Of a stretch of 64,000 nucleotides of DNA, positions 1-64,000 are shown one piece after another; position 1 is the first letter of the stretch, and each line of letters begins with the position of its first letter. Below the pieces are notes generated by a model. That model was not told where the DNA came from, made no database searches, and worked only from the letters and a program-made list of their open reading frames with translations. This DNA comes from Radiobacillus kanasensis (lineage in GTDB: Bacteria; Bacillota; Bacilli; Bacillales; Amphibacillaceae), in assembly GCF_021049245.1 (NCBI RefSeq), contig NZ_CP088020.1:1556001-1620000 (forward strand), given 5' to 3'. Both the position numbers and the translations under genes were made by a program.

Positions 1-181
1 TGAATAATGGTGTTTCGTTTTGTGAAGTCATAGTTTGTACACCTCTTAATTAAGTCTAAAACAAAAGCATTATAGCAAATACTTGGATGAATAGCTAGTT
101 TTCGGTAAACTATACATCGGTTACTATTATTAAAATAACCGAAATGTTTAAAGATATGAAAGGTAGAGAAAGGGGATAGGA

Positions 182-463
182 ATGAACTATAGTTATCCAA
201 TAGATGAAACATGGAATAAGCAAGAGATTATTGATGTTGTAAACTTCTTTTCCATGGTGGAAAAAGCGTATGAACAGTCTGTAAAACGTGACGATATTAT
301 GCTTGCTTACACACGGTTTAAACAAATTGTTCCATCGAAAAGTGAAGAAAAACAACTGTGTGGAAAGTTTGAAAAAGGTTCGGGTTATTCTTGTTATCGA
401 ACTATTCAATACGCAAAAGACCTACAATCAGGAGATACCGTACAAATGAAAAAGAACAGATAG
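182..463 (+). CDS. yktA: UPF0223 family protein YktA
   Basis: A 93-residue soluble protein of the UPF0223 family, recognised from its N-terminal pattern (NYSYPIDETWNKQEI), the central segment ending in a VPSKSEEKQ motif and the GYSCYRTIQYAK helix. Function is not known; the family is restricted to Firmicutes. The start ATG follows a purine-rich site (GAAAGGGGATAGG). Its neighbour yktB lies convergent on the other strand, as the ykt order in Bacillus subtilis predicts. No signal peptide or membrane segment is visible. Identity by family pattern is fairly secure; no biochemical role can be given. Confidence 0.88.
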   Translation: MNYSYPIDETWNKQEIIDVVNFFSMVEKAYEQSVKRDDIMLAYTRFKQIVPSKSEEKQLCGKFEKGSGYSCYRTIQYAKDLQSGDTVQMKKNR

Positions 464-499
464 TGGGACATTTCATCCATTATCTGTTCTTTAAATTTT

Positions 500-1120
500 T
501 TAATCGTGCATAGAAAGCTTGTAGAGAGGGGAAAGGGTAGAGAAAATATCCTTAACCTCAATTATAAAGGCATCCCCATTTTTAATGATGGAACTATCTT
601 TTGCAAAGTGTTTTCCTACTAAGAACTCTGCTTTTTTAACCTTTTGGAAACGGTCAAGAGCAGCCTTCAAATCAAGTTCTCCAACAGAGCTTGATTCCTT
701 TTTCATGTGATCTAATGAAATAACATAGTCCTTCGGTATGGTGGAAGAGATGTCATCCAAATGATCCAAGAACTTGGTAGCAATTTCGCTTTTCGTAGGA
801 AGTTCATAAATGTAGGCTAGCCAGACAAACACATGATCATCAAATAAACCTATTTGGAAGTGAGGATGCTTTTTATACCCTCTCTTATTATGACAATATG
901 CTGACCAAGTATCCTTAGGTGGATTAACCGTTCTTCTAGCATGTTGGGCAATGTGAAGGTGCATTTCTTGTCCCACAAGCTGTGATAAGTCATCGGCTAT
1001 ATCCTCGCTAATAGCCTGGAATTTCGGTTGTATTCTAGAACGAATGGCTTCCATCCGCTCCTCTAAACCTTCGATATTAAATGTATCAAAGTCTTTTGCT
1101 TCAAATCCTGTAAATGTCAT
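500..1120 (-). CDS. yktB: UPF0637 (DUF1054) family protein YktB
   Basis: A 206-residue protein of the DUF1054/UPF0637 family, of normal length. Recognisable segments are the start (TGFEAKDFDTFNIEGLE), the GQEMHLHIAQHARRTVNPP stretch and the HPHFQIGLFDDHVFVWLA strand. Structural genomics placed relatives in an alpha/beta fold, but no reaction is established. It is transcribed toward yktA. The start ATG has an AGGAATG-type site just upstream on the minus strand. I infer a housekeeping but non-essential role only from conservation of the ykt gene order. Confidence 0.88.
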   Translation of the reverse strand: MTFTGFEAKDFDTFNIEGLEERMEAIRSRIQPKFQAISEDIADDLSQLVGQEMHLHIAQHARRTVNPPKDTWSAYCHNKRGYKKHPHFQIGLFDDHVFVWLAYIYELPTKSEIATKFLDHLDDISSTIPKDYVISLDHMKKESSSVGELDLKAALDRFQKVKKAEFLVGKHFAKDSSIIKNGDAFIIEVKDIFSTLSPLYKLSMHD

Positions 1121-1298
1121 CGAATCATTCCTTTTTCATCGCATTGATTGTTTCTAGGCAAAATTTTAACATAGTCCAGATGTCAATAGGAAATAAGTTG
1201 CCTTATGTTTAGTGAAAGGAAAATGAGGGTATTATGTTTCTAACTAAACCAGATGTGGATGCTGGCAAGAACGATCGCCAAAGGTGGGATAAATAGTC

Positions 1299-1499
1299 AT
1301 GAAATATGTCATGGAAGCCTTAAGAAAAAGGGAAGCAGAACAAAAACTCCCAGGCATTAAGCTAGATATTGATTATCAGCTGGTTACGTTACACGATGCG
1401 ATGATAGAAGAAAATGAAGAAGAGAAACAAAAGGCTATTGAAAAATTGAAAGAGCTGAGAAATCAGCTTATTGAATTATCAACTCCATTCGAGCTCTAG
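1299..1499 (+). CDS. ykzI: small YkzI-like protein
   Basis: A 66-residue, highly charged, probably helical protein with no signal peptide or membrane segment. The start ATG is preceded by AAAGGTGG at a good distance. Position between yktB and the inositol-phosphatase gene matches that of ykzI in Bacillus subtilis, which is the main reason for the name; sequence recognition alone is weak. The stop codon lies inside the stem-loop of its own terminator. Function unknown. Confidence 0.6.
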   Translation: MKYVMEALRKREAEQKLPGIKLDIDYQLVTLHDAMIEENEEEKQKAIEKLKELRNQLIELSTPFEL

Positions 1500-1513
1500 G
1501 GCTCGATTTTTTT
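1489..1513 (+). terminator. Rho-independent terminator of ykzI
   Basis: Hairpin TCGAGC / GCTCGA with a six-base loop that contains the ykzI stop codon, followed by seven T residues. It ends the ykzI transcript and separates it from suhB. Confidence 0.8.
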
Positions 1514-1634
1514 GCACTTAATGGGATAGTTAAATACTACTGTCAGATACTAGTTAAGGTTAAAGTCTATTAGAGATGCATCTCAAAATGTAGTCTGATA
1601 AGATAGTAAATAAAAGGATATGGAGGCTATGTGA

Positions 1635-2435
1635 ATGGATGCCCGTGCAAAAGATGATATATATAATCAGGCTATTAAGTGGATTCGAGAAGCTGGAGAT
1701 TTAATCAGAGAGTCAATCGGGGAACCGCTAATGATTGACACGAAATCAAACCCAAATGATTTAGTAACGCAAATGGACAAGAATACTGAAAAGTTCTTTG
1801 TGGAAAGAATTAAACAAAAGTATCCATCGCATTCCCTAATTAGTGAAGAAGGTTTTGGAGATTCCTTACAAAATATGGATGGTACGGTGTGGATTATTGA
1901 CCCAATTGATGGGACCATGAATTTTGTACACCAAAAACGGAACTTTGCTATTTCTATTGGTATTTATAAGAATGGAGTAGGAGAAATAGGTCTTATTTAC
2001 GACGTGATGGACGATATCCTATATACCGCAAAAAGAGATGAGGGTGCCTATAAAAATGGCGAGAAGCTCCCATTATTAGAGAATAAGCAACTTAAAGAAT
2101 CGATTTTTGCGCTTAACAGTTTCTGGACTTGTGAGAATAACAAGGTGAATCATAAGAAAATGCAGGACCTTGTAAGAAGAGTGAGGGGAACCCGTTCCTA
2201 TGGATCCGCTGCTTTAGAATTTGCCTATTTAGCAGAAGGAATGCTAGATGGTTACGTAACCATGAAGCTTTCCCCATGGGACATCGCAGCAGGTGTAATT
2301 CTTGTTAACGAGGTTGGGGGTAAGACGACGAAAGCGGATGGTAAGCCGCTAGACTTCTTGCAAGATAATACCATTTTATCGTCTAACGCAAACATTCACG
2401 AAGAAGTTTATAGAAACTACATAGAATTAAAATAG
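1635..2435 (+). CDS. suhB: inositol-1-monophosphatase family protein (SuhB/YktC-like)
   Basis: A 266-residue Mg2+-dependent phosphatase of the inositol monophosphatase family, usual length. The metal-binding set is complete: the EE pair of the SLISEEGF segment (residues 71-72), the DPIDGT motif at 89-94 and the PWDIAAG motif near residue 217. Family members hydrolyse inositol 1-phosphate and, in some cases, related phosphosugars or NADP; the substrate here is not settled by sequence. Start ATG follows AAAGGATATGGAGG. The gene stands alone, with a terminator shared with the convergent ylaF. Confidence 0.92.
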   Translation: MDARAKDDIYNQAIKWIREAGDLIRESIGEPLMIDTKSNPNDLVTQMDKNTEKFFVERIKQKYPSHSLISEEGFGDSLQNMDGTVWIIDPIDGTMNFVHQKRNFAISIGIYKNGVGEIGLIYDVMDDILYTAKRDEGAYKNGEKLPLLENKQLKESIFALNSFWTCENNKVNHKKMQDLVRRVRGTRSYGSAALEFAYLAEGMLDGYVTMKLSPWDIAAGVILVNEVGGKTTKADGKPLDFLQDNTILSSNANIHEEVYRNYIELK

Positions 2436-2468
2436 GAAAAGCCACTATTCCGTAGCTTTTCCTTTTTT
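2435..2468. terminator. terminator between suhB and ylaF
   Basis: GGAAAAGC / GCTTTTCC stem followed by six T residues. It directly follows the suhB stop and overlaps the 3' end of the convergent ylaF gene. Confidence 0.75.
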
Positions 2469-2618
2469 GCGTAAACCAAATCCCATTATGGCAAATCCTA
2501 AAATAAAAAACGTGCCAGCTAACCAATAATTCCGATATACAATTGTTATTCCAACAAGACTAAAAGCTATGATGACGAGGATGGCAATGGCTAACATCGG
2601 GTATTGTATATTTTTCAT
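2445..2618 (-). CDS. ylaF: small DUF5325-type membrane protein YlaF
   Basis: A 57-residue protein. Reading the minus strand gives MKNIQYPMLA, two hydrophobic helices (about residues 7-26 and 31-48) and a basic tail RKKGKATE. AGAGGTGATAAC gives a strong ribosome binding site. Size, topology and position after the suhB homologue match YlaF/DUF5325 of Bacillaceae. In Bacillus subtilis the next gene is typA, which is absent here. Function unknown; probably an inner-membrane protein. Confidence 0.75.
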   Translation of the reverse strand: MKNIQYPMLAIAILVIIAFSLVGITIVYRNYWLAGTFFILGFAIMGFGLRKKGKATE

Positions 2619-2754
2619 GTTATCACCTCTTTTTCTCTATCTTTTAGTATAAAACATTCCAAGTAGATAGGAAAATAATTTAGGAACAGTAGCACCCTAG
2701 TCTATAATTTAGTATGATAGGAATGACAGATTGAAAGAGGGGAATGCAAATCAT

Positions 2755-3102
2755 ATGAAAGAACAAACTGTAATTGACGTTGGAAATCATCTGCCAATTG
2801 TTGATTTTCTTTTTAATGTCTTAGCAAATGGAGAAAATGGTCCGAATCTCTTGTTAGGTTTTTTTTATTTATATATTACTATAACAATTCTTGCTATTAT
2901 TACATATAAATTGGGTTTTGCAAGGAAGCTACCTTTGTTAAAGTCCGTTGTTGTGTATATATTTTTGTTCATCGGTTGCACGATCATTTCTTGGTTTGGG
3001 CTTAAGTTACCGATGGCGGAGAGCCTCTTTATAATTGCCATAATTTTAGCGGTCTACCGCTATCGATTACACCGTTCGAGACAAGCGAAAGCAGGCAACT
3101 AA
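2755..3102 (+). CDS. ylaH: YlaH-like membrane protein
   Basis: A 115-residue membrane protein of the YlaH family, with three predicted helices (about residues 30-52, 63-83 and 86-102) and a basic C-terminal tail. I chose the ATG at 2755 because the upstream in-frame TTG (2731) would place the AAGAGGGGA binding site inside the coding region. Bacillus subtilis ylaH follows typA; here typA is missing and ylaH follows ylaF directly. Function unknown. Confidence 0.8.
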   Translation: MKEQTVIDVGNHLPIVDFLFNVLANGENGPNLLLGFFYLYITITILAIITYKLGFARKLPLLKSVVVYIFLFIGCTIISWFGLKLPMAESLFIIAIILAVYRYRLHRSRQAKAGN

Positions 3103-3110
3103 ATCAAATG

Positions 3111-3138
3111 AAAAAAGCGACATAACGTCGCTTTTTTT
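3111..3138 (+). terminator. terminator of ylaH
   Basis: GCGAC / GTCGC stem with ATAAC loop, preceded by six A and followed by seven T. Confidence 0.85.
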
Positions 3139-3198
3139 GTTCTACTATACCAGGAATTTAAGAAATTTGCCTGGTGTGGATAAAGTTACTGCAATAGC

Positions 3199-3350
3199 CA
3201 CGTCCAGCTCCAGCGCCCAGCAACTAGCGAGACTTCCCTCACCTCTGTACGATAAGTCAACATCGATTCGCATTCGCTCATCGTGTTTCCTTTATCTCCT
3301 ACGGTTCAGTCCAGTCCGTACGTTGCTAACCGGGCGCTTGCGCTTTTGTT
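3199..3350. repeat. intergenic inverted-repeat element
   Basis: About 150 bp between ylaH and ylaI. Its ends are imperfect inverted repeats: AGCGCCCAGCAAC near 3212-3224 and GTTGCTAACCGGGCGCT near 3322-3338. The sequence starts CACGTCCAGCTCCAGCGCC and ends GGGCGCTTGCGCTTTTG, a type of intergenic repeat I recognise from Bacillaceae genomes. No coding potential is supported. No second full copy was seen in this window, so its repeat status rests on prior knowledge. Confidence 0.5.
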
Positions 3351-3353
3351 TTA

Positions 3354-3557
3354 CTAAATAAGAGAATCTTCTTTTTTCTTCTCTTTATATAAATTGAAAT
3401 TACCTGTTTCGTGTCTTTTCTTCGTATTTTCTCCCACTCGATCATAACAGGATTGACATATATACATATGAATTCGTCGGTTTCTTAGGCGTTTAGCTTG
3501 TAAGGAATTGCTGTCAATCTTTTCGATCGAGTCACAAAGTACACACTTTACTCGCAT
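3354..3557 (-). CDS. ylaI: YlaI-like zinc-ribbon protein
   Basis: A 67-residue protein with two Cys pairs, CVLC near residues 5-8 and CQSC near 34-37, that look like a zinc ribbon, and a conserved AKRLRNRRIHMYIC segment. I start it at ATG 3557 because AGAGGTGATTCG precedes it and the family starts MRVKC; an in-frame ATG ten codons upstream lacks a good site. Position after ylaH matches Bacillus subtilis ylaI. Function unknown. Confidence 0.82.
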   Translation of the reverse strand: MRVKCVLCDSIEKIDSNSLQAKRLRNRRIHMYICQSCYDRVGENTKKRHETGNFNLYKEKKKEDSLI

Positions 3558-3689
3558 TCGAATCACCTCTATCCTTGTAGGTTCCATTTTATCACATAAT
3601 CATTCATCATGGAAAAGCTCTATCAAAATTGTTTTGCCCTTTAGAAAATAGGGAATGGGGGAGTAAGAACGAAAGAAAGGGTGTTACAA

Positions 3690-3968
3690 TTGAAAAAAAG
3701 ATGGTTAGTATCAACTGTAGCAAGTGCATTTAGTTTGGGAGCCAGTTACTTTCTTCGTAAAAAAGAAAACCGCACCATGGTTATGGACAAGCTTAAACAA
3801 GCAAAACATACATTAGTAAACGAGAATACGAAAAACCAAACATCCATAGATAAGGCGGGTATGCCGGAACTAGACCAACAAGAAAACGCCAAAATGGTTT
3901 CTGAAGGGTCCCAGTTCGGAGTGCATTACTATAATGAAGTGAAACAACAAGAAGAGAAAGTAAAATAA
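3690..3968 (+). CDS. small membrane-anchored protein, function unknown
   Basis: A 92-residue protein starting at TTG 3690 (AAAGGGTG site five bases upstream; a GTG at 3681 would overlap that site). Basic N-terminus (KKRW), a single hydrophobic segment around residues 6-22, then a charged, Gln-rich domain with a HYYN motif near the C-terminus. I do not recognise a named family. It sits convergent to the ylaJ-type sporulation lipoprotein gene, with which it shares a terminator; a link to sporulation would be a guess. Confidence 0.6.
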   Translation: MKKRWLVSTVASAFSLGASYFLRKKENRTMVMDKLKQAKHTLVNENTKNQTSIDKAGMPELDQQENAKMVSEGSQFGVHYYNEVKQQEEKVK

Positions 3969-3970
3969 TA

Positions 3971-4007
3971 AAAAACCAAGGACTCGCAAAAAAGTCCTTG
4001 GTTTTTT
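3971..4007. terminator. bidirectional terminator
   Basis: AAAAACCAAGGAC / GTCCTTGGTTTTTT perfect stem with A- and T-runs on both sides, between the small membrane protein gene and ylaJ. Confidence 0.9.
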
Positions 4008-4009
4008 AT

Positions 4010-4606
4010 TTAATCCATGTGGTGATTCGATTGGTCTTCCTCTACATCGTCTAGCTTCTTCTGTTCATCCTCAGGAATTACTTCTTTATTCTCATTTGGC
4101 TCACTAGGTTGATCTTCGTTAATCGGAAATTCTGGCATATACCTTCCAACCACAGCGGATAGTTCATCCACGACTCCTTGAATAGGGTGTCCTTCTTGTA
4201 CTTTTCTGGCTAAGTCCTTTATCCGTTCCGTACCATCAGCGTCCGCAATCACTACAGCATTTTTACCATATGGATCATGTTGGAGGGCTTCCGTTACGGA
4301 ATACTTAATCGTTCCAACTCTTGAGCGATCTAAGTCTTTATCGACATCAATTCCAACGACCGCATAAGGACCAGCTACGACAGCAGTTGCATGGTAAACA
4401 TTCGGAACCTCACTTGCTACATTAGCCAGATGGCTGGCGATTTCACTGTTCGATAGATTTTCACGTTCTTGTGGGTCTGAATCTTTTACTTGTATAGTCG
4501 GATTCTGATTTCCTTCCTGAGGTAAGCTCTCCTCATTTTGTTGTTGGCATCCAACTAACAGCATAGAAAATAGGAATCCTACAACAGCGAGATATGTTTT
4601 CAACAT
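4010..4606 (-). CDS. ylaJ: YhcN/YlaJ family sporulation lipoprotein
   Basis: A 198-residue lipoprotein. The N-terminal signal ends in the lipobox LLVGC (Cys 20). The middle carries the YhcN/YlaJ domain (NVYHATAVVAGPYAVVGIDV, then a KYSVTEALQHDPYGKNAVV segment), and the C-terminus is acidic and disordered-looking. Family members are forespore-expressed or spore inner-membrane lipoproteins involved in germination. In Bacillus subtilis the next gene is ylaK (PhoH-type); it is missing here and ylaL follows. Confidence 0.87.
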   Translation of the reverse strand: MLKTYLAVVGFLFSMLLVGCQQQNEESLPQEGNQNPTIQVKDSDPQERENLSNSEIASHLANVASEVPNVYHATAVVAGPYAVVGIDVDKDLDRSRVGTIKYSVTEALQHDPYGKNAVVIADADGTERIKDLARKVQEGHPIQGVVDELSAVVGRYMPEFPINEDQPSEPNENKEVIPEDEQKKLDDVEEDQSNHHMD

Positions 4607-4694
4607 TTCGTTTTCCTCCTAGCCTAATACACATAATCTATGTATGGCTAGTTTTTGATGAAAACCGTTATTTATGCATCGAACAATTTGGATT

Positions 4695-5183
4695 CTATTT
4701 AAGAATAATTCGGCTAATTCCTTTAATCGGGGATTCTTGGTTGGAACCATCCTTGAAGTAAAGGTGAATAGGGCCGTCATCGTAAAGTGGTTTACCCGCA
4801 TTTGAAAATAAAAGTAGACTATTTCTTAATTGGTCTATGCTGATTGTTTCGTTTCCGAACCTCGATACTAACTCGACACTATTTGCTTCCGGTTTTATTT
4901 CTGCAGTGTTTAGAAAATCTCTGATCGGCATTACATAGGAGTTTTCTAAAAGCTCTTTTCGATTATACTTTGCAATACTGTTAGTAACTGGGGGTTTCAC
5001 TTTCTGTTGATATACCTCTCGATCGAATCGGAGGGAAGCTTGTTCAAGCTCGTCTGTTACTACGTCCTCATTAGATTCCGTTTTAAACGCTTCTTCTAAT
5101 AAAACCTTTCGATCATCGAATATCCAAACCGTTGGGTCCAGGGTAATTGGATATTGTACTTTCCCTTCAATTTCAACTATCAT
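4695..5183 (-). CDS. ylaL: YlaL-like protein
   Basis: A 162-residue cytosolic protein beginning MIVEIEGKVQYPITLDP and containing VWIFDDRKV, with a conserved C-terminal DDGPIHLYFKDGSNQESPIK segment. Length and position match Bacillus subtilis ylaL. I know of no established biochemical function. The start is preceded by AAAGGTTGTTCGGGAT on the minus strand. The expected upstream neighbours ylaK and ylaM are absent. Confidence 0.72.
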   Translation of the reverse strand: MIVEIEGKVQYPITLDPTVWIFDDRKVLLEEAFKTESNEDVVTDELEQASLRFDREVYQQKVKPPVTNSIAKYNRKELLENSYVMPIRDFLNTAEIKPEANSVELVSRFGNETISIDQLRNSLLLFSNAGKPLYDDGPIHLYFKDGSNQESPIKGISRIILK

Positions 5184-5390
5184 ATCCCGAACAACCTTTC
5201 TCTTTCTTATAGCTTCTGTTCATAAGTTATCTGTTCTAGAATAACAAACCTTCGATCCTTTTTCATTAAAGAAGAATTCGAGGTAAAAAAAAGGGATAGA
5301 ATTAATTGGAACTTTTCATTCCTTTCTTGCATTTTTTTGCTACTACAGCTAATATAAATAGAAGAAAGTCTGTTATTAGGAGGGGATTAT

Positions 5391-5681
5391 GTGATTCCAG
5401 AGGTGGCTATTAGTGATCGTGAAAAAGCCTACGCCCTTCTAGAGGCCGATGCTGATAAAATATTGCAATTGATTAAGGTTCAAATGGACAATCTTACTAT
5501 GCCCCAGTGCCCTTTATATGAAGAGGTTTTAGATACACAAATGTTTGGTCTATCTAGAGAGATTGATTTTGCGGTCCGGTTGAATCTTGTATCGGAGCAG
5601 GATGGTAAATCTCTATTAGAGAATCTAGAAAGAGAATTAAATGTTCTACATGAAGCTGCACAAGCAGCGCAAAAATCATAA
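5391..5681 (+). CDS. ylaN: YlaN (DUF1507/UPF0358) family protein
   Basis: A 96-residue helical protein, full length for the YlaN family, starting at GTG 5391 with AGGAGGGGA six bases upstream. An overlapping ATG (5389) runs directly into TGA and is not used. Published work on YlaN in Bacillus subtilis and staphylococci links it to iron homeostasis through interaction with the repressor Fur. Conserved segments include the start up to [13 protein letters not shown] and [21 protein letters not shown]. It lies just upstream of ftsW, as in Bacillus subtilis. Confidence 0.92.
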
Positions 5682-5695
5682 TAGTATGATGGATG

Positions 5696-5727
5696 AACCT
5701 TGGCGAACAAACGGCAAGGTTTTTTTA
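5696..5727 (+). terminator. terminator of ylaN
   Basis: AACCTTG / CAAGGTT stem with a long loop, followed by seven T. Confidence 0.75.
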
Positions 5728-5848
5728 TATCCTTTTTGTGAAATGTAAATATAGGAAAAGAACCTTGTTATTTCTGTTAAGAATCCTACAAGAATATGAT
5801 ATATTAGAGATATTATGAAATCGATCAAAACAGAAGGAGTATCTCTGT

Positions 5849-7048
5849 ATGAAACAAAGATGGAAAGATTTTGACTTTACCCTTATCATTACTCCTTTGA
5901 TCCTGACAGCATTTGGGGTTGTTATGATATATAGCGCTAGCATGGTAGTTGCCGTTATAAAATATGATGTTCCTAGCAATTATTTTATGTTAAAGCAGCT
6001 TCAATGGTTTTTAATAGGGTTAGTACCCTTTGCCATAATGTCCTTCTTTAATTACAAGCACTTGCAAAAGCTCATGAAGGTAATCGTGTTGGGAGTCATC
6101 CTTTTATTAGTAGCTGTGTTAGTCTTTGGGGAAGATGTAAACAACTCGCAATCTTGGTTGAAAATTGGACCTTTTCAGTTCCAACCATCCGAATTCGCCA
6201 AACTAGGAATTATCTTATACTTAGCTTCTGTTTATTCCAAAAAACAAGACTATATTTCGGACTTTAGTAAAGCAGTTCTACCACCGCTTATTATGACAGG
6301 AATCATCCTAGGATTGATCTTCTTACAACCAGACATTGGTACTGGGGCAATTATTTTTATGATTGCTTGCTCCGTTATTTTTAGCTCTGGAATTCGAATG
6401 AAGCACCTTTCTATTCTTATTGCCACAGGAGTTATATTTATGGGATTGGCTGCCACGCAAATGGTGACGAAAGAAAGGATAGCGAGGTTCACAGGGGCAT
6501 ATATGCCATTTGAAACACCGCAGACAGACGGTTATCACTTAATTCAGTCGTACGTGGCAATCGGTACGGGTGGACTAGCTGGTGAAGGTTTAGGTCAAGG
6601 TGTTCAAAAATTAGGGTACCTTCAAGAACCACACACAGATTTTATCATGGCCGTTATCGCGGAAGAACTTGGCTTCATTGGGGTTGCTATTGTGATTGGC
6701 TTACTAGCAATCATCGTATTACGCGGCATTTATATTTCACGTTTATGTGATGATAGCTTTGGATCACTAGTTGCGATAGGTATCTCTTCTTGGATAGGGA
6801 TTCAAACCTTTATCAATTTAGGAGCAATTAGTGGTATCCTACCGATTACAGGGGTACCATTGCCGTTTATTAGCTCCGGGGGCTCTTCGCTCCTCACCTT
6901 AATGATCGCGATGGGAATTTTAAATAATATCGCTAAGAAAGTTCGTGCGAAAGAAGTGCTTGTTTCTAAAGATCACGAGAAGCCATTCGATGATCCACGA
7001 GTGTTTAATAAAGAAGTCGTGAAACGAAGAAGAAGTCTTCATCAATAA
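5849..7048 (+). CDS. ftsW: FtsW, septal peptidoglycan glycosyltransferase
   Basis: A 399-residue SEDS-family polymerase with about ten membrane helices, which polymerises lipid II at the division septum together with a class B PBP (pbpB in this window). Diagnostic segments are the WLKIGPFQFQPSEFAKLG loop, the QPDIGTGAI segment with the conserved Asp, EEPHTDFI-like QEPHTDFIMAVIAEELGFIG, and the PLPFISSGGSSL signature near the C-terminus. Start ATG has AGAAGGAG upstream. Position after ylaN identifies it as ftsW; spoVE in the dcw cluster is the paralogue. pycA, its usual downstream neighbour, is missing. Confidence 0.95.
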   Translation: MKQRWKDFDFTLIITPLILTAFGVVMIYSASMVVAVIKYDVPSNYFMLKQLQWFLIGLVPFAIMSFFNYKHLQKLMKVIVLGVILLLVAVLVFGEDVNNSQSWLKIGPFQFQPSEFAKLGIILYLASVYSKKQDYISDFSKAVLPPLIMTGIILGLIFLQPDIGTGAIIFMIACSVIFSSGIRMKHLSILIATGVIFMGLAATQMVTKERIARFTGAYMPFETPQTDGYHLIQSYVAIGTGGLAGEGLGQGVQKLGYLQEPHTDFIMAVIAEELGFIGVAIVIGLLAIIVLRGIYISRLCDDSFGSLVAIGISSWIGIQTFINLGAISGILPITGVPLPFISSGGSSLLTLMIAMGILNNIAKKVRAKEVLVSKDHEKPFDDPRVFNKEVVKRRRSLHQ

Positions 7049-7052
7049 TACT

Positions 7053-7082
7053 TAAGCCCCCTACCAGCAGGTAGGGGGCTTA
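7053..7082. terminator. hairpin between ftsW and ctaA
   Basis: AAGCCCCCTACC / GGTAGGGGGCTT, a perfect 12-bp stem with AGCA loop between the two convergent genes. It lacks a long U-run on either strand, so termination strength is uncertain. Confidence 0.7.
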
Positions 7083-7091
7083 GTTGTGCTC

Positions 7092-8018
7092 TTATTTAAT
7101 ATTCAGTTCTCGGTCCGCCTGCTCTTTTTCTTGTGCTGCACTTCTGGATGCTAGTAACAAGTAATAACTCAACAAACCGCAGAAAATAGAGATGACAAGA
7201 GCGTGTGTTAACGCAATTCCTAAATTAACAAAGGTAAATATAATGAATGCACCTAAGATTACTTGTAAGACCATTAGAGCTACTCCAATAGTCCAACCCC
7301 AATACATCACTCGGTTATGTCGATAATGTTTGCGGACCTGAAGATAGAGAATAATCGTCCATATAAAAGCAATACCTGCAATCAAACGGTGACCCATTTG
7401 TATCCATTGTCCAAAATGGTAATTGAAAACAAGAGGTTTGCTATTCACACAAAATGGCCAGCTTGTACAAGCCATGCTTGAATCTGCGTGGCGAACAAGG
7501 GCGCCAGTGTAAACTACAAATAAAATATAGGCGGTAAACCAATACAAATGTTTTCGAAATCTTTTATCAATGACTAGTGATTGGGCATCCAATTTGTGGT
7601 CAATCTCAAAAATTAACAGCGTTAATAAAAGAACAGCTGCAAAGGATATCAATGAGATTCCAAAATGCGTAGCCATGACAAAGTCGGATTGTGGCCATAA
7701 TACAGCCGCTGCACCAATTAATGCTTGGACAACTAAAAAGAATGTGGAGGTAAAGGCTAGAAACTTCACTTCTCTAATTGATCCGTAATATTTCCAGGAA
7801 AGAATGGAAAGTAAGAGTACGATGCCCCCTGCAAGACCAGAAACAAGCCGATGGCTTAATTCAATGACGAGCTGTGGGGTAATTTCTCCTTCACAGATAG
7901 GCCAATTTGCTCCACAACCCATTCCAGAGTCCGTTTTCGTAACCAGTGCACCCCCGACTAAGACGAGTACCATGATGATTGTCGCAATAACCGATAATTT
8001 TCTTAAAAATTTGATCAT
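7092..8018 (-). CDS. ctaA: heme A synthase CtaA
   Basis: A 308-residue membrane enzyme that oxidises the heme O methyl group to give heme A for the cytochrome aa3 oxidase. Eight hydrophobic helices; the first outer loop holds the Cys pair of the Bacillus type (Cys 35 and Cys 42, MGCGANWPIC), with a second pair in MACTSWPFC. Heme-ligand histidines are seen in ELSHRL (His 56), MATHFG, QMGHRL and LTHAL. It is divergent from ctaB-F, the classic arrangement; the ~500-bp gap holds both promoters. Confidence 0.95.
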   Translation of the reverse strand: MIKFLRKLSVIATIIMVLVLVGGALVTKTDSGMGCGANWPICEGEITPQLVIELSHRLVSGLAGGIVLLLSILSWKYYGSIREVKFLAFTSTFFLVVQALIGAAAVLWPQSDFVMATHFGISLISFAAVLLLTLLIFEIDHKLDAQSLVIDKRFRKHLYWFTAYILFVVYTGALVRHADSSMACTSWPFCVNSKPLVFNYHFGQWIQMGHRLIAGIAFIWTIILYLQVRKHYRHNRVMYWGWTIGVALMVLQVILGAFIIFTFVNLGIALTHALVISIFCGLLSYYLLLASRSAAQEKEQADRELNIK

Positions 8019-8522
8019 ACGTTCACCCTGCTTCTATTCGACTAATTCATTCATTAGGAAGATATATAGTCGTGCATTTGCTCAAACATACAAGAGCAAT
8101 AGTACCATGTTTGCCTGTTTTTTTCACTAATAAAATTCTTCAAAAACACTTGCATTGTCGAAGTTTGTTTGCTAGAAATAAATAAGGGAAACGGGGAAGC
8201 CGCACATGCATATCCTATGCGTACTGTTACACAATTCGATATATGTACCATTATAGAAAGGCTTCCAAGCCTTTTCTTTTAGTTTTTTGACGAAAGCATT
8301 CTAAGCTCTATATACATAAGTCAACGTATTAGTTAACAATTCGGTCACGGTCACAATATTGTCAAATTTGTGAAGATGAGTAAGCCAAATAGAAACCGAA
8401 GAGAATACATGGTACAATATGTTTGTATGTGCCTAGCTTTCGTTACTAAAAGAAACAGGAAATGATAAAATGGTTTTCTTTTGGAAAGTAATGGTTGTGC
8501 AACTCGGAAGGAGGGTTGTAAA
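8019..8522. promoter_or_regulatory. ctaA-ctaB divergent control region
   Basis: About 500 bp without a supported gene. Near 8361-8375 it contains TTGTCAA and TTTGTGAA placed almost side by side, and TCACAA a few bases upstream (8350-8355) gives an inverted relation to TTTGTGA. TTTGTGAAT is the published ResD consensus, and ResD activates ctaA and ctaB in Bacillus subtilis, so these are candidate ResD (or Rex-like) sites. Promoter elements were not assigned with confidence. A 65-codon minus-strand reading frame (8054-8251) has no supporting features. Confidence 0.35.
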
Positions 8523-9458
8523 ATGGATAAGGTGGAAGTTTCTTCTACGCAAGTAATTAGTCAAACAGATAATCAAAAGGAATCTACCTTATGGGAAGAT
8601 TTTATGGCTCTTATAAAAGTAGGGATTATTAACTCCAATCTCATGACAGCTTTTGCAGGATTTTGGATTGCCCTCTTTTACAATAATGCTTCTTTTGCCG
8701 ATTATTGGGTAACCTTTTTATTAACGATGATTGGTACAGGAATGGTTATTGCTGGTGGTTGTATTATAAACAACTATTACGATCGGGATATCGATCATAT
8801 CATGCAAAGAACCAAAGCTAGACCAACGGTTACAGGCACGATTCCACTCAAGGTAATTTTAGGCTTAGGAATTGGTATATCTGTTTTGGGTATCATTCTT
8901 CTTAGCTTCACAACTGTACAAGCAGCTTTATTTGGTGCATTTGGTTGGTTTGCTTACGTTGTACTTTATACGATGTGGTCGAAACGTAGATACACCATTA
9001 ACACAGCAATAGGAAGCTTGTCTGGTGCAGTTCCTCCTTTAATAGGGTGGGCCGCTGTGGATCCTAATCTCCATGTGGCAGCAATTATTATTTTTGTCAT
9101 TATGTTTATCTGGCAGACCCCTCATTTCCTAGCACTTGCTATGAAGAAGTGTAAAGAATATAAGGCTGCAGGAATACCAATGCTACCAGTGGTACATGGG
9201 TTTTCTATTACGAAACGACAAATTGTGGTTTATGTGACTTGTCTGCTTCCATTACCATATTTGTTGTTCTCACTAGGAACAGTATTTCTTGTCATTGCCA
9301 CCTTGTTAAATCTAGGTTGGTTAGCTTTAGGTATAAGTGGGTTTAAGACAGGAAATGACTTAAAGTGGGCAAACAGGATGTTTGTGTACTCCTTAAGTTA
9401 CTTAACGATATTCTTTTTAACCATGATTATCGTGACAGTACCTAGTACGATCTTCTAG
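8523..9458 (+). CDS. ctaB: protoheme IX farnesyltransferase CtaB (heme O synthase)
   Basis: A 311-residue UbiA-type prenyltransferase that transfers farnesyl to heme B, giving heme O, the substrate of CtaA. The catalytic Asp-rich motif is present as NNYYDRDIDHIMQRTKARP and a second in the region MKKCKEYKAAGIPMLP. Multiple membrane helices. I start at ATG 8523, which has GGAAGGAGGG upstream, not at an earlier in-frame ATG (8481). First gene of the ctaBCDEF operon. Confidence 0.95.
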   Translation: MDKVEVSSTQVISQTDNQKESTLWEDFMALIKVGIINSNLMTAFAGFWIALFYNNASFADYWVTFLLTMIGTGMVIAGGCIINNYYDRDIDHIMQRTKARPTVTGTIPLKVILGLGIGISVLGIILLSFTTVQAALFGAFGWFAYVVLYTMWSKRRYTINTAIGSLSGAVPPLIGWAAVDPNLHVAAIIIFVIMFIWQTPHFLALAMKKCKEYKAAGIPMLPVVHGFSITKRQIVVYVTCLLPLPYLLFSLGTVFLVIATLLNLGWLALGISGFKTGNDLKWANRMFVYSLSYLTIFFLTMIIVTVPSTIF

Positions 9459-9543
9459 TTAGAAATTAGAGTAATTATTTCCATATTCTAATTTATAATA
9501 AAAAATTGAAGGATGAAGAGAAAGAAAGAGAGGTATCATTTTC

Positions 9544-10599
9544 ATGAAAGGTTGGATGGGAAAGTTCCGAGCTCTGTTTTTATTTAGCTCACTTTTACTT
9601 GTACTTTCAGGCTGTGGGAAAGAAAACCTTACCGCTTTTGTTCCAGAAGGTTATGGAGCGGAAGTATCTTTAAACCTCATTATCATTTCCTTAGTGGTTA
9701 TGGTATTTGTGATTTTAGTGGTAATGATTGTATACACCATGGTCTTAGTAAAGTTCAGACAGAAAAAGGGTAAGGAAGATTTTATTCCGAAGCAAACTGA
9801 GGGGAATAAAGCACTTGAAATCATCTGGACTGTCATTCCTATTATCCTATTGATAATAATTGCAGTCCCAACTGTAAGAGCTACTTTTGATCTAGCCGAC
9901 GAATCAAAAGCGGATGAGTCTTTGAACATTAACGTAACGGGTAACCAATATTGGTGGCACTTTAGTTACAATGATCAAGACATCCAAACTAGTCAGGACT
10001 TATATATTCCGACAGATACACGAGTATATTTGAATCTCAAGTCTAGTGATGTTATCCACTCTTTCTGGGTGCCATCTATCTCAGGTAAGATGGACGCAAA
10101 TCCAGAGAATGAAAATACGATGTATATTGAAGCCTATGAAGAAGGCGTTTACTATGGTAAATGTGCTGAGCTTTGTGGACCTTCACACTCTTTAATGGAC
10201 TTTAAAGTAATTGCTGTAAGTCCAGAAGAGTTTGAACAATGGAAGAAGGACATGAAGAGTGTTGATCCGGAAGCACAACCAGAAACAGCTAGTGCTCAAG
10301 AAGGACAAAAGCTTTTCCAAGAAAATAGCTGTATAGGTTGTCACGCTATTGGTTCTTCACCTGCAGCAGTTGGACCTAATCTAACTAACTTCGGGGATAG
10401 AACAAAAGTTGCTGGTGTATTAGAACATGACAAAGAAACTATCGTGAATTGGTTGTTAAATCCGGATGAATTAAAGCCAGGAAATAAAATGGCTGGAAAC
10501 TATCCTGAGTTGACAGAAGAGGAAGCAGGCAAAATTGCGGACTACTTACTTCAATTACAACCATCGGAAATTACACCAGAAAGTGCTGGCAATGAATAA
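9544..10599 (+). CDS. ctaC: cytochrome c oxidase subunit II with fused cytochrome c (caa3 type)
   Basis: A 351-residue lipoprotein. Signal with lipobox LSGC (Cys 24), two membrane helices (about 40-65 and 95-115), then the CuA cupredoxin domain with CAELC and the His/Met ligands (Cys 207 region, GPSHSLMDF) and a C-terminal cytochrome c domain with heme motif CIGCH at residues 263-267 and an axial Met in GNKMAG near 316. The fusion marks a caa3-type oxidase that takes electrons from cytochrome c. The start follows a GAAAGAGAGG site. Confidence 0.96.
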   Translation: MKGWMGKFRALFLFSSLLLVLSGCGKENLTAFVPEGYGAEVSLNLIIISLVVMVFVILVVMIVYTMVLVKFRQKKGKEDFIPKQTEGNKALEIIWTVIPIILLIIIAVPTVRATFDLADESKADESLNINVTGNQYWWHFSYNDQDIQTSQDLYIPTDTRVYLNLKSSDVIHSFWVPSISGKMDANPENENTMYIEAYEEGVYYGKCAELCGPSHSLMDFKVIAVSPEEFEQWKKDMKSVDPEAQPETASAQEGQKLFQENSCIGCHAIGSSPAAVGPNLTNFGDRTKVAGVLEHDKETIVNWLLNPDELKPGNKMAGNYPELTEEEAGKIADYLLQLQPSEITPESAGNE

Positions 10600-10639
10600 A
10601 AATAACGGGATGGATCAGGTTTAAGGGAGGTTTATAAGC

Positions 10640-12493
10640 GTGAGTACAGCAGTTACACACAAGCAAGGCTTTGGCGCTTTCTTGTGGGATTACTTAACCA
10701 CAGTGGACCATAAAAAAATTGCACATTTATATTTGATCGCTGGTGGTTTCTTTTTCCTAGTTGGCGGACTGGAAGCTATGGCGATTCGTATTCAGCTAAT
10801 AAAACCAGCAAATGATTTTGTTAGCGCAGGATTTTATAATGAGATTTTAACAATGCACGGAACAACGATGATATTCCTTGCAGCAATGCCAATTCTTTTT
10901 GGATTTATGAACGCAGTCGTTCCTTTACAAATAGGGGCGCGAGATGTTGCGTTTCCATTTTTAAACTCTTTAGGTTTTTGGTTGTTTTTATTTGGTGGAT
11001 TAATGCTAAATGCAAGTTGGTTCCTAGGTGGTGCCCCAGATGCAGGTTGGACAGCATATGCACCACTTTCCACGACCTCACCAGGGCATGGCGTAGATTT
11101 CTACATACTTGGTCTACAGATTTCTGGTGCGGGTACTTTAATGGGTGGAATAAACTTTTTAGTTACTATCATTAACATGCGTGCGCCAGGTATGACTTAC
11201 ATGCGTATGCCACTATTCACTTGGACCATATTTGTAACGAGTGTATTGATCATATTTGCATTCCCTGCTTTAACTGTAGGATTATTTTTATTAATGTTCG
11301 ACCGTATGTTTGGATCTGGTTTCTTTGATCCAGCAATGGGTGGTAACTCCATTATTTGGGAGCATTTATTCTGGATTTTTGGACACCCTGAAGTATATAT
11401 TTTGGTATTACCTGTTTTCGGTGTATTTAGTGAAGTTATTTCTACCTTTTCGAAAAAGCGTTTATTTGGATATACCGCGATGGTATTTGCTACCGTTTTA
11501 ATTGGGTTCTTAGGATTTATGGTTTGGGCTCACCACATGTTTACGGTAGGTCTTGGACCTGCAGCTAACTCTATCTTCGCGGTAGCGACAATGGCGATTG
11601 CTGTTCCAACTGGTATAAAGATTTTTAACTGGTTATTAACCCTGTGGGGCGGAAACATTACCATAAACTCTGCGATGCTTTGGTCTTTAGGTTTCTTACC
11701 TACCTTTACCATTGGGGGAACGACAGGTGTTATGTTGGCAGCAGCAGCTGCAGATTTCCAATATCATGATACTTATTTCGTAGTTGCACACTTCCACTAT
11801 GTTATTGTCGGTGGAGTTGTATTTGGTATATTCGCTGCCCTTCATTATTGGTGGCCAAAAATGTTTGGTAAAATTTTAAATGAGAAGCTAGGAAAACTTA
11901 CATTCTGGTTATTTTTCATTGGTTTCCATTTAACGTTCTTTATTCAACATTTCCTTGGATTAATGGGTATGCCGCGTCGTTATTGGGTATTCTTACCAGA
12001 TCAAGGCTTAGATACAGGTAACTTAATTAGTACAATTGGTGCGTTCTTCATGGCACTTGGTACAATTGTGTTCCTTATCAATGTCATCACAACTTCCTTG
12101 AAAAAACAGGAGGTCGCAGGAGATCCGTGGGATGGCCGTACACTAGAGTGGACTATTCCGTCTCCTCCAGAGCATTACAACTTTAAACAACTTCCACTTG
12201 TTCGTGGGTTAGATCCTTTATGGGTCGAAAAGACGGAAGGGCGTAAAGAAATGACACCAGCAGAACCATTAGGTGATATTCATATGCCTAATAACTCGAT
12301 TTTGCCTTTTGTCATGTCACTTGGATTCTTTATTGCCGGATTTGGCTTTATTTATCAAGTAGATGACATAAGTTGGTTATCATTAGTATTTGTGGGTATG
12401 GGAATTGCATTAGGTACTATGTTCGTACGTTCTGTGAAGGATGATCTAGGACACCATATCCATAAAGAAGATCTTGAAAAGGGGGCTAAATAA
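10640..12493 (+). CDS. ctaD: cytochrome c oxidase subunit I CtaD
   Basis: A 617-residue heme-copper oxidase subunit with at least twelve membrane helices, holding heme a and the heme a3-CuB centre. The HPEVYILVLP motif contains the cross-linked His-Tyr; WAHHMFTVG gives two CuB histidines and VVAHFHYVIVGG the heme ligands; HGTTMIF holds the first heme a His. The start is GTG at 10640 with AAGGGAGG upstream. The stop TAA overlaps the start ATG of ctaE by one base, so the two are probably translationally coupled. Confidence 0.97.
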   Translation: MSTAVTHKQGFGAFLWDYLTTVDHKKIAHLYLIAGGFFFLVGGLEAMAIRIQLIKPANDFVSAGFYNEILTMHGTTMIFLAAMPILFGFMNAVVPLQIGARDVAFPFLNSLGFWLFLFGGLMLNASWFLGGAPDAGWTAYAPLSTTSPGHGVDFYILGLQISGAGTLMGGINFLVTIINMRAPGMTYMRMPLFTWTIFVTSVLIIFAFPALTVGLFLLMFDRMFGSGFFDPAMGGNSIIWEHLFWIFGHPEVYILVLPVFGVFSEVISTFSKKRLFGYTAMVFATVLIGFLGFMVWAHHMFTVGLGPAANSIFAVATMAIAVPTGIKIFNWLLTLWGGNITINSAMLWSLGFLPTFTIGGTTGVMLAAAAADFQYHDTYFVVAHFHYVIVGGVVFGIFAALHYWWPKMFGKILNEKLGKLTFWLFFIGFHLTFFIQHFLGLMGMPRRYWVFLPDQGLDTGNLISTIGAFFMALGTIVFLINVITTSLKKQEVAGDPWDGRTLEWTIPSPPEHYNFKQLPLVRGLDPLWVEKTEGRKEMTPAEPLGDIHMPNNSILPFVMSLGFFIAGFGFIYQVDDISWLSLVFVGMGIALGTMFVRSVKDDLGHHIHKEDLEKGAK

Positions 12494-13116
12494 TGAGTCA
12501 TGATCACTCTTTAAACCCTGAAGTCATGCCAGAAAGTCCTGAAAAAGCCACCCTTGAAGGTAAAAATAAGTTTCTAGGATTTTGGTTCTTCCTTGGCGGA
12601 GAAACAGTATTGTTTGCAAGTCTTTTCGGTACTTATTTGGCATTAAAAGGTTCAACAGGTAGTGGACCGACTGCTGAAGAACTATTCGGATTAGAATTAG
12701 TATTCATCATGACGATGTTGCTTCTTACAAGCTCACTTACTAGTGTGTACGCTATGTACCACATGAAAAACAATGATTTTGGTAAAATGCAACTATGGTT
12801 AGGAATTACAGTTCTATTAGGGCTAAGTTTCCTTGGTTGTGAGATTTATGAGTTTTATCACTACATTCATGGAGAACACTTTACATTCCGTTCTTCCGCA
12901 TTTGGTTCTGCGTTCTATACATTAGTTGGATTTCACGGTGGACACGTTGCATTCGGTTTATTGTGGATTATTACACTAATGGCTCGAAATGCAAAAAGAG
13001 GACTGAATCTTTACAACGCACCAAAGTTTTATATTGCTAGTCTTTACTGGCACTTTATAGACGTGGTATGGGTATTCATCTTTACAGTTGTTTACCTAAT
13101 AGGAAAGGTGGGTTAA
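12493..13116 (+). CDS. ctaE: cytochrome c oxidase subunit III CtaE
   Basis: A 207-residue subunit III with five predicted membrane helices, the short Bacillus type. Signature segments are FWFFLGGETVLFASLF and the FHGGHVAFGLLW helix followed by YWHFIDVVWVFIF. It stabilises subunit I and the proton pathway. Overlaps ctaD by one base and is followed three bases later by ctaF, consistent with one operon. Confidence 0.95.
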   Translation: MSHDHSLNPEVMPESPEKATLEGKNKFLGFWFFLGGETVLFASLFGTYLALKGSTGSGPTAEELFGLELVFIMTMLLLTSSLTSVYAMYHMKNNDFGKMQLWLGITVLLGLSFLGCEIYEFYHYIHGEHFTFRSSAFGSAFYTLVGFHGGHVAFGLLWIITLMARNAKRGLNLYNAPKFYIASLYWHFIDVVWVFIFTVVYLIGKVG

Positions 13117-13119
13117 TCA

Positions 13120-13437
13120 ATGTCTGAAAACACCAATTCTACGGCTCTTAACTACCGCAAAAAACAGCGGAAGGAAGAGATGAAACAACAAGTGATCACG
13201 TTTGTACTCATGATTGCCTTTACGATTGTAGCATTTGGTATGGTAATGGCTGAGCTAAGTAAATATTTTGTTATTCCAATTTTAATAGTACTTGCTATTG
13301 TGCAAGTTGGATTTCAACTTTATTACTTTATGCACATGAGTCATAAAGGACACGAGATGCCTGCTTTGATGATTTATGGCGGAATGGCTGTCGCCTTTTT
13401 AACAGTTCTTACTTTAACTGTTATTGTTTGGTGGTAG
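13120..13437 (+). CDS. ctaF: cytochrome c oxidase subunit IV CtaF
   Basis: A 105-residue small subunit with three membrane helices (about residues 24-44, 48-68 and 80-103), preceded by a charged cytoplasmic N-terminus. The family pattern QLYYFMHMSHKGHE is present. Last gene of ctaBCDEF; a strong terminator follows immediately. Confidence 0.93.
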   Translation: MSENTNSTALNYRKKQRKEEMKQQVITFVLMIAFTIVAFGMVMAELSKYFVIPILIVLAIVQVGFQLYYFMHMSHKGHEMPALMIYGGMAVAFLTVLTLTVIVWW

Positions 13438-13443
13438 GATATT

Positions 13444-13471
13444 AAAAGGCCGGGAGGAATCCCGGCCTTTT
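13444..13471 (+). terminator. terminator of the ctaBCDEF operon
   Basis: AAAAGGCCGGGA / TCCCGGCCTTTT, a 12-bp perfect stem with a four-base loop. Confidence 0.9.
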
Positions 13472-13576
13472 ACAATTTTTAGATTGTTGAGGAATTGTCA
13501 TATATTCATTCGGTTTTCGCTATGGTTTACGGTATAATAGAACAGATAACTACTAGTATAACTGGAGTGAAAGATT

Positions 13577-14476
13577 ATGTGGTTAGAATTACAGATCTTC
13601 GGATTTCGAGCTTTATGGAGTCCTTATTATATGCTATTCATTGTTGGACTAGCTATTAGCTATTACTTACTTACTTCGGTTTATTACCGTCGTTTTACAT
13701 CCGATGGAAACGTACCTACTAGTAAACAACAGCTATCCTTCTATACAGGCTTGCTATTGTTATATGTGGTCAAAGGGTCTCCAATTGATCTCATCTCACA
13801 TATTATGTTCACCGCCCACATGGTACAAATGGCTTTGTACTATCTTGTATTCCCGATTCTTGTGATAAGAGGAATTCCACAGTGGGTTTGGAGACGAATT
13901 TTTGAGACGCCTGTTCTCTCGCCCGTATTGCGCATATTAACGAAACCCCTTATTGCATTGTTACTGTTTAATGGCTTGTTTTCTTTATATCATATTCCAA
14001 GTATCTTTGATTTCACGAAGGCGAGCCCAGAAGCACATGCCATTATTACAACGGTTATCCTAGTAACGGCTTTCTTCATGTGGTGGCCAATGTTTACTCC
14101 ATTGAAGGAAATGAAGACGATGTCTCCGGTATTGAGTATTGGCTATATTTTTGCTAATGGGGTATTAATTACACCAGCATGTGGATTAATCATCTTTTCG
14201 GACGTATCCCTCTACGCAACATACCATAGTGTCGGAGGCTGGATACAGGCGCTATCCCTTTGTGTGCCAACGGATGTCTTATCTGGTATATCATTAACTG
14301 GGCCGGAAATGTTTTCTCCTCTTCCTGTTTTGGAGGATCAGCAACTTGGTGGAATTTTGATGAAAATTACGCAAGAGATTGTTTATGGGTACGTACTTGC
14401 AAGAGTATTCTTCGGATGGTTCCGTAAAGAAAGTCAAAAAATTGATCCTATTCCTTCAACAAACGAAGGATATTAA
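13577..14476 (+). CDS. ctaG: cytochrome c oxidase assembly factor CtaG
   Basis: A 299-residue membrane protein of the Caa3_CtaG family (not the Cox11 type), with about seven helices. The HMVQMALYYLVFP and FMWWPMFTP segments carry conserved His and Trp residues typical of the family. In Bacillus subtilis CtaG is needed to form active caa3 oxidase, likely by delivering CuB. It lies after the cta terminator and probably has its own promoter in the 13472-13576 gap (a TATAAT-like GTATAATAG occurs near 13531). Confidence 0.92.
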   Translation: MWLELQIFGFRALWSPYYMLFIVGLAISYYLLTSVYYRRFTSDGNVPTSKQQLSFYTGLLLLYVVKGSPIDLISHIMFTAHMVQMALYYLVFPILVIRGIPQWVWRRIFETPVLSPVLRILTKPLIALLLFNGLFSLYHIPSIFDFTKASPEAHAIITTVILVTAFFMWWPMFTPLKEMKTMSPVLSIGYIFANGVLITPACGLIIFSDVSLYATYHSVGGWIQALSLCVPTDVLSGISLTGPEMFSPLPVLEDQQLGGILMKITQEIVYGYVLARVFFGWFRKESQKIDPIPSTNEGY

Positions 14477-14509
14477 GGAAATGGTCTGGTATGAAAGGAA
14501 AATGAGGAC

Positions 14510-14965
14510 ATGCATATTTTACCAACTATAAGTACATTTTTTATCGTCTTAAGTGCTGTACTAGTTGCGATTGGTTGGGTGCTAGTGGCCAATCACAAAT
14601 ATAAGCAGCACAAAAAAGTGATGATTGCAGGTGCAGTTAGTGCCCTAATATTTTTCCTGATCTATGCATCTAGAACGATTTTCGTTGGAAATACGAGCTT
14701 CGGTGGTCCGGATGATATTAAAATTTACTATACCATCTTTCTAATTTTTCATATTATCCTTGCTACTACGGGAGCAGTATTCGGAATTGTTACACTGACG
14801 CTCGCTTTTAAGCGGAAAATTGCCAAGCACCGAAAAATCGGACCAGTGACGAGTGTTATTTGGTTTTTTACTGCAATTACAGGCTTAGCTGTTTATTTAT
14901 TACTATACGTTTTCTTTGATGGTGGAGAAACAACAAGTTTAATTAAGGCAATATTAGGTTACTAA
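14510..14965 (+). CDS. ctaM: DUF420 membrane protein, oxidase assembly factor CtaM
   Basis: A 151-residue protein of DUF420 with four to five membrane helices and His residues in the HKYKQHKKVM, IFHIILA and KHRKIGP segments. Family member CtaM of Staphylococcus aureus is required for assembly of the aa3 oxidase, and the position next to ctaG supports the same role here. It follows ctaG closely with GAAAGGAAAATGAGG upstream, so the two are likely one transcript. Confidence 0.87.
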   Translation: MHILPTISTFFIVLSAVLVAIGWVLVANHKYKQHKKVMIAGAVSALIFFLIYASRTIFVGNTSFGGPDDIKIYYTIFLIFHIILATTGAVFGIVTLTLAFKRKIAKHRKIGPVTSVIWFFTAITGLAVYLLLYVFFDGGETTSLIKAILGY

Positions 14966-14972
14966 TATTAGT

Positions 14973-15008
14973 AGAAGTTATTTTCATGTGAAAATAACTT
15001 CTTTTTTT
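14973..15008 (+). terminator. terminator of ctaG-ctaM
   Basis: AGAAGTTATTTTCA / TGAAAATAACTTCT stem followed by seven T. Confidence 0.9.
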
Positions 15009-15070
15009 ATCTTTACAAAATATCAGTAACTGCCTAACATTACATGTAAAGGGGAAGGAGGGGAAGGTTT

Positions 15071-15580
15071 GTGAAGATTGTAAGTCCTCGGTTAACACTA
15101 GAAGCTATTACATTAGAAAGCGGCAAAATATTGATGACTAATCGAATTGCTTACTTCTTGAAACATCAAATACCATTTGAGATGGAGTGGCCGTCCAACG
15201 GATTTAAGGCGCTGTTACCTTATTACTTAGAGAAGCTGGAGGAAGACCCGACGGAATTAGGGTTTGGCTCGTGGATTATTCTAGAAAATGCATCGGAAAA
15301 CCTGATCGGAAATATTGGCTTTAAAGGTAGAAGTGATGAACAGCCTCCCTATACTTTAGATATTGGATACGAAATATTGCCAAAATATCGAAACCAAGGT
15401 TATGCAACGGAAGCCGTTAAGTATCTGACGGAATGGGCTCTGGAACAGTCTACTGTTGAAAAAGTAACCGCCAGCTGTGACATTTCCAATACGATATCTC
15501 AACGTGTTCTTATCAACAACTCATATGAAAAATATAAACACGAACGCTCGTTTGTATCCTATCAGAAGACAAAAGGATAA
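15071..15580 (+). CDS. GNAT family N-acetyltransferase, RimJ/RimL-like
   Basis: A 169-residue acetyltransferase. The acetyl-CoA loop is visible as YRNQGYATEAV (about residues 111-121), preceded by the strand TLDIGYEILP and followed by the SCDISNTISQRVLINNSYEK segment typical of RimJ/RimL-type enzymes. Start GTG 15071 with GGAAGGAGGGGAAGG upstream. The substrate cannot be deduced. It is not part of the conserved cta-ylb order in Bacillus subtilis, so it is a local insertion together with the next gene. Confidence 0.85.
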   Translation: MKIVSPRLTLEAITLESGKILMTNRIAYFLKHQIPFEMEWPSNGFKALLPYYLEKLEEDPTELGFGSWIILENASENLIGNIGFKGRSDEQPPYTLDIGYEILPKYRNQGYATEAVKYLTEWALEQSTVEKVTASCDISNTISQRVLINNSYEKYKHERSFVSYQKTKG

Positions 15581-15612
15581 TCGGCGTTCAAATTCAGAGA
15601 GGGAGAGTGAAA

Positions 15613-16782
15613 ATGATAATTAGGGAACTAACAGCTTCGGATTATGACAAAGCAATAGATCTAGGGGAATATGCCTTTAATCGAGTCATACCAGATCAGG
15701 AACGGGAAGAGCGAAAAGTAGACATGGCAAATCATAAAGTTCTTGGTTATTGGGAAAAAGAGCAACTAGCAGCTAAATTACATATTCGTCCATTAAAAGC
15801 TTTTCTTGGTTCTACGAAAATGTCATTTGGTGGGATTGCTGGAGTGGCGACATGGCCGGAATTTAGAAGACAGGGGAAAGTAGAAGCGTTAATTAAGGAA
15901 TCCTTACTACAAATGAAACAGGAGAACCAAGTTATAAGTTTGCTTCACCCGTTTTCGATTGGTTTTTACCGACGGTTCGGTTGGGACATAACGCAATATG
16001 AGCATACCTATACTTTTAAACCAGCAGACATAGCTAAGAAAAATTTAATAGGTAGGACAGAACGAGTTTCTTTCTCTGATAAGAAAGACATTATCATGGA
16101 CCTTTATGAGCGAAAAGCAAAACAGTTTGGCTTGACACTAGTACGGACCGAATGGTGGTGGGAAAAGCGAATTTTAACAGGGGACGAACAAATTGTTTTA
16201 TATTGGGATGAGAATCAGGAGCCTGGAGGCTATCTCATTTCTTGTTTAGAGAAGGAAAAGCTAAGTGTAGAGGAAATGGTGTTTTTTTCTGAAGAAGCTT
16301 TCCACGGACTTATGCAATGGGTTCGGAACCATGATTCTATGATTGAAAGTATACAGCTGTTAGGTTGGCCGAATGAACCACTTGACTATTATTTAGAAGG
16401 CGGGAAGGTCGATTGTACTGTTCATCCCTACTTCATGACTCGAATTGTAGACCTGTTTCCATTTTTAATGAACTATCCTTTTTTTAATCCAAAGATAAGT
16501 TGTAGTATCGAGTTGGATATGGAGGATTCATATGCACCTTGGAATGAAGGGAAATGGGCGGTAGAAATAGAGGGAGGGGAAGTGGTAGCGGTTAGCCGAA
16601 GAGAGAATTCGGAGGCCACACTAACCCTTCGATTGACGATCCAAACGTTGGCTGCATGGTTGTTTGGAAGTCAACCCATTGAGTTGTTACTTCGAATGAA
16701 CCAAATTGTTGTAACGGGAAATAAAGAGGATTTGTTATCATTGGCTGTCCCACAACCACCTGCTTTTTTGGACTATTTCTAA
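15613..16782 (+). CDS. Eis-like GNAT acetyltransferase with SCP2-type C-terminal domain
   Basis: A 389-residue protein with the Eis-type layout: an N-terminal GNAT domain (GIAGVATWPEFRRQGKVEAL contains the acetyl-CoA loop, near residues 76-95), a second degenerate GNAT domain in the middle, and a C-terminal sterol-carrier-like domain. Relatives acetylate aminoglycosides, polyamines or small amines; the substrate here is unknown. I start at ATG 15613, where GAGAGGGAGAG fits as binding site; GTG 15607 would lie too close. It follows the smaller acetyltransferase by about 30 bp, so co-transcription is likely. Confidence 0.85.
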   Translation: MIIRELTASDYDKAIDLGEYAFNRVIPDQEREERKVDMANHKVLGYWEKEQLAAKLHIRPLKAFLGSTKMSFGGIAGVATWPEFRRQGKVEALIKESLLQMKQENQVISLLHPFSIGFYRRFGWDITQYEHTYTFKPADIAKKNLIGRTERVSFSDKKDIIMDLYERKAKQFGLTLVRTEWWWEKRILTGDEQIVLYWDENQEPGGYLISCLEKEKLSVEEMVFFSEEAFHGLMQWVRNHDSMIESIQLLGWPNEPLDYYLEGGKVDCTVHPYFMTRIVDLFPFLMNYPFFNPKISCSIELDMEDSYAPWNEGKWAVEIEGGEVVAVSRRENSEATLTLRLTIQTLAAWLFGSQPIELLLRMNQIVVTGNKEDLLSLAVPQPPAFLDYF

Positions 16783-16786
16783 AGCA

Positions 16787-17220
16787 AAAAGAGGCAGGGA
16801 TAAAACTATAACTTCCCAATCTAGAGGACGAACGATTACAGGAAAGGACTTAGAATATCATTTTTCAATAAATGGTTCTTCATTCATACATGATAGGAAT
16901 CGGTTTTAGGATAATCATTGTACGAGTATAGACTAGAGCCGTACCAGAAATCAGGCCATTATCTAACATAGCAGATCACATGTCCGCAACCCAAGAAGGC
17001 TGGGAGGCAAAGGACGCCTGTTCCGCTATTCGTCTGGCCGTGCTCACAGAAAGCGCAGTATTCTGCCGGAGTGTCGGCATATAACTTTACCACTTACACT
17101 TATGTCGCAGTTTATGGATTATTAGCTACAACACTTACAAGAGCATCCTAAAAGAAAAATCCGAACTGATTCGAATTCTAATGAAAGAAATTTCGAACCA
17201 TAGTTCGGATTTTTTATGGT
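16787..17220 (-). repeat. degenerate copy of the long nested repeat (copy A)
   Basis: A 430-bp gene-free stretch that is colinear, in reverse orientation, with the repeat at 30071-30851. Shared blocks include the end (AGAGGCAGGGATAAAACTAT here), the GAATGAAGAACCA block near 16875, the CTGCCGGAGTGTC block near 17070, TGTCGCAGTTTAT near 17104, and a terminator-like hairpin at 17155-17215. The inner GC-rich arms are mostly deleted. No coding region is supported. Confidence 0.6.
17155..17215. terminator. long stem terminator within repeat copy A
   Basis: AAAAATCCGAACT / AGTTCGGATTTTTT with a long interior that itself pairs (TTCGAATTC region with GAAATTTCGAA). It lies at the 3' end of the minus-strand membrane protein gene and could terminate on both strands. 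The same hairpin, inverted, occurs at 30104-30165. Confidence 0.7.
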
Positions 17221-17242
17221 TAAAACACTTTTATTCCAGCCT

Positions 17243-18301
17243 TTATAATTTGAAGTTCCACTTAATGATCCCAGCTTCTCTAGCAGAGTTAAATGCGATT
17301 ACTAACAAAGGACCGAGAATAAAGCCCATAATCCCTAGTAACTGTAGTCCTAAATACATCCCAATTAAAGTAGCTAGCGGAGATAGTCCGATATGGCGAC
17401 CCATCACTTTAGGCTCTACCGTTCTGCGAATTGCTAGGAGGATGATAGCTAAGATGGACAATTGGGTACCTGTTGCAATGTCTCCTGTTATAAACATATA
17501 TACCGCCCATGGTCCGAGAATAACTATCGATCCAATAATGGGAACAAAATCGATAATCCATATGATTACCGACATAATAACTGCTACTTCTGGAGTGATG
17601 ATTAACAATCCAATCAGGGACACGATAAAGATTATAATACTTACTAAGAATTGTGCTTTGAGAAATCCTAATACAACGTACGATAATCGCGCATTCATGA
17701 ATTGTACTTTTTCAGCTGTTTCTTCTGTTAGTTGGTTGTAGGCTTTGGATTTAATACTCGGTAGTTCGAGCATAAATAAAAACAAGGCAATTAAATAAAC
17801 CAACAAACTAACTAAATATTGAGGGATCAATCCTACAATGGATGCGATTTTCTCAATTTTTAGGTATTTTCGAAGTGTTTCGGTGAAGGATTCTAGGGAC
17901 CCTTGAATTCCATCTTTCACTTCTACTATAAATTCTTTTGGCAAATCTTCAGCAAAATGATCTAAGTCTTTTTCCCATCCGGCAACTTTCTCATCAATTT
18001 GGTTAATATATGTAGGTGCATCTTCTGTAAATTGGACGATATGGGTAACAGCTCTTGTGACAAAATAAGACCCAATAACTCCAATGGTTATCAAAAAAAT
18101 TAAAAACACAATCGTGACTGCTAATTTCCGGTTCATTTTAAATCGAAATTGCATCATACGCACAGCGGGATTTAGAATTAAGGCAGTAACGAAAGCAACG
18201 ATTAGTGGAACAGATACGGGTAATATAAAGTACCCTATAATGATAACTAGAATGGTAAAGATAATTAAAATCCATTGGCGTTTACTAAGGTATCGAAACA
18301 A
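17243..18301 (-). CDS. AI-2E transporter / YtvI-type membrane protein
   Basis: A protein of about 352 residues with some eight membrane helices of the AI-2E exporter (PurR-type permease) superfamily, which also holds YtvI, a sporulation integral membrane protein, and YueF/YdbI. The family core is seen in the IIWIIDFVPIIGSIVILGP segment and the C-terminal LGLQLLGIMGFILGPLL helix. I favour TTG 18301 as start, since GGAAAGGGGAT lies upstream; a longer in-frame extension to 18400 has no good site. Which subfamily it belongs to needs a profile search; function is therefore open. Confidence 0.8.
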   Translation of the reverse strand: MFRYLSKRQWILIIFTILVIIIGYFILPVSVPLIVAFVTALILNPAVRMMQFRFKMNRKLAVTIVFLIFLITIGVIGSYFVTRAVTHIVQFTEDAPTYINQIDEKVAGWEKDLDHFAEDLPKEFIVEVKDGIQGSLESFTETLRKYLKIEKIASIVGLIPQYLVSLLVYLIALFLFMLELPSIKSKAYNQLTEETAEKVQFMNARLSYVVLGFLKAQFLVSIIIFIVSLIGLLIITPEVAVIMSVIIWIIDFVPIIGSIVILGPWAVYMFITGDIATGTQLSILAIILLAIRRTVEPKVMGRHIGLSPLATLIGMYLGLQLLGIMGFILGPLLVIAFNSAREAGIIKWNFKL

Positions 18302-18515
18302 TTTGTTTATGTATCCCCTTTCCGAACATGTACAACTTTTAATCAAAATATAGCACGAAGGATGGCTTTTGAATAGGTTTTTTTTCGTAATGATGAACAA
18401 TTTTTTGGTGAGAACGGTTCAAGCTATTTTGGGGTGAAAAATTCATGCACATATTCTACCTACCATGGTAACATGATTGCCACGAATGAAGATAGCAATA
18501 CACGTTTATGCAAGC

Positions 18516-18544
18516 AAAAAAAAGACCATCTTTTGGATGGCCTT
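18516..18544 (-). terminator. terminator of yugN
   Basis: On the minus strand AGGCCATC / GATGGTCT with a five-base loop, followed by a run of eight T. Confidence 0.85.
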
Positions 18545-18548
18545 GTTG

Positions 18549-18917
18549 TTATTCGTTTTTTAATGCATCTAATTCTGTTTTTGCTTTCTCTAAAAGCTTT
18601 GTAGTACGATCTTTCACACTTTCAGGAAATTCTTCTTGCTCTCCGTATTCTATACCATGCGGATAATAATGCTTCCCTAAAAGGGGTGTTCTTAATTTAA
18701 TTACTGCATTACCTCTATCCACGTCACCTTCAATAGCATAGCCCTGAATACGAACATAATAAGTCACGTTTTTTTCCGCGGAATTTATTTTATAGTCATA
18801 TGTAACTCTTTCATAGTCCCATTGTCCACCACGAATAAAAGCGATATCATTCATGATGTGATCCAATGGCTTTAAGTCGATAATAGTGTCTTCAATTCCT
18901 GATCCTTCAATTCTCAT
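18549..18917 (-). CDS. yugN: YugN-like family protein
   Basis: A 122-residue protein of the YugN-like family, recognised from GGQWDYERVTYDYK and the LLGKHYYPHGIEYGEQEEFP segment, which is nearly invariant in the family. I start at ATG 18917 because GAGGTGGAAGT precedes it; the 21-codon upstream extension is probably untranslated. No enzymatic function is established. Position between the AI-2E-type gene and the CBS gene ylbB; ylbA, the usual neighbour in Bacillus subtilis, is not seen. Confidence 0.87.
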   Translation of the reverse strand: MRIEGSGIEDTIIDLKPLDHIMNDIAFIRGGQWDYERVTYDYKINSAEKNVTYYVRIQGYAIEGDVDRGNAVIKLRTPLLGKHYYPHGIEYGEQEEFPESVKDRTTKLLEKAKTELDALKNE

Positions 18918-19113
18918 ACTTCCACCTCGCAAATAATATGTCGCTAAACCTATAATAGTACGAAATGAGACAAGTTGCAATGGAAACGGAGTGGTTCCGA
19001 TTTCCTCTTCTAAAGAATAAAAAAGATATGCAAGTTCCTCACTTATTCGGAAACAATAACAGTTGAGATGATTTGGTCATCTTATGTTACTTCATTAAAG
19101 GAGGAGTTTCCGA

Positions 19114-19542
19114 ATGAAATCTGTAAAGGAAATTATGTCAACAGATATTAGCTATTGTACACCAAGTGACTCTATAACGGAAGCAGCCACAAAAATGAAA
19201 GACAAAAATGTTGGGGCTATCCCAATCTGTGGAGAAAACCGGGAACTTATCGGGATGATAACAGATAGAGACCTGGTTATAAGAGGATTAGCAGCGAATA
19301 AATCTGCTGATACTGCTGTACAAGAGGTAATGAGTTCTGACCTTTATTCTTGTACTCCACAATCAACAGTGCAGGAAGCAAGCAAAATTATGGCGGAAAA
19401 ACAGATACGTCGTCTTCCAGTCATTGAAAGAGGAGAGCTTGTTGGGATAATTGCTCTTGGAGACCTCGCTCTTGAAGACAAGTCAAATGAAGCAGCAGGA
19501 CATGCATTAGAAGATATTTCTGTGCATACAGAAATGCATTAA
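19114..19542 (+). CDS. ylbB: tandem CBS-domain protein YlbB
   Basis: A 142-residue protein made of two CBS domains (about residues 7-62 and 70-125), with the ITDRDLVIRGLA and LVGIIALGDLALE motifs that end each domain. Such Bateman pairs bind adenosyl ligands; the partner is unknown. Start ATG has AAAGGAGGAG upstream. The 3' end lies 14 bp from an IS1182-family element, whose transposase reading frame runs on antisense into this gene. Confidence 0.9.
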   Translation: MKSVKEIMSTDISYCTPSDSITEAATKMKDKNVGAIPICGENRELIGMITDRDLVIRGLAANKSADTAVQEVMSSDLYSCTPQSTVQEASKIMAEKQIRRLPVIERGELVGIIALGDLALEDKSNEAAGHALEDISVHTEMH

Positions 19543-21235
19543 TGCAAAAGCTTCGGGAGGCTGGGACATAACTAGCCAAGAATAACCTAAAAATGGTTCC
19601 CATCATCGGTTTTCGATGATGGGAACCATTTTGGTTTGAATTATGGTCACCATCTATGGTTGGATTTGCATTCATGGCCGTGTACTTTCTCAAGTTTACC
19701 GCCATGAATGCAAATCCCAGTTCCTTTTCTACTTTCTCTTTACCTCTCACCGACATACGGGTGAAACGCAAATTAGCCTTCAGAAATCCGAAGACGGGTT
19801 CTACATCTATTTTGCGTTTGCCATAGATTTTCCCCGTTTCTTTTTCCGAAAGCTGCTGTCTCGTATATGCTTTTTGGTTTTCCCACTTTTCATTATAATA
19901 GATCTTTCGATTGTTTCCTTCCTTCGCTTTCGTACATTGCGAACGTAACGGACAACCGAAACAGTCCTCACACTCATAGACGTTATATGTTCTTGTATAA
20001 CCATATCGGTCTGTTCGATTGGATAGATAGCGGAATGTTAATTTTTTATCGTTTGGACACGTAAACGCATCTTCGATCTCATCGTAATGCCAATTGGCTA
20101 CGTTAAAGGCATCCTGCTTATATTTCTTTTTCTTTTCTTTCCGGTATTGGTTATACGTAATCAATGGCGTGCGTTTCCGATTTTCGATGACGTCTTCGTA
20201 ATTTTGTTCACTCCCATAGCCGGCATCCGCGACAATATAGTTGGGTAGGTCAAAGAAGTGTTCCTCAATGTTATCCAGGAAAGGTGTGAAGGTACGCGTA
20301 TCCGTTGGATTCGGAAACACGTCATAAGCGAGCGCATACTGTCCTTCTGTCGCAAGTTGCACGTTATACCCGGCTTTGAGCTGGCCGTTTTTCATGTAAT
20401 CATCCTTCATGCGCATGAAGGTGGCATCGTGATCCGTTTTCGAATAACTGTTGCGCTCTCCGAAGATGGCCATATCGTGTTGGTATTTTTGTTTGCGCAC
20501 CACAAAATCCTTGAATTGCTTGCCGTATTGTTTAGGGGTTTTGCGCTCAGAACGAAGCTGTTTCCGTTCGCTTACGTCTTCACTTGCTTCTATCTTTTTA
20601 TCATATTCACCAACCGTCTCCTCCAGCTTTTCCACCACTTTTTCGAGTTCTTGGCTGGATAGTTCCTCCATACTTTCCCGTTCTATTTCCGGAATGATTT
20701 CTTTCTCCAACAGTTCTTCATACATCCGGTTAGACTTTTCCACTAAACGGGAACTGTACTTTTCCGTCGCTTTGCGCCAGACAAACGTAAACTTGTTGGC
20801 ATTCGCTTCGATTTTCGTTCCGTCAATAAAAATGGCTTCTTCCTCGATGACGTTTTCTCGGACAAGCTGACAACGGAATTGGACAAAGCACTGACGCAAT
20901 AGTTCCTTTACCTCCGGATGGACACGGAAACGGTTAATTGTCCGGTAACTTGGTTCATACCCCTGGGCCAGCCACATCATCCGGACACTGTCTTTCAGTA
21001 ATCCCTCGATCTTTCTGCCAGAGAACACCGACTGCGTATAAGCACATAAAACCACTTTCATCATCATGCGCGGATGATAAGCCGGACATCCCGTTTCACG
21101 CAGAAATCCAGTGAATGCCTCATCTGGAATAGCTTCCACGACATCATGGACGGCATAGGCGATATCGTTTTTCTGAAGTTTGATTTCCAAATCTAGCGGC
21201 AAAATGACTTGATTCATGTTATACTGTTTAAACAT
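19421..21235 (-). CDS. IS1182-family DDE transposase, reading through the IS end
   Basis: Transposase of the IS1182 family. I start at ATG 21235 (MFKQYNMNQV), preceded by GGAGGTATCC. It has the N-terminal DUF772-type domain (CPAYHPRMMMKVVLCAYTQS), a DDE core (IFIDGTKIEANANKF; YIVADAGYGSEQNYE) and the C-terminal VRGKEKVEKELGFAFMAVN motif. Oddly, no stop codon occurs before the left IS end: the frame passes through the 19590-19634 hairpin, out of the element and about 45 codons into antisense ylbB. The stop therefore depends on the insertion site, or the last codons are lost by termination at the hairpin. Confidence 0.85.
   Translation of the reverse strand: MFKQYNMNQVILPLDLEIKLQKNDIAYAVHDVVEAIPDEAFTGFLRETGCPAYHPRMMMKVVLCAYTQSVFSGRKIEGLLKDSVRMMWLAQGYEPSYRTINRFRVHPEVKELLRQCFVQFRCQLVRENVIEEEAIFIDGTKIEANANKFTFVWRKATEKYSSRLVEKSNRMYEELLEKEIIPEIERESMEELSSQELEKVVEKLEETVGEYDKKIEASEDVSERKQLRSERKTPKQYGKQFKDFVVRKQKYQHDMAIFGERNSYSKTDHDATFMRMKDDYMKNGQLKAGYNVQLATEGQYALAYDVFPNPTDTRTFTPFLDNIEEHFFDLPNYIVADAGYGSEQNYEDVIENRKRTPLITYNQYRKEKKKKYKQDAFNVANWHYDEIEDAFTCPNDKKLTFRYLSNRTDRYGYTRTYNVYECEDCFGCPLRSQCTKAKEGNNRKIYYNEKWENQKAYTRQQLSEKETGKIYGKRKIDVEPVFGFLKANLRFTRMSVRGKEKVEKELGFAFMAVNLRKYTAMNANPTIDGDHNSNQNGSHHRKPMMGTIFRLFLASYVPASRSFCINAFLYAQKYLLMHVLLLHLTCLQERGLQEQLSQQALLFQ
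19590..19634. terminator. 19-bp perfect hairpin inside the IS1182 element
   Basis: AAAATGGTTCCCATCATCG / CGATGATGGGAACCATTTT with a GTTTT loop. On the minus strand it is followed by a short T-run and lies within the open transposase frame; a transcription terminator or attenuator is likely. Confidence 0.65.
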
Positions 21236-21324
21236 AAGGATACCTCCGATTCTGTTTGGGTGTGGTAACTTTAACATTATCAGAAGGTATCCTTTTTGCG
21301 TACATTTTTTTGGGATTTTATTAA

Positions 21325-21371
21325 AAAAAGAGTGACACTCACTGGTTTATGGTGTGGGTGCCACTCTTTTT
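21325..21371. terminator. hairpin at the right end of the IS1182 element
   Basis: Imperfect stem AAAGAGTGACACTCAC / GTGGGTGCCACTCTTT. It lies upstream of the transposase and could block read-in transcription from the right flank. Confidence 0.5.
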
Positions 21372-21540
21372 AGTTACTGGGTTTTGTCCCAGCCTCTTTT
21401 TTTATTGCATAAACAAAAATTGGTGTTATTTGGATTGCATTAAAGTTTGATAACAATTCTATTAAAATGCCCATTTCTTTCATATTCTTATTATACTAGA
21501 ACTATAATAGTGTTAAGTGGACAAAAAGGAGTTAACATAC

Positions 21541-22629
21541 ATGCGGGCTATCAAAAGTTTTTTGTTGCTAATACTAATGATCATTGGTTTTTTATATTTC
21601 GTTCCATTTCATAACATAACCCCTAGTGAGTGGCTGCATAAAGATAAAGCTGAAGAGGTAGAACAGCAGGTTGAACAGGTCACTTCTCAACCATCTAGTG
21701 AGCCTAATACGAAACAAACGGCGACCGCCGTTCCTATAGAAGGGGAATTAACATCTTGGATTGGCAAAAATAGTTCCGAACTAGAGAAAACGTATGGCGA
21801 ACCTATTCGCAAAGACAAAAGCTCATATGGCTACACGTGGTGGATTTACACCGATCATGAGAGTCAATATGCGCAGTTCGGGGTGCGAGATGGGAAAGTA
21901 AACACTGTATATATTACAGGTAGTAAAGGGAAGATCGACGGGATTGCTTTAGGGAATAGTTACGATGCCCTGAAGAAGGAAAGATCTTTCCAAAAAGAAA
22001 TTTCCTTTAACGTCGGAGTAACCTCTTATCGTTTTACCCTTACGGATAAAGACCTTGAAATGCGTCCTCTGGTTGCTCTATCCGAGGACACGTTCATGCA
22101 ACTCTATTTTGATACGTTTACACAACAACTTTCTTCTATTCGGTTGCTGGATGCAAATACACTATTAATGCAAAGACCGTACGATATCTATTACACAGGG
22201 AAACTTCCGGAATCGCCGATCTTGTCCGATGAGGAGTGGACGGAAATAGAAAAAGGAGCAGAGAAGCAAATCTTTGATATTACCAACATCGTTCGGAAAA
22301 GACATCAATTAGGTTCTCTTGCCTGGCATGAGGAAGTTGCGACTGTTGCCTTCGGGCATAGCAAGGACATGTCCATACACAATTATTTTTCCCATTATTC
22401 CCAGGATGGTAAAGGATTAAAAGATCGTTTGAGTGCGAAGGATGTCATCTACCAAATGGCGGGTGAAAATATCGCAGCGCAATATACAGATGGACCAGCA
22501 GCGGTAGAAGGCTGGTTAAATAGTGAAGGACATCGCCATGCGTTACTTGAAGGTAAATATACGCATCTGGGCGTAGGCGTCTACAAGTATTACTACACAC
22601 AAAACTTTCTACAAAAGGCTGACCAGTAG
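21541..22629 (+). CDS. ylbC: CAP-domain protein YlbC
   Basis: A 362-residue secreted or membrane-anchored protein: one N-terminal hydrophobic segment (residues 4-22), a Gln/Glu/Thr-rich linker, a CAP-associated domain (EGELTSWIGKNSSELEKTYG and the following ~130 residues) and a C-terminal CAP/SCP domain (GHSKDMSIHNYFSH, AGENIA, WLNSEGHRHALLEG). CAP domains are cysteine-rich-secretory-like folds of unclear activity in bacilli. Start ATG 21541 has AAAGGAG upstream. Length agrees with Bacillus subtilis YlbC. Confidence 0.9.
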   Translation: MRAIKSFLLLILMIIGFLYFVPFHNITPSEWLHKDKAEEVEQQVEQVTSQPSSEPNTKQTATAVPIEGELTSWIGKNSSELEKTYGEPIRKDKSSYGYTWWIYTDHESQYAQFGVRDGKVNTVYITGSKGKIDGIALGNSYDALKKERSFQKEISFNVGVTSYRFTLTDKDLEMRPLVALSEDTFMQLYFDTFTQQLSSIRLLDANTLLMQRPYDIYYTGKLPESPILSDEEWTEIEKGAEKQIFDITNIVRKRHQLGSLAWHEEVATVAFGHSKDMSIHNYFSHYSQDGKGLKDRLSAKDVIYQMAGENIAAQYTDGPAAVEGWLNSEGHRHALLEGKYTHLGVGVYKYYYTQNFLQKADQ

Positions 22630-22643
22630 GTTAGCCTTTTTTT
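22613..22643 (+). terminator. terminator of ylbC
   Basis: AAAAGGCT / AGCCTTTTTTT with an inner ACC/GGT pair; the ylbC stop codon lies in the loop. Confidence 0.8.
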
Positions 22644-22761
22644 AAAGGTAAGAAAGTATAAATCGTGCGCTTGCGCCTTTCTTATTGTAGTAACATTGAC
22701 CAATTGCTGTCATACGATAGTTTATAGGTATATTCATTAAGGATTGGAGGGAGCAGGAACT

Positions 22762-23175
22762 ATGGGAAAAGATCTGCATCCGTCTATACAAGAATTTAAA
22801 CAATTTGTAGAACGGCATCCTGACCTTATAAAAGAAGTGAGAAAGAGCGGGAAAGGTTGGCAGCCTCATTACGAGAAATGGATACTCCTAGGAGAAGACG
22901 ATCCTTCCTGGGAAAAATACAAATCCAACTCAACACAAAAACGGCCTGGCCAAAAGAAGAAAGAATCTAAGGCAAAAGGGAGCAGCCAAGAGAAACTGAA
23001 TAAGCTAATGAAGATGGTAGAAAACGTGGACCTTGATAAAATGGAAGGTCATATTAATCAATTGAACGGTGCGGTTGGTAATATACAAAAGTTATTTGGA
23101 CAGTTTCAGGATGCGAAAAGACAGTTTTCTGGAAAGTCTACCCATCATATGCCGTTCCACCGTAGAAGGGATTAA
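22762..23175 (+). CDS. ylbD: YlbD-like protein (putative spore coat protein)
   Basis: A 137-residue hydrophilic, Lys-rich protein starting at ATG 22762 (GGAGGGAGCAGG upstream). The N-terminus LHPSIQEFKQFVERHPDLI and WILLGEDDPSWEKY segment match the YlbD family, annotated as a putative coat protein in Bacillus subtilis. The centre is a Lys/Ser linker and the C-terminus a helical stretch. Followed 12 bp later by ylbE. Confidence 0.86.
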   Translation: MGKDLHPSIQEFKQFVERHPDLIKEVRKSGKGWQPHYEKWILLGEDDPSWEKYKSNSTQKRPGQKKKESKAKGSSQEKLNKLMKMVENVDLDKMEGHINQLNGAVGNIQKLFGQFQDAKRQFSGKSTHHMPFHRRRD

Positions 23176-23187
23176 GGAGGGGACAGC

Positions 23188-23421
23188 ATGCAACCGAGTT
23201 TGTATCAATACATTCAATCCAATCCAGAAATGGTTCCTTACATTCGCGAGCATCCCGAGTGGTATCGGAAACTGACGCGAAACCCTGATTCTATTGTCGA
23301 GATGGAGCAAGAGATGAAGGTTTATTTTGGCCGAACTGTTCCACAGAAAATGGAAAAATTTGCTGGGCAAATGCAGATGGTCTCCATGTTTATCCAATTG
23401 GCAGGCTCTATGAAAGACTAG
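23188..23421 (+). CDS. ylbE: YlbE-like protein
   Basis: A 77-residue protein of the YlbE family, matching from MQPSLYQYIQSNPEMV through EHPEWYRKLTRNP to the C-terminal FAGQMQMVSMFIQLAGSM helix. Start ATG follows AAGGAGGGG. Function unknown. Probably one operon with ylbD. Confidence 0.9.
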   Translation: MQPSLYQYIQSNPEMVPYIREHPEWYRKLTRNPDSIVEMEQEMKVYFGRTVPQKMEKFAGQMQMVSMFIQLAGSMKD

Positions 23422-23479
23422 CTTGCCTCTTTCTTTTATATAGGAAGCCTGTTATGATGGATGTGGAGGTGGAAGACTA

Positions 23480-23922
23480 GTGATTGCCACTTTAGAAATT
23501 GTACAACTATTAGATCAGTCCGAATACTTAGGAAAGATGATTCTATCCTCAGATGTGATGGACGATTTCCATAAAGCTAAGACATCTTTAGAAGAAGATG
23601 AAGAAGCACAACGTTTGATCGCTGCTTTTCAAGCGATGAAAGTACAGTATGAAGATGTTCAACGTTTCGGTCGATATCACCCTGATTACAGCATGATAAT
23701 GAAAGAAATCAGGTCTACGAAGCGAGAAATGGACATGAATGAAAAAGTAGCTGCTTTCAAAATTGCTGAAAGACAGCTTCAAGAGCTGCTAGACGATGTA
23801 AGTGAGCTGGTCGCTCTAGTGTTAGCACCAATGTGAAAGTGCCAAAAGATGGCGCGGCATTAAAAGATGGTGGCTGTGGCTGCGGAAGTGGTAGCGGAGG
23901 CTGCGGTTGTAGAGCTTCTTAA
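23480..23922 (+). pseudogene. ricF: ricF (ylbF) with an apparent one-base frameshift
   Basis: The first frame (23480-23836, GTG start after GGAGGTGG) encodes 118 residues of the YlbF/RicF domain, including QYEDVQRFGRYHPDY. RicF acts with RicA (YmcA) and RicT (YaaT) in RNA processing by RNase Y and in Spo0A phosphorylation; the complex holds Fe-S clusters. Normal RicF is about 150 residues with a Cys-rich C-terminus. Here that tail is present but in the -1 frame: after about 23815 the other frame reads SVSTNVKVPKDGAALKDG, then a CGC..CGC glycine-cysteine tail, ending in TAA at 23920-23922. No canonical slippery heptamer is seen, so a one-base deletion or sequence error is the simplest reading. 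Confidence 0.75.
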
Positions 23923-23960
23923 GAAAAAGGTCTAGATGTCTGAGTCTAGACCTTTTTCTT
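23923..23960 (+). terminator. terminator of ricF
   Basis: GAAAAAGGTCTAGA / TCTAGACCTTTTTCTT stem directly after the stop codon of the Cys-rich tail frame, supporting 23922 as the original gene end. Confidence 0.88.
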
Positions 23961-24071
23961 TTGTTGGAATTAAGAGCAGTGCCTTTATTCATCATCCTTG
24001 TTCGTCCCGTTGCTACATTCTAAATTGTCTGATAAAATAAGGGAAAAGAAGTAGGTAAGCGAGGAAATTAG

Positions 24072-24347
24072 ATGAGAACACAACGACAAGGTATTGTAGT
24101 ATGGTTTCAACATATGAAAAACATAAAACAAATTAAGAAATTTGGACATTTAATCTATGTTTCCAAAGAACAAAAGTATGCGGTTCTCTATGTAAATCAA
24201 TCAGAATATGAAGAAAAAGAGAAACGTCTTCAAGAATTTCCGTTTATTTCGAAGGTTAGCCCTTCACAAAAACCGTTCATTCGCACGGATTATGAGAATG
24301 CAAAATTAGATAAAGCGAAAGAATATGATTATAAAATGGGGATCTAA
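24072..24347 (+). CDS. ylbG: UPF0298 family protein YlbG
   Basis: A 91-residue protein of the UPF0298 family, recognised from RQGIVVWFQHMKNIKQIKKFG and the YVSKEQKYAVLYVN strand. It adopts a small alpha/beta fold in structural surveys; function unknown. Position between ricF and rsmD as in Bacillus subtilis, though a hydrolase and a monooxygenase-like gene are inserted before rsmD here. Confidence 0.92.
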   Translation: MRTQRQGIVVWFQHMKNIKQIKKFGHLIYVSKEQKYAVLYVNQSEYEEKEKRLQEFPFISKVSPSQKPFIRTDYENAKLDKAKEYDYKMGI

Positions 24348-24376
24348 GCATTTCAGCACCGGCTGAAATGCTTTTT
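24347..24376 (+). terminator. terminator of ylbG
   Basis: AGCATTTCAGC / GCTGAAATGCT stem followed by five T. Confidence 0.88.
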
Positions 24377-24517
24377 CTATATATTTCGAGACTAATATGG
24401 GGGTCGTATCCTTTAAAAAAAGGATTGTTTGGGGTTGAAAAATAATTTTGAGATTCTGTACATGAAGAGGTACAATAAAGGTATAACGAACGTACGTTTT
24501 CATTTAGGGGGAGAGCC

Positions 24518-25042
24518 ATGTCAAAGAAAGCTTTACTAGTCATTGATGTTCAAAAAGCCATGTTTGAAGAAGGGAATGAGGTGTATAAAGGGGATAATTT
24601 ATTAAAAAATTTGGATTATCTCCTCACAAAAGCACGGTCTGTGGAAATGCCAATTTTCTACATCCAGCATAATGAAGCGGCAGGGGGAACTCTAGAGCAT
24701 GGAACAGAGGGGTGGGAGGTTCATTCCGAAATATCTCCAGCAGAGGAAGACATCCTTATTCAAAAGAGAACGCCTGATTCTTTTTTTCAAACATCCCTAG
24801 AGGAGGAATTGAAAAAATTCGGAATCGAACATTTGATTATCACAGGAATTCAAACGGAAGTATGTGTAGATACAACGTGTAGAAGAGCTTTTAGTTTAGG
24901 ATTTAAAGTCACTTTAGTTTCAGATACTCATAGTACATGGAATTCGGAGGATATAACAGCTGAACAGATTATCGGTCATCATAATCGTGTCTTGCGTTGG
25001 TTTGCCGGTGTTGAGCCGGTGGAAGCTCTTACATTTAAGTAG
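24518..25042 (+). CDS. isochorismatase-family cysteine hydrolase
   Basis: A 174-residue cytosolic hydrolase of the isochorismatase/nicotinamidase superfamily. The catalytic triad is visible: Asp 9 in LLVIDVQ, a Lys in IQKRTPDSFF (about residue 88) and Cys in GIQTEVCVDTTCRRAF (about residue 118, after the conserved cis-peptide segment). The substrate is unknown. Start ATG has TAGGGGGAGAG upstream. Likely co-transcribed with the next gene, 34 bp downstream. Confidence 0.88.
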   Translation: MSKKALLVIDVQKAMFEEGNEVYKGDNLLKNLDYLLTKARSVEMPIFYIQHNEAAGGTLEHGTEGWEVHSEISPAEEDILIQKRTPDSFFQTSLEEELKKFGIEHLIITGIQTEVCVDTTCRRAFSLGFKVTLVSDTHSTWNSEDITAEQIIGHHNRVLRWFAGVEPVEALTFK

Positions 25043-25076
25043 ATCAACAATCTAAAATAGCAATAGGAGGGAAGTT

Positions 25077-25403
25077 ATGAGCGGTATAGCAAAAACTCCT
25101 GAACCGCCGTATTACGCCGTTATATTTGCTTCACAGCGTAAAGATGGAGACAAAGGATATGGAGAAATGGCAGAAAGGATGGTGGAATTAGCCTCTAAAC
25201 AGAAAGGATTTTTAGGAATTGATAGTGCACGTGATTCTAATTTAGGTATTACTGTCTCTTATTGGCAGTCCGCAGAATCCATTCGGAATTGGAAGGAGCA
25301 TGCAGCTCATAAAGTAGCTCAAGAACGAGGCAAAAAAGAATGGTATCAAAACTACACCGTAAGAGTTTGTAAAGTGGAAAGAGATTACAATTTTGAACTA
25401 TAG
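25077..25403 (+). CDS. ABM-domain (antibiotic biosynthesis monooxygenase-like) protein
   Basis: A 108-residue dimeric alpha/beta-barrel type protein. The pattern KGFLGIDSARDSNLGITVSYW and SIRNWKEHAAHKVAQERGKKEWY is that of small ABM-superfamily proteins, a group that includes cofactor-free monooxygenases and heme-degrading enzymes. The substrate cannot be inferred. AGGAGGGAAG precedes the start ATG; a terminator follows. Confidence 0.85.
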   Translation: MSGIAKTPEPPYYAVIFASQRKDGDKGYGEMAERMVELASKQKGFLGIDSARDSNLGITVSYWQSAESIRNWKEHAAHKVAQERGKKEWYQNYTVRVCKVERDYNFEL

Positions 25404-25430
25404 ATTTCGCAGCTAATTTCTTTCTGTAAT

Positions 25431-25467
25431 AAAAAAAGCCTGCAGATATCATCTGCAGGCCCTTTTT
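25431..25467. terminator. terminator after the ABM-domain gene
   Basis: AAAAAAAGCCTGCAGAT / ATCTGCAGGCCCTTTTT, near-perfect stem with a three-base loop. Confidence 0.88.
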
Positions 25468-25771
25468 ACTTTCTACAATAGAAAGCAAAAAGGCAAAGGG
25501 AGAGGAGAAACCGGAGGAAGAACTTATGGGGAAACGTAAGTCTTCTCCGTGTTCAGAAGCAACTAATACGATTGGTTAGTCGCTTCAGTCGTTATTATCG
25601 ACTACATGGGGAAATTTATACATGGATCGTTCATTTTTTTCCATCTTATGAGAAAGTTTCTTTTCGTGCCTGTTCTAATCGTGGTTATACTACAAAAGGG
25701 GAGTTGCACTTCGTTTCTAACCCGTTTTATGATAGGATAAAGGGCGAAACACGAGGAAGAGGTGCTTTAGG
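25468..25771 (+). other. leader region of rsmD with weak small reading frames
   Basis: About 300 bp without a recognisable gene. A 17-codon frame at 25526-25579 has a good GGAGG site (MGKRKSSPCS...). It overlaps a TTG-started 67-codon frame (25572-25775) whose TGA overlaps the rsmD ATG as ATGA. Neither resembles a protein I know, and the second frame has no good binding site. They may be a degraded gene or an untranslated leader. Confidence 0.3.
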
Positions 25772-26815
<1,044 letters not shown>

Positions 26816-26817
<2 letters not shown>

Positions 26818-26856
26818 GAAATCCGAGAGGTGTCCACACCCTCGGATTTCTTATTT
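26816..26856. terminator. bidirectional terminator between coaD and ylbJ
   Basis: AAGAAATCCGAG / CTCGGATTTCTT with an inner GGTGT/ACACC stem; T-runs on both strands. Confidence 0.88.
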
Positions 26857-26860
26857 AGTC

Positions 26861-28087
26861 TTAGCTTTTATGAACAAAGGATGTTCGAAGACGAGTCCCC
26901 ATTACGACGATAGCAATTCCAATCATTGTAATAGTAAAGAGTGGTCCTACTTGTATTAACGTCTCCCACCATTCGGTCCACGATGAATCCTTCGTAAATG
27001 AGGAAAAGACAGGAGTAGTGGACTCCGTTGATTTATGGTCCAAGTACAACGGTTTATAAAGGAACACTGCTAACAAACTTGCAATGACACCATGCAATAA
27101 TCGTGCGAAAAAATAAGGTGCAAAACGTATATCTGTTTCGGCTAAAATACTAGCGACCTGTGCTTGAACCGAAAAACCATTAAAGGCCAAGATAAACGAA
27201 ACCATTATAGCTTGTGGTAAAAAGCTAGAAATGGATGACTCGGAAATTAATTGAGCACCTAACGTTATTTCAAATAGTCCCGAGAATAATGGAAGTGCGA
27301 GTCCTTCTGGCAATTGAGCAAGCTGCAGGATCTGCTCTATACCGTAAGCGAAAAAGTGAGAAATACCAACCTCGGATAGTAAATTAGTAAACACAGAAAA
27401 CATGATGATAAATCCACCAATCATCAATAACGTATTGACAGAATTGATGACAGCATCTCCAAATATCTTACCGAATGGTCTGGAGTCTTCTATTCTCGCT
27501 TGATGCATCTCTTTGAAAGCACGAACGATTGAAAAGCGTTCCTTTTCTTTTGCTTTTCGTTCGTTCTTCTCTTTGTCCATCCCATGAAATCTCATGAATA
27601 TACCGACCAATGTATTTCCTAAATAATGACATACGGCGAGTAATATTCCAAGCTGTGGATCATTAAAAAATCCGATGGAAACGGCTGCGAAAATAAATAA
27701 AGGGTTGGATGCATTGGTAAAAGATACGAGTCGTTCTGCTTCGATTTGAGTTAAATGTTTCTCTTGTCTTAATCGAGAAGAAAGCTTAGCTCCCGAGGGA
27801 TACCCACTAGCCATGCCCATCGCCCATACAAAGCTTCCTACACCAGGTACGTTAAACAGTGGTCGCATTATGGGTTCAAATAAGACCCCAATAAATTTCA
27901 CAACCCCAAAACCAATTAATAACTCAGCTGTGATGAAAAAAGGAAGAAGGGACGGAAAAACAATCTCGGTCCACATTTCTAGTCCTCGTAGACTTGCATC
28001 CAATGATACGCTTGGAAACATAATAAGAGACCCAGCAAGGAATAAGGCCATGGATGCAAGTAGTATAGTTTTCCACTTTGATTTCAA
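26861..28087 (-). CDS. ylbJ: sporulation integral membrane protein YlbJ
   Basis: A 408-residue membrane protein with about eight helices and two nucleoside-recognition (Gate) domains. Family segments are GVGSFVWAMGMASGYPSGAKLSS and the NASNPLFIFAAVSIGFF stretch. In Bacillus subtilis ylbJ is SigE-controlled and needed for proper cortex formation; a transport role is suspected. Start is TTG 28087 with AGGAGGGA upstream. Convergent with coaD and divergent from ylbK. Confidence 0.93.
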   Translation of the reverse strand: MKSKWKTILLASMALFLAGSLIMFPSVSLDASLRGLEMWTEIVFPSLLPFFITAELLIGFGVVKFIGVLFEPIMRPLFNVPGVGSFVWAMGMASGYPSGAKLSSRLRQEKHLTQIEAERLVSFTNASNPLFIFAAVSIGFFNDPQLGILLAVCHYLGNTLVGIFMRFHGMDKEKNERKAKEKERFSIVRAFKEMHQARIEDSRPFGKIFGDAVINSVNTLLMIGGFIIMFSVFTNLLSEVGISHFFAYGIEQILQLAQLPEGLALPLFSGLFEITLGAQLISESSISSFLPQAIMVSFILAFNGFSVQAQVASILAETDIRFAPYFFARLLHGVIASLLAVFLYKPLYLDHKSTESTTPVFSSFTKDSSWTEWWETLIQVGPLFTITMIGIAIVVMGTRLRTSFVHKS

Positions 28088-28210
28088 GAAAAGTCCCTCC
28101 TAGTATAAAGCTACACTTTTCTGTACTTCTATTTTTTAAAATAGTAAAATATGGTTAACGTGGGTAGTACAAGCGCTCTTTATCAATATACGCTCATAGA
28201 AGGAGTAAAT

Positions 28211-28246
28211 ATGCCATATTATGTATCGTTAGAAAATTTCATCTAA
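28211..28246 (+). CDS. possible 11-codon leader peptide of ylbK
   Basis: ATG at 28211 is preceded by a strong AGAAGGAG site five bases upstream, and encodes MPYYVSLENFI. Its TAA stop (28244-28246) runs into the AAGGAGAGA ribosome binding site of ylbK, so translation of the small frame could load or block initiation at ylbK. This is inferred from the layout alone; nothing shows that it is expressed. Confidence 0.3.
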   Translation: MPYYVSLENFI

Positions 28247-28259
28247 GGAGAGACATAAT

Positions 28260-29054
28260 TTGGCAAAACCAGTAATTGGCCTAGCTCTAGGATCGGGTGG
28301 TGCGAAAGGGTTATCCCATATAGGCGTCATTAAAGAGCTAGAGGATCATGGCATCTCGATTGACCTTATAGCAGGAAGCAGTATAGGTGCAGTAATCGGT
28401 GTTCTTTATGCTGCTGGACAGAAGCCTGCTCACTTAATCCAAATTGCTTCCTCCTTGAAACGAAACTTATTTGTGGATTTTGCTATTTCCAAAATGGGGA
28501 TCATCCAAGGGGAGCGAATTAAGGAATTTATACAATTACTAACCTTTAATCAAAACTTAGAGGACCTAAAAATCCCGGTTGGTGTGGTGGCAACCGAGCT
28601 TTATACAGGAAGGAAAAAAGTCTTTCGAAAAGGGTTTACTGCAGATGTGGTGAGGGCAAGTATATCAATACCAGGAATTTTTGTACCGGAAAACATGCAA
28701 GGAACGTATTATATTGACGGTGGAGTCGTCGATCGTGTTCCCGTTTCTGTCGCTCGTGAGATGGGGGCGGATATTGTCATTGCAGTGGATTGTTCGGCTT
28801 TTTCTCCTAATTCGAATGTGTATTCTATGTACGATGTCATGCTTCAAAGTATCGATATCATGCAGGAAGAGTTGGTGCAGCATATTCCACATAAAGCAGA
28901 TATTGTACTTAAACCCGAAGTTTTTCGCTACCATTCCCGATCTTTTAAAGACGCTACACAAATTATAAAAGAGGGAAGAGAGGAAGCGAAAGCTAAATTG
29001 AGAGACATTCAAGACATCGTGACAAACTGGAAGGAGAAAAATCATGAAATTTAA
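28260..29054 (+). CDS. ylbK: patatin-like phospholipase family protein YlbK
   Basis: A 264-residue serine hydrolase of the patatin family. The oxyanion loop GSGGAKG (about residues 11-17), the nucleophile elbow GSSIG (Ser about 41) and the DGG motif with catalytic Asp (YYIDGGVVDRVP, about 157) are all intact. No signal peptide, so a cytosolic or peripheral lipid hydrolase is likely; the substrate is unknown. Start is TTG 28260. Its 3' end overlaps sepM by 11 bp. Confidence 0.92.
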   Translation: MAKPVIGLALGSGGAKGLSHIGVIKELEDHGISIDLIAGSSIGAVIGVLYAAGQKPAHLIQIASSLKRNLFVDFAISKMGIIQGERIKEFIQLLTFNQNLEDLKIPVGVVATELYTGRKKVFRKGFTADVVRASISIPGIFVPENMQGTYYIDGGVVDRVPVSVAREMGADIVIAVDCSAFSPNSNVYSMYDVMLQSIDIMQEELVQHIPHKADIVLKPEVFRYHSRSFKDATQIIKEGREEAKAKLRDIQDIVTNWKEKNHEI

Positions 29055-30069
29055 TAAAAAGGGTTTTATATTTTCTATATTCATTATTCTATTAGCTGCG
29101 TTCGTCGTAGGCTATCGACTCCCGTATTATATATACAAGCCAGGGGAAGCAGACGCTCTTAATCCTATTGTAGAAGTTGCAAGTGGCTATGAAAGTGAAG
29201 GAGATATGCACCTCGTTACGGTTCGAGGAGGACAAGCTACACCGCTTCAATATGCATGGGCCTCTTTCCAGCCTCATTATGAAATTTTAAGCATGGATGA
29301 AGTGTTTCCAAAAGGGATCTCGCAAGATGAGTATTTCGAAGCTCAACTTCAGATGATGGAAAATTCTCAGGAAGCATCAACTGTCGTTGCCTACGAAGCG
29401 GCAGATAAAGACATTGATATTGAATATAAAGGTGTTTACGTCGTGTCCGTCATTGAAGGTATGCCGGCAGAAGGTAAGCTTAAATCAGGGGACCGAATAA
29501 CTCAGGTAAATGGAAAAAAAGTTCAGCAATCCGAGGATCTCATCGACTATGTTTCTTCTATGAAAGCGGGCGATACGATTACCGTAACCGTGCAAAGGGA
29601 TAAAAAAACATTGGAAAAGAAAATAGTGCTGAAACAATTTGAAGCTGCCGAAAACAAGGTCGGGGTTGGAATTCAATTGGTCACAGATCGAGAAGTAGAG
29701 GTGGATCCAGGCATTGAATTTGCGAGTGGGAATATTGGAGGACCAAGTGCAGGTTTAATGTTTTCCTTAGAGATTTACGATCAGCTTACGGAAGATGATT
29801 TAACGAAAGGGTACCAAATTGCTGGTACAGGTGAGATTAGTTATGAGGGAGAAGTCGGTAGAATCGGTGGTATCGATAAAAAGGTTATTGCTGCCGATGA
29901 GGAAGGCTGTGCTATCTTCTTCGCACCAAGTGAAAACGGTGCTAAGGACTCGAATTATTCTGTAGCCGTTGAAACCGCTGAAGAAATCGGGACAGATATG
30001 AAAATAGTCCCTGTTGATACATTCCAAGATGCATTAGACTATTTACAACAGTTAGAACCGAAAAGCTAA
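29044..30069 (+). CDS. ylbL: SepM/YlbL family PDZ-Lon membrane protease
   Basis: A 341-residue protein with one N-terminal membrane helix (about residues 6-24), a PDZ domain (GVYVVSVIEGMPAEGKLKSG, about 125-190) and a C-terminal Lon-type (S16) protease domain with catalytic Ser in GGPSAGLMF (about residue 234) and Lys in GGIDKKVIAA (about 279). Relatives cleave secreted or membrane peptides: SepM matures the competence signal of streptococci, and YlbL works with LonA and CtpA in Bacillus subtilis DNA-damage checkpoint recovery. Overlap with ylbK suggests co-translation. Confidence 0.93.
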   Translation: MKFNKKGFIFSIFIILLAAFVVGYRLPYYIYKPGEADALNPIVEVASGYESEGDMHLVTVRGGQATPLQYAWASFQPHYEILSMDEVFPKGISQDEYFEAQLQMMENSQEASTVVAYEAADKDIDIEYKGVYVVSVIEGMPAEGKLKSGDRITQVNGKKVQQSEDLIDYVSSMKAGDTITVTVQRDKKTLEKKIVLKQFEAAENKVGVGIQLVTDREVEVDPGIEFASGNIGGPSAGLMFSLEIYDQLTEDDLTKGYQIAGTGEISYEGEVGRIGGIDKKVIAADEEGCAIFFAPSENGAKDSNYSVAVETAEEIGTDMKIVPVDTFQDALDYLQQLEPKS

Positions 30070-30103
30070 AAGAGGCTAGACCAAAAGTGTCTTAGTCGTA
30101 AAT

Positions 30104-30165
30104 AAAATCCGAACTAAAGTTCGAAATTCTTCCGTTAGAATTCGAATTAGTTCGGATTTTTCTTT
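30104..30165. terminator. long-stem terminator after sepM within repeat copy B
   Basis: AAAATCCGAACTAA / TTAGTTCGGATTTTT with a pairing interior (GTTCGAA / TTCGAAT). Likely terminates ylbK-sepM; the same hairpin occurs inverted at 17155-17215. Confidence 0.75.
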
Positions 30166-30196
30166 TAGATTGCTTTTGTAATTTTGTTGCAGATAA

Positions 30197-30753
30197 GATA
30201 TAGATTGCGACGTAACGAAATATTAAAAGTTACTACAAAACCATCGGTTTAGTGACTGCTCGGTGTGTGTACGATGCTGATTTCCGCTGAGGGCAGTCGC
30301 TTTCCGCGGGCACGGCCTCAGCCTCCTCGCTCGCAAAGAACGCTCACTGTGGGGTCTTCACCTCGTGCTGTTCCCGCAGGAGTCGACTGCCCTCCGCTCC
30401 AATCAACATACTGAATGTGGTAAACGATATATAATGCCGCTAAGAGGTTATAACCAGACAGACAACTGCGTTACCCTTTCGACTTGTTATAGACATATAC
30501 AGTATAACTAATCATTTATTTGATCATAAGGAGCACTTGTTCGAGCTTTTTAGTAATTTTAAAGGACCAAAATATCCGCGTCCCTCTCGAACTGTTACTT
30601 TTTATAAATATAGAGGACTGAATGTGCACAAACAACTTGTATCATTCCAGCGACGGTCTGACAAAAAATCGAAAAGCCTTACTAGTATTCTGCCGGAGCG
30701 TCCATTAAACTTCATAATCTTTTTTATTAATTACGTCGCATTTTATATCAATC
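30197..30753. repeat. inner repeat element with GATATARATTGCGACGTAA ends
   Basis: About 556 bp with terminal inverted repeats: GATATAGATTGCGACGTAAC at 30197-30216 and TTGATATAAAATGCGACGTAA read inward from 30751. Next to the left end is a GC-rich arm (about 30240-30400) of the CCGCGGGCACGGCCTCAG ... TTCCCGCAGGAGTC type, common in Bacillaceae. The right arm seen in the 50.4-54.5 kb copy is missing here. Contains an unoccupied match (30373-30384) to the IS110 target. Noncoding. Confidence 0.65.
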
Positions 30754-30851
30754 ATGAATGAAGAACCAACCATTGAAAAATAAATTTCAAGTTTCCTATC
30801 CTGATAATCGTTCATTTTAGAGTAGGAGGTTATATTTTTTCCTAGTCTCTT

Positions 30852-32066
30852 TTATATGTATCGAATCGGTGGCTGGAACTCTTGTTGTTTTAAAGCAATT
30901 TTTTGCTTCGGATTTAGAACACTGTAATAGGCGTTGGTCGCTCTTTCTTCCATTCTAGATAGGAGTGAGTTATCATTAGGCAATTTTGTGTATATCGGAA
31001 CGGTCGCTTGTTTTTTTATTTGATTTAGATATTTTTGCCCATTTTTGGTCATTCCTAGCACTCGCACATAAGGGAACGAGCTAGAGGTTTTTATTTCTTC
31101 CATCTCTTGTTTGGTAGTATTCGTTATAATATGTGTACAAATCCGCTGGAGACGTGTCCATGTATAACGCTTCGTTTTTAATGCTTGCATCCATTCTTCA
31201 AAACTTATTGCAGATGCGATTGTTCGTTTTAATCGATATTCCAATCCTTCTTCAACACCGTGAATATTTTCAAGCTCAGTAAGCGACATCGTTTGAATAC
31301 GGTATTGAAGGACGGAGAAATAATGGTCCCAGTTATGCCACATGCCGGTCTTTTGGTAATAATCGTGCAGCGCTTCTAATGTACTTGTAGGCATCGCTTG
31401 ACTAGCTTTTTCCGTTATCCGTTGATTCTCTAGTAATTCCTTCCTTATACTCGTCGCGCTGGCTATCGAACTCGTAATAGTCTTTTGATGGAACTGATTA
31501 CTTGTACGTTCAATGGTCATTGGACTAATCTGATAGCTGTGATCCTTGATTGCTTTCACGTAGCTGAACCCTAAAATATTGTTCGGGGAGGAAAGATCGA
31601 CTGCACCTTCAGTTAAGCCAATGGACTGATAGGCACGTTTACTCGCCTCAGGAAAGGAAATACCTTCCGCTAGGTGACGATGAAGTTCTTCCTGGAACCG
31701 CTGTTTTTCATGATGTAATGTATCGTAAGCAGAAAGAAAGGCATCTATTGTTCCATGCTCACTTCCGAAACAAACGGATTGGCAAAACAGATGTTCTAAA
31801 GCGGTTACTGCACCGAATGAAAACAAGTCACTATGCTGAACGGCATAGGCATAGGGTAATTCAATGACAAGATCAACTCCTGATTGCAAGGCGATTTTCG
31901 TCCGATGAAATTTATCGATGATCGCAGGTTCCCCGCGCTGAAGAAAGTTTCCGCTCATGACGGCAATTATACAGGATGCTTTCGTCTCTTTTTTGGATTG
32001 AGTAAGATGGTATAAGTGCCCGTTGTGAAATGGATTATACTCTACGATTAAACCACAAGCTTCCAC
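30852..32066 (-). CDS. tmcAL: tRNA(Met) cytidine acetate ligase TmcAL (YlbM)
   Basis: A 404-residue HIGH-type nucleotidyltransferase-fold enzyme that uses acetate and ATP to form N4-acetylcytidine at the wobble base of elongator tRNA-Met. The N-terminal GLIVEYNPFHNGHLYHL carries the HxGH motif; GNFLQRGEPAIIDKFHR and VIELPYAYAVQHSD are family landmarks. Transcribed against its neighbours, as in Bacillus subtilis. The stop codon touches the repeat element B, which replaces any other downstream signal. Confidence 0.94.
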   Translation of the reverse strand: MEACGLIVEYNPFHNGHLYHLTQSKKETKASCIIAVMSGNFLQRGEPAIIDKFHRTKIALQSGVDLVIELPYAYAVQHSDLFSFGAVTALEHLFCQSVCFGSEHGTIDAFLSAYDTLHHEKQRFQEELHRHLAEGISFPEASKRAYQSIGLTEGAVDLSSPNNILGFSYVKAIKDHSYQISPMTIERTSNQFHQKTITSSIASATSIRKELLENQRITEKASQAMPTSTLEALHDYYQKTGMWHNWDHYFSVLQYRIQTMSLTELENIHGVEEGLEYRLKRTIASAISFEEWMQALKTKRYTWTRLQRICTHIITNTTKQEMEEIKTSSSFPYVRVLGMTKNGQKYLNQIKKQATVPIYTKLPNDNSLLSRMEERATNAYYSVLNPKQKIALKQQEFQPPIRYI

Positions 32067-32292
32067 AATAACTCCCCCTTCCTAGGTCATAACAAAGCTC
32101 TATGGATTAGTTTACCAAATCCAGTACAATCGTGCATGGTGGATTTGAAGATGCTTTGGAGACTATGATAGGATAGACGGATAAGATGCCATAAATGGAA
32201 TAGTATATGGTTATAATAGACTGTAAAGAAAAAATATTGACAAATTGGTTATTTCCTTTTAAAATAACCTTTGTTGCCTGAGGTGATAATCA

Positions 32293-32820
32293 ATGAAATT
32301 TCCACTTCAAAAGTTTAAAGAGGATGAACCTCTTACCTTTGAAGACCATGTCGACATTTCGGATATCGTGGAAATGAATAATGACATTCGACGTATTGAA
32401 CCCGTTCTTGTAAAAGGAAAAGCAATCCGGAGAGGAAATGAAATTACGTTTCAATTTTCTATTGACGGTGCCATGATCCTTCCTTGTGCAAGGACACTTG
32501 TTGATGTAAATTATCCTTTTCACATTGATGCACTGGAGATATTTTCTACATCTTCTTATTATCAAGAAGAAGATGAATCAGAAATTCATCCCGTCCATGG
32601 AGAAATGCTTGACTTAACACCATTTATAAAGGAAAATGTTTTATTGGAGGTTCCTTTTCGTGTGTTCTCTGATGAAGAAACAATGAAAGAGAACGCGTTA
32701 ACCGAAGGGGAAGGATGGGAGCTTTCTACTGGTCAAAAGCAGGAAAAGAAAGTAGACCCACGTTTGGAAAAACTTAAAACATTATTACAAGACGAGGAAA
32801 AGGAAAATCGTTCGAGGTAA
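32293..32820 (+). CDS. ylbN: YceD/DUF177 family protein YlbN
   Basis: A 175-residue DUF177 protein, almost always encoded just upstream of rpmF as here (73 bp gap). Landmarks are VLVKGKAIRRGNEITFQFSIDGAMILPCARTLVDV, shown here only as the part up to GNEITF, and the acidic centre. The family is linked to 23S rRNA accumulation in plants and E. coli. Conserved CARTL contains a single Cys rather than the CxxC of some relatives. AAGGTGATAATC-type site precedes ATG. Confidence 0.9.
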   Translation: MKFPLQKFKEDEPLTFEDHVDISDIVEMNNDIRRIEPVLVKGKAIRRGNEITFQFSIDGAMILPCARTLVDVNYPFHIDALEIFSTSSYYQEEDESEIHPVHGEMLDLTPFIKENVLLEVPFRVFSDEETMKENALTEGEGWELSTGQKQEKKVDPRLEKLKTLLQDEEKENRSR

Positions 32821-32893
32821 GCTACTCTACCTTTACCTTATTCCGTTTAGATAAGGACAGATTTTCGAACCGTGTTTGAAGGAGGTGTAAGAC

Positions 32894-33067
32894 ATGGCAG
32901 TACCTAAGAGAAGAACTTCCAAAAAAGTGAAAAACCAACGTCGTACCCATAAAAAATTACATGTACCTGGATTAATCGAATGTTCAAATTGTGGTGAACT
33001 TACTAAGCCACACCATGTTTGTAAATCATGTGGACAGTATGATGGGAAACAAGTAGTAGAAGCATAA
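32894..33067 (+). CDS. rpmF: 50S ribosomal protein L32
   Basis: A 57-residue ribosomal protein, below the size limit of simple ORF scans. It reads [17 protein letters not shown], then a Cys4 zinc ribbon made of CSNCG (about residues 30-34) and CKSCG (about 43-47), so it is the zinc-binding C+ form. AAGGAGGTGTAAGAC gives a near-consensus binding site. Co-transcribed with ylbN; a terminator follows 10 bp after the stop. Confidence 0.97.
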
Positions 33068-33076
33068 TATATCCGG

Positions 33077-33104
33077 AAAGATACCTGATTAGGTATCTTT
33101 TTTT
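33077..33104 (+). terminator. terminator of ylbN-rpmF
   Basis: AAAGATACCT / AGGTATCTTTTTTT with a GATT loop. Confidence 0.9.
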
Positions 33105-33271
33105 GTATGTCTAAACTCTCTACTAATTCGATAAGAACGGAATCTAGTATAGATATAGTAGTCCAAAATGTTATTCGGACTGGAAAGATAAAAAAATTGT
33201 TAAAGTTTTATTCTATCATCCTGATAGTTTGCATACATTGATAGCAAACGGTTATTAGAGGAGGGATGAGG

Positions 33272-33760
33272 ATGAATAATACAAGACAAGATGCCTGGAA
33301 TCAGGAAGAGGATGTCTTACTAGCGGAAACCGTTTTACGATATATTAGGGAAGGGAAAACCCAACTAGAAGCATTTAAAGAAGTGGCTAAAAAACTATCC
33401 CGAACTCCTGCTGCATGCGGATTTCGCTGGAATGCATCGGTTAGAAAACAATACCAACAAGCTATTCAACTAGCGAAGAAAGATAGAAAACAAGGGGATG
33501 CCTTTACCATGTTTCTCCCACAGGAAGATGGAGTCAACCATGGAGAGGGTGCGCTAGATGCAGCTATTTCATTGTTAGAAAAAATGAAAGTGAGTTATTA
33601 TTCGAGTGAACAAGATCAATCACTGGAAGAAAAACTAAACAATTTAAAGAAAGAGAATGAAAAACTACGGCAACAGGTTAAAAGATACGAAGATGCCTGG
33701 AATGAAATGGGGCAGCTTTGGCAATGGGTAGGTACGAAAAAAGACAGCCAGCCTAACTAA
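33272..33760 (+). CDS. rsfA: RsfA family prespore-specific transcription regulator
   Basis: A 162-residue protein with an N-terminal Myb-like helix-turn-helix ([21 protein letters not shown] and [15 protein letters not shown]) and a C-terminal coiled coil (about residues 120-150, [17 protein letters not shown]). RsfA is made in the forespore under SigF and adjusts SigF-dependent genes in Bacillus subtilis (ylbO). I start at ATG 33272, seven bases after AGAGGAGGG; ATG 33266 is too close to that site. Confidence 0.9.
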
Positions 33761-33814
33761 CAAAGGACAACATGACATTCGGACTTATAAAAATTACGTT
33801 TCTACTCCATAAAG

Positions 33815-33844
33815 AAAACCCTTGCGACTAAAGCAAGGGTTTTT
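33815..33844. terminator. terminator between rsfA and ylbP
   Basis: AAAACCCTTGC / GCAAGGGTTTTT with a seven-base loop; can serve both convergent genes. Confidence 0.85.
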
Positions 33845-33850
33845 GTACGT

Positions 33851-34324
33851 TTAGGAAGGATCTTGTTCCTTAACACCTGATGGCATCCATATTAATGGGT
33901 TTTCCCCAAGGTCTCTTTCCATATTATATTTTGCTTTTTCAAAGCCCATTTTCTCCCAAAATCCATGGGAATTAATCCTAGGATTCGTTTTAATCGGTAA
34001 GGCCATATCTTTTGCAAAATCTACTAAGGCTTTTCCATATCCTTTGCCTCTATGATCAGGCAAAACCTCTAGCTTCCATAATTCTAAGTAGTCTTGAGAG
34101 GGTTCAAAATAATAGTTGTATCTTGCGTTTACTTTGTATAAACTCATTCTCGCAGCTAAAGCGTTCCCATAGTAAATACCAAAAAAAGGTGATTCGCTAT
34201 CGTTTTCGATAATGTTACTTTCCAGATCCTCCATCATAGAGAGCTCTTGGTTTCCGTATTCCTTAAATCTTTTAAATTCCTCTAATGTTTTATAATTGAC
34301 TAATAAACGTTCTACTTTTACCAT
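33851..34324 (-). CDS. ylbP: GNAT N-acetyltransferase YlbP
   Basis: A 157-residue acetyltransferase of the YlbP type. The acetyl-CoA loop is LEVLPDHRGKGYGKALVDFA, and the segment SPFFGIYYGNALAARMSLY is typical of the family. I start at ATG 34324 (GGGAAGGGGAAGAG upstream), which gives the usual length; a 16-codon upstream extension starts at 34372. Substrate unknown. Position between rsfA and panE matches Bacillus subtilis. Confidence 0.88.
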   Translation of the reverse strand: MVKVERLLVNYKTLEEFKRFKEYGNQELSMMEDLESNIIENDSESPFFGIYYGNALAARMSLYKVNARYNYYFEPSQDYLELWKLEVLPDHRGKGYGKALVDFAKDMALPIKTNPRINSHGFWEKMGFEKAKYNMERDLGENPLIWMPSGVKEQDPS

Positions 34325-34600
34325 ATTGATACTCTTCCCCTTCCCTGAATGTTTCTTTCTTTTATCCATCATGAATACATGTAGGGTGAAAACGGTCCAG
34401 CATAATTAGGGGCCGTATTACCTTTGATATCCTGTTTCAGGAACTGTCCAGGATGTATCCCCTTACTTATTATAATATAAAAATTTTCAGAAAGAAATGA
34501 GTACTATCTTTAAATCGAAGTATTGCACGAATTTTATCGGATTATTAGATGAAAATTTGCTACAATTAGCTATTATAGAGGTTACGACAGGAGTGAGACG

Positions 34601-35482
34601 GTGAGAATTGGGATTATTGGAGGAGGGGCAGTAGGTTTGTTAACAGCCTATTTCCTGCGTGCACAACATGAGATAACGATATATGTGCGAAGAGAGGAAC
34701 AGCGAGATGCGCTTTTAAACAACGGTGTATCCGTGCGACCTTATGAAGAAAATAGAGGGGTACAGATAGGCTTCCTAAAAGAGATAGCTGACCATGATAT
34801 CTTATTGATTTGTGTGAAAAGCTATCAATTACAAGCTTTATTCCCTACACTGCAAACTATAAATTGCCCCATTATTTTTATGCAGAACGGAATGGGTCAC
34901 ATAAAATGGATAAAGGAAGCAAACCTTCAAGTTTCGATTGGTATCGGGGTTTTCGAGCATGGGGTTCGTAAAGTGAACGATGATACGGTTATACATTCAG
35001 GTGTTGGTCAAATACGAGTGAGTCCGTTTGAGGAAGAGGATGAAATCATACAGTCGTTCGTTCCTTTATTGGATCAAGATGCTTTTCCTTTTTATGCACA
35101 AGATGACTGGCGACGCGTCCTTCAGGAAAAGTTAATCGCCAATGCTGTAATAAATCCGATCACGGCACTTTTCCAAGCGGAGAATGGAACGATTCTTCAA
35201 ATTCCCGAGCTAACATGGATGGCAAAGAAGTTATGTCAAGAAGCATCTAACAGGCTAGATTTGCCATGGGAAGAGCAGTGGAGCTATGTGAAACGTATTA
35301 TAAAAAGTACAGAAAAGAACCGTTCTTCCATGCTAGTTGATATAGATCAAATGAGACAAACAGAGGTGGAGCAGATAAGTGGTTACCTCATGGAGAATAG
35401 TCAAGAAGATTTACCTTATACGAGCTTTATGTACCATAGTATCAAAGCTTTAGAGAGGCAGAAGAGAGGGAAAGACGGATGA
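34601..35482 (+). CDS. panE: 2-dehydropantoate 2-reductase PanE
   Basis: A 293-residue NADPH-dependent ketopantoate reductase of pantothenate synthesis (YlbQ position). The Rossmann motif GIIGGGAVGLLTAYFL is at residues 3-18; the catalytic Lys and Asn fall in LQEKLIANAVINPITAL (about residues 168-184). Length is normal. GTG start at 34601 with CAGGAGTGAG upstream. Together with coaD this window covers two steps toward coenzyme A. Overlaps the next gene by four bases. Confidence 0.92.
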   Translation: MRIGIIGGGAVGLLTAYFLRAQHEITIYVRREEQRDALLNNGVSVRPYEENRGVQIGFLKEIADHDILLICVKSYQLQALFPTLQTINCPIIFMQNGMGHIKWIKEANLQVSIGIGVFEHGVRKVNDDTVIHSGVGQIRVSPFEEEDEIIQSFVPLLDQDAFPFYAQDDWRRVLQEKLIANAVINPITALFQAENGTILQIPELTWMAKKLCQEASNRLDLPWEEQWSYVKRIIKSTEKNRSSMLVDIDQMRQTEVEQISGYLMENSQEDLPYTSFMYHSIKALERQKRGKDG

Positions 35483-35862
35483 TAGAAGTTTTCTCCTATG
35501 TTATTGGGTTCTTAATTACGTTTCCTTTTCTCGTATCTCTACTCGTTTTTTTCGCGAGCTATACCTGGAATAAACAAGGGTGGAAATCGGTTCATCGAAT
35601 GGTGCGTTATACGACGTTTCTTTATATTCTTGCCGTTGGTGTACTACTTCAAGATATTCTAGAACTCCCTGTGTTTGGTTTTCTTTTAATAGGTCTTCTT
35701 ATTCTTTTATCTATTTTTTTAATTGTAGAACGAAATATAAATGGAGAGGTTGTCTTTTTACGAGCTTGGAAGATGTTTTGGAGATTTAGTTTTCTACTAT
35801 TTTTCTTTCTATACATTTTGCTCGTTTTCTACGGCATTTTCGCCAGAGTTTTTCATCTATAA
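35479..35862 (+). CDS. DUF3397 membrane protein
   Basis: A 127-residue protein with four membrane helices (about 5-25, 38-57, 62-82 and 97-120), of the DUF3397 family found upstream of bshC in bacilli. Overlaps the end of panE by four bases (ATGA), so it is probably co-translated. No function known. Confidence 0.85.
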   Translation: MIEVFSYVIGFLITFPFLVSLLVFFASYTWNKQGWKSVHRMVRYTTFLYILAVGVLLQDILELPVFGFLLIGLLILLSIFLIVERNINGEVVFLRAWKMFWRFSFLLFFFLYILLVFYGIFARVFHL

Positions 35863-35937
35863 AACAAATAATGTGAATTCCTTTCTACTTTTATGTAAAA
35901 TACCATTAGCATCACTCATAAAAAGGAGCACACACTT

Positions 35938-37560
35938 ATGTGGATCGACCCTATAAAGCTACAGAATCAAAACAAACTTATACACGATTATCAAACTAAC
36001 CAAAAGGACATTTTAGATTTTTTTGATTATGCTCCCCATAATGCCGAATCTTTTTCTCAAAGATTGGCTGAACTGAAGACTAGATCGTTTAAGCGTGAAG
36101 GGCTAGTCCAAGTACTCATGGAAATGAATAAAGAATGGGATGCTTCCGAAGCAACCCTAGCTAATATAAAACGTTTAAAGGATGAGAATAGTGTTGTTGT
36201 CATCGGTGGACAACAAGCCGGACTACTAACAGGTCCTTTATATACCATACATAAAGTTATTTCAATTATTCACCTTGCAAGAGTACAAGAAAAGAAGCTA
36301 CATGTTCCTGTTATTCCGGTGTTTTGGATTGCAGGTGAGGACCATGATTTTGCTGAAATCAATCATGTCATGATGCCGCTACAAGGAAGAATGAAAAAGT
36401 ATCGCACGCTTCAGCGGGCGGATCAAAAACGAGCTGTTTCCCAGCTTCATTTAGATAAAGAAAAAACAAAGCAGTGGGTTCAAATGGTTTTCGGTACGTT
36501 AACTGAGACAGAACATACCGCTGAGTTATATTCTTTATGTAATCAAATTATCGATCAATCAGAAACGTTTGTCGATTTTTTTGCTAAGCTTATCTTTTAC
36601 TTATTTGAACAAGAAGGTCTTGTTCTAATGGATTCAAATGATTCGAGGGTCAGAAAGTTAGAATCAGATTACTTTCTGCAAATGATAAAGGAACAACCTA
36701 ATATTAGTGGGGGTGTTTACCAAACCTTACGTCAATTGCAGCAAAGAGGTTATTCCGTATCTGTGGATGCGGAAGAAAATGATGGTCATTTATTCATTCA
36801 GTTAAATGGAGAACGGATCTTGTTAATTCGAAATGGTTCAGACTGGGTAGGGAAACAAGGGGAATGCCGCTATAGTCAAGAAGAAATGCTGGAGATTGCC
36901 CGAAATACACCGGAACTTTTAAGCAATAATGTTGTAACAAGACCCCTTATGCAAGAGCTGTTATTTCCTAGCTTGGCATTTCTTGGTGGACCAGGAGAGG
37001 TTGCTTACTGGTCTGTATTGCAAAATGCCTTTTATACGATGGACATGAAGATGCCTCCAGTGCTAACAAGGCTTTCTTTTACATTAGTAGATCATAAAAT
37101 AAGGAAACTGTTAGATAAACATTTAGTGAGTGCAGGGGATGCTGTCAATAACGGGGTGCTACATGAGAAAACGAACTGGTTAGCCAGTCAAGCTTCGCCG
37201 CCGATTGAGCAAGTGGTCGATCAGGTTAAGTTAGCATTTGAACGGAATCATGCTCCTTTACGTCAGATCGCCAAGGACATGCGGGCGGATCTTGGGGAGC
37301 TGGCAGAAAAGAATTTGTTCCACCTGTTTCGAGAATTAGAATTCATGGAGGATCGACTGACACAAGCTTTTGAAGAAAAGCATCAGCATGTGCTGGAAGA
37401 ATTTGATTCGGTGAATGTAGCACTACATCCTGAAGATGGATTACAGGAACGAATGTGGAATGTCATCCCATATTTAAATCTGTTTGGAAAAAGCTTTATT
37501 CAGGAAATCTTGCAGCAAGATTTTGATTACAAGCAAGATCATTATCTCATTTATCTATAG
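35938..37560 (+). CDS. bshC: bacillithiol biosynthesis cysteine-adding enzyme BshC
   Basis: A 540-residue BshC (YllA) protein, full length, proposed to add cysteine to glucosaminyl-malate in the last step of bacillithiol synthesis. Family landmarks are VVIGGQQAGLLTGPLYTIHK, PVFWIAGEDHDFAEINH and LGGPGEVAYWSVLQ, followed by a C-terminal coiled coil. AAAAGGAGCACACACTT precedes ATG. Located directly ahead of mraZ as in Bacillus subtilis, but separated by a terminator. Confidence 0.95.
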   Translation: MWIDPIKLQNQNKLIHDYQTNQKDILDFFDYAPHNAESFSQRLAELKTRSFKREGLVQVLMEMNKEWDASEATLANIKRLKDENSVVVIGGQQAGLLTGPLYTIHKVISIIHLARVQEKKLHVPVIPVFWIAGEDHDFAEINHVMMPLQGRMKKYRTLQRADQKRAVSQLHLDKEKTKQWVQMVFGTLTETEHTAELYSLCNQIIDQSETFVDFFAKLIFYLFEQEGLVLMDSNDSRVRKLESDYFLQMIKEQPNISGGVYQTLRQLQQRGYSVSVDAEENDGHLFIQLNGERILLIRNGSDWVGKQGECRYSQEEMLEIARNTPELLSNNVVTRPLMQELLFPSLAFLGGPGEVAYWSVLQNAFYTMDMKMPPVLTRLSFTLVDHKIRKLLDKHLVSAGDAVNNGVLHEKTNWLASQASPPIEQVVDQVKLAFERNHAPLRQIAKDMRADLGELAEKNLFHLFRELEFMEDRLTQAFEEKHQHVLEEFDSVNVALHPEDGLQERMWNVIPYLNLFGKSFIQEILQQDFDYKQDHYLIYL

Positions 37561-37594
37561 TCTCCACTTTAAACCACAATTGGATCAAATAGAG

Positions 37595-37634
37595 AAAACC
37601 ACGATGTGCCGAATGGCATTTTCGTGGTTTTTTT
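37595..37634 (+). terminator. terminator of bshC
   Basis: AAAACCACGA / TCGTGGTTTTTTT with a second inner stem TGCC/GGCA. Confidence 0.9.
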
Positions 37635-37739
37635 GTGCGGAAATGGCCCGAACTCACCCCTATCCCCCACTTCATTATCCCTTCACACTCCTTGATACAT
37701 AAGGGTTTGGAAAGGAACATAGAAAATATTAAAAAATAG

Positions 37740-37770
37740 GTGGTGGAAGGTGGGGGATTGTGGTACTATA
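37740..37770 (+). promoter_or_regulatory. MraZ operator repeats and mraZ promoter
   Basis: GTGG occurs at 37740, 37750 and 37760, an exact 10-bp period, directly upstream of a TACTAT -10-like hexamer (37765-37770) and 36 bp before the mraZ start. MraZ of E. coli and other bacteria binds direct GTGGG repeats of this spacing in its own promoter, so autorepression of the dcw cluster is inferred. Confidence 0.6.
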
Positions 37771-37795
37771 GAAACAGAAAGTGGGGGCGGACTAT

Positions 37796-38227
37796 ATGTT
37801 TATGGGTGAGTTTCAACATAATATTGATACGAAAGGTCGCATTATCGTCCCGGCAAAGTTTCGCGAGGGACTCGGAGAGACATTCGTCTTAACTCGTGGA
37901 CTAGATCAATGTTTGTTTGCTTACCCACAAAGCGAATGGAAAGTGTTAGAAGAAAAGCTTAAAAAACTCCCCCTAACTAAAAAAGACGCTCGTGCTTTTA
38001 CTCGTTTCTTCTTTTCAGGAGCTATCGAATGTGAAGTGGACAAGCAGGGAAGAATAAATATCCCTGCACCACTAAGGAAATATGCAGCACTTGATAAAGA
38101 ATGTGTTGTGATTGGTGTATCCAATAGAATTGAATTCTGGGCTACCAGCGAATGGGAAAACTATTTTGAAGAGTCTGAGGAATCTTTCACAGAGATTGCG
38201 GAAAATATGATGGACTTTGATATTTAG
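37796..38227 (+). CDS. mraZ: transcriptional regulator MraZ
   Basis: A 143-residue protein with two SpoVT-AbrB-type domains, each with the MraZ signature: [16 protein letters not shown] and [16 protein letters not shown]. It forms a ring and represses the division and cell-wall cluster that it heads. I start at ATG 37796 ([11 protein letters not shown], the family start), with GGGGGCGG upstream, rather than GTG 37781. First gene of mraZ-rsmH-ftsL-pbpB. Confidence 0.95.
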
Positions 38228-38259
38228 ATCCCGACACAACCAAAAAAGCGGGTGAAGAA

Positions 38260-39240
38260 ATGTTTGAGCATTATAGTGTATTAAATCAGGAAGCCGTAGA
38301 GGGCTTACATATTAAATCGAATGGAACGTATGTGGATTGCACGCTAGGAGCGGGCGGCCACTCTGAACGAATTGTCAAGCAATTGGGAGAAGGTGGCCGA
38401 TTAGTTGCCTTTGATCAAGATTTGGATGCCCTACAAGCGGCAAATGAAAGACTTCAAGAGTATGAAGGTAAGATTTTATTTATACATTCAAACTTTCGAA
38501 ATCTCAAGGCTAATCTACAAGAAAATCAGATTGATCAAGTCGATGGAATTTTATTTGATTTAGGTGTTTCTTCACCACAACTTGATCAAGCAGAAAGAGG
38601 GTTTAGCTACCATAACGAAGCAAGGCTGGATATGAGAATGGACCAGACCCAATCCTTATCCGCCTATGAGGTTGTCAATACATGGAGCTATGAACAGCTC
38701 GTTCGAATCTTCTTTCAATACGGAGAAGAGAAATTTTCAAAACAAATTGCGAGAAAAATAGAACAACAACGGGAACAAAGACAGGTTGAGTCGACACAAG
38801 AGCTAGTGGAGTTGATTAAGGAAGCAATTCCAGCCCCTGCGAGAAGGAAGGGTGGACATCCTGCTAAACGGATATTCCAAGCTATCCGGATTGCGGTAAA
38901 TGATGAATTAGGAGCTTTTCACGATGCTCTACATCAAGCTGCTGAAGTTGTGAATGTCCAAGGAAGGATTTCTGTTATTACCTTTCATTCATTAGAGGAT
39001 CGTTTATGTAAACAGGCATTCAAAAAGTGGAGTACAACTCCTCCCATGCCTAAAAACATTCCAATTATACCTGAAGAGATGAAGCCTCCATTTGACATGG
39101 TAACGAGGAAGCCTATCGTACCAAATGACAAAGAAATCGAAGAAAATAGAAGATCTAGATCAGCTAAACTACGAATCGTTGAAAAAGTAAAACCATGGAA
39201 TGAAGAATTTACGTATCAAGAAGGGTGGAATAAATCGTGA
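38260..39240 (+). CDS. rsmH: 16S rRNA (cytosine(1402)-N(4))-methyltransferase RsmH
   Basis: A 326-residue SAM-dependent methyltransferase (MraW). The [12 protein letters not shown] loop, the [19 protein letters not shown] segment and the [18 protein letters not shown]-terminal motif are intact. The stop TGA overlaps the GTG start of ftsL (GTGA), so translation is coupled. Confidence 0.96.
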
Positions 39241-39626
39241 GCGCAAGTGAAGCTAGAAACTGGCAACAATCATGGCAACAACAAACCAATCCAACAATCC
39301 ATACAGAACCAGAACGTAAAGTAAAAGTAAAAATTAACAAAAAAAGATGGGTTACGACAGGGGAAAAAGTATTATATACTGTATGCAGTGCAATAGCGGT
39401 AACTGCGTTGTTTTTTATCGTTTCTTTTAGCATCTCTGTCGATTCTATAAATAGAGATGTCCAACAAATGGAACAACAGATGGATAAGCAACAGGTACAA
39501 AACGAAAACCTTGAATATAAGGTGAAAGAGCTTTCCAATCCTGACCGAATTCTTAAGATAGCAAAAGAAAATGGTCTCAAAATACAAAATGCAGAAGTGA
39601 AACAAGCTAGCACAATATCCAACTAG
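39237..39626 (+). CDS. ftsL: cell division protein FtsL
   Basis: A 129-residue bitopic protein: basic cytoplasmic N-terminus, one membrane helix (about residues 44-66) and an extracellular coiled coil (about 70-115). It forms the FtsL-DivIC-DivIB complex that activates FtsW and PBP2B. Weak sequence conservation is normal; identity rests on layout and position between rsmH and pbpB. GTG start overlapping rsmH. Confidence 0.92.
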
Positions 39627-39643
39627 TAAGGTGGAGTTATGCA

Positions 39644-41827
39644 GTGAAAAAAAATAAAACGACTCATGTCATGTCCTCCATTCTTTTGGTGGTTTTTTCG
39701 GTTTTATTTTTAGTGCTTTGCGGAAGGTTCCTCTATATTCAAGGGACAGGGGAAGTTTCTGGAGTTTCCTTAGGTACGTGGGCAGATAAACAACGAACAA
39801 GCACGTACGAGATAGAGGCAAAGCGAGGAACGATTTATGACCGGAATGGAATGACGCTTGCTTATGATCGTGCTACATACCGTTTGCAAGCAATCGTCGA
39901 TGAATCATATTCGGATAATTTAGAGGAGCCACAGCATGTTACGGATCCGCAACAAACAGCGGAAAAGCTGGCTCCTTTATTAAATATAGAAGTGGAAGAA
40001 ATGGTCAAGACCATGAATGAGGGAATAGCGGAAGGTCAATTCCAAGTAGAGTTTGGTACGAAAGGGAGAGACTTAAGCCAGGGAACCAAAGAAAAAATTG
40101 AAGCATTAAAGCTTCCGGGCATTCAGTTTCAAGAAGAATCGATTCGCTATTACCCAAACGGACAATTTGCTTCTCGTGTAATAGGTTTAGCTCAGAAAAA
40201 TGAAGATAGCAAAATATCTGGTGTAACCGGAATTGAACTAGAGATGGATGAATTACTTTCGGGAGAGAAAGGAAAGGTTTCCTATCAACGGGACAAATAT
40301 TCTACCAAACTATTAGATCCAAAAGAAGTTATGGACGAGCCTGATAACGGAGATAATGTGTATTTAACGATTGATCAAAAGATTCAAACATTTTTAGAGG
40401 ATGCTATGTCACAAGTAGCTGAACAATACAAGCCTGAGCGGATGTCGGCAATTGTGATGGATCCGAAAACCGGGCAAGTATTAGCGATGGCAAACCGCCC
40501 AAGCTATAACCCGAACGATATTGGAGATGTATCAAACTGGTACAATGATTCCATATCGAATCCGTTTGAGCCAGGGTCTACAATGAAAATATTCACGTTG
40601 GCTTCTGCTATTGCGGAAGGCGTGTGGAACCCAAATGACGTCTATAAGTCGGGGACATATAGCGTTCAGGGTGGTTCCATTAGTGACTGGAATACAGGAT
40701 GGGGAACGATCTCTTATTTAGAGGGGATTCAGCGCTCCTCTAACGTAGGTGCTGCAAAACTAGCCTATGAAAAAATTGGACCAGAACGCTTCTTAGAGTA
40801 TTTAAACGCTTTTGATTTTGATCAAAAGGCTAATATCGACTTACCTGGAGAAGTCGCTGGTCAAATCTTGTATCGATACTCGATTGAGAAAGTTACGACT
40901 GCCTTCGGGCAAGGTACTACAGTTACCCCTATTCAGCTCATGAAGGCCGCTACTTCCGTTGCTAATGATGGAAAAATGATGAAGCCTTATGTCATTTCGA
41001 AAATAGTGGATCCTAATTCAAACAAGGTAGTTCAAGAGACAAAACCGGAAGTGGTTAGCGAACCCATTACTGCCGATACCGCCAAGAAGGTTAGGGACAT
41101 TTTAGAAACCGTTATTACTTCGGAGAATGGTACTGGTAAGGTGTATAAACTCAATGATTATACCGTAGCTGGAAAAACAGGTACAGCTCAAATTCCTGGT
41201 CCAGATGGCAAGTACTTAACCGGGGAAGAAAACTATGTGTTTTCCTTTTTAGGAATGGCTCCTAAGGAAGACCCAGAGCTCATGATGTATGTATCAGTTA
41301 AACAACCAACACTTAGCAAAAATGAAAGTGGGTCTGAACCGGTATCGTTTATCTTTAAAAATGTGATGGAAAATAGCCTTCATTATTTGAACATTAAGCC
41401 AGACCAAGAGGATAATGGAAACATTTCAACAGTCGAAGTACCTAACCTGACGAATCAATCCGTAGCGAGCGCAACCGACCAATTGTCTAAATTAGGATTT
41501 AAAGTTTCGACCATAGGAAATGGTCAAACGGTTACAGGTGTTTATCCACAGGCAGGAGTGACTGCTCTTCCGAATGAGAGAGTCTTGCTGTTAACGGATC
41601 AACCAACCGTCCCGGATATGAAGGGGTGGTCCGTGCGTGATGTCTTAAAATTTAGCTCATTAACAGGTATGAAGGTCGATACAATGGGGACAGGATTTGC
41701 CATTAAGCAAAGTATTCAAAAGGATACTCCGATAAAATCAGACGGCTACCTTGTCGTAGAATTTGCACCACCCAGTTACGTAAAAGAGGCAGAAGAATCT
41801 TCTCCTTCTCCTGAAACAACTGAATAA
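39644..41827 (+). CDS. pbpB: penicillin-binding protein 2B (septal transpeptidase)
   Basis: A 727-residue class B PBP with a single N-terminal helix (about residues 10-28), a dimerisation domain, a transpeptidase domain with GSTMK (active Ser near residue 312), SSN (RSSNVG) and KTGTAQ motifs, and two C-terminal PASTA domains (VPNLTNQSVASATDQL; VPDMKGWSVRDVLK). It cross-links septal peptidoglycan with FtsW as partner. GTG start with GGTGGAG upstream. Confidence 0.95.
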   Translation: MKKNKTTHVMSSILLVVFSVLFLVLCGRFLYIQGTGEVSGVSLGTWADKQRTSTYEIEAKRGTIYDRNGMTLAYDRATYRLQAIVDESYSDNLEEPQHVTDPQQTAEKLAPLLNIEVEEMVKTMNEGIAEGQFQVEFGTKGRDLSQGTKEKIEALKLPGIQFQEESIRYYPNGQFASRVIGLAQKNEDSKISGVTGIELEMDELLSGEKGKVSYQRDKYSTKLLDPKEVMDEPDNGDNVYLTIDQKIQTFLEDAMSQVAEQYKPERMSAIVMDPKTGQVLAMANRPSYNPNDIGDVSNWYNDSISNPFEPGSTMKIFTLASAIAEGVWNPNDVYKSGTYSVQGGSISDWNTGWGTISYLEGIQRSSNVGAAKLAYEKIGPERFLEYLNAFDFDQKANIDLPGEVAGQILYRYSIEKVTTAFGQGTTVTPIQLMKAATSVANDGKMMKPYVISKIVDPNSNKVVQETKPEVVSEPITADTAKKVRDILETVITSENGTGKVYKLNDYTVAGKTGTAQIPGPDGKYLTGEENYVFSFLGMAPKEDPELMMYVSVKQPTLSKNESGSEPVSFIFKNVMENSLHYLNIKPDQEDNGNISTVEVPNLTNQSVASATDQLSKLGFKVSTIGNGQTVTGVYPQAGVTALPNERVLLLTDQPTVPDMKGWSVRDVLKFSSLTGMKVDTMGTGFAIKQSIQKDTPIKSDGYLVVEFAPPSYVKEAEESSPSPETTE

Positions 41828-41909
41828 GGCTATATAGAACAGTGTTCTAATCGTTTTGGCTCGTTCATATATTGGATACAAGCATACTTGTGTAATAAGG
41901 AGATGTCAT

Positions 41910-43874
41910 ATGAAACGGGTATCCAATGTAACGCTACGAAAACGATTAGTCACTGTTTTTTTATTAGGAATGGTTATCTTTTTAGTCATCATCGTCCGGC
42001 TAGGTTACGTCCAGTTTGTGATCGGTGACTGGTTAACAGATAAAGCGGAAGAATCCTGGAGCCGGGATATTACTTTTGAACCAGAACGAGGTAAAATACT
42101 AGATCGCAATGGTGAGGTGTTAGCAGGCAATGTGTCTGCACCAACGGTTATGGCAGTCCCGAGTCAGATTGATAATCCAGATGAAGTAGCGGGTCGTCTT
42201 GCCGAAATATTGGACATGTCTAAGGAAGCTGCCTATAAAGAGGTTACGAAGAAATCTAGTATTGTAAAAATTCACCCACAAGGAAGAAAGATTTCAGAAG
42301 ACAAGGCAGATGCTATAAATGCCTTGGACATGCAAGGCGTGTACATAGCGGAAGACTCCAAACGAAATTACCCAAAAGGAAGCTATTTATCTCACGTTCT
42401 TGGCTTTAGTGGAATCGATAACCAAGGACTAATGGGACTAGAAGCTTACTATGATGACCGGTTAAATGGAGAAAAAGGAAGTTTGTCTTTTTATTCGGAT
42501 GCTAAAGGTCATAAAATGGAGAATATTGCCGATGTATATAAGGCACCCGAGGATGGACAGAACTTGAAACTAACGATTGATTCACGAGTTCAGACGATTA
42601 TGGAAAGAGAATTAGACCTTGCTGTTTCCAAGTATAATCCAGATGGAGCAATGGCTCTAGCGGTAGATCCTGACACTGGGGAAGTGCTTGGAATGTCGTC
42701 TAGACCAACATTTGATCCGGAAAATTATCAGAATGTAGATTCCGAAGTCTATAATCGAAATTTGCCAGTTTGGAGTACCTATGAGCCTGGTTCTACCTTC
42801 AAAATTATTACGTTAGCTGCAGCACTTGAAGAAGACTTAGTAGACTTGCATAAGGATGAATTTACTGACGATGGTTCAATCGAGGTGGACGGCACAACCC
42901 TTCACTGCTGGAAAAGTGGTGGGCATGGACACCAGACGTTTATGGAAGTGGTTCAAAATTCATGTAACCCTGGTTTTGTTAAACTAGGAGAAAAACTAGG
43001 TACAGAAAGACTGTTTTCTTATATTGATGATTTTGGCTTTGGTCAAAAAACAGGCATTGATTTGCAAGGAGAGGCAAAAGGGATCATGTTCTCAGAAGAA
43101 AACAGAGGCCCTGTAGAAACTGCGACGACTGCATTTGGGCAAGGGGTTTCGGTAACGCCAATCCAACAAGTCATGGCCGTGTCTGCAGCCGTAAACGGAG
43201 GCTACTTATACGAGCCGTATATCGCTAAAGAATGGGTTGATCCAGTATCGAACGAGGTTGTGGAGAAAAATGAGCCGAACAGGAAACAACGCGTTATAAG
43301 TGAAGCGACGTCAAAAGAAATTCGAAAGGCGCTTGAAAACGTAGTTGCGAAAGGTACTGGTGGAAGTGCTTATGTTGAAGGATATCGCGTTGGAGGAAAA
43401 ACCGGTACGGCACAGAAGGTAGGACCAGACGGAACCTATATGGAAAATAATCATATCGTATCTTTTATGGGATTTGCACCAGCAGATGATCCGGAAATCG
43501 TTGTCTATGTTGCGATTGATAATCCGAAGGGAACCGTCCAATTTGGTGGTGTCGTCGCAGCTCCTATTGCAGGGAATATAATTGGAGATAGCTTACGAGC
43601 GCTAGGTGTAGAGAAAAGAGATAATGGCGTGGAAAAGGAATACAAATGGCCGGATCAACCATTAGTAGAAGTTCCGGACCTTGTTGGAAAAACAAAGAAA
43701 GATCTTCAGCAATACTTAACAAACTTAGGGATTGAAGCAAGTGGAGATGGAAAATATGTCACCAATCAAGCACCAGAAGCCGGAGTCAAGATTCAACAAG
43801 GAGAGACAATAAGACTGTACTTCTCTGATGAAAAACCGGATAAGACCGACGATAAAAAAACAGATGAAAATTAA
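41910..43874 (+). CDS. spoVD: SpoVD, sporulation-specific penicillin-binding protein
   Basis: A 654-residue class B PBP with N-terminal helix (about 12-32), transpeptidase motifs GSTFK, SCN (NSCNPG) and KTGTAQK, and one C-terminal PASTA domain. One PASTA domain and the position after pbpB identify SpoVD, which with SpoVE makes the spore cortex. I start at ATG 41910 with AAGGAGATG upstream. The 41828-41909 gap contains TCATATA and CATACTTG, loosely like SigE promoter elements but with short spacing. Confidence 0.94.
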   Translation: MKRVSNVTLRKRLVTVFLLGMVIFLVIIVRLGYVQFVIGDWLTDKAEESWSRDITFEPERGKILDRNGEVLAGNVSAPTVMAVPSQIDNPDEVAGRLAEILDMSKEAAYKEVTKKSSIVKIHPQGRKISEDKADAINALDMQGVYIAEDSKRNYPKGSYLSHVLGFSGIDNQGLMGLEAYYDDRLNGEKGSLSFYSDAKGHKMENIADVYKAPEDGQNLKLTIDSRVQTIMERELDLAVSKYNPDGAMALAVDPDTGEVLGMSSRPTFDPENYQNVDSEVYNRNLPVWSTYEPGSTFKIITLAAALEEDLVDLHKDEFTDDGSIEVDGTTLHCWKSGGHGHQTFMEVVQNSCNPGFVKLGEKLGTERLFSYIDDFGFGQKTGIDLQGEAKGIMFSEENRGPVETATTAFGQGVSVTPIQQVMAVSAAVNGGYLYEPYIAKEWVDPVSNEVVEKNEPNRKQRVISEATSKEIRKALENVVAKGTGGSAYVEGYRVGGKTGTAQKVGPDGTYMENNHIVSFMGFAPADDPEIVVYVAIDNPKGTVQFGGVVAAPIAGNIIGDSLRALGVEKRDNGVEKEYKWPDQPLVEVPDLVGKTKKDLQQYLTNLGIEASGDGKYVTNQAPEAGVKIQQGETIRLYFSDEKPDKTDDKKTDEN

Positions 43875-43957
43875 CATTCGATTCGTTACTAAACTCGTAC
43901 TTCTGTTATAATGAATTAATGTCTTATTAAATTTAAAAAACTAGGAAGTGTCCGATT

Positions 43958-45442
43958 TTGAATTTGAAGGAATTGTTATCAGATATTTCATTTTTTACCA
44001 CTACTAAATCGATCGATGATGTAATCATACAAGGAATGGAAATGGATTCTAGACAAGTAAAGCCGGGCTCCCTTTTTATTTGCATACCTGGTCATATGGT
44101 AGATGGACATGATTTTGTGGAGCAAGCCGTTCAAAATGGCGCGGTCGCTATTTTAGCTGAAAAACCCGTATCTGTGGATGTGCCAGTTGTTATCGTCCCT
44201 GATACACCACGCGCATTAGCCATGGTAGCAAACCGATATTACAACCAACCGACACATGACCTCAATCTAATTGGAATAACGGGAACGAATGGAAAAACTT
44301 CGATTACGTACTTATTAGAGGCTATATTCAAAGAAGCCAAACAAAAAACAGGCTTAATTGGTACGATTCAAATGAAAATAGGGGAGGAGAGCTTTCAGGT
44401 GAAGAATACAACACCTGACGCTCTTTTCCTACAAAAAAGCTTTGCAGAAATGCGTGAGAAACAGGTGGAGTCAGCTTTTATGGAGGTGTCTTCGCATGCG
44501 CTTGTCATGGGAAGAACCTTTGGGTGCGACTTTAATATCGCTATTTTCACGAACTTGACGCAAGACCATCTAGATTACCACAATACGATGGAGGAGTACT
44601 TGCACGCCAAAAGCTTGCTCTTCTCGCAATTAGGAAACAGCTATAAGGAAAATCCAAAATATGCAATCATAAATAGAGATGACCCGCATAGCCTTACATT
44701 AATTAAGAGTACTGCACAACAGGTGCTTACGTATGGAATTAATAGTGAGCATTTAGATATTCAAGCGGCAAATGTTAACTTGGATGCAAATGGGTCCAGC
44801 TTCGATTTACGTACCCCTATTGGAAGTATTTCAATCAAAAGTAAGCTTATGGGAACCTTTAGTGTGTACAATATGCTAGCGGCTGCTTCAGCGGCAATTT
44901 GTTCTGGTGTGTCTTTGGATACGATTAAAAAGGCTCTAGAATCCACGACTGGAGTTAGAGGTCGATTTGAACCGGTTGTAAATGGTCAATCCTTTGGTGT
45001 CATTGTAGATTACGCTCATACTCCAGATTCTTTAGAAAACGTTTTGCAGACAGTAGAATCTTTTGCAAAAGGAAAAGTAATCGTAGTTGTTGGATGCGGA
45101 GGGGATCGGGATCGTATAAAACGTCCGATTATGGCGAAAACGGCAGTCGATTATTCTGATCTTGCCATCTATACCTCTGATAATCCACGCACGGAAGACC
45201 CTAAGCAAATTTTAGAGGATATGGTGGAAGGCCTAGAGGCACATGAACACCAATATAGGGTTATCGAAAATAGGAAAGAAGCTATTCACTATGCTATCGA
45301 ACATGCCAAAGGGGACGATATAGTCGTTATCGCAGGAAAAGGACATGAGACTTATCAAATCATAGGAGATCAAACGTATGATTTCGATGACCGTGAAGTA
45401 GCAAAGCAAATGATTCAAAAAACTTTAGGTAAGGGGAAATAA
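43958..45442 (+). CDS. murE: UDP-MurNAc-tripeptide ligase MurE (meso-DAP adding)
   Basis: A 494-residue Mur ligase that adds the third residue to the peptidoglycan precursor. ATP loop GITGTNGKTSITYL, the carbamylated-Lys region and the C-terminal SDNPRTEDP motif are intact; DNPR marks meso-diaminopimelate as substrate rather than lysine. TTG start at 43958 with AGGAAGTG upstream. Followed four bases later by murF. Confidence 0.96.
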   Translation: MNLKELLSDISFFTTTKSIDDVIIQGMEMDSRQVKPGSLFICIPGHMVDGHDFVEQAVQNGAVAILAEKPVSVDVPVVIVPDTPRALAMVANRYYNQPTHDLNLIGITGTNGKTSITYLLEAIFKEAKQKTGLIGTIQMKIGEESFQVKNTTPDALFLQKSFAEMREKQVESAFMEVSSHALVMGRTFGCDFNIAIFTNLTQDHLDYHNTMEEYLHAKSLLFSQLGNSYKENPKYAIINRDDPHSLTLIKSTAQQVLTYGINSEHLDIQAANVNLDANGSSFDLRTPIGSISIKSKLMGTFSVYNMLAAASAAICSGVSLDTIKKALESTTGVRGRFEPVVNGQSFGVIVDYAHTPDSLENVLQTVESFAKGKVIVVVGCGGDRDRIKRPIMAKTAVDYSDLAIYTSDNPRTEDPKQILEDMVEGLEAHEHQYRVIENRKEAIHYAIEHAKGDDIVVIAGKGHETYQIIGDQTYDFDDREVAKQMIQKTLGKGK

Positions 45443-45446
45443 AGGC

Positions 45447-46808
45447 ATGCTTTTTTCTACAAGCTTTCTGAACGAACTTTTTCCAGAAAACAAAGGTGCC
45501 GTTCACATCAATCTTTCTTTTCATGAAGTAGCAACAGATAGTAGAAAGAAAACCAAGAAGTCGCTGTTTGTTCCTCTAGTGGGGGACAATTTCGATGGTC
45601 ATGATTTTTTGAAAGATGCCTTTAATAATGGGGCGGTAGGTGCCCTTTGGCAAAAAGACAAATCATTGCCAAGATTTTTACCAACAGACTTCCCAGTTTA
45701 TTTCGTGGAGGATACGCTAGAAGCACTCCAGCGATTAGCTTCTCAATACCGGTTGGAAATTAACCCAAAGGTGATTGGAATTACAGGCTCCAACGGAAAA
45801 ACAACTACAAAAGACATGGTTGGAACGGTATTAACCAGTGCCTATAACACCCACCGAACAAAGGGAAACTTTAACAATCATATCGGTCTGCCACTTACCA
45901 TTTTATCGATGCCGAGAGACACCGAAGTACTGGTTTTAGAAATGGGCATGAGTGACTTTGGTGAGATTCAAAAATTATCGGAAATTGCGAAACCGGACTA
46001 TGCCATCATTACAAATATTGGAGAGTCCCATATTGAATACCTAGGATCTAGGGAAGGGATTGCACAAGCGAAAACAGAGATTGTGGCAGGGATGGCCAGT
46101 GAGGGTCGGTTATACATAGATGGGGATGAACCATTGTTAAAAAACTTAGATTCCACATCCTTGACAGTGATTTCGTGTGGTTTTGGTCCTAATAATTCGA
46201 TTGTTTTGGATGCTATTACCATGGATTCGGATTATACCGATTTTCAAATTGCTGGTGAGGCGTTTCGTCTTCCTATGTTAGGGAAGCATAATGTGAAGAA
46301 TGCATCCTTTGCTATCTCAATCGCAAAGGATTTAGACGTGTCTATGGAACAAATAAAGAAAAGCTTACTTTCATTAAAAATATCAGGAATGAGATTTGAA
46401 AAACTCCAAGGATTAAATGGATCTACCTTAATAAACGACGCCTACAATGCTTCTCCTACATCTATGAAAGCAGCTATTGAAGTGATAACAGAACTAGCTC
46501 AGTATGAGAAAAAGATCCTCGTGTTAGGAGATATTTTTGAGATTGGGGAAACATCGAAACCATTACATCGTTCGGTTGCTGAGGCTATAACAGACGATAT
46601 TGATATGGTTCTCACGATGGGGAAAGATGCTTCAGAAATAACCGATCAAGTACAAATTGAATTTCCAAAAACGTATGCCAAGCATTGCACAACAGAAGAA
46701 GAAGTTCTAAAGGAATTACAGCCAGTCCTACAAGAAGGAACAATCATATTATTTAAAGCATCCCGCGGTATGAAATTTGAAAAGATGGTCGAACAGCTAC
46801 AGGAGTAG
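45447..46808 (+). CDS. murF: UDP-MurNAc-tripeptide-D-Ala-D-Ala ligase MurF
   Basis: A 453-residue Mur ligase that adds D-Ala-D-Ala. The ATP loop [16 protein letters not shown], the LEMGMSDFGEI segment and NDAYNASPTSMKAA are MurF-specific. In Bacillus subtilis murF lies elsewhere (next to ddl); here it sits between murE and mraY, as in many other bacteria. Start is ATG 45447, close behind the murE stop, with AAGGGGAAATAAAGG upstream. Confidence 0.95.
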   Translation: MLFSTSFLNELFPENKGAVHINLSFHEVATDSRKKTKKSLFVPLVGDNFDGHDFLKDAFNNGAVGALWQKDKSLPRFLPTDFPVYFVEDTLEALQRLASQYRLEINPKVIGITGSNGKTTTKDMVGTVLTSAYNTHRTKGNFNNHIGLPLTILSMPRDTEVLVLEMGMSDFGEIQKLSEIAKPDYAIITNIGESHIEYLGSREGIAQAKTEIVAGMASEGRLYIDGDEPLLKNLDSTSLTVISCGFGPNNSIVLDAITMDSDYTDFQIAGEAFRLPMLGKHNVKNASFAISIAKDLDVSMEQIKKSLLSLKISGMRFEKLQGLNGSTLINDAYNASPTSMKAAIEVITELAQYEKKILVLGDIFEIGETSKPLHRSVAEAITDDIDMVLTMGKDASEITDQVQIEFPKTYAKHCTTEEEVLKELQPVLQEGTIILFKASRGMKFEKMVEQLQE

Positions 46809-46848
46809 TATGATTGGACGGGTATTGCAGTAAGGAGGATACTAGGAA

Positions 46849-47835
46849 ATGAGTGTATATGTATTAATTGTAACAATAGCTATTGCATTTTTAATTACCG
46901 TCCTAATCTCCCCCATTTTCATTCCCTTTTTAAGAAGGTTGAAATTTGGACAAAGTATTAGGGAAGAGGGACCAAAATCCCATCAAAAAAAGACAGGCAC
47001 TCCAACTATGGGAGGAGTCATGATCTTAGTAAGTATAGCAGTAACCACGTTGGTTATGACGAGCAAATTTAATCCAAACCCAATTAGTACTGACATAATT
47101 TTACTTTTAGTTGTCTTATTAGGGTATGGATTATTAGGATTTTTAGATGATTTTATTAAAGTTGCCTTGAAACGAAATCTTGGATTAACCTCCATGCAAA
47201 AGTTAATCGGTCAATTAATTATCGGAATTATTTTTTATATCACATTAGTACAAAATGACTTCCCAACCTACATCCAGATTCCTGGGACGAGTATTCAATG
47301 GGATCTAGGATGGGGGTATGCGTTACTTGTTGTATTTATGCTTGTTGGGGCTTCTAATGCGGTAAACTTAACAGATGGCTTAGATGGACTCCTCGCCGGA
47401 ACAGCAGCCATAGCCTTTGGAGCTTTCGGTATATTAGCTTGGTACGGGTTTCCACAATTTGAAATTACGATTTTCTGTTTAGCAGCAGTTGGAGCTCTAT
47501 TAGGTTTTCTTGTCTTCAATGCCCATCCTGCGAAAGTATTCATGGGAGATACTGGTTCATTAGGGCTAGGTGGAGCCATTGCGGCGGTTGCTATTCTGAC
47601 AAAGCTCGAAGTCCTACTCATTGTGATCGGTGGGGTTTTTGTATTAGAAACACTTTCGGTTATTATTCAAGTTATTTCCTTTAAGACAACTGGAAAAAGA
47701 GTGTTTAAGATGAGCCCGTTGCATCACCATTATGAGTTAATGGGTTGGTCCGAATGGCGTGTCGTAACGACGTTTTGGCTAGTTGGACTTCTGTTTGCAA
47801 CGCTCGCAATTTATATTGAGGTGTGGATAAATTGA
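46849..47835 (+). CDS. mraY: phospho-N-acetylmuramoyl-pentapeptide transferase MraY
   Basis: A 328-residue enzyme with ten membrane helices that makes lipid I from UDP-MurNAc-pentapeptide and undecaprenyl phosphate. Conserved Asp motifs are [22 protein letters not shown] and [13 protein letters not shown], and the HHH-type [13 protein letters not shown] motif. AAGGAGGATACT precedes ATG. Its stop overlaps the TTG start of murD. Confidence 0.97.
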
Positions 47836-49181
47836 ACAAATTAGAAGAATTTCCCTATCAACATATATTAGTTTTAGGTTTGGCGAAAAGTGGGAAAGCA
47901 GCAGCTAAGCTGTTACATGCTAGTAATAAAACGGTACGAGTGAACGACTACCGAGCTACACCGGCGGATTTGGACGTGCAGGAGTTAGAAGGGCTTGGCA
48001 TGGAGGTTATCACAGGAGGACATCCTCTAGAGGTACTAGATAACATCGATCTTATCGTAAAAAATCCAGGTATTCCGTACCATAATCCGATTGTTCAAGA
48101 AGCTGAAAGGCGTTCGATTCCGATTATTACGGAAATAGAACTTGCTTCACGCCTCGCTCCACATGATGTCATCGGCATCACTGGTTCCAATGGAAAAACA
48201 ACCACTACAACGCTTATTTTTCAAATGTTGGAGGAAAGTCATTGTCCAGCTAAAATTGCTGGGAACATAGGTAATGTGGCAACAGAAGTTGCTCAAACGG
48301 TGAAACCAGACGAGACCATGGTAATGGAGCTCTCTTCCTTTCAACTGCTAGGAATTCAAAGCTTTAAACCAAAGGTGGCCGTTTTATTAAATATATTTGA
48401 AGCTCATTTAGACTACCATAAAACGATGGATCATTATACGGGTGCAAAAGCTAATCTTTTTTATAACCAAGATGAAACGGATTATCTCGTGTACAATATG
48501 GATGATTCTTTAGTGTGTGAAATGGTGAAACATGCAGCTTCTACGAAAGTTCCTTTTTCTACAAAACAAAAGGTTCCGAATGGTGCTTGGTGTGACGACC
48601 AGGATTTGTATTTCCAAGAAGAAAGAATTATCTCCTTAAGGGATATTGTTCTTGTCGGCCAACATAACCTAGAAAATATTCTTGCAGCTGTGAGTGCTGC
48701 AAAGTTAAGTGGAGCAACTAATGAAGGGATTCAGCAAGTGCTGACGACCTTTACTGGTGTCAAACATCGTCTACAATTCGTGAAAAATGTCCATGATCGT
48801 AGTTTTTATAACGATTCCAAAGCGACAAATATTTTAGCCACATCGAAAGCATTATCTGCCTTTGATAAACCGACTATTCTTTTAGCTGGTGGATTAGATC
48901 GTGGAAATGACTTTGATGAATTGGCTCCTTATTTAAACCATGTGAAAGCTGTCGTACTATTTGGAGAGACAGCGCCAAAGTTAGAAAAATTAGCGCGTTC
49001 TATAGGAATAGAGTCTATAGAATTCGTCGATAATGTTAAACATGCCGCTCAAAAAGCGTATCAGCTATCAGAACCAAATGATGTCATCCTTCTTTCACCA
49101 GCATGTGCAAGCTGGGACCAGTACAAAACTTTTGAAGATAGAGGAGACATGTTTGTGGAAGCTGTGCATACATTAGAATAG
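47832..49181 (+). CDS. murD: UDP-MurNAc-L-alanine:D-glutamate ligase MurD
   Basis: A 449-residue Mur ligase that adds D-Glu. N-terminal Rossmann-like segment [20 protein letters not shown] loop [15 protein letters not shown] and the [15 protein letters not shown] segment are MurD-specific. I choose TTG 47832 as start because GAGGTG lies eight bases upstream; GTG 47823 would overlap that site. Coupled to mraY (TTGA overlap). Confidence 0.95.
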
Positions 49182-49237
49182 GGGGCTTGTTTACATAGCC
49201 CCACGTTCCAATGTTTTTTGGGAAATGGGGTGTTTTT

Positions 49238-50350
49238 TTGTTTAAATCAAAGAATAGGTCGCAACATGCACCGGATTTATTCTTAACAATCCTTATATTT
49301 GCGTTATTGTTAATTGGAGTTGTGATGGTGTATAGCTCATCAGCCATATGGGCGGACTATAAGTTTGGAGATTCCTTTTATTTTGCTAAGAGACAATTGC
49401 TTTTCGCGGGGTTAGGGATTGCAGCCATGATGTTAGTGATGAACATTCCCTATTCGACTTGGCAAAAGTACGCAAAACCGATCATCATTATTTGTTTTAT
49501 TTTGCTTTTAGCGGTTCTAATACCAGGTGTAGGGATGGTTCGTGGAGGAGCTCGAAGTTGGATAGGGGTAGGTGCGTTTAGTATCCAACCTTCGGAATTT
49601 ATGAAGCTAGGTCTTATTATATTTTTAGCCAGTCATTTAGCAAATAATCAAAAATATATTACTTCATTCAAAAAAGGATTTTTCCCAACCTTGCTACTCG
49701 TTTTTGTCCCATTCGGTTTTATTATGCTTCAACCGGACTTAGGAACCGGAGTCGTGTTGGTTATGACTTGTATGATTATGATTTTTGTAGCGGGTGCGAG
49801 GATCTCTCACTTTGTAGGATTAGGGATTTTAGGGGTTGCTGGATTTTTAGGATTAATTATCTCCGCACCTTATCGAATCAATCGAATCACGGCATTCTTA
49901 AATCCGTGGGAGGATCCACTTGGAAATGGGTTTCAGATTATTCAATCCTTATATGCAATCGGTCCTGGTGGTTTAATGGGTATGGGACTTGGACAAAGCC
50001 TTCAAAAATTCTTTTATCTGCCTGAACCACAAACAGATTTCATTTTTGCTATTTTAGCGGAGGAATTAGGCTTTATTGGCGGTACCTTCGTTCTTCTCTT
50101 ATTTTTGCTCCTTTTATGGAGAGGAATTCGAGTTGCTTTAGCCGCACCAGATGCCTATGGAAGTTTACTTGGATTAGGGATCATCGGGATGATTTCCTTA
50201 CAGGTTATGATTAATATAAGTGTTGTGATTGGGTTGATTCCTGTTACCGGAATTACTTTGCCATTCTTAAGCTATGGTGGTTCTTCTCTGACGCTAACGT
50301 TATGTTCGGTTGGGGTTTTACTAAATATAAGTCGATACGCTAAGCTTTAA
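49238..50350 (+). CDS. spoVE: SpoVE, sporulation SEDS glycosyltransferase
   Basis: A 370-residue SEDS protein with ten helices, close to Bacillus subtilis SpoVE over its full length (VMVYSSSAIWADYKFGDSFY, NPWEDPLGNGFQIIQSLYA, LPFLSYGGSSLTL). It polymerises cortex glycan with SpoVD. TTG 49238 with ATGGGGTG upstream fits the family start better than ATG 49211. It ends at a terminator; in Bacillus subtilis murG and murB follow, but both are absent here. Confidence 0.93.
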   Translation: MFKSKNRSQHAPDLFLTILIFALLLIGVVMVYSSSAIWADYKFGDSFYFAKRQLLFAGLGIAAMMLVMNIPYSTWQKYAKPIIIICFILLLAVLIPGVGMVRGGARSWIGVGAFSIQPSEFMKLGLIIFLASHLANNQKYITSFKKGFFPTLLLVFVPFGFIMLQPDLGTGVVLVMTCMIMIFVAGARISHFVGLGILGVAGFLGLIISAPYRINRITAFLNPWEDPLGNGFQIIQSLYAIGPGGLMGMGLGQSLQKFFYLPEPQTDFIFAILAEELGFIGGTFVLLLFLLLLWRGIRVALAAPDAYGSLLGLGIIGMISLQVMINISVVIGLIPVTGITLPFLSYGGSSLTLTLCSVGVLLNISRYAKL

Positions 50351-50355
50351 AAGGG

Positions 50356-50388
50356 AAGCCTTTCTCCACGTGGAAGAGAGGCTTTTTT
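50356..50388 (+). terminator. terminator after spoVE
   Basis: AAGCCTTTCTCCA / TGGAAGAGAGGCTTTTTT with short mismatch; six T follow. It closes the mraZ-spoVE half of the cluster. Confidence 0.8.
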
Positions 50389-50624
50389 CTATGTACGACA
50401 TCAGCATGTATAAATTGGTTCCCATTTTGAAAGAAAATTAAAATTGATAGATTGCGACGTAACTCTAATTAGAAATTTATTGAAAGAATGATGAAGTGAA
50501 GCTTGATGCCGCGCTACGGCAGAATACTCCGCTTTCCACGGGTACGGCCTCAGCCTCCTCGCTCGCACAGATCGCTCACTGTGGGGTCTTCACCTCGTGC
50601 TTTCCCGCAGTCATTCATGTATCG

Positions 50625-50812
50625 CGAAAACAGCTATACACCACAGAGAATGAAAATAGTTATTGTGTGGCTATACTGATGCTACGGCTGGATGAGGAAG
50701 GTCGAGACTCCTTGGTGCGTGAGAGCCCTACCCGCAGTCTGACTCCTTCGACCACGGTGCATCACAGACTGTTGCTCCTTTTAAGGGAAGCACTCATGGT
50801 AGATTAACCCTA
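50625..50812 (+). ncRNA. putative IS110 bridge RNA, copy 1
   Basis: A 5' stem-loop (CAGCTATACACCACA near 50631 with TGTGTGGCTATACTG near 50674), then two internal loops. Loop 1: GAGACTCCT (50704-50712) is complementary to the right target flank AGGAGTCTC, and CCCGCAG (50731-50737) equals the left flank. Loop 2: TCATGGTAG (50795-50803) equals the element's right end plus core, and GACT (50768-50771) complements AGTC at the left end; a TGCT/AGCA hairpin lies between them. Boundaries are approximate. The design matches bridge RNAs described for IS110 elements; expression is inferred. Confidence 0.6.
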
Positions 50813-50866
50813 TTCTGGTTGTTGCGCCAGCCTCCATTATTATTTGCCGTAGAAAGGATGTTTTCA

Positions 50867-52090
50867 ATGGATGTAATCATTGAGAATGCTTGTGGTATGG
50901 ATGTCCACAAGGATACCATTACCGCTTGTGCCATTACAACAGAAGGAAAGGAGATTGAAACTTTTTCAACTAAAACCATATATCTAATTGAGTTGGTGGA
51001 CTGGGTGAAGAAACATAAGTGTACCCATGTGGCAATGGAAAGTACAAGTGTCTACTGGAAACCCATTGTCAATCTACTAGAAGCAGAAGATATTGAATAT
51101 CTAGTTGTGAATGCTCAACACATTAAGGCTGTCCCCGGGCGTAAAACGGATGTGAAAGATGCCGAATGGATAGCCAAATTACTTCGTCACGGTTTACTTA
51201 AAGCTAGTTTTATTCCTGATCGAAACCAACGAGAATTACGTGAACTTGTTCGTTATCGTCGAAGTATTATTGAAGAGCGTGCCAGACAATATAATCGGAT
51301 TCAAAAAGTGTTAGAAGGAGCTAATATCAAACTTGGTTCAGTTGTTTCTGACATTATGGGAGTTTCTGCTCGTGATATGCTTCGATCCATATCCGAAGGA
51401 AATGATGATCTCGAAGAGTTAACAACCTTTGCGAGAGGAGTAATGAAGAAGAAAAAGGATGAATTGAAACTCGCACTTCAAGGGTATGTTCAAGAACACC
51501 AACGGTTCATGATAAAAACGATTCTAGATCATATCGATTTCCTGACGGATCAAATCGATAAACTAGATAAAGAGATAGCGAAAAGGATGGAAGACTCTCA
51601 AGAAGATATAGACCGTTTAGATTCCATTCCTGGTATTGGGAGAAAAATGGCGGAACAAATGCTTGCAGAGCTTGGTACAAATATAAAGGAGCAATTTCCT
51701 ACTGCACCTCAAATGTGTTCATGGGCTGGATTAGTTCCTGGAAATAACCAAAGTGCTGGAAAACGTAAATCTTCTAAAACGTTGAATGGAAACAAGTACC
51801 TTAAATCAGCACTGATTGAAGCAGCTCATTCTGTTCGAGGATCCAAAAACTACCTTGGTGCACTTTACCGGCGAACAGCTTCACGTAAAGGTAAAAAGCG
51901 TGCAGGAATCGTTGTAGCTCATGCGATATTACGAATCTCCTATTATCTCTTAACACGAAAAGAAATGTATGTAGATTTAGGAGAAGATTACTTCGACAAA
52001 CAAAGACAACAATCCGTTGTTAAGCATTCACTACGAAGATTAGAGAGTTTAGGTTACACAGTGACAATTGTGGAACCAAAAGTGTCTTAA
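50867..52090 (+). CDS. IS110-family transposase/recombinase, copy 1
   Basis: A 407-residue DEDD recombinase. The RuvC-like domain holds Asp 12 (GMDVHKD), Glu 58 (AMESTSVYW), Asp 95 and Asp 98 (GRKTDVKDAEW). A coiled coil follows, then the C-terminal Tnp domain with the SIPGIGRKMAEQML helix-hairpin-helix-like segment and the catalytic Ser 296 in NNQSAGKRKSS. All catalytic residues are present, so it looks active. I start at ATG 50867, with AGAAAGGATG eight bases upstream. Confidence 0.95.
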   Translation: MDVIIENACGMDVHKDTITACAITTEGKEIETFSTKTIYLIELVDWVKKHKCTHVAMESTSVYWKPIVNLLEAEDIEYLVVNAQHIKAVPGRKTDVKDAEWIAKLLRHGLLKASFIPDRNQRELRELVRYRRSIIEERARQYNRIQKVLEGANIKLGSVVSDIMGVSARDMLRSISEGNDDLEELTTFARGVMKKKKDELKLALQGYVQEHQRFMIKTILDHIDFLTDQIDKLDKEIAKRMEDSQEDIDRLDSIPGIGRKMAEQMLAELGTNIKEQFPTAPQMCSWAGLVPGNNQSAGKRKSSKTLNGNKYLKSALIEAAHSVRGSKNYLGALYRRTASRKGKKRAGIVVAHAILRISYYLLTRKEMYVDLGEDYFDKQRQQSVVKHSLRRLESLGYTVTIVEPKVS

Positions 52091-52223
52091 AATTAATCTC
52101 CAACTTCATTAGATCTTAGAATGTGGCGCTCTCCTCAAAAAAACGAATGAGCTGCGTCTACCTTAGTATTGCCATTTTTCCATATATTAGAACCTTATTT
52201 TCATGGTAGTCATTCATGTATCG

Positions 52224-52411
52224 CGAAAACAGCTATACACCACAGAGAATGAAAATAGTTATTGTGTGGCTATACTGATGCTACGGCTGGATGAGGAAGG
52301 TCGAGACTCCTTGGTGCGTGAGAGCCCTACCCGCAGTCTGACTCCTTCGACCACGGTGCATCACAGACTGTTGCTCCTTTTAAGGGAAGCACTCATGGTA
52401 GATTAACCCTA
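52224..52411 (+). ncRNA. putative IS110 bridge RNA, copy 2
   Basis: Same sequence as the copy at 50625-50812, shifted by 1599 bp. Guide-like segments fall at 52303-52311, 52330-52336 and 52394-52402. Because it lies just downstream of copy 1, it can be reached by transcription across the tandem junction. Confidence 0.58.
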
Positions 52412-52465
52412 TTCTGGTTGTTGCGCCAGCCTCCATTATTATTTGCCGTAGAAAGGATGTTTTCA

Positions 52466-53689
52466 ATGGATGTAATCATTGAGAATGCTTGTGGTATGGA
52501 TGTCCACAAGGATACCATTACCGCTTGTGCCATTACAACAGAAGGAAAGGAGATTGAAACTTTTTCAACTAAAACCATATATCTAATTGAGTTGGTGGAC
52601 TGGGTGAAGAAACATAAGTGTACCCATGTGGCAATGGAAAGTACAAGTGTCTACTGGAAACCCATTGTCAATCTACTAGAAGCAGAAGATATTGAATATC
52701 TAGTTGTGAATGCTCAACACATTAAGGCTGTCCCCGGGCGTAAAACGGATGTGAAAGATGCCGAATGGATAGCCAAATTACTTCGTCACGGTTTACTTAA
52801 AGCTAGTTTTATTCCTGATCGAAACCAACGAGAATTACGTGAACTTGTTCGTTATCGTCGAAGTATTATTGAAGAGCGTGCCAGACAATATAATCGGATT
52901 CAAAAAGTGTTAGAAGGAGCTAATATCAAACTTGGTTCAGTTGTTTCTGACATTATGGGAGTTTCTGCTCGTGATATGCTTCGATCCATATCCGAAGGAA
53001 ATGATGATCTCGAAGAGTTAACAACCTTTGCGAGAGGAGTAATGAAGAAGAAAAAGGATGAATTGAAACTCGCACTTCAAGGGTATGTTCAAGAACACCA
53101 ACGGTTCATGATAAAAACGATTCTAGATCATATCGATTTCCTGACGGATCAAATCGATAAACTAGATAAAGAGATAGCGAAAAGGATGGAAGACTCTCAA
53201 GAAGATATAGACCGTTTAGATTCCATTCCTGGTATTGGGAGAAAAATGGCGGAACAAATGCTTGCAGAGCTTGGTACAAATATAAAGGAGCAATTTCCTA
53301 CTGCACCTCAAATGTGTTCATGGGCTGGATTAGTTCCTGGAAATAACCAAAGTGCTGGAAAACGTAAATCTTCTAAAACGTTGAATGGAAACAAGTACCT
53401 TAAATCAGCACTGATTGAAGCAGCTCATTCTGTTCGAGGATCCAAAAACTACCTTGGTGCACTTTACCGGCGAACAGCTTCACGTAAAGGTAAAAAGCGT
53501 GCAGGAATCGTTGTAGCTCATGCGATATTACGAATCTCCTATTATCTCTTAACACGAAAAGAAATGTATGTAGATTTAGGAGAAGATTACTTCGACAAAC
53601 AAAGACAACAATCCGTTGTTAAGCATTCACTACGAAGATTAGAGAGTTTAGGTTACACAGTGACAATTGTGGAACCAAAAGTGTCTTAA
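52466..53689 (+). CDS. IS110-family transposase/recombinase, copy 2
   Basis: A 407-residue protein identical to the copy-1 transposase, with the same DEDD residues and Ser 296. Start ATG 52466. No frameshift or stop, so both copies are potentially functional. Confidence 0.95.
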   Translation: MDVIIENACGMDVHKDTITACAITTEGKEIETFSTKTIYLIELVDWVKKHKCTHVAMESTSVYWKPIVNLLEAEDIEYLVVNAQHIKAVPGRKTDVKDAEWIAKLLRHGLLKASFIPDRNQRELRELVRYRRSIIEERARQYNRIQKVLEGANIKLGSVVSDIMGVSARDMLRSISEGNDDLEELTTFARGVMKKKKDELKLALQGYVQEHQRFMIKTILDHIDFLTDQIDKLDKEIAKRMEDSQEDIDRLDSIPGIGRKMAEQMLAELGTNIKEQFPTAPQMCSWAGLVPGNNQSAGKRKSSKTLNGNKYLKSALIEAAHSVRGSKNYLGALYRRTASRKGKKRAGIVVAHAILRISYYLLTRKEMYVDLGEDYFDKQRQQSVVKHSLRRLESLGYTVTIVEPKVS

Positions 53690-54658
53690 AATTAATCTCC
53701 AACTTCATTAGATCTTAGAATGTGGCGCTCTCCTCAAAAAAACGAATGAGCTGCGTCTACCTTAGTATTGCCATTTTTCCATATATTAGAACCTTATTTT
53801 CATGGTAGGAGTCTCCGTATTCTGCCTACGCTCGGGAATGGCTTTCTGATAGTTATTTTGAACATTGCTGGAATAGTACAAGTTGATTGTGACATTCAGT
53901 CCTCTATTTTTATAAAAAGTGACAGTCCAGAGGGGCTGGTCCTTTATAATTACGAAAAAGCACCGACACGTGCTCTTTTAAATCAAATAAATGATCAGTT
54001 GTTCTATATATAGGTCTAAAACAAGATGAAAAGGTAAAAAAAGGAACAGGTTTCCGTCTGACTATAACCTCTTAGTAGCATTATATATTATCTACCACAT
54101 ACGGTATGTTGATTGGAGTGGAGGGTAATCGACTCCGCGAAAATAAAGCCCGGTTTTCTTCGTGCAATGTCTATTCTAAGAAGATTTTCTTGTCCTCCCT
54201 CAGTTAGATTTGATTTACTCACAAATGCTCGCTGCGGGAACAGCACGAGTTGAAGACCCCGCAAGATGCACCTGCGTCTTCTAGTAACGCTTTGAAGTAA
54301 GCTTCCTCGGTGCAAGGCAGCAAAGATGATCACTCGATGTAGTAGCCTGGCTGAGGCCGTGCCCGCGGAAAGTGATTATCCGCAAGGGAAATCAACATCG
54401 TACACACACCGAGCAGTCACCAAACCGATGGTTTTGTAGTAACTTTTATTATTTCGTTACGTCGCAATTTATATCAACTACTATTTAAAATTCATTGCTT
54501 GAAAAATCAACAATCTTTTAGAACACAGCCTTTTCTATAAAAGGGCAAGTGGTCTACTTATAAGAGATCGATTGATGAGGTAGTTGTTGCAATGGGATTC
54601 ATTTCTAATTATTATGATGATTGATTTACAGAAATAGACACTCCATTGGTTTAAAATA

Positions 54659-54667
54659 TGATATAAT
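54659..54667 (+). promoter_or_regulatory. extended -10 promoter upstream of divIB
   Basis: TGATATAAT is an extended -10 element with a perfect TATAAT hexamer (54662-54667). No good -35 hexamer is seen at 17-18 bp. It lies 74 bp before the divIB start and just ahead of a hairpin. Confidence 0.5.
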
Positions 54668-54685
54668 TTTTTTATAATTAATTTT

Positions 54686-54710
54686 AACGGCATCGTGGTA
54701 TGCCGTTTTT
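54686..54710 (+). terminator. hairpin with T-run ahead of divIB
   Basis: AACGGCAT / ATGCCGTT, perfect 8-bp stem with a six-base loop, followed by TTT after the stem. It is placed between the candidate promoter and divIB, so it may be a leftover terminator of lost genes or an attenuator. Confidence 0.6.
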
Positions 54711-54740
54711 ACTATGTATCTAAAAAGGAAGAATATAGAG

Positions 54741-55550
54741 ATGAGTTCAAAGAGGAACGTTGTATCTATTGAGGATCGTATTCCAAAACTAAAACAAGCT
54801 CGAAAGAAGAAAGCAAACAGAAGGTTAATATTTTACTTATCTTTATTCTTTTTCCTTATTTCCATTATCGTATATCTTCAATCCCCGCTTAGTCATATTC
54901 ATTCCATAAAGGTAGAAGGAAATGAATACTTGACTGATGAAGAGATTGTGAAGAAGAGCGGATTAAAAGAAGGCGACAGTTTCTGGAATGTGAACAAGGA
55001 GAAGATTGTGGATCAAATTGTTGCGAATAAAGTCGTAAAAGTGGTAAATGTCTCGAAACAATTTCCGACAACCGTTACGATTTCCGTTGAAGAGTTTCAA
55101 CGAGTCGGATATGTGAAAGAGAGCGATGCGCAATTTTTTCCAGTGCTTGAAAATGGAGAAAGATTGTCCGTGGAACCATTGGGACAAATACCTGGTGACG
55201 CACCATTGCTAATAGGGTTTAATAAAGCTACTTATTTATCGGAAATGACTAGAGAATTACGAAATTCTCCTAAGAGTATTGTCGACCTAATTTCGGAAAT
55301 TTACTGGAAACCTACCGACGATAACCCATACAAAATCTTGCTTTATATGAATGATGGCTTTGTCGTGAATGGTACCATTCGAAATTTCTCTAAAAATATG
55401 AAAGCATACCCTTCGATAGCTTCGCAAATAGAACCTGGTTCAAAAGGAGTTATTCATATAGGGGTTGGAGCTTTTTTTGATCCTGTAGATGGAGAAGCAG
55501 CCGAAAAGAAAAAGAAAGAAGAGGAGACTACGAATGAAGCTGAAGGGTAG
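54741..55550 (+). CDS. divIB: cell division protein DivIB (FtsQ homologue)
   Basis: A 269-residue bitopic protein: basic cytoplasmic segment (EDRIPKLKQARKKKANRRL), membrane helix (about 27-50), a POTRA domain (HIHSIKVEGNEYLTDEEIV) and the beta domain, with an acidic/Lys tail. It binds FtsL-DivIC at the septum. I start at ATG 54741 with AAAAGGAAG upstream; ATG 54714 has no site. In Bacillus subtilis it follows murB, absent here. Overlaps ylxW by 17 bp. Confidence 0.93.
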   Translation: MSSKRNVVSIEDRIPKLKQARKKKANRRLIFYLSLFFFLISIIVYLQSPLSHIHSIKVEGNEYLTDEEIVKKSGLKEGDSFWNVNKEKIVDQIVANKVVKVVNVSKQFPTTVTISVEEFQRVGYVKESDAQFFPVLENGERLSVEPLGQIPGDAPLLIGFNKATYLSEMTRELRNSPKSIVDLISEIYWKPTDDNPYKILLYMNDGFVVNGTIRNFSKNMKAYPSIASQIEPGSKGVIHIGVGAFFDPVDGEAAEKKKKEEETTNEAEG

Positions 55551-56235
55551 ACATGTCATCCTTTCTCTTGTATTTCTCGTGTTTGGATTTCTTCTTTCCT
55601 TTAGTTATCAACAGACGCAGCAGGATTCGGAAGTAATTCAGCTTTCCGATCAAGAGTGGGAGAAGGATTTCTATTATTTACAGCAACTGAACAATTTAGA
55701 GGATAAAAACAACCAACTTAGAAATGAACTCGAGGATAAACGACATACCATCCAAGAGCTTGAATCTAATTTGGCTAAGCAAGAGGAAGAGCTCTCTGAT
55801 TACGTTACACGTAAAAGTGAACTGCAAATGTACACAGGCGAGCTTCCGATTATGGGAAAGGGCATTCAAGTTACGTTAACAGATTCCGAGTATATACCGG
55901 ATGAGGAAAACGCAAATAAGTATATGGTTCATGAACGCCATATTCACCAAGTTGTAAACGAACTATATAGTGCTGGAGCAGAAGCAATTTCCATAAATGG
56001 ACATAGGTTGTACCGAGATAGTTATATTTCATGCATTGGTCCGGTTATATCCGTTGATGGTACGCCATACCCAGCTCCGTTTACGATTGAAGCGATAGGC
56101 GATACCGAAGTATTGATGTCGAGTATTACGTTAACAAATGGTGTAGTGGACTTATTAGTGGCAGAAAATATTGAGGTGGAAGTAGAGCAGCTTGACCAAA
56201 TTGAGATGCGTGCTAGAACAGTAGGAGAAGGTTGA
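55534..56235 (+). CDS. ylxW: DUF881 family protein YlxW
   Basis: A 233-residue membrane-anchored protein with one N-terminal helix (about 7-24), a coiled coil (about 45-90) and a DUF881 domain (GIQVTLTDSEYIPDEENANKY; VNELYSAGAEAISINGHRL). Function unknown; the family clusters with division genes in bacilli. Start ATG 55534 lies inside the end of divIB with AAGAGGAGA upstream. Confidence 0.92.
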   Translation: MKLKGRHVILSLVFLVFGFLLSFSYQQTQQDSEVIQLSDQEWEKDFYYLQQLNNLEDKNNQLRNELEDKRHTIQELESNLAKQEEELSDYVTRKSELQMYTGELPIMGKGIQVTLTDSEYIPDEENANKYMVHERHIHQVVNELYSAGAEAISINGHRLYRDSYISCIGPVISVDGTPYPAPFTIEAIGDTEVLMSSITLTNGVVDLLVAENIEVEVEQLDQIEMRARTVGEG

Positions 56236-56242
56236 TCGTAGA

Positions 56243-56965
56243 ATGAAATGGAAACATAAAATGATCATTTCGGTAGTCTGTGTGATAACTGGTATATTGA
56301 TTGCGATACAATTCAAATCTGTTCAGGAGCCTAAACAAAGAGAAACACGGGATCTTTGGGAGATCCGCACACAGTTACAACAGGAACAGAAAAGACAACA
56401 GCAGTTATTAAATCAGATTACAAAGGCGGAAACGACTATTCAGCAATATCAGCAACAGTCTGAGGCGGAACAAATAGATACATTAAAAAATTCGATAGAA
56501 GAACTGAACAAACAAGCAGGGCTTACAGAAGTTACTGGTAGCGGTATAAGTATTTTAGTAAACCCGTTATTTGAGGAAAGCAGTCCTAATCCACAAATCT
56601 ATCCAACCGTGACTCCGGAACTTTTAAATCGTTTATTAAATGAGTTAAACAACTATGGAGCGACGGATGTTGCTATTGAAAATGAAAGAATAGTTAGTGT
56701 TACTCCAATTCGTTATGTCAATGGCACGACCTATGTGAACAATCATCCTCTACCTCCTGTTCCTATTGAAATAAGGATTTTATCCAAAGACCCACAACGA
56801 TTGTTGGACTATATGGAAGTAAGTCAGGCTAGAAGTGAATTCGCTATCGAAAACTTAGAGCTCTCTATATCGATGGAGGAAGAGCTAACTCTTCCTGCTT
56901 ATGAAGGGGAACTCCCGTTAGATTTTGTAAAATTGCTAGAAAGATTAGAAACAGGTGAAGAGTAA
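56243..56965 (+). CDS. ylxX: DUF881 family protein YlxX
   Basis: A 240-residue paralogue of YlxW: N-terminal helix (about 6-22), Gln-rich coiled coil (about 35-80) and DUF881 domain (GSGISILVNPLFEE; LLNELNNYGATDVAIENERIV). Stop TAA is directly followed by the sbp ATG. Function unknown. Confidence 0.92.
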   Translation: MKWKHKMIISVVCVITGILIAIQFKSVQEPKQRETRDLWEIRTQLQQEQKRQQQLLNQITKAETTIQQYQQQSEAEQIDTLKNSIEELNKQAGLTEVTGSGISILVNPLFEESSPNPQIYPTVTPELLNRLLNELNNYGATDVAIENERIVSVTPIRYVNGTTYVNNHPLPPVPIEIRILSKDPQRLLDYMEVSQARSEFAIENLELSISMEEELTLPAYEGELPLDFVKLLERLETGEE

Positions 56966-57322
56966 ATGTGGCTACCCGCTTTATTTTTAATTATCGGCTT
57001 GTTCTTAGGTTTGCTAACAGATATTAGAGTTCCTGAAGAATATTCCAATTACCTTTCCATTGCTGTTCTTGCTGCATTGGATACTTTGTTCGGAGGAATC
57101 CGTGCTCACTTAGACCGAACCTTTGACGAGAAAGTATTTATTAGTGGATTCTTTTTTAACATTGCACTTGCTGCGTTTTTAGCTTTTTTCGGTGTCCAAC
57201 TTGGTATCGATTTATATCTCGCGGCGGTATTTGCATTTGGAGTTCGTCTTTTCCAAAATATAGCAATAATTAGGAGGAGATTGATTGAAAATCACAATAA
57301 ATCCAAGCAAATCGAAAAATAA
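56966..57322 (+). CDS. sbp: small basic protein Sbp (DUF1290)
   Basis: A 118-residue membrane protein with three helices (about 2-20, 26-45 and 60-100), DUF1290 family, with the conserved YLSIAVLAALDTLFGGIRAH segment. In Bacillus subtilis sbp precedes ftsA as here. Function unknown. Confidence 0.93.
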   Translation: MWLPALFLIIGLFLGLLTDIRVPEEYSNYLSIAVLAALDTLFGGIRAHLDRTFDEKVFISGFFFNIALAAFLAFFGVQLGIDLYLAAVFAFGVRLFQNIAIIRRRLIENHNKSKQIEK

Positions 57323-57540
57323 TTAAGAAAAATAGAGGAATTCGTCGTTTTGTGTTGAATTTCCTCTATAAATTTATATAGGTTTCTTGCTATAATAGAA
57401 TGAGTTAGGAAAATAGAATCAACACTAAAATAGTAATTTTAGCCAATGGGCTATTTATTGGTAGAAATGGATTGTAATTGTTACAAATTTTCGTTAATAT
57501 TTGAACTATTCATATGCCTTAATAATAGGAGGTGCCTTTT

Positions 57541-58830
57541 TTGAACAACAACGAAATACTAGTCAGTCTGGATATAGGTACATCAAAAATAAAAGTGATT
57601 ATCGGCGAAGTTCTTAATGATTCTTTAAATATCATTGGAGTTGGCACAGCGAAGTCTAATGGGATGAAAAAAGGTGCCATTGTAGATATTGATCAAACCG
57701 TTCAATCTATAAAAACTGCCGTGGAACAAGCTGAGCGTATGGTGGACATGCATATCGACAGCGTTATCGTTGGGGTAAATGGAAATCATATTCAACTCCA
57801 ACCATGTCATGGTGTCGTTGCCGTTTCTAGTGAAAATCGGGAAATTGGGGACGAGGATATTCGTAGAGTTATAGATGCGGCGCAAGTTATCTCTATCCCA
57901 CCGGAGAGAGAAATTATTGATGTCATTCCAAAACAATTTATCGTAGACGGTTTGGATGAGATTAATGATCCAAGAGGTATGATTGGCGTTCGTCTTGAAA
58001 TGGAAGGAACAATTATTACTTGTTCGAAAACACTGTTACATAATATTCTGAAATGTGTAGAACGAGCCAACCTACAAGTTTCTGATATTTGTCTTCAGCC
58101 TCTTTCAGCAGGTTCTATTGCCCTCTCAAAGGATGAGAAAAACCTAGGAGTTGCTTTAATTGACGTAGGCGGTGGAAGCACTACCGTTTCTGTTTTCGAA
58201 AACGATCACCTTGTTTCCACTAGTGTTGTGGCTTTAGGTGGAGACAATATTACGAAGGACTTGTCTATCGGACTACGGACGTCTTCCGAAGAAGCAGAAG
58301 ATATAAAAATTAATCATGGACATGCATTCTTTGATGAGGCTCAAGAAGAAGAAACGTTTGATGCATCTATCATTGGAAGTAATAAGCGTGAAACATTTAA
58401 TCAACTGCAAATTTCTGATATGATTGAAGCTAGATTAGAAGAAATATATGGGTTTGCAGAAAGAGAAATACGTAAAATGGGCTATAGTGATTTAGCTGGA
58501 GGCTTCGTTCTGACAGGTGGGACTATGAGTATGCCAGGTGCATTAGAACTGGCACAGGATTTATTTCAATCCAATGTGCGGGTTGCTATTCCAGACTATA
58601 TTGGAGTACGTGAACCACAATTCACTTCCGGTGTTGGAATCTTGAAATTTGCTTATCGAAATGCCAAAATTCAAGGGAAGAACATGGAGCCATCTGTTAC
58701 GTTAGAGGAAGTGGAAGCACCGAGGCCACAGAAACCTAAACGAACCGTAAAACCGAAAGAAACAACTGCTCCATCAGGAAAGAAAAAAGAATCTGGAATC
58801 GCTAATTTGTTTAAGTATTTCTTTGATTAA
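57541..58830 (+). CDS. ftsA: cell division protein FtsA
   Basis: A 429-residue actin-like ATPase that tethers FtsZ to the membrane. Phosphate-1 loop VSLDIGTSKIKVIIGE, SHS2/1C domain, VALIDVGGGSTTVS phosphate-2 motif and the C-terminal amphipathic helix (SGIANLFKYFFD) are all visible. I choose TTG 57541 (MNNNE, the family start), six bases after AGGAGGTG. A 200-bp gap after sbp (57323-57531) probably contains ftsA promoters. Confidence 0.96.
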   Translation: MNNNEILVSLDIGTSKIKVIIGEVLNDSLNIIGVGTAKSNGMKKGAIVDIDQTVQSIKTAVEQAERMVDMHIDSVIVGVNGNHIQLQPCHGVVAVSSENREIGDEDIRRVIDAAQVISIPPEREIIDVIPKQFIVDGLDEINDPRGMIGVRLEMEGTIITCSKTLLHNILKCVERANLQVSDICLQPLSAGSIALSKDEKNLGVALIDVGGGSTTVSVFENDHLVSTSVVALGGDNITKDLSIGLRTSSEEAEDIKINHGHAFFDEAQEEETFDASIIGSNKRETFNQLQISDMIEARLEEIYGFAEREIRKMGYSDLAGGFVLTGGTMSMPGALELAQDLFQSNVRVAIPDYIGVREPQFTSGVGILKFAYRNAKIQGKNMEPSVTLEEVEAPRPQKPKRTVKPKETTAPSGKKKESGIANLFKYFFD

Positions 58831-58907
58831 ATAAGCGTTCCCATACAATACGAACAGGAAATATACTTCATGAATCTTGTAAACTAGCAAATTAGGAGGA
58901 ACGAAAG

Positions 58908-60029
58908 ATGTTAGAGTTTGATACAAGTATGGATCAACTTGCAACGATAAAGGTAATCGGTGTCGGGGGCGGCGGAAGCAATGCCGTGAATCGGATGATT
59001 GAACATGGTGTAGAAGGTGTAGAATTCATCGCGGTGAATACAGATGCCCAAGCATTGAATCTTTCTAAAGCAGAAGTGAAAATGCAAATTGGTGGAAAAT
59101 TGACTAGAGGATTAGGAGCTGGCGCTAATCCAGAGGTCGGAAGAAAAGCAGCAGAAGAAAGCAAAGAACAACTTGAGGAAGCATTAAAAGGTGCGGATAT
59201 GGTCTTTGTTACAGCTGGTATGGGCGGTGGAACAGGTACTGGTGCTGCACCGGTTATTGCTCAAGTGGCAAAAGAGCTTGGCGCACTTACGGTAGGTGTC
59301 GTAACACGACCATTTAGTTTTGAAGGTAGAAGACGTTCTACTCAAGCTGTATCTGGTATTGATGCTTTTAAATCAAATGTTGATACATTAATCGTTATCC
59401 CAAATGACCGCCTTTTAGAGATTGTTGATAAAAACACCCCGATGTTAGAAGCATTCCGTGAAGCGGACAATGTGCTTAGACAAGGTGTTCAAGGGATTTC
59501 TGATTTGATTGCAAAACCAGGTCTAATTAACGTCGACTTCGCTGACGTGAAAACCATTATGTTTGATAAAGGATCTGCATTAATGGGTATCGGTACAGCA
59601 ACTGGGGAAAATAGAGCAATTGAAGCAGCGAAAAAAGCTATTTCATCTCCACTATTAGAAACTTCTATCGATGGTGCACACGGTGTTCTTATGAACATTA
59701 CAGGTGGTGCTAACCTTAGTCTTTATGAAGTACAAGAAGCAGCAGATCTTGTTACTTCTGCAGCGGACCAAGAGGTTAACGTTATTTTTGGATCGGTAAT
59801 TAATGAAGATCTGAAAGACGAAATTATCGTAACGGTTATTGCAACAGGATTTGATGAAGCACAGCTTCAATCGAATCAGCCAAAACAGCGTCCTGCTGCA
59901 ACTCCAACCACAGAAAAACGTAGAGAAGATGTAAGAAGAGAGCCTGCTCAACCTTCTCAAAAGGTAAAACAAGAAGAGGATACATTAGATATCCCAACTT
60001 TCTTAAGAAACCGTAACCGTAGAAGATAA
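58908..60029 (+). CDS. ftsZ: cell division protein FtsZ
   Basis: A 373-residue tubulin-like GTPase that forms the Z ring. GTP-binding motifs [12 protein letters not shown] and the tubulin signature [10 protein letters not shown] are intact; the T7 synergy loop ([11 protein letters not shown]) and the C-terminal FtsA/SepF-binding peptide [13 protein letters not shown] complete it. AGGAGGAACGAAAG precedes ATG. The terminator downstream is split by an IS3 element. Confidence 0.97.
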
Positions 60030-60111
60030 AAGGAAAATAGCATAGATTATTATAAAAAAGACTAAGTCCACTTGTAAACTGTACCCTTTGTCAAGGACAT
60101 TTAAAAAAAGA

Positions 60112-60963
60112 CTAGGCAGCATTAAGAAGATGATCTCTGTACTGTACAGGGGTCATCTTTTTTAAATCCCATTGATATCTATAATTGTTGTAGTAAGTCA
60201 TATAACTCTTAATCTCTCTTTTAAGCTCATCTAGGGTTGCACATGGTTTGATGAATGCCTCATCCTTAAAATGCCCAAAAAACGACTCTTGTGGAGCGTT
60301 ATCCCAACAATTTCCTCTTCTAGACATAGATTGACCTAAACCTAACTTCTTGACGTGCTTCTGGAAAGTAGGGCTAGTATAGTGCCCTCCTTGGTCAGAG
60401 TGAATAAAGGCACCTTTCGCTAACTTTACTCTTTTATTCCTTTTAAGTTTTACTAACGTATCAGTGGCTAGATCCAGGGTAATTCGATCGAGCACATGGT
60501 AGGCCAAGATTTCATTAGTTGATCCATCTTTAATGGTAGATAAATAAGCTTTTTGTCCTTTTCCATAATATAAATACGTAATATCTGTGAGTAATACTTT
60601 ACCTGGGGTATCTTGCTTAAATTCTCTGTTTAATAAGTTCGGTAAGACACTGTGTTCTTGTGTAGCCTTAATCATCTTTTTGTGCGGATTAGCTCTACGG
60701 ATTGGACAGACAATTTCATATTTTTTCATTATTCTTCTAATCCTTTTCAAGTTGTAGGTGATATGATAGTGGCCTTCTAGGGTCATTTTAATTTGTCTTG
60801 CACCCTTTTTACGTCCTTTAAAGTGAAAGGCCTTTAAGATAATCTCTTTTGCAATCTCATCTTCTGCATCTCGCTTTTCTCTTTGTTCCCTTGATTGTAA
60901 AGAGAAGTAATTATAATATCCGGAACGTGAAACCCCAGCTATTTCACATAAATGGCTAACCAT
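60112..60963 (-). CDS. IS3-family transposase OrfB (integrase domain)
   Basis: A 283-residue (from the first ATG) rve-type DDE integrase. HTH_21 segment near the start (EIAGVSRSGYYNYF), then DDE residues in LLTDITYLYYG, FIHSDQGGHYTSP and APQESFFGHFKDE. The frame is open upstream of this ATG and overlaps orfA in the -1 frame, so the working product is most likely the OrfAB fusion made by frameshifting. Confidence 0.9.
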   Translation of the reverse strand: MVSHLCEIAGVSRSGYYNYFSLQSREQREKRDAEDEIAKEIILKAFHFKGRKKGARQIKMTLEGHYHITYNLKRIRRIMKKYEIVCPIRRANPHKKMIKATQEHSVLPNLLNREFKQDTPGKVLLTDITYLYYGKGQKAYLSTIKDGSTNEILAYHVLDRITLDLATDTLVKLKRNKRVKLAKGAFIHSDQGGHYTSPTFQKHVKKLGLGQSMSRRGNCWDNAPQESFFGHFKDEAFIKPCATLDELKREIKSYMTYYNNYRYQWDLKKMTPVQYRDHLLNAA

Positions 60964-61028
60964 ATTTTTAAGTTGAAATTTTTCGATAACAAAGTGAACA
61001 AGTAGGAATTTTTGTTCAGCTGATAATT

Positions 61029-61457
61029 TTACTTCTTCAGCCTCCTTTCGGCAAAGTCCATCTTTTTTAACAATTCGTTTTCTGCTTTCAATAAATTATT
61101 TTCGGCTTCTAACCGTGCATATTTTTCTTCTAATGAATGTTCCCTGTAGCTTGGTCTACCAGAGTTTCCTTTTCTAGTATCTCTTAATCCAACTATTCCA
61201 TTGTGTCTATATGCAGCACGCCACCTTTTCCCTGATGATCGAATACGGTCTATCCCAATAATATCAATATCAAATCCATTCTCTTCAAATATATGTCTTG
61301 GTAACCTTCCCTTTTCATTTTCAATGATGAAGAGACGTTTAAATTCATCAGTATAGGTGATTCCCTTAGGACCAACAGACTTTACATATGGATTCGCTGA
61401 TAGTGTCTTAATTTCTCTCTCTGTAAATATCTTTTTACTCATTTGACCTTTCCCCAA
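61029..61457 (-). CDS. IS3-family transposase OrfA (helix-turn-helix)
   Basis: A 142-residue protein with an N-terminal helix-turn-helix and a C-terminal leucine-zipper-like coiled coil (LEEKYARLEAENNLLKAEN). Near its end the minus strand carries A AAA AAG (61061-61067), the standard IS3 -1 frameshift heptamer; slipping there joins OrfA to the open frame of OrfB. An AGGAGG sequence lies just downstream (about 61040-61046) and may stimulate it. The start could be the ATG at codon 6 (MSKK). Confidence 0.88.
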   Translation of the reverse strand: MGKGQMSKKIFTEREIKTLSANPYVKSVGPKGITYTDEFKRLFIIENEKGRLPRHIFEENGFDIDIIGIDRIRSSGKRWRAAYRHNGIVGLRDTRKGNSGRPSYREHSLEEKYARLEAENNLLKAENELLKKMDFAERRLKK

Positions 61458-61542
61458 TCCCCATATTTTCTTAATTATACAAAAAAGTACCCTATAGGTA
61501 GACTTTTTTTAGGTGTCTACCTTATAGGGTACAGTTTACTTG

Positions 61543-61996
61543 TGATTTGGTCTTTTTTGTACCTTTTAGGAGGGGTGAAAACTGGAATGCTCTTTTGCAA
61601 AAAGTGAGCTAGAGAACCCGTAGGGATTGGAGCAAACGGTGAGGCTCGAAAAGAATGAGGAAGTTCGATTAGGAACGGCTTGCAGTATGTCAACTTTGAA
61701 TGACTTCACCTCTTGTGTTCCACTGACCTTTTCTCCGCATTAGTAAACGGACCTATCCAACTCCATTACTCTAAAAGAGTCCGAAAAAAGAAAATGGTAC
61801 CAAACTACTATCGCTATCCTTCTGTTTATTCCTATATGCAAAAGTCCCACAAATATTCCAAAAGAAATCTGACAAAATCACTAATAAGTTCTGAAAATTA
61901 GCCCTTTGTATCATCCAAAATGTGACAGACTTCTAAACCAGACTTCGATATACTTACTACGAATCCGAAAAAGGTACATCGGAAAGGAAGAAAGAT
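61543..61996 (+). promoter_or_regulatory. spoIIG upstream region with Spo0A-type promoter
   Basis: About 450 bp with no supported gene. Near its end GTGACA (61922-61927) and TATACT (61949-61954) are 21 bp apart, close to the unusual 22-bp spacing of the SigA/Spo0A-dependent spoIIG promoter. In the spacer TTCTAAA (61931-61937) and TTCGATA (61944-61950) resemble the reverse 0A box TTCGACA and are 13 bp apart; CAGACTTC is directly repeated there. The rest (61560-61900) shows nothing I recognise. Confidence 0.45.
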
Positions 61997-62917
61997 GTGA
62001 CGATCTATTTAGACGCAGTCTGGCTTTTAAACATTTTGTTAGATTGGATGATTTTGCTATTAACATTATCCATCACTCGTCTTCCTTCGAACCGATTCCG
62101 AATCTTCTTTGGTGCTTTTATTGCTTCCTTGCTTGTTCCGATATCCGTTTTTTATCCGGACTCTATTGTTACTTCCCCATTTGGGAAAGTATTTTATTCA
62201 TTGCTTATTGTGTGGTGTGCTTTCGGATTTCGAAACTATCGTCAATATATGAAGCAATTGTTATTTTTTTATTTTGTTTCCTTTGCCCTCGGTGGCGGGC
62301 TTATCGGGTTACATTTTCTTTTAGGCAATCAGTTTCAAGCAACGAGTAGCAGTATTCTGACCTTTCAATCCGGTTATGGAGATCAAGTGAGTTGGTTATT
62401 TGTAGGGGTTGGATTTCCAATTGTATGGGTCTTTACCAAGTCTAGGATGGACAAGTACGCTTGGGAAAAGTTTCGTCTTGATCAAGTATATGATGTGACA
62501 TTGGAAATTAGAAATCAAAGTTACACAACAAGTGGATATGTCGATAGCGGCAATCAACTTGTTGATCCGTTTTCGAGGAAACCAGTCGTTATATGTGATC
62601 AAGCATTTATGAGTAACTGGTTTAGTCCCTCGGAGCTTAAAGAATTGCAACATGCCCAAGAAGAGCTGTCATTTGATGCTATTCCAAGCAAATGGGAAAC
62701 ATTCATTCAAATTGTCCCTTATCAAGGAGTAGACGGGAATCGTACTTTCATGATTGTAATTAAGCCGGATAATCTCCAAGTACAGTTTGATCAAACACAA
62801 ATCTCCACAGATAAAATTTTAATTGGAGTACAATTTGGAGAGTTGTCTGCAGATGGAAGTTATCATTGTCTATTACATCCGCAATTATTTAAACATTCAG
62901 TAGCCACTTCCGCTTAA
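61997..62917 (+). CDS. spoIIGA: sigma-E processing protease SpoIIGA
   Basis: A 306-residue membrane aspartic protease that cleaves pro-SigE in the mother cell when signalled by SpoIIR. Five N-terminal helices (to about residue 150) and a C-terminal protease domain with the active-site triad DSG in GYVDSGNQLVDP; the Asp falls at residue 183. GTG start at 61997 with AAAGGAAG upstream. Operon with sigE, 29 bp downstream. Confidence 0.95.
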   Translation: MTIYLDAVWLLNILLDWMILLLTLSITRLPSNRFRIFFGAFIASLLVPISVFYPDSIVTSPFGKVFYSLLIVWCAFGFRNYRQYMKQLLFFYFVSFALGGGLIGLHFLLGNQFQATSSSILTFQSGYGDQVSWLFVGVGFPIVWVFTKSRMDKYAWEKFRLDQVYDVTLEIRNQSYTTSGYVDSGNQLVDPFSRKPVVICDQAFMSNWFSPSELKELQHAQEELSFDAIPSKWETFIQIVPYQGVDGNRTFMIVIKPDNLQVQFDQTQISTDKILIGVQFGELSADGSYHCLLHPQLFKHSVATSA

Positions 62918-62946
62918 TTTCTAAGAGATAAAGGAGAGGGGAACAT

Positions 62947-63666
62947 ATGATGAAATGGAAGTTGACCATACGACTATGGTGGTACAAACTTTTAATAAAA
63001 CTCGGTCTAAAAACAGATGAAATATACTATATTGGTGGAAGTGAGGCCTTGCCACCTCCTTTATCGAAAGAAGAGGAGCAAGAATTGTTAAAACGCCTTC
63101 CCAAAGGTGATAAAGCAGCACGTTCGATGCTGATTGAGCGAAATCTTCGTTTAGTCGTGTATATAGCACGAAAATTTGAAAATACCGGCATTAACATTGA
63201 GGACTTAATCAGTATTGGTACGATTGGATTAATTAAAGCAGTTAACACGTTTAATCCAGAAAAAAAGATTAAGCTGGCAACGTATGCCTCTCGTTGTATT
63301 GAAAATGAAATATTAATGTATTTAAGGAGAAATAATAAGTTAAAATCCGAAATTTCTTTTGACGAACCGTTAAATATTGATTGGGATGGCAATGAGTTAT
63401 TGCTCTCGGACGTACTTGGAACAGATGAAGATGTGACGACAAAGGATTTAGAAGTAAGTATCGACAAAGGGCTCTTAAAAACAGCCTTGGAGCAGCTTAA
63501 TGATCGTGAAAAACAAATTATGGAGCTCCGCTTCGGTTTAATTGGTGAAGAGGAAAAAACACAGAAAGATGTCGCCGATATGTTGGGGATTTCTCAGTCC
63601 TATATTTCTAGGCTAGAAAAGAAAATTATAAGCCGTCTTCAAAAAGAATTTAATAAAATGGTCTAA
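62947..63666 (+). CDS. sigE: RNA polymerase sigma factor SigE (pro-SigE)
   Basis: A 239-residue SigE precursor. The basic/hydrophobic pro-sequence ([20 protein letters not shown]) is present; cleavage is expected near residues 27-29, before the [10 protein letters not shown] segment. Region 2 ([33 protein letters not shown]) and region 4 ([20 protein letters not shown]) are intact. It drives early mother-cell genes, likely including ylbJ and spoVD in this window. Confidence 0.97.
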
Positions 63667-63685
63667 CCCTACTTATAATAAGGAT

Positions 63686-63722
63686 ACAGCCCTTGAGTCT
63701 AATAGAACTCAGGGGCTGTTTT
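63686..63722 (+). terminator. terminator between sigE and sigG
   Basis: ACAGCCCTTGAGT / ACTCAGGGGCTGT with one wobble, followed by TTTT. Confidence 0.85.
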
Positions 63723-63751
63723 GCATAAAAATTCCTCCTTGGGGAGATACT
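63723..63751 (+). promoter_or_regulatory. SigF/SigG-type promoter of sigG
   Basis: GCATA (63723-63727), a 15-bp spacer and GGAGATACT (63743-63751) match the SigF consensus GYWTA-N15-GGNRANANT at every defined position. sigG is known to be transcribed by SigF and SigG in the forespore. Confidence 0.7.
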
Positions 63752-63789
63752 GTTCACTGAATAACATATCTCCAACGGGAGGGTAAATC

Positions 63790-64000
63790 ATGACAAGACA
63801 TAAAGTAGAGATTTGCGGAGTAGATACTTCAAAGTTGCCTGTTCTAAAAAACGATGAAATGAGAAAGTTGTTTAAACAAATGCAAGATGGTGATTATTCC
63901 GCAAGAGAGCAGTTAGTGAATGGGAATTTGCGGCTCGTTCTAAGTGTTATTCAACGTTTTAATAACCGCGGAGAATACGGGGATGATCTATTTCAGGTTG
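63790..64000 (+). CDS. sigG: RNA polymerase sigma factor SigG (5' part)
   Basis: The first 70 codons of SigG, cut by the window end. It reads MTRHKVEICGVDTSKLPVL, then LVNGNLRLVLSVIQRFNNRGE of region 2, which is characteristic of SigG. ACGGGAGGG precedes ATG 63790. SigG controls late forespore genes; its place after sigE is the standard spoIIGA-sigE-sigG order. Confidence 0.95.
   Translation, partial: MTRHKVEICGVDTSKLPVLKNDEMRKLFKQMQDGDYSAREQLVNGNLRLVLSVIQRFNNRGEYGDDLFQV

What the first reader, a model, noticed from the sequence alone, without database searches (positions are those of the whole stretch)
50611..52411. IS110 leader RNA whose guide-like loops match its own target and donor sequences
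Seen: the insertion site without the IS reads CCCGC-AG-GAGTCTC. The leader of the IS holds CCCGCAG (50731-50737), identical to the left flank plus AG, and GAGACTCCT (50704-50712), the exact complement of AG plus the right flank (AGGAGTCTC). In a second loop TCATGGTAG (50795-50803) equals the element's right end plus AG, and GACT (50768-50771) complements AG plus TC of the left end. In both loops the 5' guide ends in CT and the 3' guide in AG, flanking a small hairpin. Known: IS110 recombinases use such a bridge RNA with target and donor loops and a shared core dinucleotide. Inference: this is a working bridge RNA with core AG. The right donor pairing (4 nt) is short.
Basis: partly seen in the sequence, partly recalled or inferred. 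Interest (0 to 1): 0.78.

Follow-up and report, generated by a model that had tools for sequence, protein, structure and literature searches.

The report
IS110 bridge RNA, guide order reversed
A bacterial jumping gene carries, just ahead of its enzyme gene, a likely guide RNA whose loops spell out where the element lands and where it ends; this is a known kind of system, but here the guide segments stand in the opposite order to the best-studied relatives, so the published rules for reading such programmable recombinases need widening.

Summary
The window has two identical IS110 copies head to tail (50611-52207, 52210-53806). All 10 copies found in the genome (9 sites) lie at CCCGC|AG|GAGTC of a genomic repeat. 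In 68 aligned leaders (67 relatives plus this one) the left-target guide follows the left flank: exact over 7 nt in 61 of 65, and in 21 of the 24 whose guide is not the commonest word; the left-donor guide equals the IS right end in 59 of 66. A blind column scan ranked the left-target diagonal first. The alignment folds into two guide loops; G-U over A-C (24:3) favours the gene strand. The right-target guide tracks less strongly; the 4-nt right-donor guide has no support. New: the right-flank complement is 5' and the left-flank copy 3', opposite to IS621 and ISEc21, although the RNA is upstream as in IS110 types; this order was reported for IS1111, whose RNA is downstream. A second clade (36-39% protein identity) also has the left-flank guide 3'. 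Known kind of system, new variant in guide order.

The parts
50611..52207 (+). IS110-family element, copy 1 (1597 bp between AG cores)
   Evidence: ends from copies of the element at 9 sites
52210..53806 (+). second, identical copy, head to tail with the first
50609..50610 (+). AG core, left junction (left flank CCCGC)
52208..52209 (+). AG core between the two copies: right end-AG-left end, the junction expected in the excised circle
   Evidence: identity with a circle junction is inferred
53807..53808 (+). AG core, right junction (right flank GAGTCTC)
50619..50639 (.). hairpin at the left tip with compensatory changes; few wobble pairs, so it may act as DNA
   Evidence: 48 cells changed on both sides, 6 of 7 pairs; 0 of 500 shuffles as high; 2 G-U, 6 A-C
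50672..50677 (+). possible -10 box TATACT inside the left end (consensus match only)
   Evidence: same site in copy 2; relatives nATACT in most of 47 rows
50684..50835 (+). likely extent of the bridge RNA (5' and 3' ends inferred)
   Evidence: closing helix 50686-50689 / 50829-50832 and two loops; strand from G-U 24 against A-C 3
50700..50753 (+). target-binding loop, closed by GGTCG/CGACC
50704..50712 (+). 5' target guide GAGACTCCT, complement of core + right flank
50731..50737 (+). 3' target guide CCCGCAG, identical to left flank + core
50756..50828 (+). donor-binding loop, closed by GGTGCA/TGCGCC
50794..50802 (+). 3' donor guide TCATGGTAG, identical to right end + core
50767..50770 (+). GACT, proposed 5' donor guide; not supported
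   Evidence: no covariation with the left end; GACT three times in the leader
50867..52090 (+). IS110 recombinase, 407 aa (PF01548, PF02371; NCBIfam transpos_IS110)
30373..30384 (+). unoccupied target site CCCGCAGGAGTC in another copy of the repeat

Best explanation
The leader encodes a bridge RNA for the IS110 recombinase that follows it. Its first loop has a 5' guide complementary to core + right flank of the target and a 3' guide identical to left flank + core. Its second loop has, on the 3' side, a guide identical to the IS right end + core; the 5' side matches the left end only weakly. The recombinase would use the RNA to bring the excised circle (right end-AG-left end) to the repeat CCCGC-AG-GAGTC and exchange strands at AG. 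Read on the other DNA strand the core is CT, the 5' guides end in CT and the 3' guides in AG, as in IS621; so the likely mechanism is that of IS621 with the attachment sites inverted relative to the recombinase gene. Shown here: the matches, their covariation, the fold, the favoured strand, the order. Inferred: transcription, binding to the recombinase, strand exchange, and the same chemistry as IS621.
For: 10 of 10 copies found in the genome at matching sites. Left guide = left flank in 61 of 65 elements, shuffled mean 27.6 and maximum 37; 21 of 24 among guides other than the commonest; donor guide = right end in 59 of 66; right-target pairing run 4.74 nt against a permuted maximum of 3.92. 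The five top cells of 1,200 in the blind scan are the left-guide diagonal. RNAalifold consensus with the guides as unpaired sides. Strand: 24 G-U against 3 A-C cells. Order in IS621 from the paper's nucleotide numbers and from an IS621 copy. Recombinase with both IS110 domains, aligned to solved IS621 and ISCro4.
Against: No expression data. The single sequence folds no better than shuffles on either strand, and the covariation term of the consensus fold is small because helices hardly vary. Four of 65 elements have a left guide that does not match (L061, L087, L092, L096) and seven of 66 a donor guide that does not. The right-target guide matches fewer than 4 nt in 12 of 65. No support for a right-donor guide. 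No junction-spanning promoter found by consensus scan, unlike IS621. All nine sites of the own genome belong to one repeat family, so within the genome alone guide and site cannot be separated.
Confidence: 0.9

Rival explanations
1. The RNA is made from the other strand, so that the apparent reversal of the guide order is only a matter of strand.
For: Helices can be written on both strands, and the single-sequence fold of the minus strand is as good as that of the plus strand.
Against: Variable helix cells are G-U on the plus strand 24 times and A-C 3 times (related sequences, so not independent events). On the minus strand the core would lie at the 5' ends of the guides, unlike IS621. The plus strand has a possible -10 box upstream.
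Confidence: 0.06
2. The element is an IS1111-group member whose RNA has moved upstream, so the order is simply that of IS1111.
For: Top-strand guide first, bottom-strand guide second is the order reported for IS1111 elements; exceptions in RNA position are reported within both groups.
Against: 407 aa against 330-350 aa reported for IS1111 transposases. In a tree of 27 transposases it lies with other long IS110-type proteins, apart from IS4321, but IS4321 and IS621 have long branches and that part of the tree is flagged as unsafe. Subterminal similarity is limited to about CATG, and where the right end changes (L118, L120) the left end does not follow.
Confidence: 0.15
3. Guide and flank agree only because the elements and their sites are inherited together; the leader segments have no guiding role.
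For: All sites of the own genome are in one repeat; most relatives share one guide word, CCGTTAG (41 of 65); background cells of the scan reach z 6.2 from relatedness alone.
Against: Guide cells reach z 8.9-11.1 in that scan; 21 of 24 unusual guides have exactly the matching flank; donor guides change with right ends (14 of 17 unusual right ends matched); copies at different sites keep the same guide-matching bases while the surroundings differ.
Confidence: 0.03
4. Within the RNA the guide segments were exchanged, rather than the attachment sites being inverted relative to the gene.
For: In the gene frame the strong guides read the left target and the right end both here and in IS621, as if only their place in the RNA had changed.
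Against: In the RNA frame 5' guides end in CT and 3' guides in AG with a CT core in both systems, as inversion predicts.
Confidence: 0.35

Closest known systems
IS621 bridge RNA system (IS110 group; PMC11208160, PMC11208158)
   Same: DEDD recombinase with PF01548 and PF02371; RNA upstream of the gene; target loop then donor loop; two guides per loop around a hairpin; core dinucleotide inside the guides; insertion into palindromic repeats.
   Different: Guide order reversed in the target loop and, for the one supported donor guide, in the donor loop; core AG on the gene strand (CT in the RNA frame); recombinase 407 aa against 328 aa in the PDB chain; no junction promoter found by consensus scan.
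ISEc21 seekRNA (IS110 type; PMC11187229)
   Same: RNA upstream of the gene, segments matching both target strands.
   Different: Order reported there is bottom-strand match 5', top-strand match 3'; here the reverse.
IS1111-group seekRNAs (ISEc11, ISPa11, ISKpn4; PMC11187229)
   Same: Order: top-strand match 5', bottom-strand match 3'.
   Different: Their RNA is downstream of the gene, their subterminal inverted repeats are longer and their transposases shorter.
G150/G019/G227-type IS110 elements of Bacillales (36-39% identical recombinase)
   Same: Left-flank guide on the 3' side of an upstream leader loop.
   Different: Different leader, ends and targets; right-flank guide only weakly supported.

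Membership tests
IS110 family (broad) | DEDD (PF01548) and Tnp (PF02371) domains | tested here: met
   NCBIfam transpos_IS110 above cut-off; catalytic D, E, D, D and S columns line up with IS621 by eye
IS110 family (broad) | structured RNA with target and donor loops whose guides match flanks and ends and include the core | tested here: met
   three of four guides supported
IS110 group (IS621, ISEc21) | long non-coding region and RNA upstream of the gene | tested here: met
IS110 group (IS621, ISEc21) | left-flank guide 5', right-flank guide 3' | tested here: not met
[quoted passage not shown]
   consensus scan of the dimer junction found only a site inside the left end on this strand
IS1111 group | top-strand guide 5', bottom-strand guide 3' | tested here: met
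   published order
IS1111 group | RNA downstream of the gene | tested here: not met
IS1111 group | subterminal inverted repeats of 7-17 bp | tested here: not met
   in the window's element only CATG and scattered bases are shared; some relatives have CCATGAA at both ends (7 bp), but right-end changes in L118 and L120 are not followed by the left end
IS110 family (broad) | RNA expressed and bound by the recombinase; circle formed | not testable with these tools
   needs experiments

The most novel reading that the evidence does not exclude
Guide order in bridge RNAs follows the polarity of the attachment sites relative to the gene and not IS110 or IS1111 descent. In this Bacillota clade the gene-plus-RNA module has been inverted between its attachment sites while the RNA frame (5' guides ending in CU, 3' guides in AG, CT core) stayed as in IS621, so that one recombination chemistry serves both polarities and insertion orientation can flip in evolution.
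Probability: 0.5. Interest if true: 0.65.

Novelty: new variant of a known kind. Interest (0 to 1): 0.55.

Why it matters
Bridge recombinases are being developed as programmable DNA insertion tools. The published link between RNA position and guide order would assign left and right guides the wrong way round in elements like this one, so guide-finding rules built on IS621 would be mirrored here. The clade also offers a natural series of retargeted guides (11 complete guide words and one partly deleted among 65 elements) from which guide length and mismatch tolerance can be read. The dimer fixes a right end-AG-left end junction in the chromosome, which makes donor recognition testable in place.

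Tried and rejected
Rfam search of 50400-54000 at E up to 1: no match. Folding the single RNA: no better than shuffles on either strand. Covariation of the left end with the 5' side of the donor loop: no diagonal (a few huge z values in that output come from columns without variance under shuffling and were disregarded). A covarying subterminal inverted repeat: not found. A junction promoter: not found by consensus scan. An Enterobacteriaceae element of the long-transposase branch (L154, L177-L180): it lies in the end of an IS3-type orfA by eye, its guides were not recognised, so its order is not determined. Elements of G044, G121, G056, G090, G036 and G149 were fetched and their ends compared, but their guide order was not worked out. 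Palindrome test of relatives' target sites: 14 of 62 have perfect arms of 6 bp or more, about 4% in shuffled controls; suggestive only. In the second clade the right-flank guide was the strict best match among the seven 5' guides only for G019 (both copies) and G139; in the other ten rows it tied or was beaten.

Rows dropped: of the 80 loci, 72 were analysed; L063, L065, L072, L077, L103, L104, L105 and L115 were not entered. Of the 72, 67 were aligned with the window's leader; L045, L047, L102, L109 and L112 were left out, L112 because its leader is broken, the others as duplicates or contig-end copies. 65 of the 68 have a readable left flank, 66 a right end, 64 or 65 a right flank. L093's left junction was mis-parsed by my pattern and set by hand. 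L114's right end was mis-registered by the pattern and counts as a mismatch. For the second clade, L156, L158, L160 and L176 did not match my anchor pattern and L159, L161-L169, L171 and L173 were not examined.

Full report
Observation. The element is 1597 bp between AG cores. Of 100,000 Markov versions of the leader, 4 held any two of the three long matches. No relative among 67 rows with a readable right flank (the window's included) shows such a dimer.

Copies in the genome. A search of the own genome found 10 copies on its two contigs. The ends of nine were read and of the tenth. All lie between CCCGC-AG and AG-GAGTC: 10 copies at 9 sites, the dimer being one site. At 5 sites the right flank reads AGGAGTCTC and matches all 9 guide bases; at 4 it reads AGGAGTCGA and matches 7. 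L006 and L007 have nearly the same surroundings and may not be independent. All sites are in one repeat family whose outer arms are inverted repeats (GGCAGAATAC...GTATTCTGCC, or GGGCAGTCG...CGACTGCCC). 31 unoccupied CCCGCAGGAGTC sites exist and none of the reversed control pattern; freeing two positions (CCCGCAGNNGTC) adds no further site. Because the sites belong to one repeat, the genome alone cannot prove guidance; relatives are needed.

Relatives. 72 were analysed and 67 aligned with the window's leader. Every leader column was compared with every flank position. For the left flank the five highest of 1,200 cells are the five diagonal cells of the left-target guide (65/65, 63/64, 62/64, 64/64, 64/64 matches; z 8.9-11.1), while other cells reach z 6.2 from relatedness. 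For the IS right end the highest cells, apart from a zero-variance one, are on the donor-guide diagonal (66/66, 64/65, 64/65). For the complement of the right flank the highest cell is the first base after the core (58 of 64, 46.1 expected; z 8.1, next 6.1). Over whole guides, left flank and guide are identical in 61 of 65 (shuffled mean 27.6, maximum 37), including 21 of 24 elements whose guide is not the commonest word; right end and donor guide in 59 of 66, including 14 of 17 unusual right ends; right-flank pairing runs average 4.74 nt, permuted maximum 3.92, but 12 of 65 have fewer than 4 nt. Left-guide mismatches are L061 (guide partly deleted), L087, L092 and L096.

Fold and strand. RNAalifold on 47 leaders gave a closing helix, a target loop closed by GGTCG/CGACC with an inner hairpin, and a donor loop closed by GGTGCA/TGCACC with an inner hairpin; the guides are the unpaired sides. 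It also drew two short helices that I set aside, one within the target loop's 3' side (columns 72-74 with 78-80) and one in the donor loop's 3' strand. The covariation term is small because helices are nearly invariant. Over 26 pairs of this fold, cells that depart from Watson-Crick are G-U 24 times and A-C 3 times on the + strand, which favours an RNA on the gene strand; the cells come from related sequences. A separate hairpin at the left tip (50619-50639) has changes on both sides in 48 cells and 6 of 7 pairs, with none of 500 shuffles as high on the covariation score, and few wobble pairs (2 G-U, 6 A-C), so it may act in DNA.

Guide order. In the target loop the guide for the right flank (pairing with the top strand) is 5' and the guide for the left flank (pairing with the bottom strand) is 3'; in the donor loop the right-end guide is 3'. 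In IS621 the left guides come first (LTG 50-58, RTG 77-80, LDG 123-130, RDG 157-165; passages of PMC11208158). I checked this on an IS621 copy: TATCGGGCCT, like the left flank TATCAGGCCT, stands 5' of the right guide. For ISEc21, with an upstream RNA, Siddiquee et al. report bottom-strand match 5' and top-strand match 3', and the opposite order for the IS1111 elements they tested, whose RNA is downstream (parts 1-5 of PMC11187229). So this element combines an upstream RNA with the order reported for IS1111.

Second clade. In 13 loci of seven element types 36-39% identical to the window's recombinase (or, for G227, 85% to G150's), the 3' guide shares 8-11 contiguous bases with the left flank in 11 loci (G150, G019, G139, G073, G227), and is the strict best of six guides there except that G227's and G048's guides are the same word; in G148 and G048 it shares only 6 and 5 and is not better than others. 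These runs include a few bases (TATA) that probably belong to the element's end. The 5' guide complements the right flank convincingly only in G019 and G139, with 6-7 nt in three of five G227 sites and little elsewhere. The left guide is thus on the 3' side there too, while the right guide is weakly supported. The transposase tree puts both clades together, apart from IS621 and IS4321, but those have long branches and deep joins are flagged as unsafe.

Mechanism. Read on the opposite DNA strand, the target is GAGACTC-CT-GCGGG, the core is CT, 5' guides end in CT and 3' guides in AG: the IS621 scheme. I therefore infer the same chemistry with attachment sites inverted relative to the gene. This is inference; an exchange of guide segments within the RNA would look alike in sequence.

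Literature. Searches (listings with titles and starts of abstracts) and the passages or parts read of PMC11208160, PMC11208158 and PMC11187229 gave no statement of this order for an element with an upstream RNA. Figures and supplements were not available; subscription papers and preprints are not held. That IS110 elements often target repetitive elements such as REPs is stated in PMC11208160.

Noticed in passing
window 50609-53808: Head-to-tail dimer of the IS sharing one AG; none of the other rows with a readable right flank shows one. Origin (circle insertion or homologous recombination) not determined.
   Followed up: partly
window 50619-50639 and relatives (alignment A2): Left-tip hairpin with strong compensatory changes but few wobble pairs, as if constrained as a DNA palindrome.
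   Followed up: partly
L157, L170, L172, L174, L175 (G227): By eye, five copies of a related IS110 lie with CAT (reverse of ATG) just left and Shine-Dalgarno-like complements just right, as if the element targets the stretch between ribosome-binding site and start codon.
   Followed up: no
L061: Left-target guide partly deleted although the element lies at the usual CCGTTAG site: possibly a copy that lost its guide after insertion.
   Followed up: no
window 30300-30400 and 31 places in the genome: Genomic repeat with inverted outer arms in two subtypes, hit by this IS; some relatives' targets (CTTCAACTAA...GTTAGTTGAAG) also look palindromic.
   Followed up: partly
G019, G150 (L124-L127): A different IS110 clade inserts a few bases further along what looks like the same kind of repeat (…GAGTCTCCGTGTTT|TTCC…).
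   Followed up: no
G000:C1:1234459-1235652 (L148): A second, distant IS110-type transposase (29% identical) in the same genome.
   Followed up: no
L009, L010: Two copies, one on the plasmid contig and one on the chromosome, carry 12 and 15 substitutions and share most of them; none falls in the guides.
   Followed up: no
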